From the NCBI RefSeq assembly GCF_000012965.1, contig NC_007575.1:868001-932000 (forward strand): a DNA stretch of 64,000 nucleotides, read 5' to 3'. How positions within the stretch are numbered: the first letter of the stretch is position 1; each line of letters starts with the position of its first letter. The notes beneath the pieces are model-generated. The model was not told the DNA's origin. It searched no databases and saw nothing but the letters and a program-made list of their open reading frames with translations. Source of the DNA: Sulfurimonas denitrificans DSM 1251. Lineage in GTDB: Bacteria; Campylobacterota; Campylobacteria; Campylobacterales; Sulfurimonadaceae. Position numbers and translations under genes: made by a program. Positions 1 through 64,000 of the stretch are shown here, piece after piece.

Positions 1-1052
1 TCTTTTGATATAAATTCATCGATTATGCGCCTATTGAAAATGTTAGTTAAAGAGTCTTTAGAGGCTAAATTATTTAATTTTTGATTAGCTTCCATTAATG
101 ATTTTGTTTTTTCTTTAACCATATTCTCAAGGTTTTTATTTAACTCCTCTAGCTTTGCCTTAGATTCATTTATCTCTTGATGGAGAACACCAAAAAATAG
201 GGTTGTAATTACAAGAATTGCTATAAACTCCTGCAGGTATATAGTAGTTCCCTTTAGTCCAAAGATTGAAAAAGGTCCTAAGCCACTTGACGTGTAATAG
301 ATGGCAATAGATGTAATTAGTAGAGCCATTATCATACCTGGGAGCACTCCTTGTTTATAAACTATCCATAAAAGAAGTAAAACAAAAAGCAGAGGTGTTG
401 TAGGTAGCATAAAGTTTATATCTGTAAAAGAAAAAAGTACTATTGCTAGATAGATACTCAAGAGTGCTATGGATATATTTTGTATATTAAAATCATAATT
501 CTTCAATGATTTATAGTTTTCCTTTAATAAAACCATAATTGGAGTTAAGAGTAAAATACCTATAGAATCTCCAAAAAACCAAATGCGCCAAAATTCAAAG
601 AACGTTGTTTGTGTGTCTATTTGCGTGTGATATACGATAGCGCCAAATAAAGCACTCATAGCTGGCATCAGAGTTAATCCTATTAAAAAAAATAGTAATA
701 CATATTTAGTATTTGTAAATCCTGCACCATCGTTTGAAGATAGTTTTTTAATAATATATGCGCCAAACATTGTTTCAAAAAGATTGATAAATGAAAACTG
801 CAAGGCTTGAATAAGGGTAAATACCTGATAGTCAGCAACAATTTCAGCAACAATAAAAAATGGTATGTAATATTTCCACTCTTTTATATTTTTCATCAAA
901 AAAAGTGCTAGTAATAGAGAGTTTGGAAACCATGCAATAGCTATACCTGAGGGCATTGTAACAAATTGAATACTCATTACACCAAGGATTATGTAAGTAA
1001 GTGATAGCGCTAAGAGGAGAAAAATATTTTTTAAATTTAAATAATAGTGCAT
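1..1052 (-). CDS. MASE1-domain diguanylate cyclase (GGDEF), C-terminus cut off by window edge
   Basis: Reading the minus strand from the ATG at 1052 gives an open frame of about 350 codons that runs off the window. Residues 1 to about 290 are a run of hydrophobic helices with the MASE1-like stretch SGIAIAWFPNSLLLALF near residue 38, followed by a charged coiled coil (about 291-332). The last residues, LASKDSLTNIFNRR, match the opening of a GGDEF domain (D-LTGLxNRR). MASE1 is a membrane sensory domain; GGDEF domains make cyclic di-GMP. The signature GGDEF loop lies outside the window, so activity cannot be judged. AGGAA lies 12-15 bases before the ATG. The gene follows the response regulator by 26 bases, so it is probably co-transcribed with it. 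Confidence 0.82.
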   Translation of the reverse strand, partial: MHYYLNLKNIFLLLALSLTYIILGVMSIQFVTMPSGIAIAWFPNSLLLALFLMKNIKEWKYYIPFFIVAEIVADYQVFTLIQALQFSFINLFETMFGAYIIKKLSSNDGAGFTNTKYVLLFFLIGLTLMPAMSALFGAIVYHTQIDTQTTFFEFWRIWFFGDSIGILLLTPIMVLLKENYKSLKNYDFNIQNISIALLSIYLAIVLFSFTDINFMLPTTPLLFVLLLLWIVYKQGVLPGMIMALLITSIAIYYTSSGLGPFSIFGLKGTTIYLQEFIAILVITTLFFGVLHQEINESKAKLEELNKNLENMVKEKTKSLMEANQKLNNLASKDSLTNIFNRRIIDEFISK

Positions 1053-1078
1053 AGTCGTTTTAAATTCCTCAAATAATT

Positions 1079-1825
1079 TTAGTTAAAATGTGGAACTATT
1101 CTATAGCCTATTCCATAAACGCTCTCTATGCAGTTAAAAGATATTTTTTTTCTAAGTTTTGAGACAAGTTTTCTTATGTTTATAATGTCTAACGTTTCAT
1201 TGAGTAGATCATACTGTTTTGTGATATCGTCATTTGAGTATATTTTTCCTATATTGTCTGTAAGTATTTGTAAAAATATAATCTCATACTTTGTTAGCGT
1301 AACCATATCATTATCAACCAGTAAAATATTTGTCTCTTTGTCAAACGTACAAAGACCAGCCAATTTTATAAGAGAAGGAGTTTGAAAACTGTTTTTTTGT
1401 TCATTTTTTAAAATTATCTTTTTTGTTGTTTTTAATAATACTTTCATTAAATCTTGATAGTCAATAGGTTTTTTTATAAATTGCTCGATACCTAAATTTA
1501 TAAGTGGAAGTAAATATTTTGAATTATCAAAAGCAGATAAAATTATTATAATCTGGTCTGAATTTATAGCATAAATATTTTCAACTAGATCAACACCATT
1601 TAAACGCGGCATTTGGATGTCTGAGAGGACTATATCGTAATATTTAAGTTCATTTTTATGAAACTCTTTGTACTTCTTTAATGCGTCTTCACCATTTTTT
1701 GAGCCATCAACTGTATCAAAAAATTTTTTTAAAATCTCTTTTGTGTTTTCTCGTAAATCGTCATGGTCCTCAACAAGCAGAATAGAAAGTTGTTTTGTAT
1801 TAGCTAATAACTTTTTTGAGCTCAA
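1079..1825 (-). CDS. OmpR-family response regulator
   Basis: A receiver domain (LSILLVEDHDD, phospho-acceptor D in VLSDIQMPRLNG, K in FIKKPI) is followed by a winged-helix DNA-binding domain ending in VYGIGYRI, which is typical of OmpR/PhoB regulators. The frame is open up to a TTG at 1888, but a TATAAT box (1860-1865, minus strand) lies inside that extension. I therefore prefer the TTG at 1825, which has GTGAG just upstream and gives 248 residues, closer to the family size. No histidine kinase gene is adjacent. Downstream is the MASE1-GGDEF gene, suggesting that the regulator and cyclic di-GMP output work together. The start codon is uncertain. Confidence 0.88.
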   Translation of the reverse strand: MSSKKLLANTKQLSILLVEDHDDLRENTKEILKKFFDTVDGSKNGEDALKKYKEFHKNELKYYDIVLSDIQMPRLNGVDLVENIYAINSDQIIIILSAFDNSKYLLPLINLGIEQFIKKPIDYQDLMKVLLKTTKKIILKNEQKNSFQTPSLIKLAGLCTFDKETNILLVDNDMVTLTKYEIIFLQILTDNIGKIYSNDDITKQYDLLNETLDIINIRKLVSKLRKKISFNCIESVYGIGYRIVPHFN

Positions 1826-1859
1826 GTATGACTCACTTTTTATATCAATTTTAAATTTT

Positions 1860-1865
1860 ATTATA
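1860..1865 (-). promoter_or_regulatory. -10 box for the response regulator gene
   Basis: TATAAT on the minus strand. It would place transcription start near 1853, about 28 bases before the TTG at 1825. It is back-to-back with the thiS -10 box at 1889. Confidence 0.5.
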
Positions 1866-1888
1866 GCTGTTATTGATTCTATATTCAA

Positions 1889-1894
1889 TATAAT
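1889..1894 (+). promoter_or_regulatory. -10 box for thiS
   Basis: TATAAT in an A/T-rich setting, about 30 bases before the thiS ATG. No clear -35 box, as is common in Campylobacterota. Confidence 0.5.
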
Positions 1895-1924
1895 AAGGTA
1901 CTATTGCAAAAAAAGGGTTACATG

Positions 1925-2125
1925 ATGAAACTTATAATAAATGGTAAAACAGAAGAGTTTGAGGATAAAATAACTTTAGAGAAGCTTTTAGATAAATTAG
2001 ATATAAAAGAACAGGTTATGGCAGCTGCTGTAAATATGGAGATAGTAAAACAAAATAGCTGGGATTCTCATCAACTATATGATATGGACAAGATAGAATT
2101 GTTAGATTTTGTTGGCGGCGGTTGA
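1925..2125 (+). CDS. thiS: Sulfur carrier protein ThiS
   Basis: A 66-residue ubiquitin-like protein starting MKLIINGK and ending in VGGG. The C-terminal Gly-Gly is the residue pair that is adenylated and thiocarboxylated to deliver sulfur for the thiazole ring of thiamine. The second ATG (1925) has AGGG 7 bases upstream and gives the usual length; ATG 1922 is an alternative. No thiF, thiG or thiH lies beside it. Its last 24 bases overlap the end of acpS on the other strand, so the Gly codons are antisense to the acpS C-terminus. Confidence 0.9.
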
Positions 2126-2467
2126 TTCAATTGTTACAACAGCTATCGCATACTCTCCATCATGTGTAATGGAGAGACTTATGCTTTTTACATTGAATTC
2201 TTTAACTATTTTTTGTGATAATCTTATATTTGGCGCACCATTGGACGATTTGAAGATAGTGATATCATGAAATCCACACTCCGCACCTATACCAACACCA
2301 AGTGCTTTTGAACAAGCTTCTTTCGCTGCCCAAAACCCAGAAGCCGTTTTATGGTTTTTAACAAGTTCTATCTCATCTTTAGATAAAAACCTACCCATGG
2401 CTTTGCTTCCAAAACGCTCAAGTAAAGCGCCCATACGAGATATTTTAATAATATCAATACCAATCAT
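2102..2467 (-). CDS. acpS: Holo-[acyl-carrier-protein] synthase
   Basis: 121 residues, the normal size for AcpS, which transfers 4'-phosphopantetheine from CoA to apo-ACP. Visible motifs are IGIDIIKI at the N-terminus (metal-binding Asp), [13 protein letters not shown] in the middle (the W-x-x-KEA-xxKA signature) and [15 protein letters not shown] near the end. Its start codon directly follows the fliL stop (2468), so it is the last gene of the fliL transcript. It converges on and overlaps thiS by 24 bases. Confidence 0.94.
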
Positions 2468-3031
2468 CTATTGAATAACAAATTCTGTAAAATAGATACC
2501 TTTTATACTTCCATCACTAATCATAGAGTTTAGTGTATCCATAATTTGCTCTGATATTTTTTGTTTCCCTTTTTTTGAAGAAATTTCTTCTAATGTTTTA
2601 GAGGTTAAAATTCTAATAATTCTATCTCTAATAACTGGTGCTTTACTGTCTAGCTCCATACTCAACTCTTTACCATTTAGTTCTAAAGATATAGTTGTTT
2701 TAAGATAACGACGACCTGCATCACTTTTTAAGTTTACTGTGAAGGTGTCAAGTGGATATAGTATTCCAATCTGACTAAACTTTCTATTGTCTGTATCATC
2801 AGAATCTTCTCTAGATCTTGTTGAAGCGCTCTTTTGTTGAGTTTTTTCTGCAGATTGTTCTATATTTTGTTGGGCTACTTGTTCTTTTTCATCACCACCC
2901 ATTAAAAGAAATGCAATCGCAGCACCACCAATTATAATAAGAAGCAAGACAACAATAATAATTATCATCAATAAATTTTTTGATTTTTTGCCCTCTGTAA
3001 CTGTCTCTTCTGTTGTCTCTTTATTTGGCAT
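2468..3031 (-). CDS. fliL: Flagellar basal-body protein FliL
   Basis: 187 residues: a short polar cytoplasmic N-terminus, one transmembrane helix (about residues 20-45, rich in I/L/V), a Gln/Ser/Lys-rich linker, then a periplasmic domain with YPLDTFTVNLKSDAGRRYLK, the conserved start of the FliL domain. FliL surrounds stator units of the flagellar motor and affects torque and swarming. No other flagellar gene is in the window. A fliL-acpS pairing is, as I recall, seen in other Campylobacterota. Confidence 0.9.
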   Translation of the reverse strand: MPNKETTEETVTEGKKSKNLLMIIIIVVLLLIIIGGAAIAFLLMGGDEKEQVAQQNIEQSAEKTQQKSASTRSREDSDDTDNRKFSQIGILYPLDTFTVNLKSDAGRRYLKTTISLELNGKELSMELDSKAPVIRDRIIRILTSKTLEEISSKKGKQKISEQIMDTLNSMISDGSIKGIYFTEFVIQ

Positions 3032-3096
3032 GATTGTTCCTTTGGTTTAATTTTATTAGTATATCAAAATTTGCATTTTTAATAAATTTATATATT

Positions 3097-3354
3097 TTAA
3101 TCTTCTATTTTAATATTTAAGGCTTTAACTATCTCTTCAAATATATCACCAGCTACTCTCTCAACATCATCATGATACTCTATAACAACTACATCTTTTT
3201 TATTTGATAAGTTACATGTGTACATTTCGGGCTGTATATCATATTTTGAAATTATCCTATCAACTGTCGAACAGACAGCTTTTCCCTCTTCTTTGCCTTC
3301 GTATGCTATTGATAATTTAACAAATTTTTCTTCACTTCTTACTTTTGCATCCAT
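3097..3354 (-). CDS. Small conserved hypothetical protein
   Basis: 85 residues, soluble, acidic, no signal peptide or membrane helix. I do not recognise the family. It has two cysteines (KAVCSTVDR and MYTCNLSN) and an acidic C-terminal helix (ERVAGDIFEEIVKALNI). The alternating strand and helix pattern suggests a small alpha/beta fold. AAAGGAA precedes the ATG. It lies between radA (79 bases upstream) and fliL (66 bases downstream), all on the minus strand, so it may be transcribed with either. Confidence 0.6.
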   Translation of the reverse strand: MDAKVRSEEKFVKLSIAYEGKEEGKAVCSTVDRIISKYDIQPEMYTCNLSNKKDVVVIEYHDDVERVAGDIFEEIVKALNIKIED

Positions 3355-3433
3355 ACTATAATTTCCTTTTAAAATATAAAAATTTGGGAATTATACTACT
3401 AATAGGGTAAAGTAGATTTTAATATGCCAAAAA

Positions 3434-4780
3434 TCAATACCATTCAAGTAGTTTTGTTACTTCATCTACTATAAAAGTTTTTATATTACTTTTTTCAAGA
3501 GGTTTTTTGCAAACAAGAGCTTTTGTTATGTTTTGCATACTCGCCTCTTTTAGCCTTGCATCCATTCCAAAAACTTCTCTAACATCTCCAACAAGAGAGA
3601 CTTCACCTATAAATATAGTCTGTTTTGATATGGCGCGGTTACGAAAACTACTAATAATAGCTGCTAGTATTGCAAGATCTGCAGAAGTTTCACTTATTTT
3701 TATGCCACCTGTAATATTTATAAATACATCATAACCAGAGAGCGGAATCTCTAATTTTCGCTCAAGTAGGGCTAGGAGCATATTTAATCTGTTAGTATCA
3801 AATCCTGTAGCCTGCCTTTTTGAGTTAGCTGTATGAGACTCTGAAACAAGCGCTTGAACTTCTAATATTATAGGGCGAGATCCCTCCATAATTACGGTTA
3901 ATGCAGAGCCTGCTTGTTCTGAGTTACGATTGAAAAATCGTGAAGCTATGTCGGTTGCAGATACTAAACCATCACTTCTCATCTCAAAAACGCCTATCTC
4001 GCTTGTTGGACCAAAACGATTTTTAAAACCTCTTAAAATACGAAGTTCTTGAGAAGAATCACCCTCAAAATATAAAACAGTATCTACCATGTGTTCTAAT
4101 ACTCTAGGTCCAGCAATAGATCCCTCTTTTGTAATATGTCCAATAATAAAAATAGCTATATTTCTATCTTTTGCTATTCTCATTAACTCAAAAGTAATCT
4201 GCCTTACTTGAGTTACCGATCCTGGTGCAGAGGAGATATTCTCAGAGTAGAGAGTTTGAATAGAGTCTATGATTATAAAACTATAATTTCGATGTTCAAC
4301 TTCTACTAAAACCTGCTCAAGTCTTATTTCGCTTAGTAAAAAAAGTGTATCTTGATTTGAATTAAGACGATTTGCACGTAGTTTTATCTGTGAAGTTGAT
4401 TCCTCCCCTGTAACATAAAGTACATTTTGCCCACTAGAAGCTATATCTCCGCCGACTTTTAGAAGAAGTGTAGATTTTCCAACACCAGGGCTTCCGCCTA
4501 TTAGAGTGAGTGAGCCTGGAACAATTCCTCCGCCTAATACTCCATCTAATTCCCTACTTTTTGAGCTAAATCTAAAGATTTCTTCCTCTTTTATCTCATT
4601 TATACTTAGAGCTTTTGATGATGGGGAGGTAGTTGATTTTGTCTGTTTTACAACATCTTGCTGATGTTCGTTTAGTTCTACAAATGAGTCCCATGCACCA
4701 CAGTTTGTGCATTTACCCATCCATCTAGGAGTTGTTAATCCGCAGTGTTGACACTCAAAAAGAGTCTTTTTTTTGGACAT
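3434..4780 (-). CDS. radA: DNA repair protein RadA
   Basis: 448 residues, full length. Order: N-terminal zinc finger (CQHCG, then CTNCG), RecA-like ATPase with Walker A GGSPGVGKST at about residue 94, the RadA signature KNRFGP, and a C-terminal Lon-protease-like domain (ITGGIKISETSADLAIL, FIGEVSLVGDVR). RadA is a DnaB-type helicase that promotes branch migration in recombination, including natural transformation. It opens the minus-strand run to fliL and acpS. Confidence 0.96.
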   Translation of the reverse strand: MSKKKTLFECQHCGLTTPRWMGKCTNCGAWDSFVELNEHQQDVVKQTKSTTSPSSKALSINEIKEEEIFRFSSKSRELDGVLGGGIVPGSLTLIGGSPGVGKSTLLLKVGGDIASSGQNVLYVTGEESTSQIKLRANRLNSNQDTLFLLSEIRLEQVLVEVEHRNYSFIIIDSIQTLYSENISSAPGSVTQVRQITFELMRIAKDRNIAIFIIGHITKEGSIAGPRVLEHMVDTVLYFEGDSSQELRILRGFKNRFGPTSEIGVFEMRSDGLVSATDIASRFFNRNSEQAGSALTVIMEGSRPIILEVQALVSESHTANSKRQATGFDTNRLNMLLALLERKLEIPLSGYDVFINITGGIKISETSADLAILAAIISSFRNRAISKQTIFIGEVSLVGDVREVFGMDARLKEASMQNITKALVCKKPLEKSNIKTFIVDEVTKLLEWY

Positions 4781-4884
4781 ATTTTAAGCCTTTAAATAGT
4801 TATGTAGATATTATATAAAAATGTGGGACAAAGGGATAAAAATATGTCAAATTGTCATATTTCTATATTGGAAGTAAGAGAGTT

Positions 4885-5763
4885 TCAGCTCTCCTCTTCA
4901 AAAATAGCATCTAAGAGTCCATCGACAAATTCATACTTGTCAAATGGTGTTAGATTTTCTGGCTGCTCTCCAGTTCCAACATATAGAATAGGAAGGTTTA
5001 GTGCATAAGCAATACTAAAAATGCTCCCACCTTTTGCGGTTCCATCAAGCTTTGTTATAATGATTCCATCGACCCCTATCATCTCATTAAAAGCTTTTGC
5101 TTGAGCTATTGCAGAGTTTCCTTGTGTTCCATCGATTATGAGAGTTGTTCTGTGAGGTGCACCACTATGAGCTTTATCGCAGATTCTGTGAATTTTCTTT
5201 AACTCATTTGCTAAATTTGTTTGCGTGTGTAGTCTTCCTGCTGTATCTATTATGACATGGTCATAGCCTTTTGATTTGGCAGATTCAATTGTATCGTATG
5301 CGACAGCAGAGCTATCATGTCCCTGTTTTGATGCAACGATTGGAATATTCAACTTTTTTGCCCAAAGAGAGAGTTGCTCTATCGCAGCAGCACGGAAAGT
5401 GTCTCCTGCTCCAAGCATAATTTTTTTGCCATCATTTTTGTATTTTAGGGCTAGTTTTGATATAGTTGTTGTTTTTCCTGCTCCGTTTACTCCAACGATA
5501 AGTTCAACAAAAGGAGCGTTAAACTCTGGCTCTTTATATGAAGTGTATGCTAGAGTAGCTAGAAGTTTTGGACGAAGAATCTCACGCGTGATTTTGCTTT
5601 GATATAGTTCGTTGATTATTATCTCAACAAGAGCATATTCAACATCAGCCTCAAGTAGAATCTCCTCTATCTCATTTTTGGAAAATGATAGTTTCTTTTT
5701 AGGAACTACTAATTTTAATGCCTCAGCAGTTTTGTGAAGAGATTTTTTTATAAATCCAAACAT
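4885..5763 (-). CDS. ftsY: Signal recognition particle receptor FtsY
   Basis: 292 residues consisting of the N and G domains only. The acidic N-terminal A domain found in enteric FtsY is absent. GTPase motifs are visible: [15 protein letters not shown] (G1), DTAGRLHTQ (G3), [10 protein letters not shown] (G4/G5). FtsY docks ribosome-SRP complexes at the membrane for co-translational insertion. It starts 2 bases after the stop of the upstream thioredoxin-like lipoprotein gene, so the two form an operon. Confidence 0.96.
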
Positions 5764-5765
5764 CC

Positions 5766-6323
5766 CTATTTACCTAAAGTAATTCTTATATCACTATCTA
5801 TAAATTCCTCTTCTGTTGCACCTATATAATGGTTTATCAGTTTGGCATTTTTGTACATCGCTAATGTTGGAATAGGGTATCTATCACCTAGCTCTAACTC
5901 TTTTACTATAGCACTATTAAGACGGCGATTTTGATCTGAGTTTACTAAAATATAGTTAGCATTGTAAGTCTTTGCAAACTCTGCTAATTTCTCATTTTGA
6001 ATATTATCTTCAATCGTGATACCAATAATAATTAAATCATTTTTATATTTTTCTTGAAGTGAGCTGAGATGTTGTGCTGCGCCGCGACATGGTGGACACC
6101 AAGTTGCAAAAATATCAAAAATAACTATTTTGTCTTCAGCTCCAGCAAGTATAAAACCCTTATCAACTTTTTTAACTACATGTTGTTTGTTGTTTAGGTC
6201 TGTAAGAACATACTCGCTAGTGGAGATCATAGTATTTACCTCTTTTTTAGTTTTGTCTTCAGAACAGCCTTGAAAAAGAAGAGTCGCTATTATAGATAGA
6301 GTTAGAATCGATTTTTTAAACAT
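5766..6323 (-). CDS. TlpA/ResA-type thioredoxin lipoprotein
   Basis: 185 residues. Lipoprotein signal [12 protein letters not shown] puts the mature N-terminal Cys at residue 20. A thioredoxin fold follows with active site [10 protein letters not shown] and a cis-Pro region at [10 protein letters not shown]. Proteins of this type reduce periplasmic disulfides, often for cytochrome c maturation, anchored to the inner or outer membrane by lipid. It heads the ftsY operon. The substrate cannot be told from the sequence. Confidence 0.88.
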
Positions 6324-6387
6324 TTGCTTACCTTGGTTTCTTTTTTTTAAGTAAAATTGAGTGAAATTATATCCATAAAGATTTTAG

Positions 6388-6960
6388 ATGGCTCTTACAA
6401 AAGTAATTTTTAGACAAAATTGTCTAAATAAGATTAAAAATAGTTCAAAACACAACTGTTTATATAAAAATAAAAAAATCAGCAATCAACTAATTAAAGA
6501 GCTTAAAAAATTTAAAAATAAAAAAATACTATTTTTTATATCTCTGCCATTTGAAGCTGATACAGCAAAAATAATAAAACAAATTAGGAAAAAATATAAA
6601 ATATTTGTTCCATTTATGCAAGGCGAAAGTTTTAAGATGGTACCATTTAGGCTACCGCTGAAGAAGAAAAAATTTGGTATTTATGAAGCGGGAAATAGTT
6701 TAAGAGATATTAAAAATATAGATGTAGCTATAGTACCAGTTGTTGGTGTAGATGGAAATTTACAAAGAGTTGGTTTTGGAAAAGGAATGTATGATCGTTT
6801 CTTTGAAAAGTTAAAAAAGAGACCGTACACAATTTTTATACAGTCAGAATTCTGCTTTACAAAAGAGTTAATTTGTGATGATTATGACATTACGAGCGAT
6901 TTGATAATTACGCCAAATATTAGAGTACAAAACAGAAATATTGATAAAATGAGGAAATAG
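6388..6960 (+). CDS. 5-formyltetrahydrofolate cyclo-ligase
   Basis: 190 residues. It has the family's ATP-binding motif GFGKGMYDRFF near residue 133 and VAIVPVVGVDGNLQRVGFG upstream of it. The enzyme converts 5-formyl-THF to 5,10-methenyl-THF with ATP. The N-terminal third is very rich in Lys and Asn (AAA/AAT codons), as in homologues from this low-GC group. It ends one base before the rny start, so the two are translationally close. Confidence 0.92.
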   Translation: MALTKVIFRQNCLNKIKNSSKHNCLYKNKKISNQLIKELKKFKNKKILFFISLPFEADTAKIIKQIRKKYKIFVPFMQGESFKMVPFRLPLKKKKFGIYEAGNSLRDIKNIDVAIVPVVGVDGNLQRVGFGKGMYDRFFEKLKKRPYTIFIQSEFCFTKELICDDYDITSDLIITPNIRVQNRNIDKMRK

Positions 6961-6961
6961 A

Positions 6962-8530
6962 ATGTTAAACGAGATACTAAGTGGCAGCTCAGCAGCTGTT
7001 ATTAGTGGACTTGTTGGATTTTACATCTCTAAAAAAATTACTAATGCTAATTTTGATATATATGTCGAAAAAGCAAAAGCTCAAGCAGGTGCTATAGAAA
7101 ATGAAGCGCAACTGCTTCTATATAAAGCAAACATTAAGTCTCAAGAGATAGAGCAGGAAGCTACAAAATTGTATGAAAATGCAAAAGATAGAGCTAAGGC
7201 CGATCTCTCTTTAAGAGAAGAAGATGTTAATAGAAAAGAGCAAACCTTTAAACGTTATAAGCAAAATGAAGAGAGACGTCTGCAAGATGAAGTCTCTACT
7301 TTAAAAGCAAGACAAGTTGATTTAAAAAGAAATGAAAAATCTCTAAGCTCACTAAAAAAAAGATATGAAGATAAGATTGATGAAGCTTTAAATGCGATTG
7401 AGCATTGTGCTGGTATGACAAAAGAGGAAGCAACAAGAGTACTTCTGGAAAAAGTAGAAGAGAAGTCACGCTCTGAAATTGCACATGTAGTTAGGCGCTA
7501 TGAAAATGAAGCAAAAGTAGAAGCTAAAAAAAGAGCAAATTATATTTTAGCACAAGCTACAAGCCGCTTTGCAGGAGAGTTTGCAGCTGAGCGTCTTACA
7601 AATTTAGTGCATCTTAATGATGATGAGCTAAAGGGCAGAATTATTGGCAAAGAGGGTAGAAATATCAAAACTCTTGAGACACTTCTTGGTGTTGATATAA
7701 TCATCGATGACACTCCAAATGCGATTTTAGTGAGTAGTTTTAACCTTTATAGAAGAGCAATTGCTACAAAAACATTAGAGCTTTTAATACAAGATGGACG
7801 TATTCAGCCCGCACGCATAGAAGAGATATACAACAAAGTTTGTGAAGATTTTGAAGCCGATACACTAAGTGAAGGTGAAGAGATAGTGATTGACCTTGAT
7901 ATCGGTGTTATGCATCCAGAACTTGTAAAACTAATCGGGAAACTTCGCTATCGTGCTAGTTATGGACAAAACGCTCTCTCTCACACTTTGGAAGTTGCAC
8001 ATTTAGCTGGAATAATGGCTTCTGAAATGGGTGGAGATGCAAGACTTGCAAAAAGAGCGGGACTTTTACATGATATAGGTAAAGCACTTACACACGAACA
8101 TGAAGGCAGCCATGTTGATTTGGGTGTGCAAGTTTGTAATCGTTACAATGAACACAGTGTAGTAATAAATGCAATATATGCTCATCATGGACATGAAGAG
8201 ATTAACTCCATAGAGTGTGGCGCTGTTTGTGCTGCGGATGCTCTCTCTGCTGCTCGTCCAGGTGCTAGACGTGAGGTGCTTGAGAGTTTCTTAAAAAGAG
8301 TTACTGCTATAGAAGAGATAGCATCTCAACATAGCGGCGTTAAGCAAGCTTATGCCATAAATGCTGGCAGAGAGGTAAGAGTTATAGTAAATGCTTCTCT
8401 TATAAATGATGATGAATCTATACTCTTAGCTAAAGAGATAGCCAGTGAAATAGAGCATGGAGTTCAATACCCTGGCGAAATAAAGGTAAATGTTATTCGT
8501 GAGAGCAGGGCAGTAGAGTTTGCAAAATAA
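6962..8530 (+). CDS. rny: Ribonuclease Y
   Basis: 522 residues, normal length. An N-terminal membrane anchor (residues 8-24) is followed by a long charged coiled coil (about 30-200), a KH domain (GRIIGKEGRNIKTLE) and an HD domain with the metal motif LLHDIGKALTHEHEGSH. RNase Y is a membrane-tied endoribonuclease that starts mRNA decay. It converges with the CDF exporter gene, with 2 bases between the stops. Confidence 0.96.
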   Translation: MLNEILSGSSAAVISGLVGFYISKKITNANFDIYVEKAKAQAGAIENEAQLLLYKANIKSQEIEQEATKLYENAKDRAKADLSLREEDVNRKEQTFKRYKQNEERRLQDEVSTLKARQVDLKRNEKSLSSLKKRYEDKIDEALNAIEHCAGMTKEEATRVLLEKVEEKSRSEIAHVVRRYENEAKVEAKKRANYILAQATSRFAGEFAAERLTNLVHLNDDELKGRIIGKEGRNIKTLETLLGVDIIIDDTPNAILVSSFNLYRRAIATKTLELLIQDGRIQPARIEEIYNKVCEDFEADTLSEGEEIVIDLDIGVMHPELVKLIGKLRYRASYGQNALSHTLEVAHLAGIMASEMGGDARLAKRAGLLHDIGKALTHEHEGSHVDLGVQVCNRYNEHSVVINAIYAHHGHEEINSIECGAVCAADALSAARPGARREVLESFLKRVTAIEEIASQHSGVKQAYAINAGREVRVIVNASLINDDESILLAKEIASEIEHGVQYPGEIKVNVIRESRAVEFAK

Positions 8531-8532
8531 CT

Positions 8533-9426
8533 CTAATATAAATCTTCTACATCATTAATCTCTGAGTCATCATACGGGTCCATGTGCATTAATACATGGA
8601 CCTTTTTATCAGAAAAAAGTTTTTTTATCTTGTCTTCTAATTTATCTGAAACAAGGTGCGCATCATATAGTGATATGCTGACATTAAAGACAAGATGAAC
8701 TGATACAAAAATATGTGAGCCAGAGACTCTTGTTCTTAGATGATGATAATTTGTTACGGTTTTATTTTCTTCTATAATAGTCTTTACTTTACCTATATCC
8801 TCTTCACTAAGAGCTGCATCAAGCAACATTAGCATTCCCTCTTTTATAATCGGTATTGCAGAGTAAATCATATAGATGCTAATTGCTATTCCAAGAAGCG
8901 GGTCTATAATTTGCTCGGCTGTAACAGAGACAAGACCAAGAGCAAGTAAAACTGCACCATTTGAAAATATATCTGTCTTATAGTGAAGAGCGTCGGCTTT
9001 TATAACCATATTTCCTGTTTTTTTTGCAACCCTGTTTAGAAAAATAACAAGAAAAGTTGTAATTATTAAAGAGATAAACATCACTAAAATACTAACACCA
9101 ACAAACTCTAGCTCTTGCGGACGAGCAATTTTATTAAGAGCTTCATATAGTATAAAAAGTGCCGAAAATGATATGATTGTTCCCTCTATAACTGCAGCAA
9201 GAGGCTCCATTTTGTTACGACCATAATTAAAGAGAGTGTCAGGGTCTTTTTCTGCGTTGTTAAGAGCAAAATAGTTAAACAAGGAGACGGTCAAATCAAG
9301 TATTGAATCAATTGCAGAAGCTAAAACAGCAATAGAACCGCTGAGTATTCCAATGCTCATCTTTATAACTACAAGAATCATAGCTACTGATGTTGATACG
9401 ACGGTTGCCTTTTTTTCTATTGTCAT
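8533..9426 (-). CDS. Cation diffusion facilitator (CDF) metal exporter
   Basis: About 297 residues with six predicted helices and a C-terminal cytoplasmic domain. Metal-site motifs are SAIDSILDLTVSLFNYFAL in helix 2 and ADALHYKTDIFSNG in helix 5, as in FieF/YiiP-type proton antiporters for Zn, Fe or Cd. The frame opens at 9453, but GGAG precedes the ATG at 9426 and a TATAAT box (9453-9458) overlaps the longer N-terminus, so 9426 is preferred. The C-terminus is Asp-rich. Metal specificity cannot be read from the sequence. Confidence 0.9.
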   Translation of the reverse strand: MTIEKKATVVSTSVAMILVVIKMSIGILSGSIAVLASAIDSILDLTVSLFNYFALNNAEKDPDTLFNYGRNKMEPLAAVIEGTIISFSALFILYEALNKIARPQELEFVGVSILVMFISLIITTFLVIFLNRVAKKTGNMVIKADALHYKTDIFSNGAVLLALGLVSVTAEQIIDPLLGIAISIYMIYSAIPIIKEGMLMLLDAALSEEDIGKVKTIIEENKTVTNYHHLRTRVSGSHIFVSVHLVFNVSISLYDAHLVSDKLEDKIKKLFSDKKVHVLMHMDPYDDSEINDVEDLY

Positions 9427-9452
9427 ATTTACTCCACTTTTTTTAGGGTACA

Positions 9453-9458
9453 ATTATA
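9453..9458 (-). promoter_or_regulatory. -10 box for the CDF exporter gene
   Basis: TATAAT on the minus strand, 26 bases before the preferred ATG at 9426. It supports the shorter start. Confidence 0.5.
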
Positions 9459-9486
9459 GTAAATTAAACATATCATAGTGATTAAA

Positions 9487-10377
9487 ATGAATATAAATGA
9501 AATAAGAAAAGAGCGACAAAAATGGATGCAATGGAAAAATATTGCTCCTCTTAGAGAAGTTATAGAACACCTAGGTGACGTTACATGTAGTGTTGAGTTA
9601 GGAGATGTTGTAACTATTAAAGGCAAGCCTTTAAAAAATATAGAAGATACTGCAAGGCTTATGATGCCTTGGCGAAAAGGTCCATTTGAGGTATTTGGCA
9701 CATATATTGACTCTGAATGGAGAAGCAATATCAAATACAATCTTTTACGAAAACATTTTAATTTAAAAGATAGAAGAGTTGCCGATATAGGGTGTAACAA
9801 TGGATATTATCTATTTAGAATGCAAGAAGATGCTCCAAAACTGCTTGTCGGTTTTGATCCATCGCCACTATTTAAAACACAGTTTGATTTTATAAACCGC
9901 TTTGTAAAGAGTGATATTGTTTATGAACTTTTGGGTGTTGAGCATCTGGAATTTTATGAAGATAAGTTTGACACTATCTTTTGTTTGGGTGTTTTGTATC
10001 ACAGAAGTGATCCTGTCTCAATGTTAAAATCCCTTTATAAAGGGCTAGATAAGGAAGGCGAGGTTATTCTTGATACTTTTTATATCGAGGGTGATGAAGA
10101 GATATGCCTCTCTCCTGCATCATCCTACTCAAAGATACCAAATATCTATTTTGTACCTACGATTAGTGCTCTAAAAAATTGGTGTCTAAGAGCTGGATTT
10201 AGTAGTTTTGAAGTTTTAGAGACCTCTTTGACATCTAGTGATGAACAGAGAAAAACTTCTTGGATTGAAGGGGAGTCTCTTGAAGACTTTTTAGATAAAA
10301 ATGATAATACTAAAACAGTTGAGGGGTATCCTGCTCCCTCTCGTGTATATGTTAGATTAAAAAAGGGAATAAAGTGA
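9487..10377 (+). CDS. cmoB: tRNA U34 carboxymethyltransferase CmoB
   Basis: About 296 residues. The SAM-fold motif [16 protein letters not shown] and the later [11 protein letters not shown] are characteristic of CmoB, which uses carboxy-SAM to make cmo5U34 in tRNA. The N-terminal [12 protein letters not shown] and [11 protein letters not shown] are also family-typical. GTG at 9478 is an alternative start; neither has a good ribosome site. No cmoA (carboxy-SAM synthase) is nearby. The stop overlaps the GTG start of the thioesterase gene. Confidence 0.92.
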
Positions 10378-10868
10378 AAATATCAAAAGATAAAAAAGAG
10401 ACTCTCCAAGATGATGAAGAGTTAGAGATAAACGAGTATGTGATAGATGATATTTTGTTAAAAACACATGAAAAAATAAATCAAGATTTGTGTGGAGAGA
10501 TAGAAAATCTTGAACTTGGATTTGTAAAATTAAAACTAGTCACTACTCATGATATGATTGCTGATTCTATGGGCTTGATACATGGTGGATTTATCTTTAG
10601 TGCGGCTGATTATGCTGCTATGGCTGCTGTAAATGAGAGAAATGTCGTTTTAGTTGCAAGTGATTGTCAATTTTTATCTCCTGTAAAGTTTGGCGATATT
10701 GTAAATTTTACAGCAAAAGTACGTCATAAAGAGGGTAGAAAAAGAAATATTCATGTAACTGGGCATGTTTTAGATATCAAAGTTTTTGATGGTGAATTTA
10801 AAACAGTCGTAACAGAGAGACATGTTTTAAAACTTAAATTAAGCGGTGAAGAGAGTGATGAAGAGTAG
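10374..10868 (+). CDS. PaaI-like hotdog-fold thioesterase
   Basis: 164 residues. [20 protein letters not shown] is the hotdog helix with the HGG motif. Later strands ([18 protein letters not shown]) follow the acyl-CoA thioesterase pattern. The first 30 residues are charged and low-complexity. It starts with GTG overlapping the cmoB stop (GTGA), so it is translationally coupled. The acyl substrate is unknown. Its stop codon lies in a 25-base inverted repeat shared with the converging MBL gene. Confidence 0.82.
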
Positions 10869-10890
10869 CAAATCTTTTAAAGATTTGCTA
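10866..10890. terminator. Bidirectional hairpin over converging stop codons
   Basis: TAGCAAATCTTT and AAAGATTTGCTA form a perfect 12-base inverted repeat around a single T. It includes the thioesterase stop (10866-10868) and the last codons of the MBL gene. There is no long T-run, so it may be an RNA-end stabiliser or a weak terminator for both strands. Confidence 0.45.
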
Positions 10891-11470
10891 TCCAGTAATC
10901 GCTATACAACTGCTCTTGCTTTATAGTTGTAGTTCCGCCATGCCCTGGATATATAGTCTTATCGTAAGCTATTTTTTTAAACTTCTCTAAAGAGTCTTTC
11001 ATCTGCGTAGGTGAAGAGTATGGAAAATCTGTTCTTCCAATAGAGCGTTCAAATATAAAGTCCCCGCTAAACATAGCATCACCTATCTCTATGGTTGAGC
11101 ACCCTGGGGTGTGTCCTGGAAAATGACGAAACTTAACTTTAACACCGTTAAAATCAAACTCTTGATTTGCTTCTACTTCAATATCAGCATATGATGGTGG
11201 AAGAGAGGGCATCCATGAACTATCTTTTAATAGCATAAGATCTTCTTTAGGAGTATATAGAGGAATTTTTAGCCTCTTTTGCAACTCTGCATTGCTCCAT
11301 ACGTGGTCAAAGTGCCCATGAGTGTTGAGTATAGCAACAGGGTTTGTTACGTTTTGTATTACCCACTCAGTCGCACCCATTCCAGGGTCTATAATAAAAT
11401 CCATATTATTAACATGTACTATGTAACAGTTAGTTTGGTAATCACCCATTGGTTGAACTTTTATTTTCAT
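10877..11470 (-). CDS. MBL-fold metallo-hydrolase (glyoxalase II-like)
   Basis: 197 residues. The metal-binding signature NTHGHFDHVWS (HxHxDH), FPGHTPGCSTIEIG, the Asp in MFSGDFIFE and the final His in YPGHGG form the full metallo-beta-lactamase site. Length and motifs fit single-domain hydroxyacylglutathione-hydrolase-like or persulfide-dioxygenase-like proteins. The longer C-terminal domain of true GloB is absent, so I do not assign the substrate. It converges on the thioesterase gene. Confidence 0.87.
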   Translation of the reverse strand: MKIKVQPMGDYQTNCYIVHVNNMDFIIDPGMGATEWVIQNVTNPVAILNTHGHFDHVWSNAELQKRLKIPLYTPKEDLMLLKDSSWMPSLPPSYADIEVEANQEFDFNGVKVKFRHFPGHTPGCSTIEIGDAMFSGDFIFERSIGRTDFPYSSPTQMKDSLEKFKKIAYDKTIYPGHGGTTTIKQEQLYSDYWIANL

Positions 11471-11563
11471 ATACTACTCTTTATATTTTTGTAAAATTGT
11501 AACCTTAAAAGCATAAAGATAGTCTCATTTATCATAATTTACATATCATTACAAAAACTTTGA

Positions 11564-11569
11564 TATAAT
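11564..11569 (+). promoter_or_regulatory. -10 box for nadE
   Basis: TATAAT 31 bases before the nadE ATG, preceded by an A/T-rich stretch. AAAGG just upstream of the ATG is the ribosome site. Confidence 0.5.
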
Positions 11570-11600
11570 CTTATTTGTTAAAGTTTTTTAAAGGTTAGCA

Positions 11601-12374
11601 ATGGAAAAATATGCACCTATTGCAGAGCAATTGCAACATTTTTTATATGAAGAAGTTCATAAAACTGGGATTAAAAACGTTGTTTTAGGTCTTAGTGGCG
11701 GTATTGATTCAGCTGTTGTGGCACTACTTGCTTCAAGAGTTTTTGGAGATAATCTACTTTGTGTAAAAATGCCATCTCACTACTCATCACAAAGTTCTCT
11801 TGATGATGCAGATGAGTTCTCTTTAGCTTTTAATCTTCGCTCTATCACTAGCTCGATTGAGCCGATGTTAAAAGCTTATGAAGAGGTAAATCCAGATATG
11901 GATAATCTAAGAAGAGGCAATCTATCTGCACGTCTTAGAATGAGCACTTTGTTTGATTTATCTGCAAAACATAACGCTTTAGTTTTAGGAACAAGCAATA
12001 AAAGTGAGTTAATGTTAGGGTATGGAACACTTTATGGTGATTTAGCATGTGCATTAAATCCTATTGGAGATCTTTATAAGAGTGAAGTGTATGAGTTGGC
12101 AGAGTATTTGAATGTGACAAATAGCATTATGAAAAAAGCTCCCTCAGCAGATTTGTGGGCTGGACAGAGTGATGAAGCTGATTTGGGCTACACATACTCT
12201 CAGCTTGATAAGGTGCTTAAACTCTATATTGAAGAGCAGCTAAGTAGAGAGAAAATTTTAGAGATGGGATATGATGCTAAGATGCTCGATATGATAATAG
12301 AGAGAAATCTTCGCAATCAATTTAAGGGCAAGATGCCACTTATCGCTAAATTACGTCAAAATATTAGACTATAA
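11601..12374 (+). CDS. nadE: NAD+ synthase (ammonia-dependent type)
   Basis: 257 residues. The PP-loop GLSGGIDSAVVALL near residue 30 binds ATP. Further motifs are RMSTLFDLSA, VLGTSNKSELMLGYGTLYGD and PSADLWAGQSDEADLG, all typical of NadE, which amidates deamido-NAD. No glutaminase domain is present, so it should use free ammonia. It is followed after 9 bases by the DegT aminotransferase gene and starts the nadE to argB run. Confidence 0.95.
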   Translation: MEKYAPIAEQLQHFLYEEVHKTGIKNVVLGLSGGIDSAVVALLASRVFGDNLLCVKMPSHYSSQSSLDDADEFSLAFNLRSITSSIEPMLKAYEEVNPDMDNLRRGNLSARLRMSTLFDLSAKHNALVLGTSNKSELMLGYGTLYGDLACALNPIGDLYKSEVYELAEYLNVTNSIMKKAPSADLWAGQSDEADLGYTYSQLDKVLKLYIEEQLSREKILEMGYDAKMLDMIIERNLRNQFKGKMPLIAKLRQNIRL

Positions 12375-12383
12375 GGATTAATA

Positions 12384-13505
12384 ATGAAAGTTTTGTTTTG
12401 TAAATATGAGAGCAGCAGAGAAGCACACTCAAATGTAAGTGATGTTTTAGATGGTGAAGATATAGACCAAGTACAAGAGCTTGAAGATGAGTTTAAATCA
12501 TATATCGGTGCAGATTACGCATTAGCTACTTCACACGGTACTTCCGCACTTCATTTAGCTATGTTAGCACTTGATTTAAAGCGTGGAGATAAGGTAGTTT
12601 GCTCTGTAAATGCGCATCCAAAAGTTCCAGAGGTTGTTCGTCACTTTGATGCTGAACCTGTTTTTATAGATATTGATCCAGATACATTTAATATCAATCT
12701 TGATAAATTAGAGGCATATTTAGAGGACAACAGAGCTAAAAAACTAAAAGCTGTAATTGCTACACATGTGGCTGGACAGTGTAGTGATTTGGATAGATTA
12801 TACTCAATGGGAACTATCTATGATGTAAAAATCGTAGAAGATGCAAGTGAAGCACTCGGAGCCACATACAATGGCAAAAGAGTCGGAGCAACGGGTGCTG
12901 ATATTACATGTTTTAACTTCTCTTCTCATCTTAAAAAAGATGTCTGCAATGGCGGTATGCTTGTTTCAAACTCAAAAGAGATAGTTGAGCGTGCAAAACT
13001 TCTTAGCGCACATGCTATGGGGAGAGATGAAGAGTCACTAGAGTATATTTATGATGTTACAGACATAGGATTTGATTACTCTATGAGCCAGCTAGATGCT
13101 GCTTATATTAGAGCAAAAGTTCAAGAACATGATAAAAATCTCCAAAGAGTGAACGAGATAGCTCAAATGTATAATAAAGCTCTTGATGGAGTAGCTCATA
13201 TAGCTATTCCTAAAGCTATTAACAAAGAGCACCCTTACTCTCTTTACATTATAAAAGTAGATAAAAATAGAGACTCTTTTGCACTAGAGTTAAAGAAACA
13301 TGGTGTTGAGGTTGGTCTTCACTATATTCCTCTTCATTTTTTAACTTACTACAAACATAAGTACTCTTTAAAAGTAAATAATTTTCCAGTGGCACTTACA
13401 ACGTATCAGCAAGTTATGTCACTTCCTATATATGCAAGTATGAACGATAAAGAGGTTAAGTACGTTATCGATAAAGTAAAAGCTGTAGCTCTAACAAGAG
13501 TATAA
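12384..13505 (+). CDS. DegT/DnrJ/EryC1 family PLP aminotransferase
   Basis: 373 residues. It has the fold-type I aminotransferase layout: TSHGTSALHLAMLAL (phosphate-binding turn), VEDASEALGATYNG (PLP-binding Asp) and CFNFSSHLKKDVCNGGML with the Schiff-base Lys. The canonical GEGG after the Lys reads CNGG here. Relatives act on nucleotide-linked keto-sugars to make amino sugars for surface glycans or protein glycosylation. The neighbours (nadE, lpxK) do not fix the substrate, though lpxK hints at envelope work. Confidence 0.88.
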   Translation: MKVLFCKYESSREAHSNVSDVLDGEDIDQVQELEDEFKSYIGADYALATSHGTSALHLAMLALDLKRGDKVVCSVNAHPKVPEVVRHFDAEPVFIDIDPDTFNINLDKLEAYLEDNRAKKLKAVIATHVAGQCSDLDRLYSMGTIYDVKIVEDASEALGATYNGKRVGATGADITCFNFSSHLKKDVCNGGMLVSNSKEIVERAKLLSAHAMGRDEESLEYIYDVTDIGFDYSMSQLDAAYIRAKVQEHDKNLQRVNEIAQMYNKALDGVAHIAIPKAINKEHPYSLYIIKVDKNRDSFALELKKHGVEVGLHYIPLHFLTYYKHKYSLKVNNFPVALTTYQQVMSLPIYASMNDKEVKYVIDKVKAVALTRV

Positions 13506-13509
13506 ATTT

Positions 13510-14415
13510 TTGCATAAAAAATTAGTTTTTTGGGTTGAGGAGTACTTCTACAACCCAAGCCTCAGTCAAAAAATCCTCTCCATTTTTATGCTTCCGCTTA
13601 GCTGGGTTTACTGTTTTTACATGTATGTAAGATTTAAGAGTAAACGCACAGAAAATTTTGGTATTGGTATCATAAGTGTAGGAAATCTAAATGTTGGCGG
13701 AAGTGGTAAAACACCACTTGTAACGGCACTTGCATCAAGATATGAGGGAGCAGCTATTGTACTTAGAGGATATGGACGAAAAAGCAGTGGACTCTATGTT
13801 GTAAATAATGGAGTAGAAATATTATGTGACGTAGAAGTTAGCGGTGATGAGGCTATGATTTATGCACATAAAGTTTCTAAAGCAATAGTTATAGTTAGTG
13901 AAGATAGAAAAAAAGGGATTTTAAAAGCTAAAGAGATGGGTGCAAAAATAGTTTTTTTAGATGATGCTTACTCTAAACATGATATAAAAAAGCTAGACAT
14001 TCTTATACATGTAGAGAGTAAAAATTTATCTTGTTTGCCATCTGGACCATTTAGAGAGAGGCTTTGGAGCGAAAAAGAAGCAATAGTTTTAAAAGAGGGC
14101 ACTCATTTTAAAAGAGTAGTTGAACTTAAAAATAAAAGTGATAAAATGTCGCTCTTAAGTGCAATAGCAAGACCGCAGAGACTAGATAAGTACCTGCCAA
14201 AAGTTGTTAGTAAAAACTACTTTGAGGATCATCACTCTTTTAGTAAGAGTGAGGTTTTAGAGATTTTAAGACGAGATGGCTCAGATAGCGTTTTAGTTAC
14301 ATATAAAGATTTTGTAAAGTTAGAGCAGTTTGATTTACCGCTATCTCTGCTTGATTTACATGTAGAAGTTGATGAGTATATTTTTAAAATTATAGATAAT
14401 TATAGGGGAAAATAA
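13510..14415 (+). CDS. lpxK: Tetraacyldisaccharide 4'-kinase LpxK
   Basis: 301 residues. An N-terminal membrane-associated helix (ILSIFMLPLSWVYCFYMYV) is followed by ISVGNLNVGGSGKTPLV, the P-loop of LpxK, and AIVLRGYGRKSSG and SGDEAMIYA motifs. It phosphorylates the lipid A precursor at the 4' position at the inner membrane. The start is TTG with AAGAG about 8 bases upstream. It is directly followed by argB (the GTG abuts the TAA). Confidence 0.93.
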   Translation: MHKKLVFWVEEYFYNPSLSQKILSIFMLPLSWVYCFYMYVRFKSKRTENFGIGIISVGNLNVGGSGKTPLVTALASRYEGAAIVLRGYGRKSSGLYVVNNGVEILCDVEVSGDEAMIYAHKVSKAIVIVSEDRKKGILKAKEMGAKIVFLDDAYSKHDIKKLDILIHVESKNLSCLPSGPFRERLWSEKEAIVLKEGTHFKRVVELKNKSDKMSLLSAIARPQRLDKYLPKVVSKNYFEDHHSFSKSEVLEILRRDGSDSVLVTYKDFVKLEQFDLPLSLLDLHVEVDEYIFKIIDNYRGK

Positions 14416-15267
14416 GTGCAAAAAAAGATTGAAACAGTACAAACGCTTCTTGAAGCTCTGCCATTTATAAAAGAGTTTAGAGGTAAAACAGTAGTTATAA
14501 AATATGGTGGTTCAGCTCAAGAGACACCTCAGTTAAAAGAGAAGTTTGCAGAGGACATTTTGCTTATGTATCTAGTTGGAATCAAGCCAGTTATAGTTCA
14601 TGGCGGTGGACGACAGATAAATGAGATGCTTGATGCACTAAAGATTGAGAGCAAGTTTATTGAAGGGCAAAGGGTCACATCAAAAGAGGTTATGAGAATC
14701 GTTGAGATGGTTTTAAGCGGAGAGATAAACAAGGAGATAGTCTCACTCTTAAACTCTCATGGTGCAAAAGCTATAGGAATCAGCGGAAAAGATGCCCATT
14801 TTATATCTGCAAAAGCAAAAGATTTTTCAAGATGGGGTTTAACTGGGAATATTACAGACGTAAAAGCTGATGTTATCTCAAATCTTATAGCTGAAAAATT
14901 TATTCCAGTTATCGCTCCAATCGCTGCTGGAGGTGAGATGGGTCACCCTGGATTTAATATAAATGCAGATTTGTGCGCCTCGTATGTTGCAAAAGCAATA
15001 GGAGCACATAAAATTATCTTCCTAACAGATACAGCAGGTGTTTTAAACAACAGCAAAGAGCTATTTAGTACGCTTACAAAAGCGGAAGTTGAGGCTCTAA
15101 AAGCAGATGGAACAATTCATGGCGGAATGGTACCAAAAGTGGATGCTTGTCTTGAAGCAATAGAAGGTGGAGTTGCTAAGGCGCATATTATTGATGGAAG
15201 AATAGAGCACTCAATGCTCTTAGAACTCTTCACATCAGCTGGAGTTGGAACTCAGATAACTATCTGA
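14416..15267 (+). CDS. argB: Acetylglutamate kinase
   Basis: 283 residues. VVIKYGGSAQ at the N-terminus and PVIVHGGGRQIN are the phosphate-loop motifs. GGMVPKVDACLEAIEGGV near the end is typical of ArgB, which carries out the second step of arginine synthesis. GTG start with AGGGGA upstream, directly after lpxK. Its last 16 bases overlap the end of the converging FAD oxidoreductase gene. argH lies in another operon at 25.2 kb. Confidence 0.96.
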   Translation: MQKKIETVQTLLEALPFIKEFRGKTVVIKYGGSAQETPQLKEKFAEDILLMYLVGIKPVIVHGGGRQINEMLDALKIESKFIEGQRVTSKEVMRIVEMVLSGEINKEIVSLLNSHGAKAIGISGKDAHFISAKAKDFSRWGLTGNITDVKADVISNLIAEKFIPVIAPIAAGGEMGHPGFNINADLCASYVAKAIGAHKIIFLTDTAGVLNNSKELFSTLTKAEVEALKADGTIHGGMVPKVDACLEAIEGGVAKAHIIDGRIEHSMLLELFTSAGVGTQITI

Positions 15268-16409
15268 TTTTTGGCTCTTGCCATCTTATAAAATAGTTTC
15301 TCGCTTGAGAGCTCTTGCGGTATTTTTTTTGAGTCTAAAATCTCTTCACATAGCAGTTTTGCAAGTAATGGAGCTACTACAAAACCCCTTGAGCCAAGAG
15401 CATTTATGATATATAAATTTGGAAAGTATGTAAGTAGCTCTGGCATAATTTTTGTTCCATTTTTTATAGATGGATATTTTTTGAGGCTCTCCTCGTAATC
15501 TATAACTTTGCCAATTACTGGAAAATAGCTCTTAATTGTCGCTCTTGCACCTCTGTAAATTTTTGTTACTTCTAAATCTTCAAGTTTAATTAATTCACTC
15601 GCTTCCATAAGCAACTCTTCAACTTGTCCTTGTTCGCTATTTGTATAAAAGGCGCATTTATCACATGAGGTCAAACACTCTATTTGTGATGTGTCATGTC
15701 TCTCTTTTGTCGCACCTATAGAGATAGTAGAATCATTTTTATTTGTTGATACAGAGATAGATTTATGTATGTTAAATGGTACTTTTGTTGTTGTTTTTAC
15801 ATCGATTTTAACTCCAAAAATAGGTGCTATTTTTATGTATGGAGTTGAAACAATAGGCTTTATTACACCCTGAGCTAGAATTACATCTTTAGCCATAAAA
15901 TCATCAAATAGATAAAATCCATCTTCATATCTTAACTCTTCTACATGTAATTTATAAAAATCACACTCTTTTATGAGTTCTCTACAAACTTCATGTGGAT
16001 TTAAAATTGCGGCATTTTCATAAAAATATCCATCTATTTGAGCGAAATTTTGTGAAATTTCTTTTAACTCTTTTGTACTTATATAACGATTTTTTATGCT
16101 ATTTGTTTGTAACTTTGCAGTGTCAAAATTCTCATTTGCAACTCTTAAAACACCACTCTTTACTATCTCATCTTGAAACATTGTTTCATAAAAATCTAAA
16201 GAGTATTCTAGTGCTCTATTTATAAAGAGGTTATAACTATTCTCAACCCCAGCAAGAGGCGATAAAAAGGCTCCAGCAGCGCCGCTTCCGCCGCTTGCTA
16301 CTCCCTCTTTGTCAGCAATGGCAACTTTTAATCCCCTTTTTTGAAGATAAGCAGCGCTATTGCACCCAGCACTGCCTGCACCAATAATTAAAAAGTCATA
16401 TATTTTCAT
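15252..16409 (-). CDS. FAD-dependent oxidoreductase, MnmC C-domain-like
   Basis: 385 residues. The N-terminal dinucleotide fold FLIIGAGSAGCNSAAYL is followed by SGGSGAAGAFLSPLAG, matching the FAD domain of MnmC, which removes the carboxymethyl group of cmnm5(s2)U34 in tRNA. The C-terminal INALGSRGFVVAPLLA is the second FAD contact. The N-terminal methyltransferase domain of bifunctional MnmC is missing. A cysteine group, CLTSCDKC, near residue 235 is unusual. D-amino-acid oxidase-type alternatives cannot be excluded. Confidence 0.8.
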   Translation of the reverse strand: MKIYDFLIIGAGSAGCNSAAYLQKRGLKVAIADKEGVASGGSGAAGAFLSPLAGVENSYNLFINRALEYSLDFYETMFQDEIVKSGVLRVANENFDTAKLQTNSIKNRYISTKELKEISQNFAQIDGYFYENAAILNPHEVCRELIKECDFYKLHVEELRYEDGFYLFDDFMAKDVILAQGVIKPIVSTPYIKIAPIFGVKIDVKTTTKVPFNIHKSISVSTNKNDSTISIGATKERHDTSQIECLTSCDKCAFYTNSEQGQVEELLMEASELIKLEDLEVTKIYRGARATIKSYFPVIGKVIDYEESLKKYPSIKNGTKIMPELLTYFPNLYIINALGSRGFVVAPLLAKLLCEEILDSKKIPQELSSEKLFYKMARAKNQIVI

Positions 16410-16472
16410 CCTTGAATTATAGAAAAATATGACTTAATGTCAGGTGTTAAGGCACTATTATTTTTGTGATGA

Positions 16473-16478
16473 TATAAT
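16473..16478 (+). promoter_or_regulatory. -10 box for the DUF2018 to hemC operon
   Basis: TATAAT (context GATATAATCGC) 30 bases before the ATG at 16508. ACAGGAT precedes the start. This is the only clear promoter seen before the long run of same-strand genes up to 24.7 kb. Confidence 0.55.
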
Positions 16479-16507
16479 CGCTTCAATATTATTAAACAGG
16501 ATATAAA

Positions 16508-16810
16508 ATGTACGGACTATTTGAAGACGAAGATGATATATTTATGGGCTCACCTAAGAGCAAACTTATGGATGTAATTTTTAATGCAAACAATGATGTA
16601 GTGAGATATGAGTTAGAAAAATTTATTGACAGAGCAGCTGCAATGGAGATGATGATGAGAGAGCGATGTAGTGATAAATTTAGCGATAACGGCGATGAAA
16701 TAGAAAAAGAGATTAAGTCTTATATTTTAACAAATAGAGATGAAATTGATAGTTTTTCAAAAAATTTATATATTGAAATGATGGGCGCAATTTTATCACA
16801 AAGTGAATAG
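16508..16810 (+). CDS. DUF2018 family protein (HP0242-like)
   Basis: 100 residues, all helical, acidic. FMGSPKSKLMDVIFNANN and the C-terminal YIEMMGAILS align by eye with H. pylori HP0242, the DUF2018 prototype known for its intertwined, knotted homodimer. Function unknown. It starts the operon that continues with an exported protein, a polyprenyl synthase, hemA and proS, the same order as the HP0242 to HP0237 region. Confidence 0.8.
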   Translation: MYGLFEDEDDIFMGSPKSKLMDVIFNANNDVVRYELEKFIDRAAAMEMMMRERCSDKFSDNGDEIEKEIKSYILTNRDEIDSFSKNLYIEMMGAILSQSE

Positions 16811-17224
16811 TTGAAAAATTTACTTCTTCTCTTTACTCTTTTAGCATTTAGTTACACGTTTGTATCTGCTGCTGGATATAGAGAAAAAAGAGAAATTTTG
16901 CTTAAAAAAGATGAGCAAAAGAATATTTTTGTAAAATACGATAATAAAAAAAAGCTTCTCTCCTTTAGATGGACTCTTTATACTGATGGCGCACTTGTTA
17001 TATTTAAAAGTTATGACAGAATTGTTGGACAAAATATACTCCATTTAAGAGATAAAAGTCAGAGTTTTAGGGTAGAGTTAATGCCAAAAGGCGCTAAATA
17101 TGGCAATATGGCGTATATGCTAATAAAATTTAAAGAGTTCAAAGAAGCGTCAAATGAAGCTCTCTTTGAGATATTTTTATTTGATGATAAAAGATATATA
17201 GAGTTAGAAGAGTTAAAAAAATAG
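16811..17224 (+). CDS. Small exported protein of unknown function (HP0241-like position)
   Basis: 137 residues with a clear signal peptide (LLLLFTLLAFSYTFVSA, cleavage near residue 21). The mature part is Lys-rich, predicted mostly beta, with no cysteines. The start is TTG, immediately after the upstream stop; no later start would keep the signal peptide. Position between DUF2018 and the polyprenyl synthase is conserved in H. pylori as I recall. No function can be assigned. Confidence 0.72.
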   Translation: MKNLLLLFTLLAFSYTFVSAAGYREKREILLKKDEQKNIFVKYDNKKKLLSFRWTLYTDGALVIFKSYDRIVGQNILHLRDKSQSFRVELMPKGAKYGNMAYMLIKFKEFKEASNEALFEIFLFDDKRYIELEELKK

Positions 17225-17238
17225 CTAAAGAGAGTCTT

Positions 17239-18126
17239 ATGCAAAGAGTTGATAGTGAAATAACCAGACTTATTAAAGAGATTGATTATGATGAAGTAAC
17301 TAATCTTTTTAATAAGCTTCAAGGCGGAAAGAGACTTAGAGCAGGATTGATTTTAAAGATAGCTCCAACTTGTACAACTGCCCCTCTTCTTGGCGCAATA
17401 GTTGAGCTAATTCATGCAGCTAGTCTTTTACATGATGATGTTATTGATGAGGCAACTCTTAGGCGTGGAGTTGCTTCTATTAATGCAACAGATGGAAGCA
17501 AAACCGCTGTAATGCTTGGAGATATACTCTACTCAAAAGCTTTTAGCGAATTAGTAGCATTTGATAAAGAGATTGCAAAAGTTATCTCATCTTCTGTTAC
17601 AGCACTCAGCAAAGGCGAGATGATGGATGTAAAGATGGCCTCTGCTTTTAACAGCGATGAAGAGAGATATCTTGAGATGTTATATCTTAAAACGGCGACT
17701 CTAATAGAAGCCTGTGCCCACGCTGCTGCACTCCTTGCTCAAAAAGATGCACTCTCTCACTCTATTTATGGAAAAAATCTAGGATTATCTTTTCAGATAA
17801 TAGATGATATTTTAGATATAACTTCAGATGAAGCTACACTTGGAAAACCTGCAATGAACGATTTTGTCGAAGGAAAATGTACCCTGCCTTATATCTATCT
17901 TTATCAACACTTAGGTGAAGAAGATAGAGAAAAACTAAGCTCTTTACATGCAAAAGCGTTGAGCAGAGATGAGTCTATTTGGATAAGAGAGATGATGCAA
18001 CAACATAAAACCATCGAAAAATCATTTGCTCTTGCACAAAAACTATCTAACGAGGCTATGAGTGTCATAAAAGATGATACAGAGTTAGTAGAAATTTTAC
18101 AAACCATGATAAAAAGAAGTTACTAA
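17239..18126 (+). CDS. Polyprenyl diphosphate synthase
   Basis: 295 residues. GGKRLRAGLIL, the first Asp-rich motif LLHDDVIDEATLRRG and the second QIIDDILDITSD are the hallmarks of trans-prenyltransferases. It makes the isoprenoid chain, most likely of menaquinone, in a phylum that uses menaquinone. Chain length cannot be set with certainty. The ATG of hemA overlaps its stop by one base. Confidence 0.92.
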   Translation: MQRVDSEITRLIKEIDYDEVTNLFNKLQGGKRLRAGLILKIAPTCTTAPLLGAIVELIHAASLLHDDVIDEATLRRGVASINATDGSKTAVMLGDILYSKAFSELVAFDKEIAKVISSSVTALSKGEMMDVKMASAFNSDEERYLEMLYLKTATLIEACAHAAALLAQKDALSHSIYGKNLGLSFQIIDDILDITSDEATLGKPAMNDFVEGKCTLPYIYLYQHLGEEDREKLSSLHAKALSRDESIWIREMMQQHKTIEKSFALAQKLSNEAMSVIKDDTELVEILQTMIKRSY

Positions 18127-19424
18127 TGCACTACTTAAATATAAGTTTCTCACATAAAAATTCAACTCTTGATGTTAGAGAAAAACTCTCTTATAAAGAT
18201 GATTACGCTACAAAAGGGTGCTTAAGTAAGCTAAACTCTGGCGAGTCTATTAACGAATCTATTTTAATCTCTACATGTAATAGAATGGAAGTGTTTTGCA
18301 GCTGCAGTGATATAGCTAGTGCGACAAAACATATATTTGAGATGTTAGCCGCAAGATCTGGGGTTTCTATAGATGAACTTGAGGGCAGAGCAGATATTTT
18401 TGATGACAGTAGTGCGATTCATCATCTCTTTAGTGTTGCATCATCACTTGATTCTATGGTTATTGGCGAAACGCAGATAGCTGGACAGTTAAAGGATGCT
18501 TTTAGATTCTCTTATGATAACGGATTTTGTTCTCAAAAATTGGCTCGTGCCATGCATCACGCTTTTAAGTGCGCTGCAAAAGTGCGAAATGCTACGGATA
18601 TCTCATCAAAACCAGTATCAATTGCTAGTGTTGCAGTCTCAAAACTAAAATCAGTTCTTGATAATGTTGAGGGTAAAAAAGCCTTAGTTATCGGCGTTGG
18701 AGAGATGTCTGAGATAACAGCAAAGCACCTTCTCTCAAGTGGAGCAGATGTTTATATAACAAACAGAACAAAACATAAAGCTGAAAAACTAGCCTCAGAG
18801 TGCGGTGCAAAAGTTTTGGATATGCAAGATTTACATAAAGCTGTAAATGAGTTTGAGATTCTCTTTACTGCTACATCTTCGTCTGAACCTATTATTACAG
18901 ATGAGATAATAAAACCATGTGATTTTGATAGATATTGGTTTGATATGGCAGTGCCTCGTGATATAAACTATCACAAAGGCGATAGAATAAACCTTTATGT
19001 GGTTGATGATTTAAAAAATATTGTTGATCAAAATATGAGCTTTCGTGAAGATGGCGCTAGAAAAGCACATGGCATTATAGGAAGAAGCACAGTTGAATTT
19101 TTTGAGTGGTTAAATACATTAAACATTGAGCCTATGATAAAAGAGATATACGAAAAAGCATTTGAAGCAGCACGTATAGAGAGCCAGAGAGTTATAAAAA
19201 AAGGGTTTATTCCAAAAGAGTATGAGGATCAGATTCATAAAATGTCTCAACAAGTTTTAAAGAGATTTTTACATCAGATGAGCTCAAAAATGAGAAGTGT
19301 CTCTGAAGAGTCAAAAGCAGATATGCTAACGAGTGCAGTGCAGTTTTTGATAGAAAAAGACCAAAGAGATATACCAGATAAATATAAGTGCGAACACGCA
19401 TTAAATATCATAGAAGGAAGATAA
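18126..19424 (+). CDS. hemA: Glutamyl-tRNA reductase
   Basis: 432 residues. STCNRMEVF carries the catalytic Cys (about residue 50). The NADPH fold KKALVIGVGEMSEITAKHL and a C-terminal dimerisation helix follow. It reduces Glu-tRNA to glutamate-1-semialdehyde, the first step of C5 tetrapyrrole synthesis, and hemC lies further down the same operon. Its stop abuts the GTG of proS. Confidence 0.96.
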   Translation: MHYLNISFSHKNSTLDVREKLSYKDDYATKGCLSKLNSGESINESILISTCNRMEVFCSCSDIASATKHIFEMLAARSGVSIDELEGRADIFDDSSAIHHLFSVASSLDSMVIGETQIAGQLKDAFRFSYDNGFCSQKLARAMHHAFKCAAKVRNATDISSKPVSIASVAVSKLKSVLDNVEGKKALVIGVGEMSEITAKHLLSSGADVYITNRTKHKAEKLASECGAKVLDMQDLHKAVNEFEILFTATSSSEPIITDEIIKPCDFDRYWFDMAVPRDINYHKGDRINLYVVDDLKNIVDQNMSFREDGARKAHGIIGRSTVEFFEWLNTLNIEPMIKEIYEKAFEAARIESQRVIKKGFIPKEYEDQIHKMSQQVLKRFLHQMSSKMRSVSEESKADMLTSAVQFLIEKDQRDIPDKYKCEHALNIIEGR

Positions 19425-20732
19425 GTGAGAAGAAGCAGAGCGTTTATTCCAACTGCAAAAGAAGCACCATCCGATGCAACATTGCCAAGCCATAAGTTCT
19501 TAGTAAGAGGCGGTTTTATAAATCAACAAGGTGCTGGACTTTATAATTTTTTACCTCTTGGAAAGATAGTATTAGAGAAAATTAGAGCTGTTGTAAAAGA
19601 GGAGCTAGACCTTGCAGGCTGCAATGAAGTACAACTTAGTTTTGTGACTCCAATTGGCTTGTGGGAGAGAAGTGGTCGCTCTGAAGCTATGGGCAAAGAG
19701 ATGCTTAGAATCAACGACAGACACCAAAATGAGTTTGTTCTAAGCCCAACAAATGAAGAAGCTATGGTTGAACTTGTAAAAAACAGAGTAACAAGCTATA
19801 AAGATTTACCATTAAATTTATATCAGATAAATACTAAATTTCGTGATGAAGCTAGACCTAGATATGGGCTTTTGCGTGGTAGAGAATTTTTGATGAAAGA
19901 TGGTTACTCATTTCACTCAAGCACACAAGATATGATTCGTGAGTTTGATTTAATGGAAGAGACTTATAAGAAAATCTTTACAAGACTTGGACTTGACTTT
20001 AGAGTTGTAGCGGCTGATAGCGGAGCAATTGGCGGAGATGGAAGTAAAGAGTTCCATGTCTTAGCAGATAGCGGAGAAGATACTCTTATAGTGTGTCAAT
20101 CTTGTAATTATGGTGCAAATATTGAGACTATTGATGAGTTTAAAGATAAGATAGATGAACTAAACGAGAAGAGTTATGAAGAGTTAAAAGAGTTGAAGAT
20201 AGATCAAAAATGCTCTTGTGGAGCAAACCTTCACTTTAAAAAAGGTATAGAAGTTGGACATATTTTTCAACTTGGAACTAAATACTCAGCAGCATTAGAA
20301 GCGAATTTTAGTGATGAAAACGGCAGAAGCAAACCCTTTGAGATGGCAACATTTGGCATAGGAGTGAGCAGATTGGTTGCTGCGATTATAGAGCAAAACC
20401 ATGATGAGAGTGGCTGTATTTGGACTAAAGAGAGTGCACCTTATATTGTAAATATTATGGTTTCAAATGTCAAAGATGAGGCTCAAATGAGTCTTGGAGA
20501 AGATCTTTATGCAAAACTAAGAGCGGCAAAAGTAGATGTCATTTTTGATGATACAAAAGAGAGATTTGGCTTTAAAATGAAAGATGCCGAGCTTATTGGT
20601 TTTCCATATACGCTTATAATCGGAAAAGAACTTGAGGGTGGATTAGTTCAGATTTTTGATAGAAAAACAAAAGAGAGTATCTCTGTTGAGTCAAGTAGTG
20701 CCTATGACAAAATTATGGAATTGATTAAGTAA
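19425..20732 (+). CDS. proS: Prolyl-tRNA synthetase lacking the INS editing domain
   Basis: 435 residues against about 570 for most bacterial ProRS. Class II motifs are present: GLYNFLPLG, motif 2 [36 protein letters not shown], motif 3 [12 protein letters not shown] and the C-terminal anticodon-binding domain. The usual insertion of about 180 residues between YGANIE (about 231) and GIEVG (about 274) is reduced to some 45 residues. That linker holds CQSC (224-227) and CSC (263-265), a possible zinc site. GTG start. The INS domain normally clears Ala-tRNAPro, so editing must come from elsewhere or be absent. Confidence 0.95.
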
Positions 20733-21157
20733 TGATATATTTTTTAATCTATCTTTTTTTAGAGGTGCTAATCTCTGTTAATATTTCCTCTGCTATAGGA
20801 GGGTTATGGACTTTTTTTGAGATACTCTTTAGTGCATTTTTTGGCATAACTATACTTATGAATTTTCGCTCGACATTTAGAGAAAATGTTATTTCGGTCT
20901 CATATAAATGTATAGACTTAGAGGAGTTTCAGCGCCTTAATCTCTTTAGTATATTTGGGGCAATTTTACTTATTATCCCAGGTTTTTTAACAGACATTAT
21001 AGGCATTTTATTGCAATTTAGCGTATTTACAACTATGCTTGTTAATCGTTATAATGTAAAATCAAAGTGCAAAACAGATTATGAAAAATACAATAAAGAG
21101 AAGGATATAAATGTCATTGATGTTGAAATTATTAGCGATAACTCTCGTACTAAGTAG
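20732..21157 (+). CDS. FxsA family membrane protein
   Basis: 141 residues with three to four hydrophobic helices. IGGLWTFFEILFSAFFGI and LLIIPGFLTDIIGILL match the FxsA pattern (PGFLTD is diagnostic). FxsA is a cytoplasmic-membrane protein that in E. coli relieves F-plasmid exclusion of phage T7; its normal role is unknown. The ATG overlaps the proS stop. The 3' end overlaps the next gene by 47 bases. Confidence 0.82.
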   Translation: MIYFLIYLFLEVLISVNISSAIGGLWTFFEILFSAFFGITILMNFRSTFRENVISVSYKCIDLEEFQRLNLFSIFGAILLIIPGFLTDIIGILLQFSVFTTMLVNRYNVKSKCKTDYEKYNKEKDINVIDVEIISDNSRTK

Positions 21158-21941
21158 TCTCTTACGAGCAGAAGCTACAGGCGAAGATGTAGAGAATTTT
21201 TTAAAAAAAATGTTTGCATCGAATCAAGGTATAAAATCACTTAACGTAAAAGTAACAAATATAACAGAAGTCCAAGGGCATGATGATTGGTACGCATATT
21301 ATGTTGAACTAGATGCTCTTTTAGTAAAAGACAAACGTCAAGTTGTTCAAAAAATGGTTTGGTTCTCAGATGGAAAAGTGATAACAAAAGAGATTTTTGA
21401 TATAGAAAAAATCAAAGATATGAATGAGTTGGTCTCTTTGCCTTTTGAAGATAAAAACTATAAAAAAGAGAACCTTATATATGGAAATGAAAATGCAAAA
21501 CATAAAGTAGCAATCTTCTCAGATCCTCTTTGTCCATTTTGTAAAACTTTTGTTCCAGAAGCTCTTGAGTATATGAAAAAAAGACCAAATGATTTTGCAG
21601 TGTATTATTACCATTTTCCACTTGAATCGCTTCACCCAGCTGCTGTAGAGTTAGTAAAAGCTGCTACTGCCCTTGAACTTCAAGGAAAAAAAGATGTAGT
21701 ACTTAATCTATATAAAGTAAAAGTAGATCCAAAAGAGAAATCAAATGATAAGATATTAGCTGAGTTTAATAGAGTAATGGGCTCAAATATAAAAATGTTT
21801 GATCTTATCTCAAAAGAGGTAGGTGAACATCTAAAGAGTGATTTAGCAGTAGCCGACTCAATGATGGTAAATGGAACTCCTACAATTTTCTTTGATGGAG
21901 TTTTAGATAGAACAAAAATGAAATATAAAGAGGTAAAATAG
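21111..21941 (+). CDS. Periplasmic DsbC/DsbG-like thiol-disulfide protein
   Basis: 276 residues. Signal peptide LLAITLVLSSLLRAEA, an N-terminal dimerisation-like region (about 25-125), then a thioredoxin fold with FSDPLCPFCKTF (CPFC active site) and VNGTPTIFFDG (cis-Pro). It should oxidise or isomerise disulfides in the periplasm. The start overlaps fxsA by 47 bases but is needed for the signal peptide. It sits between proS/fxsA and hemC. Confidence 0.87.
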   Translation: MSLMLKLLAITLVLSSLLRAEATGEDVENFLKKMFASNQGIKSLNVKVTNITEVQGHDDWYAYYVELDALLVKDKRQVVQKMVWFSDGKVITKEIFDIEKIKDMNELVSLPFEDKNYKKENLIYGNENAKHKVAIFSDPLCPFCKTFVPEALEYMKKRPNDFAVYYYHFPLESLHPAAVELVKAATALELQGKKDVVLNLYKVKVDPKEKSNDKILAEFNRVMGSNIKMFDLISKEVGEHLKSDLAVADSMMVNGTPTIFFDGVLDRTKMKYKEVK

Positions 21942-22883
21942 ATGAAAAAATTAGTAATAGCAACAAGAGGATCTCAACTAGCACTTTGGCAGTCAAATCA
22001 TATAAAAGCTATTTTACAAGAGCAAAATCCAGGTCTTGAAGTTGAGTTAAATGTTATCGTTACAACAGGAGACCGTATTCAAGATAAAGCGCTCTCTAAA
22101 ATAGGCGGAAAAGGGCTGTTTTTAAAAGAGCTTGAAGAAGCTATGCTCCAAGGAGAAGCTCAAATTGCAGTTCACTCCCTAAAAGATGTTCCAACAGTTA
22201 TGCCTGATGGTCTTATCTTAGCAGCAATCACAGAGAGAGAAGATTCAAGAGATGCACTTTTATCAGAAAAATATGCAAATATTGACGCACTGCCTAAAAA
22301 TGCAGTGGTAGGTACATCTTCTCTTCGCCGTCGTATGCAGATACAAAAACTTCGTCCAGATTTAATCATAAAAGATTTAAGAGGCAATGTTGATACAAGA
22401 ATTAGAAAGCTAAAAGAGGGTGAATTTGATGCAATTATTTTAGCTGCTGCTGGAATAAATAGACTCTCTTTGCTTGATGCTGTAAAACATGTATATCCTA
22501 TTTCACTTGAAGAGATGGTTCCATCTATGGGACAAGGGGCACTTGGAATAGAAGCGGTAAATGATGCTGAAGTTTTAAGAATAGTTGCAGGACTTGAAGA
22601 TGAGTATAGTAGAATTGAGACAACTATAGAGAGATCTTTTGTTGATGAGTTGGAGGGTGGTTGCCAAGTTCCAATAGGTGTTAATGCATCTGTTTTAGAT
22701 GATGGAACTATTAGTATTAGAGCCGTGCTTGGTCTTCCTAATGGAGAAGAGATGCTAAGTGATTCAAAGATAACATCTAAGAAAGATTATGAAAACATTG
22801 GCAGAGAAATAGCAGCAGAGTTTATAGAAAAAGGGGCTAAAGAGCTTCTTAGCCGTGCTGAAGCAATGATGGAAAATAAGTAA
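21942..22883 (+). CDS. hemC: Porphobilinogen deaminase (hydroxymethylbilane synthase)
   Basis: 313 residues. IATRGSQLALWQSNHIK at the N-terminus, HSLKDVPT, GTSSLRRRMQI and the cofactor-binding Cys in ELEGGCQVPIG are all present. It joins four porphobilinogens into hydroxymethylbilane. It shares the operon with hemA upstream, so two steps of haem synthesis are co-expressed. It starts directly after the Dsb-like gene stop. Confidence 0.97.
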   Translation: MKKLVIATRGSQLALWQSNHIKAILQEQNPGLEVELNVIVTTGDRIQDKALSKIGGKGLFLKELEEAMLQGEAQIAVHSLKDVPTVMPDGLILAAITEREDSRDALLSEKYANIDALPKNAVVGTSSLRRRMQIQKLRPDLIIKDLRGNVDTRIRKLKEGEFDAIILAAAGINRLSLLDAVKHVYPISLEEMVPSMGQGALGIEAVNDAEVLRIVAGLEDEYSRIETTIERSFVDELEGGCQVPIGVNASVLDDGTISIRAVLGLPNGEEMLSDSKITSKKDYENIGREIAAEFIEKGAKELLSRAEAMMENK

Positions 22884-22885
22884 AA

Positions 22886-24703
22886 ATGAAAAAAACCATT
22901 GAGTTATTAAAGAAAAACGGCGAGTTAAGAATAGTTGATACAGAACTTGATATTTATCTTGAAATCCCTCATTTAGCTTATGCAGAGGTTAAGAAAAAAG
23001 ATGGCGGCTTAGCACTACTTTTTACAAATGTGATTGATAAGAAGAGTGGTAAAAAGTTTGATGAAGAGATTTTAATGAACGTTTTTGGTTCATATAGCCG
23101 TTGCGAGCTTCTTTTTGGCAGAACAATAGAATCTGTCGCAGATGAGATAACAAAACTGCTCCACATGAAGCCTCCGAGTGGTTTTTTAAATAAAATTTCA
23201 ATGGCAAGTGAACTTTTCTCACTTAAAAATATATTTCCAAAAAAACTCTCAAGAGAGGGTGAGTGTCAAAAGATAAAATATCTTGAAAATGAGATAGATC
23301 TTTATAAAATCCCAGTTTTAACTACATGGGAACAAGATGGTGGTCCTTTTATCACAATGGCTCAAGTTTACACTCAAAGTTTTGACGGAGAGATGGTAAA
23401 TGTTGGGATGTACAGACTTCAAGTGTATGATAAAAATCATTTAGGAATGCACTGGCAGATTCATAAAGACTCTTCACACTTTTTTGACCAGTACCAAAAA
23501 GCTGGTAAAAAAATGCCTGTAACCATAGCAATTGGGGGAGATCCACTCTACACATGGTGTGCAACGGCTCCTCTTCCTTATGGTGTTAATGAACTTTTAA
23601 TGTATGGACTTATAAAAAAAGAGAGTGCAAAATTAGTAAAATCTTTGACAAATCCACTCTATATTCCACATGATGTAGATTATGTTATAGAGGGTTGGGT
23701 TGACACAAATGAGATGAAAATTGAGGGTCCTTTTGGAGATCACACAGGATATTATACTTTAGAAGAGTCATATCCAGTGATGGAAGTAAGTGCTATTACT
23801 ACAAAGAAAAAACCAACATACTTAGCTACAGTTGTAGGAAAACCGCCTCTTGAGGATAAGTACATGGGATGGGCTACTGGGAAGATATTTTTTCCTCTGC
23901 TAAAGACAACAGCTCCTGATTTGCTTGATTATCATATGCCAGAAAATGGTGGTTTTCATAATCTAATACTAGCAAAAATGCAGCCTCATTATAAGGGACA
24001 TGCAAAACAGTTTATGCATGCTTTTTGGGGTGCAGGGCAGATGAGTTTTGTTAAACATGCAATTTTCTTAGATGAAAAAGCTCCAAAATTAGATAGTTAT
24101 GATGCGGTAACTAGCTATATACTAGATAGGTTTACTCCAAAATCTCTCTTTATAACAGAGGGTATTTTAGATGCACTAGATCACTCATCTGATGAGGCGC
24201 TAATAGGTGGAAAGCTAGGTATTGATGTTACAGCAGCAAACAGAGTAGAGGCACCAAATCTTTTAGGTGATGAAGAACTTTTAATAAGAGTTAAAGAGCT
24301 TATTCCAGATGTGGTAAATTTGCATCAGTTTATGAGAAGAACAAAAAATCCAATTACTGTTATATCTGTTGATAAAACAAAAAATGCAAAACATTATTTT
24401 GAGGCACTTATACCTTTGAGTATGCACTTAAGAGTTGTAGTTTTTATAGATGCTCATAAAAATGATATATTTAACGCCTACATGTTAGTGTGGAGAGTTA
24501 CAAATAATATGGATGCTCTAAGAGACATATATATATCTGGATTAATGGTTGCAATTGATGGAACAAACAAAAACTCATTAGATAGTTTTGAGAGAAGATG
24601 GCCTGATGATGTTGATTGTACGCAGAGTGTTGTAGAATCTCTTAAACTCAAAGGTGTATGGGATTTAAGTGAAAAATTATATGAAAAGTTCCAATTATCA
24701 TGA
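22886..24703 (+). CDS. UbiD family decarboxylase (menaquinone biosynthesis)
   Basis: 605 residues, the long form of UbiD. GPFGDHTGYYTLEESYPVME and KKPTYLATVVGKPPLEDKY are the conserved core that binds prenylated FMN, and MAQVYT lies in the N-terminal half. In Campylobacterota, which make menaquinone by the futalosine route, such enzymes are proposed to decarboxylate a naphthoate intermediate; that role is inference here. Last gene of the operon, next to haem and prenyl-chain genes that also serve respiration. Confidence 0.87.
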   Translation: MKKTIELLKKNGELRIVDTELDIYLEIPHLAYAEVKKKDGGLALLFTNVIDKKSGKKFDEEILMNVFGSYSRCELLFGRTIESVADEITKLLHMKPPSGFLNKISMASELFSLKNIFPKKLSREGECQKIKYLENEIDLYKIPVLTTWEQDGGPFITMAQVYTQSFDGEMVNVGMYRLQVYDKNHLGMHWQIHKDSSHFFDQYQKAGKKMPVTIAIGGDPLYTWCATAPLPYGVNELLMYGLIKKESAKLVKSLTNPLYIPHDVDYVIEGWVDTNEMKIEGPFGDHTGYYTLEESYPVMEVSAITTKKKPTYLATVVGKPPLEDKYMGWATGKIFFPLLKTTAPDLLDYHMPENGGFHNLILAKMQPHYKGHAKQFMHAFWGAGQMSFVKHAIFLDEKAPKLDSYDAVTSYILDRFTPKSLFITEGILDALDHSSDEALIGGKLGIDVTAANRVEAPNLLGDEELLIRVKELIPDVVNLHQFMRRTKNPITVISVDKTKNAKHYFEALIPLSMHLRVVVFIDAHKNDIFNAYMLVWRVTNNMDALRDIYISGLMVAIDGTNKNSLDSFERRWPDDVDCTQSVVESLKLKGVWDLSEKLYEKFQLS

Positions 24704-24736
24704 TTTATTCTCTCTCTTTATTTTAGTCAAAGTCGA

Positions 24737-24742
24737 TATAAT
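24737..24742 (+). promoter_or_regulatory. -10 box for the cytochrome c gene
   Basis: TATAAT in the 82-base gap after the UbiD gene, 44 bases before the ATG. AGAGGTTTG is the ribosome site. Confidence 0.45.
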
Positions 24743-24785
24743 AAACTATGGCGCAGTGTAAGTAATTATCATAGAGGTTTGATGT

Positions 24786-25127
24786 ATGAGTAAATTTTTT
24801 ATTTCTATTTTATCTATCTCTCTCTTCACATCAATTGCTCTTGATGCCGCTGTTTACAAAGGACAAAGAGAGTTTGTAAGAGAGTGTGTTGAGTGTCATA
24901 AGACAGGTCAAGTTTTTGTGGCAACTAAAAATAAAAAAGAGTGGAATGCTATTATGAAAAATAGTGGCGAAAAATTAGTAGAAATTCATTTGCAAAGCAA
25001 AGAGAAAAGTGCTGGGCCTTCGCATGAATATTTTCAAAATAAAATTTTTGTTAAAAATTTAAAACACTTAAGAGATTTTTTATTTGAGTACGCTGGTGAT
25101 AGTGGAAATGTTCCTGCTTGTAATTAG
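24786..25127 (+). CDS. Small periplasmic monohaem c-type cytochrome
   Basis: 113 residues. Signal peptide (FFISILSISLFTSIALDA), then one haem-binding motif CVECH at about residue 37. A single Met after it (NAIMKN) may be the distal ligand. Such small cytochromes carry electrons in the periplasm. It is transcribed alone: its own -10 box lies upstream and a 25-base inverted repeat follows. Confidence 0.82.
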   Translation: MSKFFISILSISLFTSIALDAAVYKGQREFVRECVECHKTGQVFVATKNKKEWNAIMKNSGEKLVEIHLQSKEKSAGPSHEYFQNKIFVKNLKHLRDFLFEYAGDSGNVPACN

Positions 25128-25142
25128 CTGCTATAGTATTTT

Positions 25143-25167
25143 TTAAGATAGAAAATTTCTATCTTAA
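25143..25167. terminator. Long hairpin between the cytochrome gene and argH
   Basis: TTAAGATAGAAA and TTTCTATCTTAA are a perfect 12-base inverted repeat around one A. It lies 16 bases after the cytochrome stop. No T-run follows on the plus strand, so it may end transcription poorly, protect the mRNA end, or act as an operator. Confidence 0.45.
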
Positions 25168-25235
25168 CCCTCTTATCGTTTTGTAAAATCACTTAATTTA
25201 GCTAAAATACCAAACTTTTTTATATTGGAGAAATT

Positions 25236-26618
25236 ATGGACAAAATGTGGTCAGGTCGTTTTTCTGCAACCGCTTCAAGCCTTTTAGATCAGTTTAACGC
25301 ATCTATTATGTTTGATAGAAAACTTTATCGTGAAGATATTGAAGGCTCTATTGCGCATGCTACAATGCTTGCAAAACAGGGCATATTAACTACTGATGAA
25401 CTCTCTCAAATAACAAAAGGTCTCTCCCAAGTAAAAGAGGAGATAGAGTCTGGAGTATTTGAGTGGAAGATATCTGATGAAGATCTTCATATGGGAATTG
25501 AAAAACGTCTCACCGCTATTATTGGTGATGCTGGTAAAAAACTTCATACTGCAAGAAGTAGAAATGATCAAGTTGCAGTAGATTTTCGCCGTTATGTTCT
25601 TCGTAAAAATTTAGAGATAGTAGATGCTCTTAAACTTCTTATGAATGAGATATTAGTGATTGCATCAAAGCATACTCAAACGCTTTTACCAGGAATGACA
25701 CACCTCCAACATGCACAACCAATAAATTTTGCCTTTCATTTAAGTGCATACCTCTCAATGTTTAAGCGTGATATAGAAAGATTTGAGAGCTCTTATAAAC
25801 GAAATAATATCTCTCCATTGGGCTGTGCGGCTCTTGCTGGGACTCCACATAAAATTGATAGAGATATGACAGCAGAGCTTTTAGGTTTTGAGAGTGCTAG
25901 TATAAACTGTTTAGATACGGTAAGTGATAGAGATTTTGCACTGGAAATTTTATTCAATATCTCTACTATGATGATGCATATATCTCGCCTTAGTGAAGAG
26001 CTTGTTATGTGGTCTAGTTATGAGTTTAGATTTGTTGAGCTTAGTGATGAGTACTCAACTGGTTCATCAATCATGCCACAAAAGAAAAATCCAGATGTTC
26101 CTGAGCTTTTACGTGGTAAAACAGGTAGAGTTTATGGCTCTTTAATGGGACTCTTAACAGTTATGAAGGCTCTTCCTTTAGCGTACAACAAAGATACACA
26201 AGAGGATAAAGAGGGTGTTTTTGATGCTGTTGAGACGGCTGAAATCTCCTTAGAGATTTTAAAAGAGGCTCTTAAAACCATGCAGGTAAAGCCACATTAT
26301 ATGAAAAATGCTTGTAAAATAGGGCATTTAAGTGCTACAGATTTAGCCGATTATCTAGTTCAAAAATGTGACATTCCTTTTAGAGAAGCTCATTTTATAA
26401 CAGGAAAAGCAGTTGCTAAGAGTGAAGAGTTAAAAATTGATTTAAGTGATATTGAGCTCAAATATTTAAAAGAGATCGATGATAGAATAAATGAGGATGT
26501 GTTAGCGTTTTTATCGATAGAAAATTCGATGAATGCTAGAACTTCAGCTGGAGGAACATCTACAAAAAGAACTGAAGAACAACTAAAATATTTTGAAAAT
26601 TTCTTAAAGGCAGAGTAG
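25236..26618 (+). CDS. argH: Argininosuccinate lyase
   Basis: 460 residues, normal length. MWSGRFSA at the start, [24 protein letters not shown] (catalytic His region) and [20 protein letters not shown] (fumarase-family signature with the catalytic Ser) identify it. Last step of arginine synthesis. GGAG precedes the ATG. A TAAAAT box at 25203-25208 may be its promoter. OsmC follows directly. Confidence 0.97.
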
Positions 26619-27083
26619 ATGAAAATTAGCGTATCACACTTAAATGAGATGAAATTTGAGGCAAAAACTCAGAAGAGCAGTTTTATAATTAACTGTCCAG
26701 AGATAAGCCCAATAGAGTATTTTTTATCAGGAATTATCTCATGTAGCGCAACAGATATGGTACTGCTGCCAAAAAATCAAGGTAAAACAGTCTCAAATTT
26801 AGTTATAGATGGTGAAGTAGTGAGGAATGAGGATTTTCCTAAAAAATTCAATACTCTTCATCTTGATTATAGTTTTGATTCTGATGCGGATGATATAGTG
26901 GCTGCTAGATGGGTTATGGCTTCACTTGAAACTTACTGCTCAACTATTAACACAATTAGAGAAAGTGTCAGTATCTCCTACTCAATTACACATAATGGCA
27001 CGAAGATAAGAGATAACGAGAAGATGATTTCTGGTGGTGGAAGTAAGATAGATATGGGCAATATAGAGAGTTGCCCTTCATAA
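26619..27083 (+). CDS. OsmC/Ohr family protein
   Basis: 154 residues. The two family cysteines are visible in GIISCSATDMVL and SLETYCSTI. Members reduce organic or lipid hydroperoxides through these cysteines, although some are of unknown role. The spacing fits the YhfA-like branch better than Ohr, which is a judgement by eye. The start codon follows the argH stop directly. Confidence 0.84.
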   Translation: MKISVSHLNEMKFEAKTQKSSFIINCPEISPIEYFLSGIISCSATDMVLLPKNQGKTVSNLVIDGEVVRNEDFPKKFNTLHLDYSFDSDADDIVAARWVMASLETYCSTINTIRESVSISYSITHNGTKIRDNEKMISGGGSKIDMGNIESCPS

Positions 27084-27090
27084 TTTAATC

Positions 27091-27489
27091 CTACTTTTTA
27101 GCCCTGTTTTTTGGGTTTGGAGTACTCTTTTTATCTGTATCGTTTTTTGGATTGTTATCAATTAGGTCTGGCCAAGCGAGTTTTGCTCCACCTAAGAGAT
27201 GAAAGTGAAGATGCTTGACCTCTTGTCCTCCATCTTCACCGATATTTGTTATTATCCTATAACCGCTCTGCTCAACACCAGCCTCTTTTGCAACATCTTG
27301 CATAAACTTAGTCATCTTCTTCATACTCTTTGGAGTTACTTCATTAAAGCTCTCTACATGTAGTTTTGGTATAACTAAGATATGAGTAGGAGCTTTTGGA
27401 TTAATATCGTTAAACGCTAAAAATTTTTTATTCTCCAAGACTATATTTGATGGAATTTCATTGTTTATTATTTTGCAAAATATGCACAT
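27091..27489 (-). CDS. HIT family protein (histidine triad nucleotide hydrolase)
   Basis: 132 residues. CIFCKIINNEIPS at the N-terminus and the triad HLHFHLLGG at about residue 95 mark the HINT branch, which hydrolyses nucleoside phosphoramidates. The C-terminal 25 residues are a Lys/Asn/Pro-rich tail not found in the core family. It is divergent from pheS; a HIT gene beside pheS is also found in H. pylori as I recall. Confidence 0.92.
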   Translation of the reverse strand: MCIFCKIINNEIPSNIVLENKKFLAFNDINPKAPTHILVIPKLHVESFNEVTPKSMKKMTKFMQDVAKEAGVEQSGYRIITNIGEDGGQEVKHLHFHLLGGAKLAWPDLIDNNPKNDTDKKSTPNPKNRAKK

Positions 27490-27559
27490 TTTAACCCTTT
27501 TTTTTCTTTATTGTAGCATACGAATTGGCAAATGAAGCTGTATGTAAATTATTTTTGAC

Positions 27560-27565
27560 TATAAT
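27560..27565 (+). promoter_or_regulatory. -10 box for the pheS to serA operon
   Basis: TATAAT with transcription start expected near 27572, about 40 bases before pheS. It lies inside the upstream part of the open frame and so argues against an earlier pheS start. Confidence 0.5.
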
Positions 27566-27579
27566 CCTTTTAAAATTTA

Positions 27580-27595
27580 AGAGGGTTTTTCCTCT
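27580..27595 (+). promoter_or_regulatory. Short hairpin in the pheS leader
   Basis: AGAGG and CCTCT flank GTTTTT, giving a 5-base stem in the 5' untranslated leader just before pheS. It could sequester a ribosome-binding-like purine stretch. No Phe-rich leader peptide is present, so classical attenuation is unlikely. Confidence 0.3.
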
Positions 27596-27611
27596 AGTAT
27601 GGGTGAGTCGA

Positions 27612-28604
27612 TTGAAACATTGGTATGATTTAATAACAGAGGCACAAAGTGTCGAAAAAATTGAAGAAATTCGAATATCTCTATTTGGTAAAAAAGGGGT
27701 TTTAGCAGCAGAGTTTGCTAGAATGAAAGAGGCATCGGATGAAGAGAAATCAAAAATTGCACAAGAGTTAAACATACATAAAACTACTCTTATGAATGAA
27801 CTTGTGCAGAGAAAAATCACTCTTCAAACACAAGAGCTTCAAGAGCACATGAAAAGTGAGGCGATAGATGTAACTATGTTTAGCTCATCTTCTGAATCAG
27901 GTGCACTTCACCCTGTGATGCAGACAATGGACAGAATTGTAGAGTACTTCTCATCTATGAATTTTACAGTTAAAACTGGCACAATGGTTGAGGATGACTT
28001 TAATAATTTTGAAGCATTGAACTTACCTAAGTACCATCCAGCTCGTGATATGCAAGATACATTCTATTTTAAAGATGAGATGCTTCTGCGTACACATACT
28101 TCCCCTGTTCAGATCAGAACTATGATGAGCTCAAAGCCGCCGATTCGCATGATAGCTCCAGGGGCTGTTTTTAGAAGAGATTATGATATTACTCACACAC
28201 CTATGTTTCATCAGGTTGAGGGTCTCTTGGTAGATAAAGAGGGTGCTGTATCTTTTGCAAATCTAAAGTTTATTTTAGAAGATTTTTTAAAGTACATGTT
28301 TGGAGATGTAGAAGTTCGTTTTCGTCCTAGCTTTTTCCCTTTCACAGAGCCATCAGCTGAAGTTGATATCTCATGTGTTTTTTGTAAAGGAAGCGGTTGT
28401 AGAGTATGCTCAAAAACAGGTTGGCTTGAGGTTTTAGGCTGCGGTATAGTAGATCCAAATGTTTTTGAAGCTGTAAAGTATCAAAATGTAAGTGGATATG
28501 CTTTTGGGCTTGGAGTTGAGCGGTTTGCAATGCTTATCCATCAGATAGGAGATCTTCGTTCACTTTTTGAGGGAGATATAAAGTTGCTGGAGCAGTTTAG
28601 ATGA
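27612..28604 (+). CDS. pheS: Phenylalanyl-tRNA synthetase alpha subunit
   Basis: 330 residues from the TTG at 27612, matching other PheS of this phylum (about 330). Motifs: [47 protein letters not shown] (motif 2) and [10 protein letters not shown] (motif 3). GGTGAG lies just before the TTG. Longer starts would cross the -10 box at 27560. It forms an alpha2beta2 enzyme with PheT; the pheT ATG overlaps its stop by 4 bases. Confidence 0.95.
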
Positions 28605-30937
28605 TAGTTACAAGAAGTTGGTTAAATGAGTGGATAGATATAAGTACGATATCTACCGATAAATTAGTAAAAACTTTAAATTCTATTGGCTTAGAAGTAG
28701 ATAGCATATCTTCATACGAAGTGCCTCAGAAAATAGTTTTTGGAAGAGTTTTAGAGTGTAAAAAGCATCCAGATGCAGATAAATTGAATATTTGTCAGGT
28801 AGATATTGGAGTTAGTACACGCCAGATAGTTTGTGGAGCTTCTAATGTAAGAGCTGGTCTTGATGTTGTAGTTGCAACAATTGGTGCAGTTATGCCAGAT
28901 GGCACCATTATAAAGCCAGTTACACTTCGCGGTATTGAATCTGAGGGGATGATATGTTCTGCTAAAGAGATAGGTCTTGCTGATATTAATAGTGGAATTA
29001 TTGAGATAGATAGCAGTATTGGAAAATATAAAATAGGTGAAGAGGTTTCACAAAATCATCTATTTAGTGATGATATTATAGAGGTTGAACTAACTGCAAA
29101 TCGAGGTGATTGTCTAAGTATCAGAGGAGTGGCAAGAGACTTAAGTGCAGCTTTTGACAAACCACTAAGAGAGAGAAAAATTCAAGAAGATGAGGATAAG
29201 AGAGTTGGAATTGGGCGCATCTTATCACTCTCTCATGAAAATAATTTGGGTGTAAACATCAGATACAAAGCTGTTGATTTTAAAAATCTTACACTCCCTT
29301 TTATAGTCAGACTTAGATTATCGCAATTAGACGATAAAAAAGAGTCTGACGTAGAGTCTTTAATGCTTTATGCAACACATAGTAGTGGAGTTATATTAAG
29401 AGCGTATGATTATGCTCTTTTTTGTGCCAAAGATGAGACAATGGCAAAAATATCTTTATGTAGGGATAAAAATGGCTTTGCCTCAGTCATGACAAAAGAT
29501 AAAAAAGTTTCAATTGTTGGGGTTATGCAAGAGGAACTCTTCAAAGTTGCTCACAGCAACGGAGTAGTTTTAATTGAAGCTACATATATTCCACCAGATG
29601 TTATCTCTAAAAAAATGCAAGAGAATAAAATTCCTGCTGGAATAAGTTACTATAGGGCATCTCGTGGAAGCGAACCAGATTTAAATCAAGGTTTAGATTA
29701 TTGTATTAGCGTTATTGAAGATAACTCTGAATCGTCTGTATATGGCGGAACTATTGAGATTGATGAGCCACATGAGGATAAAATTATTAGTCTTAACAAA
29801 AAAGAGATTGATGAGATAGTTGGCGCAAATATCGATAAGGCAAAAATTACTAAAATATTGAAAAATTTAGGTTTTGATACAACAAAATCTTTAGCGGATA
29901 ACTTTGTTATTATAGTTCCAAAATTTAGACATGATATTGTAAATAAACAAGATATTGTTGAAGAGATTGTTCGCCTTGTCGGAATAGATAATATCCCATC
30001 AAAACCATTTACCTTTACTGAAACAAATAGCTTTAGCAGTGACTATTATGATTATAAAAAAAGAGTGACATATAGACATAAAGCGGCATTTAGCGGTTTT
30101 TTTGAATCTGTTCATTTTGTTTTTGATGAGAAAAAAGTCCTACAAGAGTATGGGTTTGAGATTTTAGATGAGAGTAAAGAGCTGTTAAATCCTATTGTAA
30201 ACACATTAGATACGCTTAGATCAACACTTCTTTGTGGACTTCTTAGAGCTACATCTAATAACATTAACAATGGGTACTCTTCTGTTAAACTTTTTGAAGT
30301 TGGTTCTGTTTTTAATTCCCAAAGGGAAGAGTCTTTAAAAATGGCTCTTATTTTTAGTGGAGATAGAGAAGCGGAGAGTTTGGCAAATACTGGAAAACCT
30401 GCAAAAGTTGATTTTGCTCTATTTGTGCAAAAAGTTTCTAATGTTATCGGAGAGTTTGAGCTTCGTGAATATAAAACTAAACATACACTATCTCATCCGT
30501 ATCAGTGTGCTGAGATATTTATTAAAGAGGTTAGTGTAGGAGAGATATTTCGTCTTCATCCAAATGTGGAGCAGAAGTATGACTTAGATGTTACTTACAT
30601 GTGTGAGTTAAATTTTAATAAACTCCCTAATGATTTAAAAACAGCAAAGCAATCTTCTAAATATCAAGCATCTTTTAGAGATTTAAGTATAGTTATGCCT
30701 CAAGAGATGGCTTATGAAAAAATTAAAAATGTAATCGATGCATCTTCAACAAAAGAGCTTGTACGTTTTTATGTAGTTGATAAATATAGTGATAAGTCTC
30801 TTGGTGAAAATATGAGTTTATCTATTCGTTTTGTACTTCAATCATTTGATAAAACACTCGAAGAAGAGGAGATTACAAATGCAATGAACACTATCTTAGA
30901 AGCACTCAAAAATCAACTTGGAGTCGGGATAAGATGA
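28601..30937 (+). CDS. pheT: Phenylalanyl-tRNA synthetase beta subunit
   Basis: 778 residues. Order: tRNA-binding OB domain ([19 protein letters not shown], about 45-150), B3/B4 editing region, B5 domain, core, and C-terminal anticodon-binding FDX-ACB domain ([13 protein letters not shown] at about 685). The B3/B4 domain hydrolyses mischarged Tyr-tRNAPhe. It overlaps pheS upstream and aroA downstream by 4 bases each. Confidence 0.96.
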
Positions 30938-32220
30938 GTAGTGTAAAAGTTTATAAAGCATTAGCATTTTCTTTAAGAACTTCTGAGATAGCTTCAGATA
31001 AATCTATATCTCATCGTTGTGCCATGTTTGCTATGTTAGCAGATGGAACAAGCCAGATTACAAATTTTTTAAGAGCTGAAGATACGATGAACTCTTTAAA
31101 AATTGTAAAAAATCTAGGCGCAACCATTGATGATGATGGAGAGACAATTAAAATAAGTTCTGATGGCATAAAAGAGAGTAGTGAAGTCTTGGATTGTGGA
31201 AATTCTGGAACAGGTATGAGACTTTTTTGCGGGCTTTTAAGTTCTGCCGATGGACATTTTGTGTTGAGTGGAGATGAGTATCTTCGCCGCCGTCCTATGA
31301 AAAGAATTACCGCCCCACTTAGAGATATAGGCGCAAAACTCGATGGAAGAGAGAATGGAGACTTAGCACCGCTAAGCATCAGAGGTGCATCACTTAAAGC
31401 GTTTAATTATGAGAGTAAAATAGCTTCTGCACAAGTTAAGAGCGCTATGATACTAGCGGCTCTAAGAGCTGATGGGGAGTGTAGTTTCTCTGAACCAGAA
31501 CTTAGCCGTGATCACACAGAGAGAATGTTAAAGGGGATGGGTGCAGAGATAGAAGTAGAAGGTTTGATTACTAAAATAAAGCCTATGAAAAAACTTCTCT
31601 CACCACTTAAGATTAGAGTTCCTGCAGATCCATCAAGTGCATTTTTCTTTGCAGTTGCTGCTGCTATCACTCCTAATTCTAATGTTGTTTTAGAGGGAGT
31701 TACTTTAAACCCAACCAGAATAGAGGCTTTTAAAGCGCTAGAGAGAATGGGTGCAGATATAAGATATGAGGCGACAGAGAACATATATGAGCCAATAGGG
31801 AATATACATGTTAAATATGCTCCGTTAAAGGCTATAACAGTTGAAGATAATATATCATGGCTGATAGATGAACTACCAGCTTTATCTATCGCTTTTGCAT
31901 GTGCAGATGGAGTTAGCATTGTAAAAAATGCACAGGAGCTTAGAGTAAAAGAGAGTGATAGAATCTCAACAGTTGTAAATGGGCTTAAAGCTTGTGGCAT
32001 TGAGGTAGATGAAGTTCATGATGGATATAGCGTTAAAGGCGGAGTTCTCAAAGAGGCTAAAATAGATAGTCACGGGGATCATAGAATTGCTATGAGTTTC
32101 ATCATAGCAGGAGTTACATGTGGAATGAGGGTTGATGATATCGCTTGTATAAACACATCATTTCCAAACTTCTTTGAACTACTTAAGAAAATAACAAAAG
32201 TAGAATTCACTTCTTTATAG
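30934..32220 (+). CDS. aroA: 3-phosphoshikimate 1-carboxyvinyltransferase (EPSP synthase)
   Basis: 428 residues. [15 protein letters not shown] near the N-terminus, [17 protein letters not shown] (signature 1) and [19 protein letters not shown] (signature 2) are clear. It joins shikimate-3-phosphate and PEP on the way to chorismate, the precursor of Phe and also of futalosine-route menaquinone. ATG overlaps the pheT stop. Confidence 0.97.
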
Positions 32221-32235
32221 GAGGCAAGAGATATA

Positions 32236-33063
32236 ATGAAAATAGAACTAGCTGAGAGTTATGGATTTTGTTTTGGTGTAAAGAGGGCTATAAAAATAGC
32301 AGAGGATAATAAAAATTCTTCAACATATGGTCCCCTAATTCACAACTCAAAAGAGATAGAGAGGCTTGAGAAAGATTTTAAAGTTGGTTTGACAGATGAT
32401 CATAAAAGTTTTGCTTCTGGTGATAAAGCAGTTATACGAACTCATGGAATACCAAAAAATGAGCTAGCAGAGCTTAAAGCCAACAATGTTGATGTAGTAG
32501 ATGCAACTTGTCCTTATGTCACCAAACCACAACAGATTTGTCAAGAAATGAGTGAACAAGGGTATGAAATTATTATTTTTGGAGATGATGCACATCCAGA
32601 GATAAAAGGTGTAAAAAGCTATGCAACTTATGGAGCAAGAGTCGTTACGATGCCTAGTGAATTGGAAGATTTAAAGTTAAAAGATAGAATTGCTCTAGTC
32701 GCTCAAACAACTAGAAAAGTCGAAGATTATTTAGAGATTGCAAATTATTTAATCCCAAGATACAAAGAAGTTAGAGTTTTTAACACTATTTGTAATGCAA
32801 CTTTTGAGAACCAAGAAGCTGTTAGAAAAATTTCAAAAAAAGCTGATATTATGATAATTATTGGTGGGAAAAACTCATCAAACACTAAACAACTCTTTAG
32901 TATTTCAGAGGATAATTGCACAGATAGTTACCATATAGAAGATGAAAATGATTTAGATTTTTCATGGTTTAAAGAGAAGAAATTTTGTGGCATTAGTGCT
33001 GGAGCTTCAACTCCTGATTGGATTATTCAAAATGTAGTAAACGCAATTCAAAATAGTATTTAA
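32236..33063 (+). CDS. ispH: 4-hydroxy-3-methylbut-2-enyl diphosphate reductase
   Basis: 275 residues. The three Fe-S cluster cysteines lie in YGFCFGVKRAI, VDATCPYVTK and NTICNATFENQ. It is the last step of the non-mevalonate isoprenoid pathway, making IPP and DMAPP. AGGAGG precedes the start. A near-perfect hairpin spans its stop codon before the rpsA promoter. Confidence 0.96.
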   Translation: MKIELAESYGFCFGVKRAIKIAEDNKNSSTYGPLIHNSKEIERLEKDFKVGLTDDHKSFASGDKAVIRTHGIPKNELAELKANNVDVVDATCPYVTKPQQICQEMSEQGYEIIIFGDDAHPEIKGVKSYATYGARVVTMPSELEDLKLKDRIALVAQTTRKVEDYLEIANYLIPRYKEVRVFNTICNATFENQEAVRKISKKADIMIIIGGKNSSNTKQLFSISEDNCTDSYHIEDENDLDFSWFKEKKFCGISAGASTPDWIIQNVVNAIQNSI

Positions 33064-33074
33064 GTACTGTTTTG
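33049..33074 (+). terminator. Hairpin across the ispH stop codon
   Basis: CAAAATAGTA pairs with TACTGTTTTG (one G-T wobble) around a 6-base loop that contains the ispH TAA. No T-run follows, so partial termination or mRNA end protection is the most that can be said. Confidence 0.35.
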
Positions 33075-33137
33075 AATACCTCTTCCACCTTTTAAACTCA
33101 TATATTTTGCACATTTTAGAGCCTATCTTTTTAAATT

Positions 33138-33158
33138 ATTAATAAAAGTATTATTAAT
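33138..33158. promoter_or_regulatory. Inverted repeat upstream of rpsA
   Basis: ATTAATAA and TTATTAAT flank AAGTA, an 8-5-8 perfect inverted repeat ending 7 bases before the -10 box. It covers the -35 region and could be an operator. Chance in A/T-rich DNA is a serious alternative. Confidence 0.35.
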
Positions 33159-33165
33159 TATTAGA

Positions 33166-33171
33166 TATACT
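33166..33171 (+). promoter_or_regulatory. -10 box for rpsA
   Basis: TATACT 31 bases before the rpsA ATG, giving rpsA a promoter of its own inside the pheS-serA cluster. AGAGGATAGG is the ribosome site. Confidence 0.45.
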
Positions 33172-33202
33172 CACGAAATTTTTATGTAACAGAGGATAGG
33201 TA

Positions 33203-34858
33203 ATGGCGTTCGATAACGAATCATTTGAAGAAGAAGAAAATTTTGCGGAGATGTTTGCTGCAAGCGAGAAGCAGCAAGAGACAAGTCGTATTGTAGAAGG
33301 CGAAGTCGTTGAAATTCAAGCGGATGAAAATAGAGCATTAGTAGGTGTTGGCGATAAACTAGAGGGTATTCTTAGTTTAGATGAAATCAGCGAAAATGGT
33401 GTACTAAAGTTTAATGTTGGTGATAAAATAAAAGTAATGGTTACTGGATACTACAATGAGCGTCCAAAAATATCATATAAAAAAGTTTTAGAGCAACAAA
33501 AAACTATCGATTTCATCGATAAACACAAAGAGAACTTTGAAGATATAATTATTGATGGTGTAATCACTAAGAAAAATCGCGGCGGATATGTTGTTGAAGC
33601 TGATGATGTTACATTCTTTATGCCTCGCTCACTTGCGGCTTTTAAAGACACCGATGAAGTGCTTGGTCGTAAAATTAAAGCTCAAGTTGTAAAAATTGAC
33701 GCAGAGCAAAATTCAATTGTTGTCTCCCGTCGCAAGCTGTTTAACGATGAACGCAAAAAGAAAAAAGAGATTATCGACAAGTTGATGGAAGATGATACAA
33801 CTATCGAAGGAACTATCAAAAAAATCACTAGTTATGGTATGTTTGTTGATGTTGGCGGTGTTGATGGTTTAGTTCATTACAATGAGATAAGCTACAAAGG
33901 TCCAGTTAATCCTTCAAAACTTTACAAAGAGGGCGACGCTGTAACGGTAAAAGCCATCTCTTATGATAAAGATAAAAGACATCTTTCACTATCAATCAAA
34001 GCAGTTCAATCTGACCCATGGGCTGAAGTAGAGAGTGAGTTGGATGAGGGCGATACAATTACTGTAACAGTTTCAAATATTGAAGCATACGGTGTTTTTG
34101 TTGACTTAGGAAATGATATTGAAGGTTTCTTGCATATCTCAGAAATTTCATGGGACAAAAACGTTAAAAACCCAAATGATTATTTAACTGTTGGGCAAGA
34201 GATTGATGTTGAAGTGATTGAGATTAATCCAAAAACACATAAACTACGTGTTTCATTAAAAAGACTTCTTGCTAAACCTTTTGATGAATTTATGAAAAAA
34301 CATAATGAGGGTGATGTAATTACTGGAACTGTTACATCTCTTACAGATTTTGGTGCATTTGTTCGTATAGATGGCATTGAAGGACTTCTTCATAATCAAG
34401 ATATCTCTTGGGATAAAAATGTAAGATGTAAAGATGTTTTAAAAACTGGTGATGAAGTTGAAGTAAAAATTGCAAAGATAAATCCTGAAGATCAAAAAAT
34501 ATCTCTAAATAGAAAAGCTCTATTAGAGAGTCCAATTGATTCATTTTCAAAAAGCCATAAGGTGAATAGCGTGGTAAGTGGTACTATTCGTGATATTAAA
34601 GACTTTGGTGTTTTTGTTTCACTAGAAGATGGTGTTGATGCGTTAATACGTGATGAAGATTTATCTCCTTTACAAAAAAGTGATTTAGAAGTTGGACAAC
34701 AAATAGAAGCTGCTATCGCTGTTATAGATACACGCCGTGATCGTATTCGACTATCTGTAAAAAAATTAGATTACATAAAAAACCAAGCAATGTTAGATGA
34801 GATTAATGATGATGAGTCACACTCTTTGGGTGATTTGATTAAAGATAAATTCAAGTAA
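33203..34858 (+). CDS. rpsA: 30S ribosomal protein S1
   Basis: 551 residues. Six S1/OB repeats can be followed, the clearest being GMFVDVGGVDGLVHYNEIS, GVFVDLGNDIEGFLHISEIS, GAFVRIDGIEGLLHNQDIS and GVFVSLEDGVDALIRDEDLS; the first two are degenerate, as expected for ribosome-binding repeats. S1 brings mRNA to the 30S subunit. Codon use and the separate promoter fit high expression. GTG of the next gene follows after 5 bases. Confidence 0.96.
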   Translation: MAFDNESFEEEENFAEMFAASEKQQETSRIVEGEVVEIQADENRALVGVGDKLEGILSLDEISENGVLKFNVGDKIKVMVTGYYNERPKISYKKVLEQQKTIDFIDKHKENFEDIIIDGVITKKNRGGYVVEADDVTFFMPRSLAAFKDTDEVLGRKIKAQVVKIDAEQNSIVVSRRKLFNDERKKKKEIIDKLMEDDTTIEGTIKKITSYGMFVDVGGVDGLVHYNEISYKGPVNPSKLYKEGDAVTVKAISYDKDKRHLSLSIKAVQSDPWAEVESELDEGDTITVTVSNIEAYGVFVDLGNDIEGFLHISEISWDKNVKNPNDYLTVGQEIDVEVIEINPKTHKLRVSLKRLLAKPFDEFMKKHNEGDVITGTVTSLTDFGAFVRIDGIEGLLHNQDISWDKNVRCKDVLKTGDEVEVKIAKINPEDQKISLNRKALLESPIDSFSKSHKVNSVVSGTIRDIKDFGVFVSLEDGVDALIRDEDLSPLQKSDLEVGQQIEAAIAVIDTRRDRIRLSVKKLDYIKNQAMLDEINDDESHSLGDLIKDKFK

Positions 34859-34863
34859 AAACA

Positions 34864-35343
34864 GTGCGAAAAATCTTAAGATGGTTTACCCCTCTCATAG
34901 CAGTTGGGGTAGCTGTTTTTATTGTTTTTTTTCTTATTTCAATCAACTTAAGTAAAACTTCTGTTTCTCTGGCTCCTCTAAAACATAAAAGCAATTTAGC
35001 TGTAGAAGAACCACAACAGACTTGGTTAAATCATTTCTCTAAAACAGAAAAGTTAGGATATTTTTATCCAGTAAATGAAGTTTTAATAAAAGTTGATTTA
35101 AATGAGAAAATAGCAGAAAAACCAATATATAGACTCTTAGCTCTACAATTAGATCCATATCAACTCTTTTGTTTAAAAGAGGAGCTAAAGCATCATAAAT
35201 TGGAGTATTATCTTAAAAAAGATAAGAATGGCGCAGAGCTGCTCATTTACTCAAAAGATAGAGATAAGTTAAACTCTCTAGTTCAAGTGTTAAAAAATTA
35301 TCAAATATCAGCCAATATCGGGCTATACAAAGAGGATACATAA
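34864..35343 (+). CDS. Membrane-anchored protein with possible SPOR-like end (HP0398-like position)
   Basis: 159 residues. A single N-terminal helix (LIAVGVAVFIVFFLISINL) anchors a periplasmic part. The last 75 residues (YRLLALQLDPYQLFCLKEEL onward) show the beta-alpha-beta-beta-alpha-beta pattern of a SPOR-type domain, but I see no firm signature. GTG start. It lies between rpsA and serA, and the same gap in H. pylori holds an unknown gene as I recall. The serA ATG overlaps its stop by one base. Function unknown. Confidence 0.68.
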   Translation: MRKILRWFTPLIAVGVAVFIVFFLISINLSKTSVSLAPLKHKSNLAVEEPQQTWLNHFSKTEKLGYFYPVNEVLIKVDLNEKIAEKPIYRLLALQLDPYQLFCLKEELKHHKLEYYLKKDKNGAELLIYSKDRDKLNSLVQVLKNYQISANIGLYKEDT

Positions 35344-36932
35344 TGCAAAAATATACAATAGTAGTTTGTGACCATATACATGAAGCAGGATTAGAGATGC
35401 TGCAAAATGATAAAAACATTAATTTTATCATGGCAGCCGATGAGGACAAAGAGAAACTTCTAACGATTATAGAGAGTGCTGATGTAGCAATTACAAGAAG
35501 TTCAACAGACGTTGATGCTAAGTTTATAGCACATGCTAAAAATATGAAAGCAATTGTTCGTGCAGGTGTTGGTGTTGATAATGTTGATATAGCTGGATGT
35601 TCTAAAGAGGGAATTATAGTTATGAATGTTCCAACTGCAAACACAATCGCTGCAGTAGAACTTACTATGGCTCATATGCTCTCATGTATGAGAATGTTTC
35701 CATATTCACATAACCACTTAAAACTTGATAGAGTTTGGAAAAGAGAGAAGTGGTACGGTTATGAGCTGAAAGGTAAAAAACTAGGTGTTATTGGTTTTGG
35801 AAACATTGGCTCACGTGTTGCAAAAAGAGCTCAAGCTTTTGAGATGGATATAATTGCGTATGACCCATATATTAACCCATCAAAAGTAACTGATCTTGAT
35901 ATGGTTTATACTAAAAATTTTGAAGATATTTTATCATGTGATATTATCACTATCCATACTCCTAAGAATAAAGAGACTGTGAACATGATAGATGTAGCAG
36001 AGATTGCAAAGATGAAAGATGGAGTAGTTTTAATCAACTGTGCTAGAGGTGGTCTCTATAATGAAGAGGCGCTTTATGCAGGTTTAACAAGCGGTAAAAT
36101 TCGTTTTGCAGGTATCGATGTGTTTATGAAAGAGCCAGCAACTAATCATCCTCTTCTTGACCTTGATAATGTGACTGTTTCTCCTCACTTGGGTGCTAAT
36201 ACTTATGAATCTCAATATAACATAGGTGTACAAGCAGCTGAGAACGCTATAGCTGCTGCAAAAGGAATCTCATACGCTCATGCTATGAATCTTCCAATAG
36301 ATGAGAGTAAAATACCACCATTTGTAAAACCATTCTTAGAGATGGGACAGACGATTGGCTTTTTGGAGACACAGTTAAATCAATCTCAGATTGTAACTAT
36401 TAAAGTTAGTGGACAGGGTGAGATTGCAAAGTATGTTGATTCTCTTGCTACTTTTGTTGCTGTTGGCGCAATGAGTCAAATCAGTGATAATACTATTAAC
36501 TATGTAAATGCTGACTTTGTAGCAAAAGAAAAAGGAATCAAAATAGAGACTGAAGCTCTACTTGACTCAACTGTATATAAAAATCTAATCACTATCAAAC
36601 TAACTACTGCTGAGGGTGGAACTACTACAATTAGTGCCACAATCTTTGATGATAATGTATTTAGAATTGTCTCAATTGACGGGTTTGATATAGAAGTTGC
36701 TCTAAAGGGCGATATGATTATTCTTAAAAACCAAGATGTTCCAGGAGTTATTGGAAACATTGGTTCAACCTTAGCAAAGCATAATGTAAATATCGCAGAC
36801 TTCTCTCTTGCAAGAAATGATAAAAAACAGGCACTCGCTGTTATTTTAGTAGATAATGTGATAAGTGATGATACGTTAGAAGAGTTGTTAAGAATTGACG
36901 CTTGTTCGAGTGTTCAATACGCAAGATTATAG
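35343..36932 (+). CDS. serA: D-3-phosphoglycerate dehydrogenase
   Basis: 529 residues, the long form. Substrate and NAD domains are marked by VRAGVGVDNVDI, KLGVIGFGNIGSRVAKRAQA and NCARGGLYNEEAL. An allosteric substrate-binding domain (about 320-450) and a C-terminal ACT domain (DVPGVIGNIGSTLAKHNVNI) follow. First step of serine synthesis; the ACT domain usually gives feedback by serine. Last gene of the cluster. Confidence 0.96.
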   Translation: MQKYTIVVCDHIHEAGLEMLQNDKNINFIMAADEDKEKLLTIIESADVAITRSSTDVDAKFIAHAKNMKAIVRAGVGVDNVDIAGCSKEGIIVMNVPTANTIAAVELTMAHMLSCMRMFPYSHNHLKLDRVWKREKWYGYELKGKKLGVIGFGNIGSRVAKRAQAFEMDIIAYDPYINPSKVTDLDMVYTKNFEDILSCDIITIHTPKNKETVNMIDVAEIAKMKDGVVLINCARGGLYNEEALYAGLTSGKIRFAGIDVFMKEPATNHPLLDLDNVTVSPHLGANTYESQYNIGVQAAENAIAAAKGISYAHAMNLPIDESKIPPFVKPFLEMGQTIGFLETQLNQSQIVTIKVSGQGEIAKYVDSLATFVAVGAMSQISDNTINYVNADFVAKEKGIKIETEALLDSTVYKNLITIKLTTAEGGTTTISATIFDDNVFRIVSIDGFDIEVALKGDMIILKNQDVPGVIGNIGSTLAKHNVNIADFSLARNDKKQALAVILVDNVISDDTLEELLRIDACSSVQYARL

Positions 36933-36972
36933 GCTACTATTTACTACTTTTTTCCCACTTCAATCTCCTGAA

Positions 36973-36999
36973 ACTCACACATTTTCTTGATGTGTGAGT
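36973..36999. terminator. Hairpin between serA and the converging efflux operon
   Basis: ACTCACACAT and ATGTGTGAGT form a perfect 10-base stem around TTTCTTG. It sits between converging genes and probably stops or insulates transcription from both sides, although T-runs are weak. A TACATGTA palindrome follows at 37006. Confidence 0.5.
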
Positions 37000-37021
37000 A
37001 GGAACTACATGTAAGAAATCT

Positions 37022-38710
37022 CTATATTTCATCCAAATTAAAATGTCTATTTAAATCAGATTTATAAAGAAGTATTGGTACTATAATTAAAGAGGCAATA
37101 ACTGCTGCAATTGTTCCAAAGATTAGAGCAACTCCTAGTCCGCCAAATACTGCGTCTCCTGCAAGAAGTGTTGAAGCTAGTATGATTGCTGCTGCAGTTA
37201 AGAAAATAGGTTTAGCACGTGTTGCTGTTGCATATGCAATAGCTTCTGCTTTTTTCATCTTGCTATCTCTCATAAGTGAAGCTGTAAAGTCTATGAGTAG
37301 CAAAGAGTTTCTTGAACTTATTCCAATGAGTGCGATAAAGCCAATAAGGGAGGTAGCAGTTAAAAAGAATGTATCTGCTGTAAATATATCCATAATATAG
37401 TGACCAACTATTACACCTATGATTGATAAAAATGAACCTAATAGAATGATACCGCTAAGAGCGTAACTTTTATAGTAAATTACCATTAATAAAAAGATAA
37501 GCACAAGAGCTGCAATAAATGCAGCTCCGAGTTCAACAAAAGTATCTAGTGTTACTTCCATCTCTCCATCCCAGATTAACTCATATACATCTTTAGATGC
37601 TTTATCTACAAGTCTTAAATTGAAAAGTCCAATTTTTTCTATCTCGTATTTATCATTAAAGGTATCTAGGATAGTGTTTCTTGCTTCCATAAGAGGATAA
37701 ACTTGTGAAACCATATCAGTCTCAGCCATAACATTTGTCATTTTATGGAGGTTTTTACTCATTATCATCGGGTTTGATTTTTTTGGTACAATTGTTACTA
37801 ACTCAGTAAGAGGTGTCATCATTCCCATCTGGTTCATCAGTTTTAAAGATGAGAGTTTCGCTTTTATATCATTTATATCTTTTGATGAGAATTTTTTTGA
37901 CTCTTTGCTTAGTGAGAGGTAGATTGGAATCTGATCGTTAATCGTAGATGAGTTTTTAACAGCTATCTGCATACCCTCAAACGCAAGATAAAGCACATCG
38001 TTTAACTGTTTGATATTTACGCCAGATAAAGATACTTTGGTGCTATCAACTTCTACTTCAAACGTATCATAAATCTCATCTTGCATAACTTCTATATCAA
38101 CCAAACCGCTAGTTTTTTCAAATACCTCTTTAACTCTATTTGAGAGCAGACGCACACCATCTGAATCTTGCCCATAAACTTCCGCAACAATTGCTGCTAA
38201 CACAGGAGGTCCAGCAGGTGGTTCTACAAAAGTGATGGTTGTTTTTTCATATAGTTTTGTACAGTTATTTTGAATCTCTGGTCTAATGCGTTGAACCATA
38301 AAGTATGAAGGCTCATCTCTATGATGTTTTTTTGTAAGGTTTACAACTATTTCTGAGACATTTTCACTATTTTTAAAATGTGAGCCTTTGATAAGTCCTG
38401 CAAAATCAAGAGGTGCGCCCATTCCTAAAAATATCTCAAAGTCAGTTATCTCTTTTTCATTTTTTAGGTATTTTGCGACACACTCGCTAACTCTACTTGT
38501 CTGCTCAATTGAGCTTCCCTCTGAGAGAGTTGCATAGATTGTAAAAGTATCATTGTTCTTTCCAGGGAGCATTTTTGCCAAAACCATTTTACTAGGAGCT
38601 ATCATAAGTACAGATAAGACAAATGCTATAAATGTAGCTATGAGAATAAAGTTCCTCTTTTTAGGATTTTGAATACCCTCAAATACTGTATCTTGAAATT
38701 TTTTAAACAT
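37022..38710 (-). CDS. RND efflux pump, C-terminal half (split permease)
   Basis: 562 residues that match the second repeat of an RND pump: a first helix (NFILIATFIAFVLSVLMIA), a large periplasmic domain, then five helices with LIGFIALIGISSRNSLLLIDF and RAKPIFLTAAAIILA. Alone it lacks the first six helices. They are in the gene just upstream, whose stop shares one base with this ATG (TAATG). The two polypeptides together would equal one pump of about 1090 residues. The boundary falls between the tandem halves rather than inside a domain. Confidence 0.88.
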   Translation of the reverse strand: MFKKFQDTVFEGIQNPKKRNFILIATFIAFVLSVLMIAPSKMVLAKMLPGKNNDTFTIYATLSEGSSIEQTSRVSECVAKYLKNEKEITDFEIFLGMGAPLDFAGLIKGSHFKNSENVSEIVVNLTKKHHRDEPSYFMVQRIRPEIQNNCTKLYEKTTITFVEPPAGPPVLAAIVAEVYGQDSDGVRLLSNRVKEVFEKTSGLVDIEVMQDEIYDTFEVEVDSTKVSLSGVNIKQLNDVLYLAFEGMQIAVKNSSTINDQIPIYLSLSKESKKFSSKDINDIKAKLSSLKLMNQMGMMTPLTELVTIVPKKSNPMIMSKNLHKMTNVMAETDMVSQVYPLMEARNTILDTFNDKYEIEKIGLFNLRLVDKASKDVYELIWDGEMEVTLDTFVELGAAFIAALVLIFLLMVIYYKSYALSGIILLGSFLSIIGVIVGHYIMDIFTADTFFLTATSLIGFIALIGISSRNSLLLIDFTASLMRDSKMKKAEAIAYATATRAKPIFLTAAAIILASTLLAGDAVFGGLGVALIFGTIAAVIASLIIVPILLYKSDLNRHFNLDEI

Positions 38711-40296
38711 TAATGTTTCTCCTCGCTATGAAACTCTGGTTTTTTTAACATTCTAGCTGCTAAATAAGGAGTAAAGATATATGCAACAAAAAGTGATGCA
38801 ACAAGAGCAACTGGAACGTTTGCAGGAATCGGCTTCATAAACTGACCCATCATCTGCCCAACAAACGCCATAGGAACCATCGTCATGATAATTGCTAAAG
38901 TTGCAATATTTGTCGGTGGTCCAATCTCATCTGTTGCTTCAATCATAATATCATCAACACTTTTATTTGCAGACTCCCTTGAGTGATAGTGACGGTGAAT
39001 ATTCTCAATTACGATAATTGCAGCATCAACTAAAAGCCCAAGAGAGAGCAAGAAGGCAAAGAGTGTTATACGATTGATGGTTTGTCCTGTTAGGTACGCT
39101 ACAAAAAGTGTAATTGCTAAGATTGCAGGAACAGTAAATGTAACGATTAAAGACTCTCTCCAACCAAGTACAACAATAAGTAAGATCGCAATAATTACTA
39201 TTGATAAAAGAAGGTGAAATACAAGCTCATTTACCGCTTCATTTGCTCTCTCACCATCATTTCTTGTAATTACATAGCCTATATTGTTGTTATTTAAAAA
39301 TTCTTTATAGCTCTCTAAATCACTCTTGACTGCATCAGCAATTACTACAGCATTCGTACCTTGAAGTTTAGAGACTGTTAGAGTTACTTGGTTTTGAAGC
39401 TCTGAGAACTCTTCATTTTCACTTTTTTTACTAATAGTTGCTGATTTGAAGTTTTGAATATCATAAGAGGCACTAACTTTTGCTATCTGTCTTAGATAAA
39501 TTGGAGAACCCATATATTGTGCAATAATTATATTTCCAATGTCATCAGCGCTCTCAATTGCATTTTTTACACCAAGCATTACTATTTCATTATCTTTAGT
39601 TCTATTTTTTACAGCTGGAACACTGTACGATAAGGATTGAACACCTTGTACAATCTGTCCCATAGATATGTTATAGCCTGAGAGTTTATTTAAATCTACT
39701 TCAACGTTAAACTGATGTTTGTTTCCACCCTTTAGCTCTGTAACTGCAACGTTGCTTAGTCCATTGATATGGTGTTGTATATCTTTGACTCTCTCATAAA
39801 GTTCAGTTTTGCTCATATTTGCATCTTTTGAGTAAAAAGCGACAGAGAGAACTGGGATATCCACGTCAATATCAAGTGGTTTAATGATTGGATTCATAGC
39901 ACCTTTTGGAAACATGTCATAATTTTGCATAATTTTGTCATAAATTTTTAGGTTTGAGTTCTCTTTCTCTTCACCAATGTAAAATGCAGCATTAACAATT
40001 CCTACATTATCCATAGCCATTGAGGAGATATTCTCTACACCTTTTACCTCTTTTAGCTTTCTCTCAAGAGGTTTTACAATCGCTTTTTCAATTTCAGCAG
40101 CACTAGCTCCAGGAAGAGCAACTATAACGGTAGAGCCGCTCACAACCATTTGTGGATTCTCTTCTCTTGGCATTATATTTAGAGCTAAGTACCCAATTAA
40201 GAGTAAAAAAACACCAAGGACTATAGTAAGAGGATTACGTAAAAATCCAGATGCTAATTTACCTGCTATATCAGTTGGTTTATAGTGAATCATCAT
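38710..40296 (-). CDS. RND efflux pump, N-terminal half (split permease)
   Basis: 528 residues: first helix (LTIVLGVFLLLIGYLAL), periplasmic porter domain with LPGASAAEIEKAIVKPLERKL, then helices 2-6 including LLSLGLLVDAAIIVIENIHRH, the helix-4 proton-relay motif in which one Asp is kept and the next is Ala. It ends after helix 6 with a polar tail. The MFP gene lies 6 bases upstream. The substrate is not evident; the missing second Asp is closer to metal-exporting RNDs than to AcrB. Confidence 0.88.
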   Translation of the reverse strand: MMIHYKPTDIAGKLASGFLRNPLTIVLGVFLLLIGYLALNIMPREENPQMVVSGSTVIVALPGASAAEIEKAIVKPLERKLKEVKGVENISSMAMDNVGIVNAAFYIGEEKENSNLKIYDKIMQNYDMFPKGAMNPIIKPLDIDVDIPVLSVAFYSKDANMSKTELYERVKDIQHHINGLSNVAVTELKGGNKHQFNVEVDLNKLSGYNISMGQIVQGVQSLSYSVPAVKNRTKDNEIVMLGVKNAIESADDIGNIIIAQYMGSPIYLRQIAKVSASYDIQNFKSATISKKSENEEFSELQNQVTLTVSKLQGTNAVVIADAVKSDLESYKEFLNNNNIGYVITRNDGERANEAVNELVFHLLLSIVIIAILLIVVLGWRESLIVTFTVPAILAITLFVAYLTGQTINRITLFAFLLSLGLLVDAAIIVIENIHRHYHSRESANKSVDDIMIEATDEIGPPTNIATLAIIMTMVPMAFVGQMMGQFMKPIPANVPVALVASLFVAYIFTPYLAARMLKKPEFHSEEKH

Positions 40297-40302
40297 TAAA
40301 CC

Positions 40303-41094
40303 CTACTCAATTACAACAGTTGCATACATACCTGGATAGATAGAGTTGTACACATTTTTAAATGAAATTTTTATCTTAAATGAGTGCGTCATTGGGTTTG
40401 AGCTAGGGATTATTGCGCTTACTACTCCAACTGTTTGAATGTTTTGAGACGCTATATTTACGACTACTTTTTTCCCCTCTTGTATAAGTTTTAAGTTGTC
40501 CTCTGATATTTCAGCTGATATTTTTAAATCACTCAAATCAGATAGCTCTAAAGCTGGCATTCCTGGCATCGCCATCTCTCCAACTTTTATGTTTTTGCTA
40601 ACTATTACACCATTGTTTGGCGCTGTTATGTTTAAGTAGCGATACTGATTTTTAACTTCTGCTAATTGTGCTTCTGCTTGAATAACCTGTTTTTTAGCAA
40701 TAATTATCATATTTGCAAGATTTTGTTCAGCAAGAGCTAAGTTTTCAACTTCAAACTTTGAAACCATATCTTTTTCAAGGAGTCTTCTATGTCTATCTAA
40801 ATTCAATTTTACGTTTGTATATTGGTTTTGATACATTTGAAGGCTAAGTTGTGCTTGAGAGATACCAAGTTCTACTTGAATAAGAGCAGAATCTATCTCT
40901 TTTGAGTCAATCGTATATAGAAGGTCTCCTTTTTTTACGCTGTCACCCTCAGATACTTTAACATCTGTTACAAAGCCCATAAAACGGCTTGTTATCATCT
41001 TCCTGTTGTCACTTATAACTGTGCCAGAGAGAGTAATTCCCTCTGCTGCTAATATGGCACTTAGCATCACTAAAAGTGTTACTATTTTTCTCAT
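40303..41094 (-). CDS. Periplasmic adaptor (membrane fusion protein) of RND efflux
   Basis: 263 residues. Signal peptide (TLLVMLSAILAAEG), lipoyl-like half motifs FVTDVKVSEGDSVKKGDLLY and YLNITAPNNGVIVSKNIKVG flanking an alpha-helical hairpin, then a beta-barrel. It is short for the family and lacks most of the membrane-proximal domain. It bridges the split RND pump and the outer-membrane TolC protein encoded on either side. It overlaps the tolC-like stop by 4 bases. Confidence 0.88.
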   Translation of the reverse strand: MRKIVTLLVMLSAILAAEGITLSGTVISDNRKMITSRFMGFVTDVKVSEGDSVKKGDLLYTIDSKEIDSALIQVELGISQAQLSLQMYQNQYTNVKLNLDRHRRLLEKDMVSKFEVENLALAEQNLANMIIIAKKQVIQAEAQLAEVKNQYRYLNITAPNNGVIVSKNIKVGEMAMPGMPALELSDLSDLKISAEISEDNLKLIQEGKKVVVNIASQNIQTVGVVSAIIPSSNPMTHSFKIKISFKNVYNSIYPGMYATVVIE

Positions 41095-42500
41095 TTTTCT
41101 TCTCCGTTTGCTAATTTTTCAAGTGCGAAAATTCTCTCATTTCGTTTGTTTAGAGTCTGTTGTAGTTGCAATATTTTTTGAATCTGCTCAGATTGTTTGA
41201 TGATAACATCACTCATGGAAGAGAGTTTTTCTCTATATCTTGCCTCATAGTTGTTATAAATCTCATCAGCTAAAAGAAGCTCTTTTTTAAGTGATTCTAT
41301 ATCCTTGTTTAGGCTCTGTATCTCTGTTCTTATTTTTTGTGTTTGAAGCTCAATGCCACTTTTTGCAAGAGCAACTTGCGTTTGTGTTTTTAGATATTCA
41401 ACTCTTGATTTTTCAACATTTGCGCCATCTATACCGCCATTAAATATATTTAGAGTAGCTCTAGCACCTATCGTGTAAGATTTATGATCACTTGCATCAT
41501 TTAAAAACTTATCATCAGCAGTTGCGACCTCTGCAAAAGCACCAACCATTGGATAATATGAAGACTCTGCTACATCAACCATACTTTTTTTAAGAGCAAG
41601 CCCACTGTTGGCTTTTTGAATATCTAGGTTGTTTTGCAGTATCTCATCATTTGTAACAGTTGGCATCATAATCTCAAGTGAGGGAGTTTTTATAGATGTC
41701 ACTTTTTGGTTTAGAAGAAAACTTAAGTAGTGATATAAAAGCTCTTTGTTTGACTCCATTTGTGAGATTAGACGCTCAACATTTCCCTTTTTAGCCACAA
41801 CTTCAAGTAAATCAACCTTTTTTGCATAACCAACATCTATCATCTCTTTTGTCATTGCCTCTAATGTATCTATATTTTTCAATATAACATTTAAGTTAGA
41901 GATAGAGTCCTCAAGAAGAGCCATATCATAAAAGCTTTTTCTAGTTTCATACACTTTTTCATTTAGCATTTGAGTTTTTTCCAGTGTTCTAATCTTTGTA
42001 ACACTCTGCATGATATCTTCATAACTAGAAATCTTAAAGCCAGTAAATATAGGAAGCTCATACTTTAGTTTGCTCTGAAAGTAGTTTCTAGTTTCTGGAT
42101 AGTTTAGATCACGAGGCTCAACAGATAGCAAACCACTCATATCTGAGGGTGGAGTACCGCCAGCGGCACCTCCTATAGCTTGACCAAGAGGATTTAAAAA
42201 TTCTGAAAAACCAAAATCTCCAAAGTTTGCTTCTCTTGAACTTAGTTTGAAACCAAAGACATTTCCAGCGTCATTTGAGCGTGCAAAATCTTGAATTAAA
42301 TCAAGTTTGCCCCAATGGTTTCCCGAAGCTGCTTTTCTCTCTTGTATAGCACTCTCTATATCGTACTGTGCATTTTTTATCTCTAAATTTTGTGATTTTA
42401 GTAACTCTAATGCTTCATGTAAATCCATAGAATCCGAAGCGTTGAGATATGAAGTGCTAAAAAGAAGGGATAAAATAACTACTCTAAACATATATTTCAT
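41091..42500 (-). CDS. TolC-family outer membrane efflux protein
   Basis: 469 residues from the ATG at 42500 (signal peptide VVILSLLFSTSYLNA). Two long helical repeats with alternating coiled-coil segments and short beta strands follow the TolC plan, including YELPIFTGFKISSYEDIMQS and ATLNIFNGGIDGANVEKS (the LFNGG-type turn). The frame is open to 42542, but the -10 box at 42531-42536 and AGAGAG favour 42500. First gene of the minus-strand efflux operon. Confidence 0.9.
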   Translation of the reverse strand: MKYMFRVVILSLLFSTSYLNASDSMDLHEALELLKSQNLEIKNAQYDIESAIQERKAASGNHWGKLDLIQDFARSNDAGNVFGFKLSSREANFGDFGFSEFLNPLGQAIGGAAGGTPPSDMSGLLSVEPRDLNYPETRNYFQSKLKYELPIFTGFKISSYEDIMQSVTKIRTLEKTQMLNEKVYETRKSFYDMALLEDSISNLNVILKNIDTLEAMTKEMIDVGYAKKVDLLEVVAKKGNVERLISQMESNKELLYHYLSFLLNQKVTSIKTPSLEIMMPTVTNDEILQNNLDIQKANSGLALKKSMVDVAESSYYPMVGAFAEVATADDKFLNDASDHKSYTIGARATLNIFNGGIDGANVEKSRVEYLKTQTQVALAKSGIELQTQKIRTEIQSLNKDIESLKKELLLADEIYNNYEARYREKLSSMSDVIIKQSEQIQKILQLQQTLNKRNERIFALEKLANGEEK

Positions 42501-42530
42501 AGGCATCTCTCTTGATGAAATTAAGTTCTG

Positions 42531-42536
42531 ATTATA
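42531..42536 (-). promoter_or_regulatory. -10 box for the minus-strand efflux operon
   Basis: TATAAT on the minus strand, about 30 bases before the tolC-like ATG at 42500. Confidence 0.45.
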
Positions 42537-42661
42537 ACACATATTTTATTTTATTATAAAAAAAATCAAGGTTTAGTCCTAAAATAATATCATACTAAAT
42601 TTCAAATTTTAATAAGCAAACGTGAAACTAATGTCAAATACTGATGTGATAAACATTTACT

Positions 42662-42683
42662 CTACACGATTACTACACATTGA
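42662..42683 (+). promoter_or_regulatory. Direct repeats, candidate response-regulator site
   Basis: CTACACGATTA and CTACACATTGA are adjacent 11-base units with 8 of 11 matches (CTACAC identical). They end 6 bases before a TATACT box. OmpR/PhoB regulators bind 10-11 base direct repeats in the -35 region, and this operon encodes such a regulator at 48355. Assignment is inference. Confidence 0.4.
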
Positions 42684-42689
42684 AAATAT

Positions 42690-42695
42690 TATACT
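42690..42695 (+). promoter_or_regulatory. -10 box for the plus-strand copper-type efflux operon
   Basis: TATACT 35 bases before the ATG at 42730. TGGAG is the ribosome site. Confidence 0.45.
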
Positions 42696-42729
42696 GCGCA
42701 AATAAATAATTTAAAAATGGAGTATTGAG

Positions 42730-43143
42730 ATGATAAAAATAGCTATTGGATCGATTTTAGTTTCGAGTTTTGTTTTAGCGGGTGGTTTTATGGACATGAA
42801 AGACAGCGATGATTTACATGCAATGTTATCTAGTGAAAAAGTCTTAAGCCAAGGTAGTAATAAAATTATAGTTGAGTTAAATAGAGGTGGGCATGGAGGA
42901 GCAGTTGTGGATGCAAAAGATGTACGAATAAAGTTTTTTATGCCTGAGATGCCAGGAATGCCATACATGGAGTCAAAAGAGATTTGTAAAAAAATTGATA
43001 ACTTATTTGAGTGCAACGTGAATTTTGCAATGAACGGTACTTGGCAGTATCAGCTTTTTATAAAAGATGACAATAACAAAGATTATGTATATAAAGGGAG
43101 TGTTAATCTTGGTCAATCTTCATCAATGCATTCTCACCACTAA
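42730..43143 (+). CDS. Periplasmic YtkA-like Met/His-rich protein
   Basis: 137 residues. Signal peptide (IAIGSILVSSFVLAGG), then a beta-sandwich-like domain with FMPEMPGMPYM, four Met in ten residues, and a C-terminus ending MHSHH. The layout resembles the YtkA-like family. Exposed Met and His clusters in the periplasm often bind Cu(I)/Cu(II). It is the first gene of an operon with a CusA-type pump, so a copper-chaperone role similar to CusF is plausible but inferred. No sequence resemblance to CusF is claimed. Confidence 0.75.
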   Translation: MIKIAIGSILVSSFVLAGGFMDMKDSDDLHAMLSSEKVLSQGSNKIIVELNRGGHGGAVVDAKDVRIKFFMPEMPGMPYMESKEICKKIDNLFECNVNFAMNGTWQYQLFIKDDNNKDYVYKGSVNLGQSSSMHSHH

Positions 43144-43152
43144 GGTTTAGCT

Positions 43153-44331
43153 ATGAAAATGTTCTCTCTTCTTTTTGTACCTTTATTGTCTTTTAGCTTA
43201 GAGTTTAATGATGCCTTTGATAGAGCACTTGAGCTCTCTGCAACACTAAAGGCAAAAGAGCAGAGCATTTTAGCATCACGCCAAAATACTCTGAGTGAAG
43301 CTACATATAAAAACCCTATTTTAAGCATTGGACTAAACGACATGTTATTAAATAATAACTTCTTTAGAAGAGATGCTGAAGCCATGCAAACACAATTTAT
43401 TGGGATAACTCAAGAGTTTGAAACTTTTGGAAAACTTGATTTAAAAGAGGCAATACTTAGAGCTGATACTCTTATTTTAGAGTATGAGTTAGAAGATTTG
43501 AGATTGGACTTATATAAAAAAATGGCACTAAAAGTAGAAGAGATTTCAACTTCTACTTCCTTACTAGAGTTCTTAGAGGAGAAAAAATCAAATCTTTCAT
43601 TACTTCTTAAATATAGTGAAGCGAGTATAAATATTGTAGATGCTTTTAAAGTTAGTGTTGAACTTCAAAAGAAGATATTTGCAGTAGAGGATAAAATTTT
43701 AGAAACTAAAGAGAAACTAGAGGCATATAAGAACGAGTTCAAATATCTAAGTAATCAAGATTTCTCGTCTATAAATCAGGCTCAAATAGAAGATTATTTT
43801 TTAGAAGAAAATATAAAAAAATCTCCAAAATATAAGATATATGAGATAAAAGCAAAACAGTTAGACCTTAACAGCAGGCTTGAAGAGCGAAAAAAATACT
43901 CAAATGTAAGTGTAGGTGTAACTTATAACCATCGTCAAAATTATGATGATTATCTCTCTGTGTCAGCTTCATTTGCACTTCCTATTTATGGGATAGAAGA
44001 AGCTAAAGTGCAAAAAACAAGGCATCTAAGTGCTGAGAATTTGCAAAAAGAGCAAAACTATATGCTCTTTGCAGTAACTGTTTTTCAAACTAATGCCAAA
44101 AGAGTAGAGTACTTAAAAAAACGAATAAAAAATCTTGATGACATTTTATATAAGTACAAAGAGCTAAACAGATATGATAAATCAAACATTACAAACAGTG
44201 TGACTTTAGAGAAAAATATAGAAAATGAGAATCTGCTTCTTGATTTAGAAATAGAGAAATTAAAATATAACCTAGAGAAGAGTAGTGCCCTTTTGGAGCT
44301 TTTTTATATTACTAGTGGGAGTGTAAAATGA
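43153..44331 (+). CDS. TolC-family outer membrane protein (CusC-like role)
   Basis: 392 residues with a signal peptide and helical repeat structure (SLEFNDAFDRALELSATLKA; LSVSASFALPIYGIEEAKVQ). It is shorter than CusC (about 460) but has the repeated coiled-coil layout of TolC proteins. It would form the outer-membrane channel of the plus-strand pump. The adaptor gene ATG overlaps its stop by 4 bases. Confidence 0.85.
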   Translation: MKMFSLLFVPLLSFSLEFNDAFDRALELSATLKAKEQSILASRQNTLSEATYKNPILSIGLNDMLLNNNFFRRDAEAMQTQFIGITQEFETFGKLDLKEAILRADTLILEYELEDLRLDLYKKMALKVEEISTSTSLLEFLEEKKSNLSLLLKYSEASINIVDAFKVSVELQKKIFAVEDKILETKEKLEAYKNEFKYLSNQDFSSINQAQIEDYFLEENIKKSPKYKIYEIKAKQLDLNSRLEERKKYSNVSVGVTYNHRQNYDDYLSVSASFALPIYGIEEAKVQKTRHLSAENLQKEQNYMLFAVTVFQTNAKRVEYLKKRIKNLDDILYKYKELNRYDKSNITNSVTLEKNIENENLLLDLEIEKLKYNLEKSSALLELFYITSGSVK

Positions 44332-45290
44332 AAATCATATTTTTAATCATGCTGATATTTGCTCTTGGTGAGTCAAAAACAATTGAGCAAACTTTTAACA
44401 TAAAGAGTATAAAACCAAAAATACAGACTCAAAAAATATCTAAAACATACTACGCTACAACCTCTTACAATGAGAGTAAAATTTATGAAGTAAGTATAAG
44501 ATTTGATGGTTTTATAGAAAATTTAGGAGCAAATGAGCTCTATAAAAAGGTTAAAAAAGGAGACAAACTTTTTGATATCTATTCAAAAGAGATATACACA
44601 CTAAAAAAAGAGCTTGCCTCTACAAAAAATTTTCCGACTCTTAACTCAACTATTTTAGAGAAGTTAAAACTCTATGAATTGGATGAAAAAGCAATCTCCT
44701 CTACAGCCCAAACTATACCGCTATATAGTAAGTTCAATGGAGATATAATAGAAAAAAACATACTTGAGGGCTCTTATGCAAAAGCTGGCACAACACTCTT
44801 AAAAATCGCTGATAGTTCTAACATGTGGATTATTGCAAAAGTGTATCAGAGAGACTTTGAATTTATAAAACAGGGTATGAGTGCTAGTGTTGAGATAGAG
44901 GGTTTTAGCGAGCCAAGAGTTGCTAAGGTTTCTAAAATTTATCCAAAAATCAACAAAGATGATTTGACATTTAATGTAAGAGTAGATTTGGATAATGCTC
45001 AAGCTAAAATAACACCTGATATGTTTGCAAAGGTAAGTTTTTCTAATGTAACAACTTCTTTGCTCTCCCTGCCAAAAGATGCGGTTATAAAAAGAGGAGA
45101 TAAATTTTATGTCTTTAAAAAGGTATCCCTAACTGAGTATGAGCCACAAGAGGTGGAAGTTCGGTATGCGGGTGGGTTTTATCAGATATTAGGTGGAGTA
45201 GATGAGAGTAGCGAGGTAGCCCAAAATGCTCTCTTCTTGCTTGATAGTGATGCAGTTACTAACGGCTCATACATGAGCGAAAAGTGGTAG
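44328..45290 (+). CDS. Periplasmic adaptor of heavy-metal RND efflux (CusB-like)
   Basis: 320 residues with a signal peptide. YEVSIRFDGFIENLGANELY and LFDIYSKEIYTLKKEL are the CusB-type start of the lipoyl/hairpin region. TIPLYSKFNGDIIEKNILEG and WIIAKVYQRDFEFIKQGM follow the family order. Only a short hairpin is present. The N-terminal Met residues used by CusB for Cu(I) are not obvious. It links the CusA-like pump (5 bases downstream) and the outer-membrane channel. Confidence 0.87.
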   Translation: MKIIFLIMLIFALGESKTIEQTFNIKSIKPKIQTQKISKTYYATTSYNESKIYEVSIRFDGFIENLGANELYKKVKKGDKLFDIYSKEIYTLKKELASTKNFPTLNSTILEKLKLYELDEKAISSTAQTIPLYSKFNGDIIEKNILEGSYAKAGTTLLKIADSSNMWIIAKVYQRDFEFIKQGMSASVEIEGFSEPRVAKVSKIYPKINKDDLTFNVRVDLDNAQAKITPDMFAKVSFSNVTTSLLSLPKDAVIKRGDKFYVFKKVSLTEYEPQEVEVRYAGGFYQILGGVDESSEVAQNALFLLDSDAVTNGSYMSEKW

Positions 45291-45294
45291 TGAG

Positions 45295-48200
45295 ATGGTT
45301 GAAAAAGTAATAGATTTTAGCTCAAAAAATATATTTTTAGTTCTTATACTCTCAGCTATTTTAACTTTTGTGAGTATATTTAGTCTTAAAAACATCTCTC
45401 TTGATGCGCTCCCAGACCTCTCTCCTCCTCAGGTTATACTACAAGTCTCGTATGAGGGGCAGTCTCCTAAAATCATAGAAGAGCAGGTTTCATATCCGCT
45501 TATAAGCTCTTTGATGTCACTTCCAAATATTAAGACGATTAGAGCTATGAGTAGTTTTCAAAATGCTCTTATATATATAATATTTAAAGATGACACTGAT
45601 ATTTATGCAGCTAGAAGTAGGATACTAGAGCAACTCTCTTCAATACTTCCAACACTTCCTGAGGGTGCAAAAGTTAGCATGGGACCAGACGCTACGGGAG
45701 TAGGGTGGGCGTATCAGTATATATTGAAGTCAAATAAACTAAATCTCTCAGAATTAAGAGATTATCAAGATTACTACTTAAAGTATGGGCTCTTAGGTGT
45801 TGATGGTGTTAGTGAAGTGGCTGCTGTTGGGGGTTTTGTAAAGAATTATCAGCTTTTAATTGATCAAGATAAGATGGTTAAATATGATATAGGAATTGAT
45901 GAGATAATCAATGCACTAAAGAAAAACAACCAAGATAAAGGTGGTGGTGTACTTTTAGAGAATGGTTATGAAAATATTATTCAAGCTCGTGGATATTTAA
46001 CGAGTTTAGAAGATATGAAAAACATCACACTAAAGGTAAACGGTGTAACACCGCTAAGGCTCTTAGATATAGGTGAAGTTGTAGAAACTCCACAATCAAG
46101 ACGAGGTGTTGCTGATTTTAATGGTGAGGGAGAAGTAGTCGGCGGTATAGTTTTGGTGCGATATAAAGAGAATACTTATGAAGTGATAAAAAAAATAAAA
46201 GCCAAAATAGAGACGCTAAAGAGTGAGGATGTAGAGATAATTACAACTTATGATAGAAGTAAACTCATAGATAAAGCTATCGATACACTCAAAAACACAC
46301 TACTTGAAGAGTCTATTATTGTAATCATTATTACAACTCTTTTCTTATTTCATTTTAGAAGTGCTTTGGTTGTTATCATTGTGCTACCCATGACCATACT
46401 TCTTACTTTTTGGCTTATGAGTCTATTTGAGATAGGCTCAAATATTATGAGTTTGGGTGGCATCGCTATAGCCATTGGTGCCATGGTAGATGCTTCTATT
46501 GTTATGATAGAGAATGCCCATAAACACTTAAGTAAAAGTGATGGTACTAAGAGCAGAGTTGAAATAATCATAGACTCTTCAAAGCAGGTTGGTCGCCCAA
46601 TATTTTTTGCTCTTATCCTTATCGTTGTCTCATTTTTACCAATATTTGCACTTGAGGGTCAAGAAGCTAGGCTCTTCTCGCCCTTAGCATATACAAAAAC
46701 ATTCGCCATGCTAATAGGTGCACTTTTATCTATCACTTTAGTGCCAGTTTTAATGATACTTTTTATAAAAGGAGATATCAAAAAAGAGGAGAGTAACTAT
46801 ATAAATAGATTTTTTATCTTTTTATATACTCCTTTGTTAAAACTATTTTTAAAATTAAAATACCTTGTTTTTGTTTTTCTCGTCATAGGTATAGCTTACA
46901 TATACCCTCTTTACAATGCTCAAAAATGGGAGTTTATGCCACAACTCAATGAGCAAGATTTTATGTATATGCCAGTGACTCCTTATGGCATAAGCATTGA
47001 TTTGGCAAAAGAGATTACTCAAGAGACGGATAGGATTATTAAAAGTTTTCCAGAAGTTGATACTGTTTTTGGTAAAGCAGGTAGAGCAAATAGTGCAACT
47101 GATCCAGCTCCGCTTGGCATGATAGAGACAATCATAACTTTTAAAGATAAATCTGTTTGGAGAGAGGGCATGACTTATGAGAGGCTCATGCAAGAGATGG
47201 AGGAGAAGCTAAAAATAAAAGGGTTGATTAACTCATGGACATATCCAATTAGAGGCAGAATAGATATGCTCTTAACAGGAATCCGCACACCGCTTGGGAT
47301 TAAGCTTTATGGAGATGATAATAAAATCTTAGAAGAGATATCTTCACAAATAGAGCAGAAATTAAAAACTATGCCATCAACATTAAATATATCTGCCGAT
47401 AAATCAAATAGCGGATATTTCTTAGATGTGGATATCAAACAAGATAGTTTATCACGATATGGACTTACAAAGCAAAACATACTAGATACTATCTCTTTTG
47501 GTGTTGGAGGTTTGGGAGTAAGTACTTTTATAGATGGTCTTAAGAGACACCCTATATCTATAAGAGTGAACTCAAATCAAAGAGAGAGTATTGAGAAGAT
47601 AAAAGAGTTAAAGGTTAAAACAAAATTTGGTTTTTTACCAATTGAGATGTTTGCAGAGATTAAGTACATAGAGAGCCCTAGCGTTATAAAGAGCGAAAAA
47701 GGGATGAAGGTCTCATTTGTGTATATTACGCCAAAGAGTGATGTAAGTGCTGATGAGTATAAAAGTGCAGCTAAAGATGCACTGCAAAGTATAGAACTTC
47801 CAAAAGGGTACTATTATGAGTTTGCAGGGCAAAGCGAGTATTTAGAAGCGGCTAAAAAGAGACTGGCTTTTATCATCCCAATAGTTCTTCTTAGTATATT
47901 TGTTCTTATATATTTTGCTCTTAAAGATGTTCTCAATTCTCTTATTGTTTTCTCAACTCTGCCATTTGCAATTCTTGGTGGACTTTTATATATAGATTAC
48001 CTTGGATTCAATCTCTCTATAGCAGTAGTTGTTGGCTTTTTAGCACTTCTTGGCATTGCTGCTGAGACAGCTATAGTTATGATTATTTATCTTGAAGAGG
48101 CTATAAATGAGAAAATATCTACACATCAAGAAGCTATAATTAGAGGCTCTGCAGGACGGTTAAGACCAAAGCTTATGACAGTTTTTGCAATTCTTGGTGG

Positions 48201-48342
48201 ACTTATTCCTATCATGTATATTCATGGAGTAGGAAGTGAAGTTATGCAGCGTATTGCCGCACCTATGATTGGAGGAATTGTTACTTCTGCAATTTTGACG
48301 CTTCTTATTATTCCTTTGTTATACTCTATAAGAAAAAGATAG
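45295..48342 (+). CDS. CusA-type Cu(I)/Ag(I) RND efflux pump
   Basis: 1015 residues with twelve predicted helices and two large periplasmic loops. Helix 4 reads GAMVDASIVMIENAHKHL, the heavy-metal RND form with one Asp. The CusA methionine triad appears conserved: M559 (FMYMP), M609 (PLGMIET) and M658 (RIDML). Their spacings of 50 and 49 equal those of E. coli CusA M573/M623/M672. This argues for Cu(I)/Ag(I) rather than Zn/Co/Cd. It stands between the adaptor gene and the two-component genes. Confidence 0.92.
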   Translation: MVEKVIDFSSKNIFLVLILSAILTFVSIFSLKNISLDALPDLSPPQVILQVSYEGQSPKIIEEQVSYPLISSLMSLPNIKTIRAMSSFQNALIYIIFKDDTDIYAARSRILEQLSSILPTLPEGAKVSMGPDATGVGWAYQYILKSNKLNLSELRDYQDYYLKYGLLGVDGVSEVAAVGGFVKNYQLLIDQDKMVKYDIGIDEIINALKKNNQDKGGGVLLENGYENIIQARGYLTSLEDMKNITLKVNGVTPLRLLDIGEVVETPQSRRGVADFNGEGEVVGGIVLVRYKENTYEVIKKIKAKIETLKSEDVEIITTYDRSKLIDKAIDTLKNTLLEESIIVIIITTLFLFHFRSALVVIIVLPMTILLTFWLMSLFEIGSNIMSLGGIAIAIGAMVDASIVMIENAHKHLSKSDGTKSRVEIIIDSSKQVGRPIFFALILIVVSFLPIFALEGQEARLFSPLAYTKTFAMLIGALLSITLVPVLMILFIKGDIKKEESNYINRFFIFLYTPLLKLFLKLKYLVFVFLVIGIAYIYPLYNAQKWEFMPQLNEQDFMYMPVTPYGISIDLAKEITQETDRIIKSFPEVDTVFGKAGRANSATDPAPLGMIETIITFKDKSVWREGMTYERLMQEMEEKLKIKGLINSWTYPIRGRIDMLLTGIRTPLGIKLYGDDNKILEEISSQIEQKLKTMPSTLNISADKSNSGYFLDVDIKQDSLSRYGLTKQNILDTISFGVGGLGVSTFIDGLKRHPISIRVNSNQRESIEKIKELKVKTKFGFLPIEMFAEIKYIESPSVIKSEKGMKVSFVYITPKSDVSADEYKSAAKDALQSIELPKGYYYEFAGQSEYLEAAKKRLAFIIPIVLLSIFVLIYFALKDVLNSLIVFSTLPFAILGGLLYIDYLGFNLSIAVVVGFLALLGIAAETAIVMIIYLEEAINEKISTHQEAIIRGSAGRLRPKLMTVFAILGGLIPIMYIHGVGSEVMQRIAAPMIGGIVTSAILTLLIIPLLYSIRKR

Positions 48343-48354
48343 TAAAATGGCGAT

Positions 48355-49011
48355 ATGAAGATTTTACTATTAGAAGATGATGTTATTTTATCTGAAATAC
48401 TCTATGAGCACTTAAGTGAAAAAGGTTATGATGTCTCATCAGCTTATGATGGCGAGGATGCTTATGAGAAGATTATAAATAGCCGTTTTGACTTTATGCT
48501 CTTTGATGTAAATGTTCCACTTTTAAATGGATTTGAGTTGCTAAGACTCTTGGGAGAGCAACATGTAAACATACCGACTATTTTTATCACATCATTAGAT
48601 TCTGCACATGATTTAAAAAGAGGGTTTGATTTGGGTTGTGATGATTATCTTAAAAAACCTTTTGATTTAGTAGAACTTGATGCGAGGATAAATCATCTCT
48701 TAAGAGTGCACAACTTAAACTCTTTACATGTAGTAATAGACGCTAAAAGTTATCTTGACAAACTTACTTATGAACTTGTAAAGGGTGAGCAAAGAGTAAA
48801 ACTATCAAAAAAAGATTTTGAAATCATAGAGTATTTTTTATCGCACAGAGAGAGGATAATCTCACATGATGAGCTCGCAGCAAATATTTGGCTTGATTCT
48901 GAAACACCATCAGATTCAACACTTAGAACTTACATAAAAAACATCAGAATATATCTTGGAAAAGATTTTATAACTACTATAAAAGGAGTCGGTTATAGAG
49001 TTAACATCTAG
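48355..49011 (+). CDS. OmpR-family response regulator of the efflux operon
   Basis: 218 residues. Receiver with LLLEDDVIL, phospho-acceptor D in MLFDVNVPLLNGFELL and K in YLKKPFDL, then a winged helix ending KGVGYRVNI. It probably controls the efflux genes upstream; direct repeats at 42662 are a candidate site. AAAAGGAG inside its last codons is the likely ribosome site of the kinase gene, which overlaps in another frame. Confidence 0.93.
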   Translation: MKILLLEDDVILSEILYEHLSEKGYDVSSAYDGEDAYEKIINSRFDFMLFDVNVPLLNGFELLRLLGEQHVNIPTIFITSLDSAHDLKRGFDLGCDDYLKKPFDLVELDARINHLLRVHNLNSLHVVIDAKSYLDKLTYELVKGEQRVKLSKKDFEIIEYFLSHRERIISHDELAANIWLDSETPSDSTLRTYIKNIRIYLGKDFITTIKGVGYRVNI

Positions 49012-50134
49012 CGAGAAAAAGTCTCTTTATGGCTTTTTAGGACTTTACCTAAGTTCATCTATCTTTTTAATTATCATCATTGCATTTAGCTTTTATAGCT
49101 ATGAGGCTTCAAATATAAGAAGTGCCAAAAAAGAGAAAATGCAAAATATAGCACTAAGTATCTCTTCTAAAATAATCTCATCTTACATGCACTCAGAAGA
49201 GTTACATGTAGAGGCTGTAGATGGATATGAGATAGCTCTTTATAGCATAGATAAGGAGCCAATAGCTGGAGAATTTTCTGGTGTTAAATTTGTACAGGGT
49301 TTTTATGAAGATGGAGAGTTTGATTACTTTGTAGATCTTACTCCACAACTTCATCATGGCGTAAAGTATCTAGTACTAAAGAGTAAAAATGCAAATGAGC
49401 AGATTTTAAAACTGATAAAAAACACTCTCTTTATTGCCATATTTTCTGTTATTTTGGTTGTAGTTGTTGGTTACTTTTTAACAAAGATGTTTTTAAAACC
49501 TATACAAAATGAGAGAATAAAATTTGATAAGTTTATAAAAGATTCTACTCATGAGCTAAACACTCCAATTACTGCTATTTTAATGAGCATTGATAGGTTA
49601 AAGAAAGAAAATATTGATGAGAAAATTTTAAGTCGTGTTCAAATAAGTGCAAAAAGAGTGCAAAAAATATACTCAGATTTGACATACCTTCTTATGGATA
49701 ACAAAAGTCAAGAGACAAAAAAGCTAAATATAAAGAGTATGATAGAGAGCGAACTGACACTCTATGAAGATTTGGCGAGTAAAAAATCACTCACAATAGA
49801 AAAAGAGTTAGAAGATTTGTTTTTTAGTATTGATGAGGTAAGTGCGCAAAGGTTGTTTAGCAATCTGCTCTCAAATGCAATAAAATACAATAAGCACGGC
49901 GGAGTAATTGAGATAAAGCTTAAAAATGGGGAGTTAATTATCAGTAACAGCGGCATAGGGATAAAAAAAGAGCTGCAAGATAAAATTTTTGATAGATTTT
50001 ACAGAGCCAATGATTACGAGGGTGGCTTTGGAATAGGGCTCGATATTGTCAAAAGAGTTTGTAGTAGATATAGTATTGATATAAAGATCTCTTCAAAAGA
50101 GAGTTCGAAAACAACCATAAAACTAAAGTTTTAA
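48995..50134 (+). CDS. Sensor histidine kinase of the efflux operon (possible ATA start)
   Basis: The kinase frame is open from 48983. The first helix (LYGFLGLYLSSSIFLIIIIA) is encoded by about 49031-49090, yet there is no ATG, GTG or TTG in frame before 49139. ATA at 48995 follows AAAAGGAG (48981-48988) by 6 bases and is the best start, giving 379 residues. Then come a short periplasmic domain, a second helix (FIAIFSVILVVVVGYFL), the H box STHELNTPITAIL, the N box NLLSNAIKYNK and G boxes SNSGIGI and GGFGIGLDIV. All catalytic residues are present. It likely senses metal in the periplasm. Confidence 0.85.
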   Translation: MELTSSEKKSLYGFLGLYLSSSIFLIIIIAFSFYSYEASNIRSAKKEKMQNIALSISSKIISSYMHSEELHVEAVDGYEIALYSIDKEPIAGEFSGVKFVQGFYEDGEFDYFVDLTPQLHHGVKYLVLKSKNANEQILKLIKNTLFIAIFSVILVVVVGYFLTKMFLKPIQNERIKFDKFIKDSTHELNTPITAILMSIDRLKKENIDEKILSRVQISAKRVQKIYSDLTYLLMDNKSQETKKLNIKSMIESELTLYEDLASKKSLTIEKELEDLFFSIDEVSAQRLFSNLLSNAIKYNKHGGVIEIKLKNGELIISNSGIGIKKELQDKIFDRFYRANDYEGGFGIGLDIVKRVCSRYSIDIKISSKESSKTTIKLKF

Positions 50135-50140
50135 GAGATT

Positions 50141-50165
50141 TGGATGGGTTTACCCATCCATTTTT
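50141..50165 (+). terminator. Intrinsic terminator after the two-component operon
   Basis: TGGATGGGT and ACCCATCCA pair around TT and are followed by TTTTT. It starts 7 bases after the kinase stop. It is the clearest rho-independent terminator in the window. Confidence 0.8.
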
Positions 50166-50169
50166 GCTC

Positions 50170-51141
50170 TTATGTATGCCCTTTTGATAACATTTTAAGG
50201 CTTATGAGAAGATATTTTTGATTGAACTGATTAATCATCTCAGAATCTTTCATCATTAACTTAAGAGCCTCAAAAGATGAGAGACTTTTTCTGTGTGGTC
50301 TGTGGCTTGTAAGTGCGTCAAAAACATCACAAATCCCTATAATGGCAGCAAAATCACTAATGTTTTCTTTTGTTAATTGGTTTGGATAACCAGTTCCATC
50401 ATAGCGTTCATGATGATGCATAATGGCATCTATTATGTATGGATCTAAGATTTTATTCTGCTTTATGATTTCAACACTGTAGTTACAATGTTTTTGCACT
50501 GCTTGACTCTCTTGAGCGCTAAGTTTTGCCTCTTTTGTAATAATATTAGTATCAATTTTTTTAAGACCAATATCATGAAGAAGTGCTGCAACACCCAATT
50601 TAATGAGCTGAATCTCTGAATATTTAAGCGCATGTCCTAAGGCAAGAGAGTAGATGGCAACATGTAATGAGTGATACTCTAAGAGATCTTCATCTCGTAA
50701 ATATGTCATAGTGTTTTTTATAAAATATTCATCATATTTAATTAGAAAAATAATTGATTTTATAATTAATTCAGTGCAATCAGGGTCTATTTTATTATCT
50801 TGGCTCTTGATAAAAACATTAAAGAGCTTAGAAGTTACATCATAAAGAAGAGCAACTCTTTTTTGGTGATTCTCTCTGTTGTGACGTATGTAGTACCTTA
50901 GACTTTTACATGAGAGTATCTGTTTATCTTCATCTGAGGTAGAAATATATAATGCCTCATGGTTTTTAAGTTTACTCCAAAGAGTCTCACTTATGTATGT
51001 GCCAGCTTCAATAATTATTACATAATCATTATCTTTTTTAATATAAATATCAAAAGGTACAATCTGATCAACGGAGATAGTATTAATGTCAAATTGTATA
51101 TAACTATGTGAGTAGTCTAGTTTAGTTTTAATAATTTTCAT
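50170..51141 (-). CDS. HD-GYP domain protein (cyclic di-GMP phosphodiesterase)
   Basis: 323 residues from the ATG at 51141. The N-terminal 130 residues are a DUF3391-like beta-rich region (QIVPFDIYIKKDNDYVIIIE). The HD-GYP domain has EYHSLHVAIYSLALG, LLHDIGLKKIDTNI, HHHERYDGTGYPNQL and GICDVFDALTS, so metal ligands and the GYP loop are intact. It should hydrolyse cyclic di-GMP. TATAAT at 51149-51154 leaves almost no 5' leader. It faces the intrinsic terminator of the kinase gene. Confidence 0.9.
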   Translation of the reverse strand: MKIIKTKLDYSHSYIQFDINTISVDQIVPFDIYIKKDNDYVIIIEAGTYISETLWSKLKNHEALYISTSDEDKQILSCKSLRYYIRHNRENHQKRVALLYDVTSKLFNVFIKSQDNKIDPDCTELIIKSIIFLIKYDEYFIKNTMTYLRDEDLLEYHSLHVAIYSLALGHALKYSEIQLIKLGVAALLHDIGLKKIDTNIITKEAKLSAQESQAVQKHCNYSVEIIKQNKILDPYIIDAIMHHHERYDGTGYPNQLTKENISDFAAIIGICDVFDALTSHRPHRKSLSSFEALKLMMKDSEMINQFNQKYLLISLKMLSKGHT

Positions 51142-51148
51142 AAGCGCG

Positions 51149-51154
51149 ATTATA
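51149..51154 (-). promoter_or_regulatory. -10 box for the HD-GYP gene
   Basis: TATAAT on the minus strand, with only 7 bases between it and the ATG, so transcription should begin at or next to the start codon. Confidence 0.5.
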
Positions 51155-51229
51155 GCGAGATGTTTGAAAATAAAAGTTGTACTAAACAATTATTGGCTAA
51201 AATATTTTTTTGAAACAAAGGTAAAAATT

Positions 51230-51550
51230 ATGCAGATAATAGTAGATTCTCTTAGAAAAAAAGGCAAAATTTATAAAAAAATGCAAGAGATTTTTCCTAA
51301 AGAGTTAGGAATAAGAAACAGAATTAAAATATATAAAGCAACTGATATCACTGGATATTTCTGGGCGATTTTTGTTATCTCTCAAAAGAGTAAACTGCTA
51401 ATAAAAGATGTTGAGAAATTTGAAGAGATTTATACAAAACTTACTCTTTTTTGTGCACATAATTTTAAACATAAAACTATTTTTATAGACGCACCGCTTT
51501 GCTCAAAAGCAAAGAGTGCACTCCAAGAGCTGGGTTGGAAAATTCAGTAA
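51230..51550 (+). CDS. Conserved hypothetical protein upstream of coaX
   Basis: 106 residues, basic, no signal peptide. I do not recognise it. Predicted alpha/beta with a Lys-rich N-terminus (DSLRKKGKIYKKMQEIFP) and two cysteines (LFCAHNF, APLCSKA). ATG at 51230 has AAAGG upstream; the frame is open to 51164. Its stop overlaps the coaX ATG (TAATG), so the two are translationally coupled. Confidence 0.65.
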   Translation: MQIIVDSLRKKGKIYKKMQEIFPKELGIRNRIKIYKATDITGYFWAIFVISQKSKLLIKDVEKFEEIYTKLTLFCAHNFKHKTIFIDAPLCSKAKSALQELGWKIQ

Positions 51551-52167
51551 TGCTTCTTTGTGATATTGGAAATACAACTTATCATTTTTTTGATGAAAAC
51601 TCATCATACAAAGAGGATGCAAAACTCTTTAATCCATCATCCATAAAGAGAGAAGTTTTTTATATATGTGTAAATTCCAGTGTAAAAGAGCGCCTATCTT
51701 TGCTAGATAATTGGATTGATTTATCGCTACATGTAGATATGAGCAGATACTATAAAACAATGGGAATAGATAGAATTATGGCTTGTGAAGCGATAGAGAG
51801 TGGCGTGGTTGTAGATGCGGGCAGTGCTATTACTGTAGATATCATAAAAAATGGAAACTTTGAGGGCGGTTTTATATATGCTGGAGTTAAAGCCATGAAT
51901 GAGTGTTATAAAAATATCTCCGCTCAACTTGAGTACTCATTTAACTTTGAGCTTGATTTGGATAAAATGCCGAAAAATTCTCGTGATGCCATAAGTTATG
52001 GATACCTTGGGCTTCTTTATAAAGAGGTTGCCTCTTATGGTATGAAAATATATCTTACAGGCGGAGATGCAGGGCAGTTTAGTAAACTTTTTTTAAACTC
52101 AGATGTAGATGAGTTACTGCTTTTTAAGGGGATGAAAAATATTATGAAAAAGGCGAATTTATGCTAA
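51550..52167 (+). CDS. coaX: Type III pantothenate kinase
   Basis: 205 residues from the ATG at 51550. LLCDIGNTTYHFF (phosphate motif 1), MGIDRIMACEAI and VVDAGSAITVDII (pantothenate and ATP motifs), FEGGFIYAG and IYLTGGDA identify CoaX, which uses a monovalent cation and is not feedback-inhibited by CoA. It overlaps hisG by 7 bases. First step of CoA synthesis. Confidence 0.93.
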   Translation: MLLCDIGNTTYHFFDENSSYKEDAKLFNPSSIKREVFYICVNSSVKERLSLLDNWIDLSLHVDMSRYYKTMGIDRIMACEAIESGVVVDAGSAITVDIIKNGNFEGGFIYAGVKAMNECYKNISAQLEYSFNFELDLDKMPKNSRDAISYGYLGLLYKEVASYGMKIYLTGGDAGQFSKLFLNSDVDELLLFKGMKNIMKKANLC

Positions 52168-52790
52168 CAGTTGCACTTCCAAAAGGGCGCATTGCGCAAG
52201 AGACTTTAGAGATTTTTGAGACTCTATTTGGTGATGGGTTTGCGTTTGATGATAGAAAATTAATCCTAGAGACTCCAAAATTTCGCTTTTTGCTTGTTAG
52301 AAATCAAGATGTTGCTACCTATGTTTTTCATCAAGCAGCTGATATCGGAGTTGTGGGGCTTGACACCTTAGAAGAGCAGGGACTTGATGTAATTCGTCTG
52401 CTTGATTTAAAACGTGGTATCTGCAAAGTTGCTATTGGAATGAAAAAGGGCGAGAAATTTGACCTTAACAAACCAGAGATAAAAGTCGCTTCAAAGATGG
52501 TAAATATTACAAAACGCTACTTTGAAGAGCGCGCTGTCTCAGTTGATATCATCAAACTATATGGCTCAATAGAACTAGCTCCTCTTATAGGTCTTGCTGA
52601 TATGATTGTCGATGTTGTAGAGACTGGCTCAACTATGAAGCAAAATGGACTTGAAGTTGTAGAGGATATCATGACTTCATCAACTTATCTTATTGCAAAT
52701 AAAAACAGCTACATCGCTAAAAAAGATGAAGTTCTTGATATCTATGAGAAGATTAAGAGCGTAATTGATGCGGAGCAAAAAATAAAATGA
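52161..52790 (+). CDS. hisG: ATP phosphoribosyltransferase, short form
   Basis: 209 residues. TVALPKGRIAQETLEIF at the N-terminus and the PRPP loop VDVVETGSTMKQNGLEVVE at about residue 150 are diagnostic. The C-terminal regulatory domain is absent, so this is the short HisG that needs HisZ for activity and histidine control; hisZ is not in the window. The methyltransferase ATG overlaps its stop by 4 bases. Confidence 0.95.
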   Translation: MLTVALPKGRIAQETLEIFETLFGDGFAFDDRKLILETPKFRFLLVRNQDVATYVFHQAADIGVVGLDTLEEQGLDVIRLLDLKRGICKVAIGMKKGEKFDLNKPEIKVASKMVNITKRYFEERAVSVDIIKLYGSIELAPLIGLADMIVDVVETGSTMKQNGLEVVEDIMTSSTYLIANKNSYIAKKDEVLDIYEKIKSVIDAEQKIK

Positions 52791-53470
52791 CAAACCTTGA
52801 CCTTTATGCAAAAGCTGAACATCTCTTAGGTATAGAAGAAGCGACTGAAGCACTATATGATTTGTACCGTTCAGAGCTAGATAGTTACAGCGTTAAAACA
52901 CTTTTAGATGTTGGATGTGGTCGTGGCGGTTTTATGAAGCGTATGATAAGCGATGGCGTTACATGTAGAGGAGTTGATCTTAGCTCAGTTATGGTTGAAG
53001 AGTGCAAGGCAAACGGTTTAGATGCTCAGTGTATTGATATATCAAAAGTTGATGCAAAATATGATGCAATCGTGGCTATCTTTGATGTATTGAATTTTTT
53101 AAACGAAGAGGAACTGTTAAAGTTTTTAGATGAAATCTCTCTTAGGCTAAGTGATGATGGAGTTTTCATCGCAGATATTAACACGCTTTATGGCTTTAAG
53201 GATGTCGCAGAGGGGAGCATGAGCAGTGAAAACGAGAGAGAGTTTTTAGTAGTTGATGCAATTTTTGAAGATGATAAGCTCTTTACAAAATTTACCATGT
53301 TTGAGATGTGTGAAGATGAGAGATATAAAAGGTATCAAGACACCATAGTACAATATTTTCACAAACTAAAAATCTTTGAAAAGCAGAAATCTTTAAAGCT
53401 CATAGATAAGCAGACTTTCTCTTTATATGATACAAAAGATAAAACACTTCTTATCTTTAAAAAGGCTTAG
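52787..53470 (+). CDS. Class I SAM-dependent methyltransferase
   Basis: 227 residues. SAM motif I is LLDVGCGRGGFMKRM, motif II region CRGVDLSSVMVEECKANG, then AIVAIFDVLNFLNEEELL. It resembles small-molecule methyltransferases; the substrate is unknown. It is coupled to hisG. It converges with the receiver-kinase gene, with 3 bases between the stops. Confidence 0.82.
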   Translation: MTNLDLYAKAEHLLGIEEATEALYDLYRSELDSYSVKTLLDVGCGRGGFMKRMISDGVTCRGVDLSSVMVEECKANGLDAQCIDISKVDAKYDAIVAIFDVLNFLNEEELLKFLDEISLRLSDDGVFIADINTLYGFKDVAEGSMSSENEREFLVVDAIFEDDKLFTKFTMFEMCEDERYKRYQDTIVQYFHKLKIFEKQKSLKLIDKQTFSLYDTKDKTLLIFKKA

Positions 53471-53473
53471 CTA

Positions 53474-54589
53474 CTACATCCAAGTTAAAAACTCTATGGT
53501 AAAAGTAGCACCATTTTTAGAATTTGCCGCAGTTATAACTCCGCCGTTTTTCTCAACTAAGATTTTTGATAGATAAAGACCTAAATGCAACTCATTGTTC
53601 ATATCGTTGTCGTATGAAAATATATTATCAAAAGATTCTCCCCTGATTCCACCACCGTTATCACTGATGGATACTTTCTTATTATTAACAGAGATATGTA
53701 TCTCTGGGTTTATTGTATCTCTGAGTTTAAAAATCTCTCTTGCATTATTTAAAATAGTAAATACTACTTGAGAGAACTCATTTTGATTTCCAAAAACAGT
53801 ATCTCTCTCATGTGAGATAATATAAATTTTTATGTCATCAAAGTAGAAAGTTCCCTCAACAATTGTGAGAATCTCTAATATGGTATCGGAGAGAGAGAAC
53901 TCTTTTGTGTCGTATGAGGGTTTATAGAAATTTTGAAAGGTATCTATTGTTTCAGACATAAACTCTAGTATATCTTTTGACTTTTTTAACGACTCTAAAA
54001 AGTCATCTTTGTCAAAAGAGTCCAAAGAGAGTATTTTTTGTCTGTTTTTTTTAGTTATAGATAAAAGAGATGCAAGAGGTTGCTTCCATTGATATGAGAT
54101 ATGCATCAAAAGTTCACCAAGAGCAGCTTGTTTAGATTGTTGATACATCATCTGCTCTTTAAATTTGTTCTTTTGTATCTCTTCTTGAACTCTGCACTCT
54201 AAATTTTTCTCATAAGCCCTCAATGCAAGATGTGTAGAAACTCTTGAGAGAAGTTCATCTGGATGAAATGGTTTACTGATATAGTCAACGCCTCCCGCAT
54301 CAAACCCTTTTTGAATATCCTCTTGTGTATGTTTAGAACTTAAAAAAATAATTGGAATATGGTATGTTTTTGGAGAATTTTTTAAAGTTTTGCAAACTTC
54401 ACAACCATCACTCTTTAGCATTGTGATATTTAAGAGAATTAAATCTATCTCATTTTCACCAAATAGTATCTCAATTGCATCTTTATCATCAGAAGCGCTT
54501 AGCAAGTTGTATTTTTGAAGCAATTTATTCAAAGTGCCAATATTTTCTTCTTTGTCATCTACTATTAATATTGTCTGTTTTTCATCCAT
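53474..54589 (-). CDS. Receiver plus histidine-kinase protein with both phospho-acceptors substituted
   Basis: 371 residues from the ATG at 54589. Residues 5-120 are a receiver (ILIVDDKEEN, FLSSKH, YISKPF), but the acceptor position reads LILLNITML, Asn54 instead of Asp. A coiled linker leads to an H-box-like helix, LLMHISYQWKQPLASLL, in which the normal His before QW-x-QPL is Tyr166. The ATP domain is largely intact: N box TILNNAREIF, G1 ISDNGGGI, and HLGLYLSKIL. It may be a regulatory pseudokinase rather than a phospho-relay. The frame is open to 54826, but that extension overlaps the divergent methyltransferase gene. Confidence 0.87.
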   Translation of the reverse strand: MDEKQTILIVDDKEENIGTLNKLLQKYNLLSASDDKDAIEILFGENEIDLILLNITMLKSDGCEVCKTLKNSPKTYHIPIIFLSSKHTQEDIQKGFDAGGVDYISKPFHPDELLSRVSTHLALRAYEKNLECRVQEEIQKNKFKEQMMYQQSKQAALGELLMHISYQWKQPLASLLSITKKNRQKILSLDSFDKDDFLESLKKSKDILEFMSETIDTFQNFYKPSYDTKEFSLSDTILEILTIVEGTFYFDDIKIYIISHERDTVFGNQNEFSQVVFTILNNAREIFKLRDTINPEIHISVNNKKVSISDNGGGIRGESFDNIFSYDNDMNNELHLGLYLSKILVEKNGGVITAANSKNGATFTIEFLTWM

Positions 54590-54667
54590 AAAAAAACCCC
54601 TACACTCTAATTGAAATATTAAATTATATCTTGTGAAACATAAAAAATAGATGGTATTATTTGCACT

Positions 54668-55312
54668 ATGAAAATATGTAAAATTTGTAGTAACAAAACT
54701 ACTAAAATTGTAGATACAAAAAGTTCTAAAGAGTATTATAAATGCGCTACATGTAATTATATAGCGCTTGATGAGAGATTCTACGTCGATGAAGTGCGCC
54801 AGAGGGCTCATTATGATAAGCATCATAATACACTTGAGTCCCTTGGTTATGTAAAAATGTTTGAAGATTTAGTTTGTGAGTTTGTTCTGCCATATAGAGA
54901 AGAGATAAAAACTTCATTAGATTTTGGATGTGGAGAGGGCGAGGTTTTACCCATTGTTTTAGAGAGAGAAGGCATCTTTTGTGATAGATATGATTTGCAC
55001 TATTTTCCTAAAAAAATATATAAAGACAAAGAGTATGACTTAATTCTCTCAACAGAAGTTTTTGAGCATTTACAAAACCCTCTTGAGCTTTTTGCTGAAC
55101 TACTCTTACATGTAAGGCAAGGTGGTTATCTTCTGCTTATGAGTGCATTTCATCCTAGTAGTGATGAGGAGTTTTTAAAGTGGTGGTATATTAGAGATAT
55201 CACTCATATAGGTTTTTTTGATTTGAATACACTCTCTTACCTGTCAGAGAAGTTTGAACTTGAGATAGTTAAGCATAACTTTAAGAATAGTATCCTATTT
55301 AAAAAAAAGTGA
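54668..55312 (+). CDS. SAM-dependent methyltransferase with N-terminal zinc ribbon
   Basis: 214 residues. A Cys4 ribbon (CKIC near residue 4, CATC near residue 26) precedes a class I methyltransferase fold: SLDFGCGEGEVLPIVL (motif I), YDLILSTEVFEHLQNPLEL and GGYLLLMSAFH. The domain combination resembles methyltransferases with an N-terminal zinc finger of unknown substrate. It is divergent from the degenerate receiver-kinase, sharing a gap of about 80 bases. Confidence 0.8.
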   Translation: MKICKICSNKTTKIVDTKSSKEYYKCATCNYIALDERFYVDEVRQRAHYDKHHNTLESLGYVKMFEDLVCEFVLPYREEIKTSLDFGCGEGEVLPIVLEREGIFCDRYDLHYFPKKIYKDKEYDLILSTEVFEHLQNPLELFAELLLHVRQGGYLLLMSAFHPSSDEEFLKWWYIRDITHIGFFDLNTLSYLSEKFELEIVKHNFKNSILFKKK

Positions 55313-55332
55313 AATAAAAAGAAAATAGAGGC

Positions 55333-55338
55333 TATAAT
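55333..55338 (+). promoter_or_regulatory. -10 box for the YceI-family gene
   Basis: TATAAT 28 bases before the ATG at 55366. AAGGAA is the ribosome site. Confidence 0.5.
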
Positions 55339-55365
55339 TTGTCAAAATTATGTCAAGGAATAAAA

Positions 55366-55995
55366 ATGAAAAATGTAATACTCTCAGCTCTTGTGGTGCT
55401 ATCTTTCGCATTTAATGTTAATGCAAGTGAAAAAAGCGGATGTACTCTAGCTCAAAATGGTAATGTAGAGGTAAGTTGGACAGGGTATAAAACCCCAAAA
55501 AAAGTTGGAGTTAATGGAACTTTTGACAAAGTAACTTACGTTGGAGTAGCTCCAAGTGGTGAAGATTTTCGCTCTATATTGGTTGGTTCATCAGTTGTTA
55601 TAGACTCATCGAGTGTAAATTCAAAGCATGAAGATAGAGATTCAAAGCTTGCAAATTTTTTCTTTGGACTTATGAGTGATAAAAATATTAATGCAAAAAT
55701 ATTAGATATTAAAGCAGATAAAAGAGTGAAAGATGCTCCAAGAACAGGTCAGTTAAATGTAGAGATAGAGATGAATGGCGTTAAAAAAATTACTCCTATG
55801 ACTTATAGTTTTAGTGATGGAATTTTTGAGGCAAAAGGCTCAATCGATTTATTAGAATTTAGCGCAAACGAAGCATTAGCTGGGATAAATAAAGCTTGTT
55901 ATGATCTTCATGAGGGCAAAACATGGAGTGATGTAGGAATTGGTTTTAAAACTAAAATAGAAGCAACTCTTTGTCAGGTTAAAGCTATAAAATAA
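55366..55995 (+). CDS. YceI-family periplasmic lipocalin-like protein
   Basis: 209 residues from the ATG at 55366. Signal peptide VILSALVVLSFAFNVNA, then a beta-barrel domain with VEVSWTGYKTPKKVGVNGTF, FRSILVGSSVVIDSSSV and a hydrophobic interior pattern. YceI barrels bind polyisoprenoid chains in the periplasm. Two cysteines (SGCTLA, KACYDL) could form a disulfide. The frame opens at 55339, but ribosome site and signal peptide fit 55366. Confidence 0.82.
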   Translation: MKNVILSALVVLSFAFNVNASEKSGCTLAQNGNVEVSWTGYKTPKKVGVNGTFDKVTYVGVAPSGEDFRSILVGSSVVIDSSSVNSKHEDRDSKLANFFFGLMSDKNINAKILDIKADKRVKDAPRTGQLNVEIEMNGVKKITPMTYSFSDGIFEAKGSIDLLEFSANEALAGINKACYDLHEGKTWSDVGIGFKTKIEATLCQVKAIK

Positions 55996-56019
55996 GCAGA
56001 TAACTATTTTAAAAGATTT

Positions 56020-56025
56020 TATACT
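56020..56025 (+). promoter_or_regulatory. -10 box for the epimerase gene
   Basis: TATACT about 52 bases before the TTG start at 56078. Confidence 0.35.
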
Positions 56026-56077
56026 ATACAATTCATCTCTAAAAATAATAAAGAGTATGAGTTGTAAGGATTAAAAT

Positions 56078-57127
56078 TTGAAGATACTAGTAACAGGAAC
56101 AGCAGGTTTTATAGGTTATCATCTAGCTAAAGAGCTTCTCTTAAGAGGAGATGAAGTAGTTGGACTTGATAACATAAATGATTACTATGATGTAAAGCTA
56201 AAGTATGCCAGACTAAAAGAGCTTGGAATAGACAAAGATGATATAAAAGATAATCAACTTACCCAATCCAAAACTTATCCAAACCATAAATTTATTAAAG
56301 CAAATCTTGAAGATGCAGAGACAATAAATAGACTTTTTAAAGAAGAAAAATTTGATGCGCTCTGCAACCTTGCAGCTCAAGCTGGAGTTAGATACAGCAT
56401 AGAGAATCCTCACGCATATATTCAAAGTAATGTCGTTGGTTTTTTAAACCTCTTAGAAGCTTGCAGAAACTATGATGTGAAAAATTTTGCCTTTGCCTCA
56501 TCCTCATCCGTTTATGGATTAAATAAGTCTCAGCCATTTAAGAGTAGTGATCATAGCGATCATCCAGTGTCACTATACGCAGCAACTAAAAAAAGTAATG
56601 AGATGATGGCTCACACCTATGCGCACCTCTATGGTTTGCACTGCACAGGTCTGAGATTTTTCACAGTTTATGGAGAGTGGGGAAGACCTGACATGGCACC
56701 TATGCTTTTTGCTGATGCTATACTAAATGATAGAGCTATAAAAGTGTTTAATCATGGAAATATGAGCAGAGATTTTACTTATGTTGGCGATATAGTTGAG
56801 GGTGTTATAAAAGTTATAGATAACCAATCAACACCATCACAAAAATTTGATGCAGCAACTCCAAATCCATCAATTTCATCAGCTCCATATAAAATATATA
56901 ACATTGGAAACAACTCTCCAGTTCAGCTCTTAGACTTTATTAAAACTCTTGAAAATGCCATAGGTAAAGAGGCGCAAAAAAACTTTCTTCCAATGCAAGA
57001 TGGTGATGTAGTCTCAACTTATGCGGATGTAACCGATTTGATGAATGATTTTGGTTATAAACCAGAGACTTCACTAAAGGTTGGAATAGAGAAGTTTGTG
57101 AAGTGGTATAGAGAATTTTACAAATAG
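56078..57127 (+). CDS. NAD-dependent nucleotide-sugar epimerase (UDP-glucuronate 4-epimerase type)
   Basis: 349 residues. Rossmann motif ILVTGTAGFIGYHLAKEL, LDNINDYYDVKLKYARL (typical of UDP-glucuronate 4-epimerases), the catalytic ASSSSVYG and YAATKKSNE (Tyr-x-x-x-Lys), then RFFTVYGEWGRPDMA. It likely makes UDP-galacturonate for surface polysaccharide. TTG start with AAGGAT upstream. It stands alone, away from other glycan genes, and converges with pdxA. Confidence 0.9.
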   Translation: MKILVTGTAGFIGYHLAKELLLRGDEVVGLDNINDYYDVKLKYARLKELGIDKDDIKDNQLTQSKTYPNHKFIKANLEDAETINRLFKEEKFDALCNLAAQAGVRYSIENPHAYIQSNVVGFLNLLEACRNYDVKNFAFASSSSVYGLNKSQPFKSSDHSDHPVSLYAATKKSNEMMAHTYAHLYGLHCTGLRFFTVYGEWGRPDMAPMLFADAILNDRAIKVFNHGNMSRDFTYVGDIVEGVIKVIDNQSTPSQKFDAATPNPSISSAPYKIYNIGNNSPVQLLDFIKTLENAIGKEAQKNFLPMQDGDVVSTYADVTDLMNDFGYKPETSLKVGIEKFVKWYREFYK

Positions 57128-57138
57128 AACTATGTAGA

Positions 57139-58062
57139 TTAAAGTCTCTCTCCAAGTGCAATTGCGCTCTTTATGGCGTTTATGTAGCTTAGCGTTTTAG
57201 CTTTTTTCTCATAAGCGATATCAAAAGCTGTTCCATGATCTACTGAGGTTCTTATGATTGGTAGATTTAGTGAGACATTTATACTCTCATCAAAATAGAG
57301 TGCTTTGAGCGGTGCTAATCCTTGATCGTGATACATGGCAATAAAGTATTTAAACTTTTCTCTTATGTGTGGAGTAAAAGCTATATCTGGAACTAATGGA
57401 CCTATAAATTGCTCAAAACATACTTTTTTATTTGCACTTTTTATAGCTTTTGTGATTATCAGCTCTTCATTTCCAAGAACTCCATTATCTCCAGCATGTG
57501 GGTTTAATCCAAGAACGGCTACTCTCTCATTTGGTACTGAGTTATTAAAATCTAAAAAAAACTGTTTTAACTTTTTATATTTTATGGATGAAGCGACATC
57601 TTTTAGCGGGATATGTTCGCTAAAAAGAGCGACAAACATCTTTTGGCATCCAAGCATCATAATGGCATCTCTCTTGAAGTGCTCACGAAGCAAGTCGGTG
57701 TGACCTTTGTATTTGAGTCCAGCTAACATCCAAGCTTCTTTGTGAATAGGCATAGTTACAACAGCATCGGCTTTTTTTTGCTCACACAAAGATATGGCAT
57801 GAATGAAAGAGTCATAAGAGTATCTGCCAGAATCTTTATCAACGCACCCTTTTTTTACAGCAAACTCTCCGCCAACCTCTGATATTTCAAAATTTGATGG
57901 TATTTTGTAATTTAAAAGAGTTGATGCTTGATTTAACATGTAAGAGTTTATGCAGTAAAGAGGAGCGCAGAGTTTTGAGACCTCTTCATGTGCTTTTATG
58001 GCTATCTCAATTCCGACGCCGTTTAAATCTCCAACACTTATAGCAATGCGCACTTTGCTCAT
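57139..58062 (-). CDS. pdxA: 4-hydroxythreonine-4-phosphate dehydrogenase
   Basis: 307 residues. ISVGDLNGVGIEI, PIHKEAWMLAG with metal-binding His, YKGHTDLLREHF, NPHAGDNGVLG and YHDQGLAPLKAL are PdxA signatures. It works with PdxJ, encoded just upstream, in the DXP-dependent route to pyridoxine phosphate. Its ATG overlaps the pdxJ stop by 4 bases, so both are made together. It converges with the epimerase gene. Confidence 0.96.
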   Translation of the reverse strand: MSKVRIAISVGDLNGVGIEIAIKAHEEVSKLCAPLYCINSYMLNQASTLLNYKIPSNFEISEVGGEFAVKKGCVDKDSGRYSYDSFIHAISLCEQKKADAVVTMPIHKEAWMLAGLKYKGHTDLLREHFKRDAIMMLGCQKMFVALFSEHIPLKDVASSIKYKKLKQFFLDFNNSVPNERVAVLGLNPHAGDNGVLGNEELIITKAIKSANKKVCFEQFIGPLVPDIAFTPHIREKFKYFIAMYHDQGLAPLKALYFDESINVSLNLPIIRTSVDHGTAFDIAYEKKAKTLSYINAIKSAIALGERL

Positions 58063-58850
58063 CGGCTTGTTAATCTTTTCATCTCTTTTACAGCTTCGCC
58101 TAAACCACTAAATATACTTCTGGCAACTATGCTTTGACCGATATTTAGCTCTGTTATCTCAGCTATTTTCATCATCTCATGAACATTATGGTAGTTTAGT
58201 CCATGCCCAGCAGCAACTTCAAGACCGATTTTTTTTGCATGTTTTGCGGCTTCATCTATTGCTAAGATGGACTTCTCAAGTCTGATGGAAAGCTCATGGC
58301 GAGGGAGTTCTAACTCTTTTATGGAGTGATTGGAGTGCGGAAGTGAGGAGCTAAGCATCGCATAGAGATTTGCAAAAGCCCCAGTATGAAGCTCAACCAT
58401 CTCAGCGCCTAGCTCTTTTGACTTCTCAACAGCTTCTATGGTTGGGTCTATAAAGAGTGATACAGGTATAAGATAGTCATGTAAAAGCTCTATCGCATAA
58501 GCTATTTCATCTTCATGCCCTACAACATCAAGTCCACCCTCGGTTGTTACCTCTTCTCTCTTCTCAGGAACTAAAGTAGTGCGGTGAGGCTTCAAGTCAG
58601 TTACGATATCTAAAATAGCTCTGTTTATGGAGCACTCTAGGTTTACACCTACGTTAGAGTATTTCATGATAGCGTACGCATCAGCGTCTTGTATATGTCT
58701 TCTATCTTCTCTGAGATGGATAGTTATCTGGTCTGCTCCGTTTTGTGTGGCAACATAAAGAGCGTTTAAGATGTCTGGGTCATTTACTTTTCTAGCTTCT
58801 CTTAAAACCGCTACATGGTCTATGTTTACGCCTAATTTCATACTGTTCAA
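58059..58850 (-). CDS. pdxJ: Pyridoxine 5'-phosphate synthase
   Basis: 263 residues. LGVNIDHVAVLREARK is the diagnostic N-terminus. ITIHLREDRRHIQD, TLVPEKREEVTTEGGL and VAAGHGLNYHNV line the TIM-barrel active site. It condenses the PdxA product with deoxyxylulose phosphate. Overlap with pdxA indicates an operon. Confidence 0.97.
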   Translation of the reverse strand: MNSMKLGVNIDHVAVLREARKVNDPDILNALYVATQNGADQITIHLREDRRHIQDADAYAIMKYSNVGVNLECSINRAILDIVTDLKPHRTTLVPEKREEVTTEGGLDVVGHEDEIAYAIELLHDYLIPVSLFIDPTIEAVEKSKELGAEMVELHTGAFANLYAMLSSSLPHSNHSIKELELPRHELSIRLEKSILAIDEAAKHAKKIGLEVAAGHGLNYHNVHEMMKIAEITELNIGQSIVARSIFSGLGEAVKEMKRLTSR

Positions 58851-58861
58851 ATTAAACCTAC

Positions 58862-58963
58862 CTATTTTCTATGAAGAGGATGTTGGTAATCATTTCTCTC
58901 ACATGCACTAAAGGTACTCATAACGCCAAGCGCTAAAAGTGCCATTAAAATAATTTTTTTCAT
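58862..58963 (-). CDS. 33-residue putative lipoprotein or exported peptide
   Basis: A short frame starting MKKIILMALLALGVMS with a hydrophobic signal and a lipobox-like TFSAC, leaving a 13-residue polar tail that begins with the Cys (residue 21) and is rich in His, Arg and Asp. AAAGGA lies 6 bases before the ATG. It follows the DUF255 thioredoxin-protein gene by 10 bases, so it may be the last gene of that transcript. It resembles small entericidin-like lipoproteins in layout only. Function unknown. Confidence 0.6.
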   Translation of the reverse strand: MKKIILMALLALGVMSTFSACERNDYQHPLHRK

Positions 58964-58973
58964 TATAAATCCT

Positions 58974-60908
58974 TTAAAAAGTTTGCCCAATTATATCATT
59001 GATACTATTTACATCGTCTGTATTGGCAAAACAACTCTTATCTCCACATATCATAAAACCTTTATCTTCAGAGACTTTTTTAAATATAAAAGGATAGTCT
59101 AAAGAGGCTATTTTTAGGGCGTTTGACTCTAAGTTTTTCTGCTCTGATTTTACAACTCTATCACCCCTTAAGTAGCGCAACATTTGGCGTAACATGTAAG
59201 GGTAGATAACAGGTCTTCTTCCTAACTCGTATGAGTTGTATTCTAGCGTTTTAAAGGCAAAATGGTTATATTTCTCATCTTCTAAAAGAGTGCTTAAAGA
59301 GAGCAGAACGTCAACTATTATGGAAACTGAACTTGTGTAAGTATTGTCAGATATTTCCGCTTTTGTCTCAAACTCTCCAACGCTAAATCTCCATGTTCCT
59401 TTATCATAAAACTTCTCAAGCGCTATGTTTGTTAAGTGCTGTGCACGGATAAGATATAGTTCATTTTGAGTCGCATTATATGCTTCAATAAGAGCAAGAG
59501 AGAGGTAAGCATAATCCTCTAAAAAAGCCTCAACTTTAGGGCTTTTATGAATAAGTGTTGTGTGGTAAAGCTTACCCTCAATGAGCATTGTATCTAAGAG
59601 TGCATTTAGCGAGTTTATAGCTCTTTGTGTATAGCTGGAGTCGATTTTACCCAAGTTAAAGAGCGCTTTTATCATCATGCTTGACCATGATGTTTGGATT
59701 TTTTTGTCAATAAAAGGGTACTCTCTTTTGCTTCTTAGAGTTTGAAGAAGTCTTTTTATTTCACTAAAACCTTCAATTCCGTCTTCATCTATAAATCTTA
59801 TAATGTTTTTTCCCTCAAAATTTCCATTTTTTGTGACACTCAGTGCATCTAAAATAACCTCTATATTTGAGTAGTTATTTTCCCTTAAAAGGTTGTAAAT
59901 TTCTTCATAACTATATACAAAGTAAGTTCCCTCTTCGCCCTCGCTATCGGCATCACTAGCACTATACATAAGGTTGTCTTCACTCATAAAGTTATGCCAA
60001 AAATCAGCACACTCTTTGGCAATATGTAAAAAACTCTCATCGTTATAAGAGAGATAAGCGTTTGTGTAGATTTCACAAAGCAGGGCGTTATCGTAGAGCA
60101 TCTTCTCAAAATGCGGTACTAACCATTTATCATCAACGCTGTATCGGCAAAATCCGCCATCAACAAGGTCGTACATGCCGCCTTGTTTCATCATACGCAG
60201 TGTGTGCAAAAATATAGCTTTTGCAGCTTTGTCATCGTAAAGCTTATCTATTACATGTAGAGTACCTAAAGTGCTAACATGAGGAAATTTTGGCGAGTGA
60301 GAAAAGCCACCATAAGTTGTTTCATAGTTATTTTTAACTTGAAGCATAAAGTTTTTTACAAAATCCTCTTTTAAAACTGTTGCCTCTTTTGGGTGCTCTT
60401 TATTATTTAAAAAGTTCTCTATCTCATCTGCATTTTTAAAAAGTTGCTCATCGTTGCTAGAGATTTTATCTGCTATTAATTTTGTAAGTTCAATAAACCC
60501 CATCCCCTCGATACTTCCCTCTCTTGTTTGGGGAGCTATGTATGTTCCTGCAAAAAATGGCTTGTTATGTGGCGTACAAAAGATAGAAGTTGGCCATCCG
60601 CCTGCACGTCGGTTTAATAACATGTAAACTTCTTGATAATGTTTGTCAATATCTGGGCGCTCTTCTCTGTCAACTTTTATGCTGATAAAGTGTTTATTTA
60701 ATATATCTGCGCACTCTTGATTTTCAAAAACATTCTCCTCCATAACATGACACCAGTGGCATGAAGAGTAGCCAATGGAGATAAAAATAGCTTTGTTTTC
60801 ATCTTTTGCTTTTTTAAAGGCTTCATCACACCATGGATACCAATCAACAGGGTTGTCTTTGTGCTGTTGTAGGTAAGGGGAGTCCTCTTTTTGTAATCTG
60901 TTTGACAT
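58974..60908 (-). CDS. DUF255 thioredoxin-domain protein (YyaL/spermatogenesis-associated type)
   Basis: 644 residues. The N-terminal thioredoxin-like domain has [13 protein letters not shown] and [14 protein letters not shown] (CHWC site) and [14 protein letters not shown]. The remainder is an alpha/alpha barrel like those of glycan hydrolases and epimerases ([36 protein letters not shown]). The family is widespread and poorly understood, with no proven reaction. It is divergent from dsbD, which also handles thiols. Confidence 0.92.
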
Positions 60909-61003
60909 GATTATCTCTATTTTTAAATTTTTTGTAGATTAGATAAATATTGCTAATTTTGCGCTTAAATAATGAGCTTAAGTTTTATGATAAGAATTTA
61001 GTA

Positions 61004-61013
61004 CCAAATTTGG
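61004..61013. promoter_or_regulatory. Palindrome CCAAATTTGG upstream of dsbD
   Basis: A perfect 10-base palindrome. A near copy, ACAAATTTGG, lies at 61061-61070; the two flank the dsbD -10 box with centres 57 bases apart. This arrangement suggests a repressor with two operators. The binding protein is unknown. Confidence 0.4.
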
Positions 61014-61042
61014 AATTTTCATAAAGTTTACACTTAAAATGT

Positions 61043-61048
61043 TATAAT
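61043..61048 (+). promoter_or_regulatory. -10 box for dsbD
   Basis: TATAAT 34 bases before the dsbD ATG. The start codon has no clear ribosome site. Confidence 0.5.
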
Positions 61049-61060
61049 TTACTCACATTT

Positions 61061-61070
61061 ACAAATTTGG
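61061..61070. promoter_or_regulatory. Second AAATTTGG half-palindrome in the dsbD leader
   Basis: ACAAATTTGG differs from the site at 61004 by one base. It lies just after the expected transcription start, a usual place for a repressor operator. Confidence 0.35.
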
Positions 61071-61081
61071 ACAATTAATTC

Positions 61082-62851
61082 ATGAAAAAAATCATTCTGT
61101 TTCTACTCTCATCCATTGCACTCCTAGCAGTATCACCTAAATTTTTAATGCCTGATGAGGCATTTGCGCCATCGGCTACTCTAAATGAAAAGACCCAACT
61201 AGAGGCGAGAATAGAGCTTGGAAAAGATATATATCTTTATGAAGAAGCTATCAAGCTTGAGCTAAAAAACTCAGATGGTATAAAGATAAAAGATATTGTA
61301 TCTCCCAAGAGCGTTGAGCATCACGGCGATAAGGTCTTTCTTGAATCTCCAACTTTTTTAATAACTCTAAGCAAAGATTCACATGTAAGCGGAATAAAAA
61401 ATATTACACTTGATTTATCATTTCAAGGATGCTCAGAGCAGGGGCTTTGTTATGAGCCAGATACAAAATCTTTTACTTTTGATATAGACTCTTCAAAGCT
61501 TGAGGTGGATAAAGATAATCTCTCAAAAATAGAGATAAAAACAGAAGCTAAGGTAGAGAAAAAAGAGCTCTCAGAGAGTGACTCAATAGCAGATACTATA
61601 AAAGATGGAAGTATCGCTCTTATCTTAGCAACATTTTTAGGTTTTGGGCTTCTTTTGGCACTTACTCCATGTACTTTCCCGATGATTCCTATCATCTCTG
61701 GTATTATCATCTCCCAAGGAGAGGGAATAACTACAAAAAAAGCTTTTATGCTCTCTTTAGTTTATGTTCTAGCAATGGCGGCAGCATACACAATAGCTGG
61801 AGTTTTAGCAGGATTATTTGGCTCTAATCTTCAAGCATCTCTTCAAGCACCATGGGCAATATATACATTTTCTGCAATTTTTGTAGCCTTAGCACTTAGT
61901 ATGTTTGGCTTTTACGAGTTAAAGCTACCTGACTCTTTTGTTGCAAAGATAAGCTCAAACCGTAGCTCAAACCGCAACGGGTATGTAGGTGTAGCTATAA
62001 TGGGCTTTTTATCAGCACTTATCGTTGGACCTTGCGTTGCTGCTCCTCTTGCAGGTGCGTTGGTTTATATTGGGCAAACAGGCGATGCGCTACTTGGTGG
62101 TGCGGCTCTTTTTGCTATGAGTATCGGGATGGGACTTCCACTTATCTTAGTTGGTGTGAGCGCTGGTAAGTTTATGCCTCGCCCTGGCGCATGGATGACT
62201 ATGGTTAGCGCTGTATTTGGTGTTATGATGCTTGGTGTTGCTATTTGGATGCTTGAGCGTGTTGTAGATGAGAGTATAATCGCACTTCTTAGTGTAATGC
62301 TTGGAATTGGTTTTGCTACCTATTTTGGAGCTTTTGACAAAGAAGCACATGTATTTAGAAGAACTATCTCTATCCTTGTTTTTATCTATTCAGTATCTCT
62401 GTTTGTTGGCTTAATGGCAGGAGCTGTAAATATGCAAAAGCCCTTAGAGTTTTTAAAATCTTCTTCTAATGGTAGCGCTCAAAGCGTTAAATCTGCACAT
62501 TTAGATTTTAAAAATGTAACCACTATCTCTGAGTTAGATTTACTCTTAAATAAAAATATTGGTAAAAAGATTATTCTTGATTTTAGTGCCGAGTGGTGCG
62601 CTGTTTGTAAAGAGCTAGATAAAAAAACATTCTCAGATGAAGCGGTTAAAGCAAAGATGAGTGAGTTTGTACTTATCCGCGCTGATGTTACACAAAATAG
62701 TGATGAACAAAAAGCGCTAAGTAAAAAATATGGTGTTTTTGGTCCACCTGTAATCATCTTTTTTGATAAAGAATCAAACGTAATAAGCTCAAAAACAGTA
62801 GTTGGTTTTATAGAAGCCGATAAGTTTTTACAACATTTAAATAACATCTAA
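61082..62851 (+). CDS. dsbD: Thiol:disulfide interchange protein DsbD
   Basis: 589 residues. Signal peptide, N-terminal periplasmic immunoglobulin-like domain with CSEQGLCYEP (redox Cys pair near 120), eight membrane helices with LTPCTFPMIPII and VGPCVAAPLAGAL (the membrane Cys pair), and a C-terminal thioredoxin domain with SAEWCAVCKELDKKTF. All three redox modules are present, so it should carry electrons from cytoplasmic thioredoxin to periplasmic proteins such as the Dsb-like and TlpA-like proteins in this window. Confidence 0.95.
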   Translation: MKKIILFLLSSIALLAVSPKFLMPDEAFAPSATLNEKTQLEARIELGKDIYLYEEAIKLELKNSDGIKIKDIVSPKSVEHHGDKVFLESPTFLITLSKDSHVSGIKNITLDLSFQGCSEQGLCYEPDTKSFTFDIDSSKLEVDKDNLSKIEIKTEAKVEKKELSESDSIADTIKDGSIALILATFLGFGLLLALTPCTFPMIPIISGIIISQGEGITTKKAFMLSLVYVLAMAAAYTIAGVLAGLFGSNLQASLQAPWAIYTFSAIFVALALSMFGFYELKLPDSFVAKISSNRSSNRNGYVGVAIMGFLSALIVGPCVAAPLAGALVYIGQTGDALLGGAALFAMSIGMGLPLILVGVSAGKFMPRPGAWMTMVSAVFGVMMLGVAIWMLERVVDESIIALLSVMLGIGFATYFGAFDKEAHVFRRTISILVFIYSVSLFVGLMAGAVNMQKPLEFLKSSSNGSAQSVKSAHLDFKNVTTISELDLLLNKNIGKKIILDFSAEWCAVCKELDKKTFSDEAVKAKMSEFVLIRADVTQNSDEQKALSKKYGVFGPPVIIFFDKESNVISSKTVVGFIEADKFLQHLNNI

Positions 62852-62866
62852 AAATAAAATATGTGC

Positions 62867-62872
62867 TAGAAT
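62867..62872 (+). promoter_or_regulatory. -10 box for the metE leader
   Basis: TAGAAT in GCTAGAATTA. Transcription from here would give a leader of roughly 280 bases before metE. Confidence 0.4.
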
Positions 62873-62900
62873 TACCAAAAAATTATGAAAAGGAAGAGAT

Positions 62901-63092
62901 ATGAAGCAAGTTGAAAATGTTTGTGACCTTAAAGTGTTAAAACTTTCTTTACTCTCTAAGCCTTGTTATTGCAATATATTTTTTGCTTTAAAAACAAGAC
63001 TCTCTCTTTTGATAAATCATTTTATCCCTCGTTGCCCATACTACACAACTTACTTTGCGTTTAGACGCACTGGCGTACATCCCCCGCTTTAA
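62901..63092 (+). CDS. 63-codon leader ORF upstream of metE (translation uncertain)
   Basis: It begins MKQVENVCDLKVLKLSLLSK after a strong ribosome site (AAGGAAGAG, spacing about 4). It has seven aromatic F/Y residues in its last third, one Met only and no recognisable domain or signal peptide. The good ribosome site argues for translation; the odd composition and the hairpins in the same DNA argue that its role, if any, is regulatory. It ends 65 bases before metE. Confidence 0.35.
   Translation: MKQVENVCDLKVLKLSLLSKPCYCNIFFALKTRLSLLINHFIPRCPYYTTYFAFRRTGVHPPL
62962..62998 (+). promoter_or_regulatory. Nested hairpin in the metE leader
   Basis: CTTGTT (62962-62967) pairs with AACAAG (62993-62998), and inside it GCAA (62971-62974) pairs with TTGC (62983-62986). 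It is part of a possible structured 5' leader. Confidence 0.3.
63056..63076 (+). promoter_or_regulatory. Alternative hairpins in the metE leader
   Basis: ACGC at 63065-63068 can pair with GCGT on its left (63057-63060, extended to TGCGT/ACGCA) or on its right (63073-63076). The two pairings exclude each other, as in switching leaders. The surrounding 60 bases are clearly richer in G+C than nearby non-coding DNA. Confidence 0.3.
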
Positions 63093-63157
63093 ATATCTTT
63101 TTTTTCAAAATCATCATAAAAAACAAAATAAAAAAATAGTAGTACAAGGATATTTAC

Positions 63158-64000
63158 ATGTCAAAAAATTACATAGTTGGTTTTCCAAGAATTGGGGAGC
63201 AAAGAGAGTTAAAAAAGGTTTTAGAAGAGTTTTGGGCTAAAAAATGCTCATTTGAAGATGTACAAACAGTAGCAAAAGAGCTAAAAAAGAGACACTGGGA
63301 GTATCAAAGAGATGCTGGAATTGAGTTTATAAGTTCAAACGATTTTTCTCTCTATGACAATATGCTCGACACCTCTGTTATGTTAGGTGCGATTCCAAAA
63401 AAATTTAAAAACTTAAAAAATGAAGAGCTTTATTTTGCAATGGCAAGAGGCAATGCTTCAAGCGTAGCTATGGAGATGACAAAGTGGTTTAACACAAACT
63501 ACCACTACATAGTTCCAGAGCTTGAGCCAAGTGATAGTTATAAACTTGATGCCTCAAAGATTGTAAATGAGTACAATGAAGCAAAAAGCTTAGGCATAAA
63601 AACAAAGATAAATATCATCGGACCTATAACATATCTTGGGCTTAGTAAAAGAGCAGATGGTGGCGACACTTATGAGCTTTGGGGCAAAATAGTCCCGATT
63701 TATGAGGAGCTTGTTAAAACTATAGCTACTCTTGATGATGAGATTACTATTCAGATAGATGAGCCTATCTTTGTAAAAGAGCCAAACACAAAAGTGCTTA
63801 GTCTTATAAAACCTACTTACGATAGACTTTGCGCAGTTTCACCAAACATAAAAATTGCGGTTGTTACATATTTTGAGCACTCAAACGAAGCGACAAAAGT
63901 TTTAGTTCATACGCCTATCTGGGCACTAGGGCTTGATTTTTTATATGGAGATGAAAATCTAAACTCACTTGAAATTATCGCTTCAAGTGGTAAAAAGGTT
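63158..64000 (+). CDS. metE: Cobalamin-independent methionine synthase MetE, N-terminal part
   Basis: 281 codons seen before the window ends. MSKNYIVGFPRIGEQRELKK is the MetE N-terminus, and KWFNTNYHYIVPELEPSD and INIIGPITYLGLSKR belong to the N-terminal barrel; the catalytic zinc-binding C-terminal barrel lies beyond the edge. MetE moves a methyl group from methyl-THF-glutamate to homocysteine. CAAGGA precedes the ATG. The unusually long leader suggests control after transcription starts. Confidence 0.95.
   Translation, partial: MSKNYIVGFPRIGEQRELKKVLEEFWAKKCSFEDVQTVAKELKKRHWEYQRDAGIEFISSNDFSLYDNMLDTSVMLGAIPKKFKNLKNEELYFAMARGNASSVAMEMTKWFNTNYHYIVPELEPSDSYKLDASKIVNEYNEAKSLGIKTKINIIGPITYLGLSKRADGGDTYELWGKIVPIYEELVKTIATLDDEITIQIDEPIFVKEPNTKVLSLIKPTYDRLCAVSPNIKIAVVTYFEHSNEATKVLVHTPIWALGLDFLYGDENLNSLEIIASSGKKV

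Follow-up and report, generated by a model that had tools for sequence, protein, structure and literature searches.

A receiver-histidine kinase protein of Sulfurimonas denitrificans lacking both phospho-acceptors: a candidate pseudokinase from a family in which acceptor losses track partner loss

Introduction

A gene within a 64,000-nucleotide stretch of the Sulfurimonas denitrificans genome (the window; the host genome is a single contig of 2,201,561 bases) encodes a protein in which a receiver domain is followed by a histidine kinase core, and in which neither domain possesses its phospho-acceptor residue. What has become of such a protein: is it an accident of one strain or one sequence read, a gene in decay, or a protein retained for a role that does not require phosphate transfer? 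To our knowledge, few natural pseudo-histidine kinases have been characterised, and literature searches returned no paper on this S. denitrificans gene. We examined the protein, its orthologues and their genomic surroundings in order to address this question.

Results

The gene (hereafter ‘T’) is an open frame of 371 amino acids on the minus strand (53474–54589) with no internal stop. Its product comprises a receiver domain (residues 5–120; 54230–54577; Pfam Response_reg at 7–117), a long signalling helix that connects the receiver to the DHp region (residues 121–148; 54146–54229; part of a single predicted helix spanning residues 110–187), a DHp region bearing a QWKQPL motif (residues 149–230; 53900–54145; placed by alignments, predicted structure and Foldseek) and a CA (ATPase) domain (residues 256–367; 53489–53824; Pfam HATPase_c at 268–367), all encoded on the minus strand. 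The original prediction assigned the core to the HWE type, a label that is unsupported because neither an HWE nor a HisKA model in Pfam matches the window protein, L034, L032 or L040; the window protein has Response_reg and HATPase_c hits only. The predicted fold (mean pLDDT 84, pTM 0.49) displays a single long helix that extends out of the receiver and into the DHp region, with uncertain domain placement given the pTM of 0.49. The top full-length PDB match to this model in Foldseek is the Rec-HK protein LvrB (8vc9), and DivL (4q20) is among the top DHp-CA matches. The arrangement of a receiver followed by a DHp-CA core, with no transmembrane sensor, is that of a Rec-HK; the two phospho-acceptors of that class are replaced by Asn54 and Tyr166, and T shares with the pseudo-histidine kinases a kinase fold without the acceptor His.

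Rereading of the sequence and alignment of orthologues bore out both substitutions. The codon at 54428–54430 (minus strand) is AAT, placing Asn54 (LILLNITML) where the receiver's phospho-acceptor Asp is expected, and the codon at 54092–54094 (minus strand) is TAT, placing Tyr166 (HISYQWKQPL) at the position of the phospho-acceptor His. Each differs from the nearest full-length relative by a single transition (GAT to AAT at codon 54 and CAT to TAT at codon 166). The accompanying claims, that the other receiver residues and the ATP site are intact, held only in part. The receiver retains D11, D12, S84 and K106, but carries M56T and P58L, the latter (codon CTA, 54416–54418, minus strand) replacing the nearly invariant Pro that follows the acceptor. 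The CA domain retains N282, D310, G312, G314 and G337, but in the window copy His335 replaces the first of the G2-box glycines, a position that hardly varies among T orthologues (G335H; codon CAT, 53585–53587, minus strand). At positions that are invariant in intact relatives, the window copy is changed at 10 of 62 in the receiver, 11 of 42 in the DHp region and 5 of 53 in the CA domain. The description of the frame as otherwise well kept was therefore too strong, considering G335H, P58L and the changes in the DHp region.

Among 135 Sulfurimonas genomes we identified, besides the window protein, 27 full or nearly full T orthologues (45–69% identity) and two truncated ones; a contig scan of the named genome collection yielded two close orthologues, the other matches being distant receivers. 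The nearest full-length relative (69% identical) has Asp54 and His166, as do most of the 27, so the window's substitutions are lineage-specific; yet acceptor loss recurs in four other lineages. Residue 166 is Tyr in the window copy, L040 and L041, Phe in L038 and L059, and Asp in L032 and L039. Asp54 is held by all full-length sequences of the genus except the window copy (Asn) and L047 (Ala), and the first acid of the receiver pocket (D11) is Asn in L032, L039 and L040. A tree of the genus sequences, built without columns 11, 54 and 166, requires five losses of the acceptor His (to Y, Y, Y, F and D) and four losses of a receiver acid or acceptor. We rejected a read error or strain mutation, since independent relatives display the same kinds of loss, and also rejected acceptor absence as a trait of the whole family, since most orthologues, including those outside the genus, keep the acceptors. 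The five best out-of-genus orthologues (L282 to L286) all have the acceptor His (HIAHQWKQPL) and, where readable, the VDD and LLDI motifs with the acceptor Asp, and the intact state is therefore ancestral. No T orthologue, with or without acceptors, departs from Q167, W168, Q170 or P171.

Loss of the acceptor His is far rarer in other kinases with this motif. The DNA pattern for HQWxQP occurs at 1208 sites in the 135 genomes. The search for His-less counterparts covered codons with A, G or T as first base at the His position, and the plausible matches, a majority whose middle codon is seen in the motif, were read in frame. On this basis 2 of ~1188 other QWxQP kinases (L183 and L187) are His-less, versus 7 of 29 in the T family (5 independent events), a difference beyond chance. 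The remaining matches read in frame outside the T family proved to be out-of-frame chance occurrences or non-kinase sequence. All 11 of the other kinases in the window genome with a QWxQP motif have the His. Published survey rates are 0.9% for HisKA domains without His and 2.0% for receivers without Asp (PMC12632262). Of the two exceptions, L187 (G125:C136, 1400–2900) is an independent His-less kinase, a Rec-HK outside the T family in which Tyr precedes QWKQPL (LLTYQWKQPL) and the receiver keeps its Asp. The other, L183 (G054:C235), has Tyr for His in a QWRQPI kinase whose core is partly missing, apparently including the N box, and looks like a decaying kinase gene.

In many relatives T overlaps a gene on either side, in the order S-T-R, where S encodes a periplasmic-sensor kinase (NMT1, SBP_bac_3, HisKA and HATPase domains) and R an OmpR-type response regulator; a REC-GGDEF gene often lies divergently beside them. 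R directly adjoins T for all five of the out-of-genus orthologues. Both S and R are missing from the T locus in the window, L031, L032, L039, L040 and L042. Genome-wide searches of the window genome for homologues gave best matches of 38% for R and 33% for S, each belonging to another locus, and relocation of the two genes within that genome was rejected since neither was found. The closest R relative (38%) adjoins a sensor gene (L008 and L106, C1:262561–266376 of the window genome) that encodes periplasmic binding domains fused to a QW-type core (ISHQWREPL), and this pair is a fused version of the S-T-R logic. Its candidacy as a replacement partner for T is not supported, because the other lineages in which both sites are dead (G020, G124 and G037) have no R relative above ~31%.

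Several further features of these loci were recorded. In eleven relatives, T and a methyltransferase gene are separated by a gene for a membrane protein of ~375–440 amino acids. The window lacks this gene (54590–54668), and its T locus has thus lost more than S and R. S has an in-frame stop in one relative (L064 in G031, 6045–8816) and is split into two pieces in another (L077 in G116, 10635–13353), each beside an intact T, which is possibly the start of operon loss. Elsewhere in the window genome, a receiver-like match (L019, C1:1601871–1602296) contains one TGA and one TAA and is a possible pseudogene.

Across the family, acceptor losses track the disappearance of the neighbouring S and R genes. 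Where R is present and S missing (L047), only Asp54 is lost; where S is present and R missing (L038), only His166 is lost; and where neither partner remains (the window, L032, L039 and L040), both kinds of site are lost. Intact operons have intact sites, with the exception of L041 (G004; locus L070), a counterexample in which S and R adjoin T and the receiver Asp is intact, but His166 is Tyr, with L157P close by. Six orthologues (L031, L042, L049, L050, L052 and L053) are missing both partners and keep both Asp and His, which fits loss of the partners first. All four receiver losses fall on branches without S (22–31% of tree length; P 0.002–0.009), and four of five His losses fall on branches without R (24–32% of tree length; P 0.013–0.037), under a simple model in which losses fall by branch length and with few events. 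A phylogenetic independent-pairs test ran in the expected direction, with too few events to reach significance.

Two clades, each probably descended from an acceptor-less ancestor, have retained intact frames. For the sister pair L032 and L039, both without acceptors, omega is 0.14 overall (NG86), the receiver standing at 0.27, the DHp region at 0.11 and the CA domain at 0.09; the two share His to Asp and D11N, so their common ancestor probably lost both sites. For L038 and L059 (both Phe166) omega is 0.07 (NG86). YN00 estimates for the two pairs are 0.17 (L032 and L039) and 0.14 (L038 and L059). The DHp and CA regions of these acceptor-less pairs have omega of 0.06–0.11 with no stops. Pairs of intact relatives give about 0.05–0.11. 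A neutral simulation using rough branch distances predicted 3–7 stops per branch for L038 and L032 and ~10 for the window copy (L001), and none is seen. The CA domains of L032 and L039 depart at 0 of 53 positions that are invariant in intact relatives; the receiver of L040 departs at 17 of 62. For both L039 and L040, invariant residues have changed far more often in the receiver than in the core (P 0.0004 each). The kinase core is thus under purifying selection in two acceptor-less clades, and constraint on a receiver is relaxed where its sensor is gone.

Erosion has gone further in the window copy than in these sister clades. Truncation of L058, its closest relative, before residue 181 leaves no readable acceptor; omega between the two is 0.14 over residues 181–371, which is not a clean measure of selection after the loss. 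Because of that greater erosion, extension of the selection seen in the sister clades to the window copy is likely but not proven. The T gene is probably not a pseudogene. As to the earlier suggestion of a selected pseudokinase, it agrees well with the two acceptor-less clades, with their intact frames and omega of ~0.07–0.14, and would hold for the window copy by extension.

Discussion

We favour, with moderate confidence, a reading in which T is an orphaned relay component that has probably turned into a non-catalytic pseudokinase, similar in logic to DivL. The ancestor of T would have been a receiver-controlled histidine kinase (a LvrB-like Rec-DHp-CA protein) acting between S and R, and from this arrangement we infer that S phosphorylated the T receiver, thereby switching the kinase core and leading to phosphorylation of R. 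In the S. denitrificans lineage S and R were lost; with no phosphate donor and no acceptor protein, D54 and H166 would no longer have been held (D54N and H166Y), and phosphotransfer through T would be dead. The frame of T is still intact and, by analogy with sister lineages that have no acceptors and hold their DHp-CA core under strong purifying selection, the folded core most likely persists as a pseudokinase. As a dimer it would attach to another kinase, or to a response regulator, and modulate the bound protein without phosphate transfer, as DivL does.

The same loss of partners could instead mark T as a useless remnant of S-T-R in slow decay toward a pseudogene, with the acceptor losses as the first visible hits. 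Catalytic residues have been struck in the window copy (D54N, P58L, H166Y and G335H) and the receiver is relaxed in lineages without S, as such decay would produce; but the 371-residue frame is intact, omega between L001 and L058 is 0.14, and the acceptor-less sister pairs hold their DHp and CA regions at omega 0.06–0.11 without stops, with no departure at the 53 invariant CA positions of L032 and L039. Given that record, we consider decay unlikely, although deserving of some weight. The intact Q-W-Q-P motif suggests a further alternative, a kinase-dead phosphatase in which the His-less core still dephosphorylates a response regulator via Gln170 of QWKQPL. In favour of such a role, even dead copies have kept Gln170 and the other motif residues (Q167, W168 and P171) invariant, and HisKA proteins do not need the acceptor His to act as phosphatases (PMC12632262). 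The cognate R, however, is missing in four of the five His-less lineages, the idea that His-less kinases generally serve as phosphatases is not supported in the same review (PMC12632262), and DivL is without such activity (PMC4211667); we therefore regard this role as improbable.

The proposal that His163 (54101–54103, minus strand), three residues upstream of position 166, has taken over phosphorylation as a displaced acceptor did not survive comparison with orthologues. His163 is present and lies on the same predicted helix; it is, however, a conserved family residue, nearly invariant alongside His166 throughout the family and in the out-of-genus orthologues, and the two coexist in other families of the order as well. 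As it is present with or without His166, it must have another role than that of a replacement acceptor. The receiver, moreover, is also without its acceptor. We give this possibility very little credence.

The pseudokinase reading might extend beyond the window. We suggest, as a tentative generalisation that is doubtful at present, that Sulfurimonas Rec-HKs become pseudokinases by a repeated, ordered route: partners would be lost before the matching site (the receiver site after S, the His after R), and the DHp-CA core would be recruited to a new phosphate-independent role common to the orphaned lineages. Within one orthologous family there are living intermediates, with the operon intact, S lost, R lost or both lost, and the matching active-site residue is gone in several of each class. 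This makes it possible to test, from genomes and in a cultured, non-pathogenic genus, which events came first and which way phosphate flowed in the ancestral relay.

Of known systems, the DivL pseudo-histidine kinase of Caulobacter crescentus is alike in having a Tyr (Tyr550) for the acceptor His and in keeping the DHp-CA fold. DivL binds ATP poorly, has no kinase or phosphatase activity and works by binding DivK~P (PMC4211667). T has neither the PAS-DHp-CA architecture of DivL nor orthology to it: the two share about 18–19% identity, a distant DHp-CA similarity only, and input to DivL comes through PAS domains, with DivK~P and CckA as known partners, whereas the input of T is a receiver without its Asp. 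LvrB, a Leptospira protein that is the prototype Rec-HK and the best full-length structural match, shares the Rec-DHp-CA architecture; its receiver is phosphorylated by an upstream kinase, the CA domains are released, and the core is controlled through a long helix (PMC13269768). Unlike T, LvrB is active and keeps both acceptors (D56 and H161), and it works with a partner, LvrA, and an effector, LvrC, that are unlike S and R. A ChrS variant of Corynebacterium glutamicum illustrates that a non-catalytic kinase can still matter, possibly by pairing with another kinase (PMC9491836), but it arose by a laboratory frameshift in the CA domain, keeps its His and represents no natural recurrent loss. 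Pseudo-receivers (PsRs, such as FrzS) likewise are receivers without the acceptor Asp, and the characterised PsR regulators are mostly orphans (PMC12632262); they are usually described in response regulators, whereas the T protein has additionally lost the kinase His. T is a candidate pseudo-histidine kinase that is also without its receiver acceptor, in a family where acceptors have disappeared repeatedly in the wake of their partner genes.
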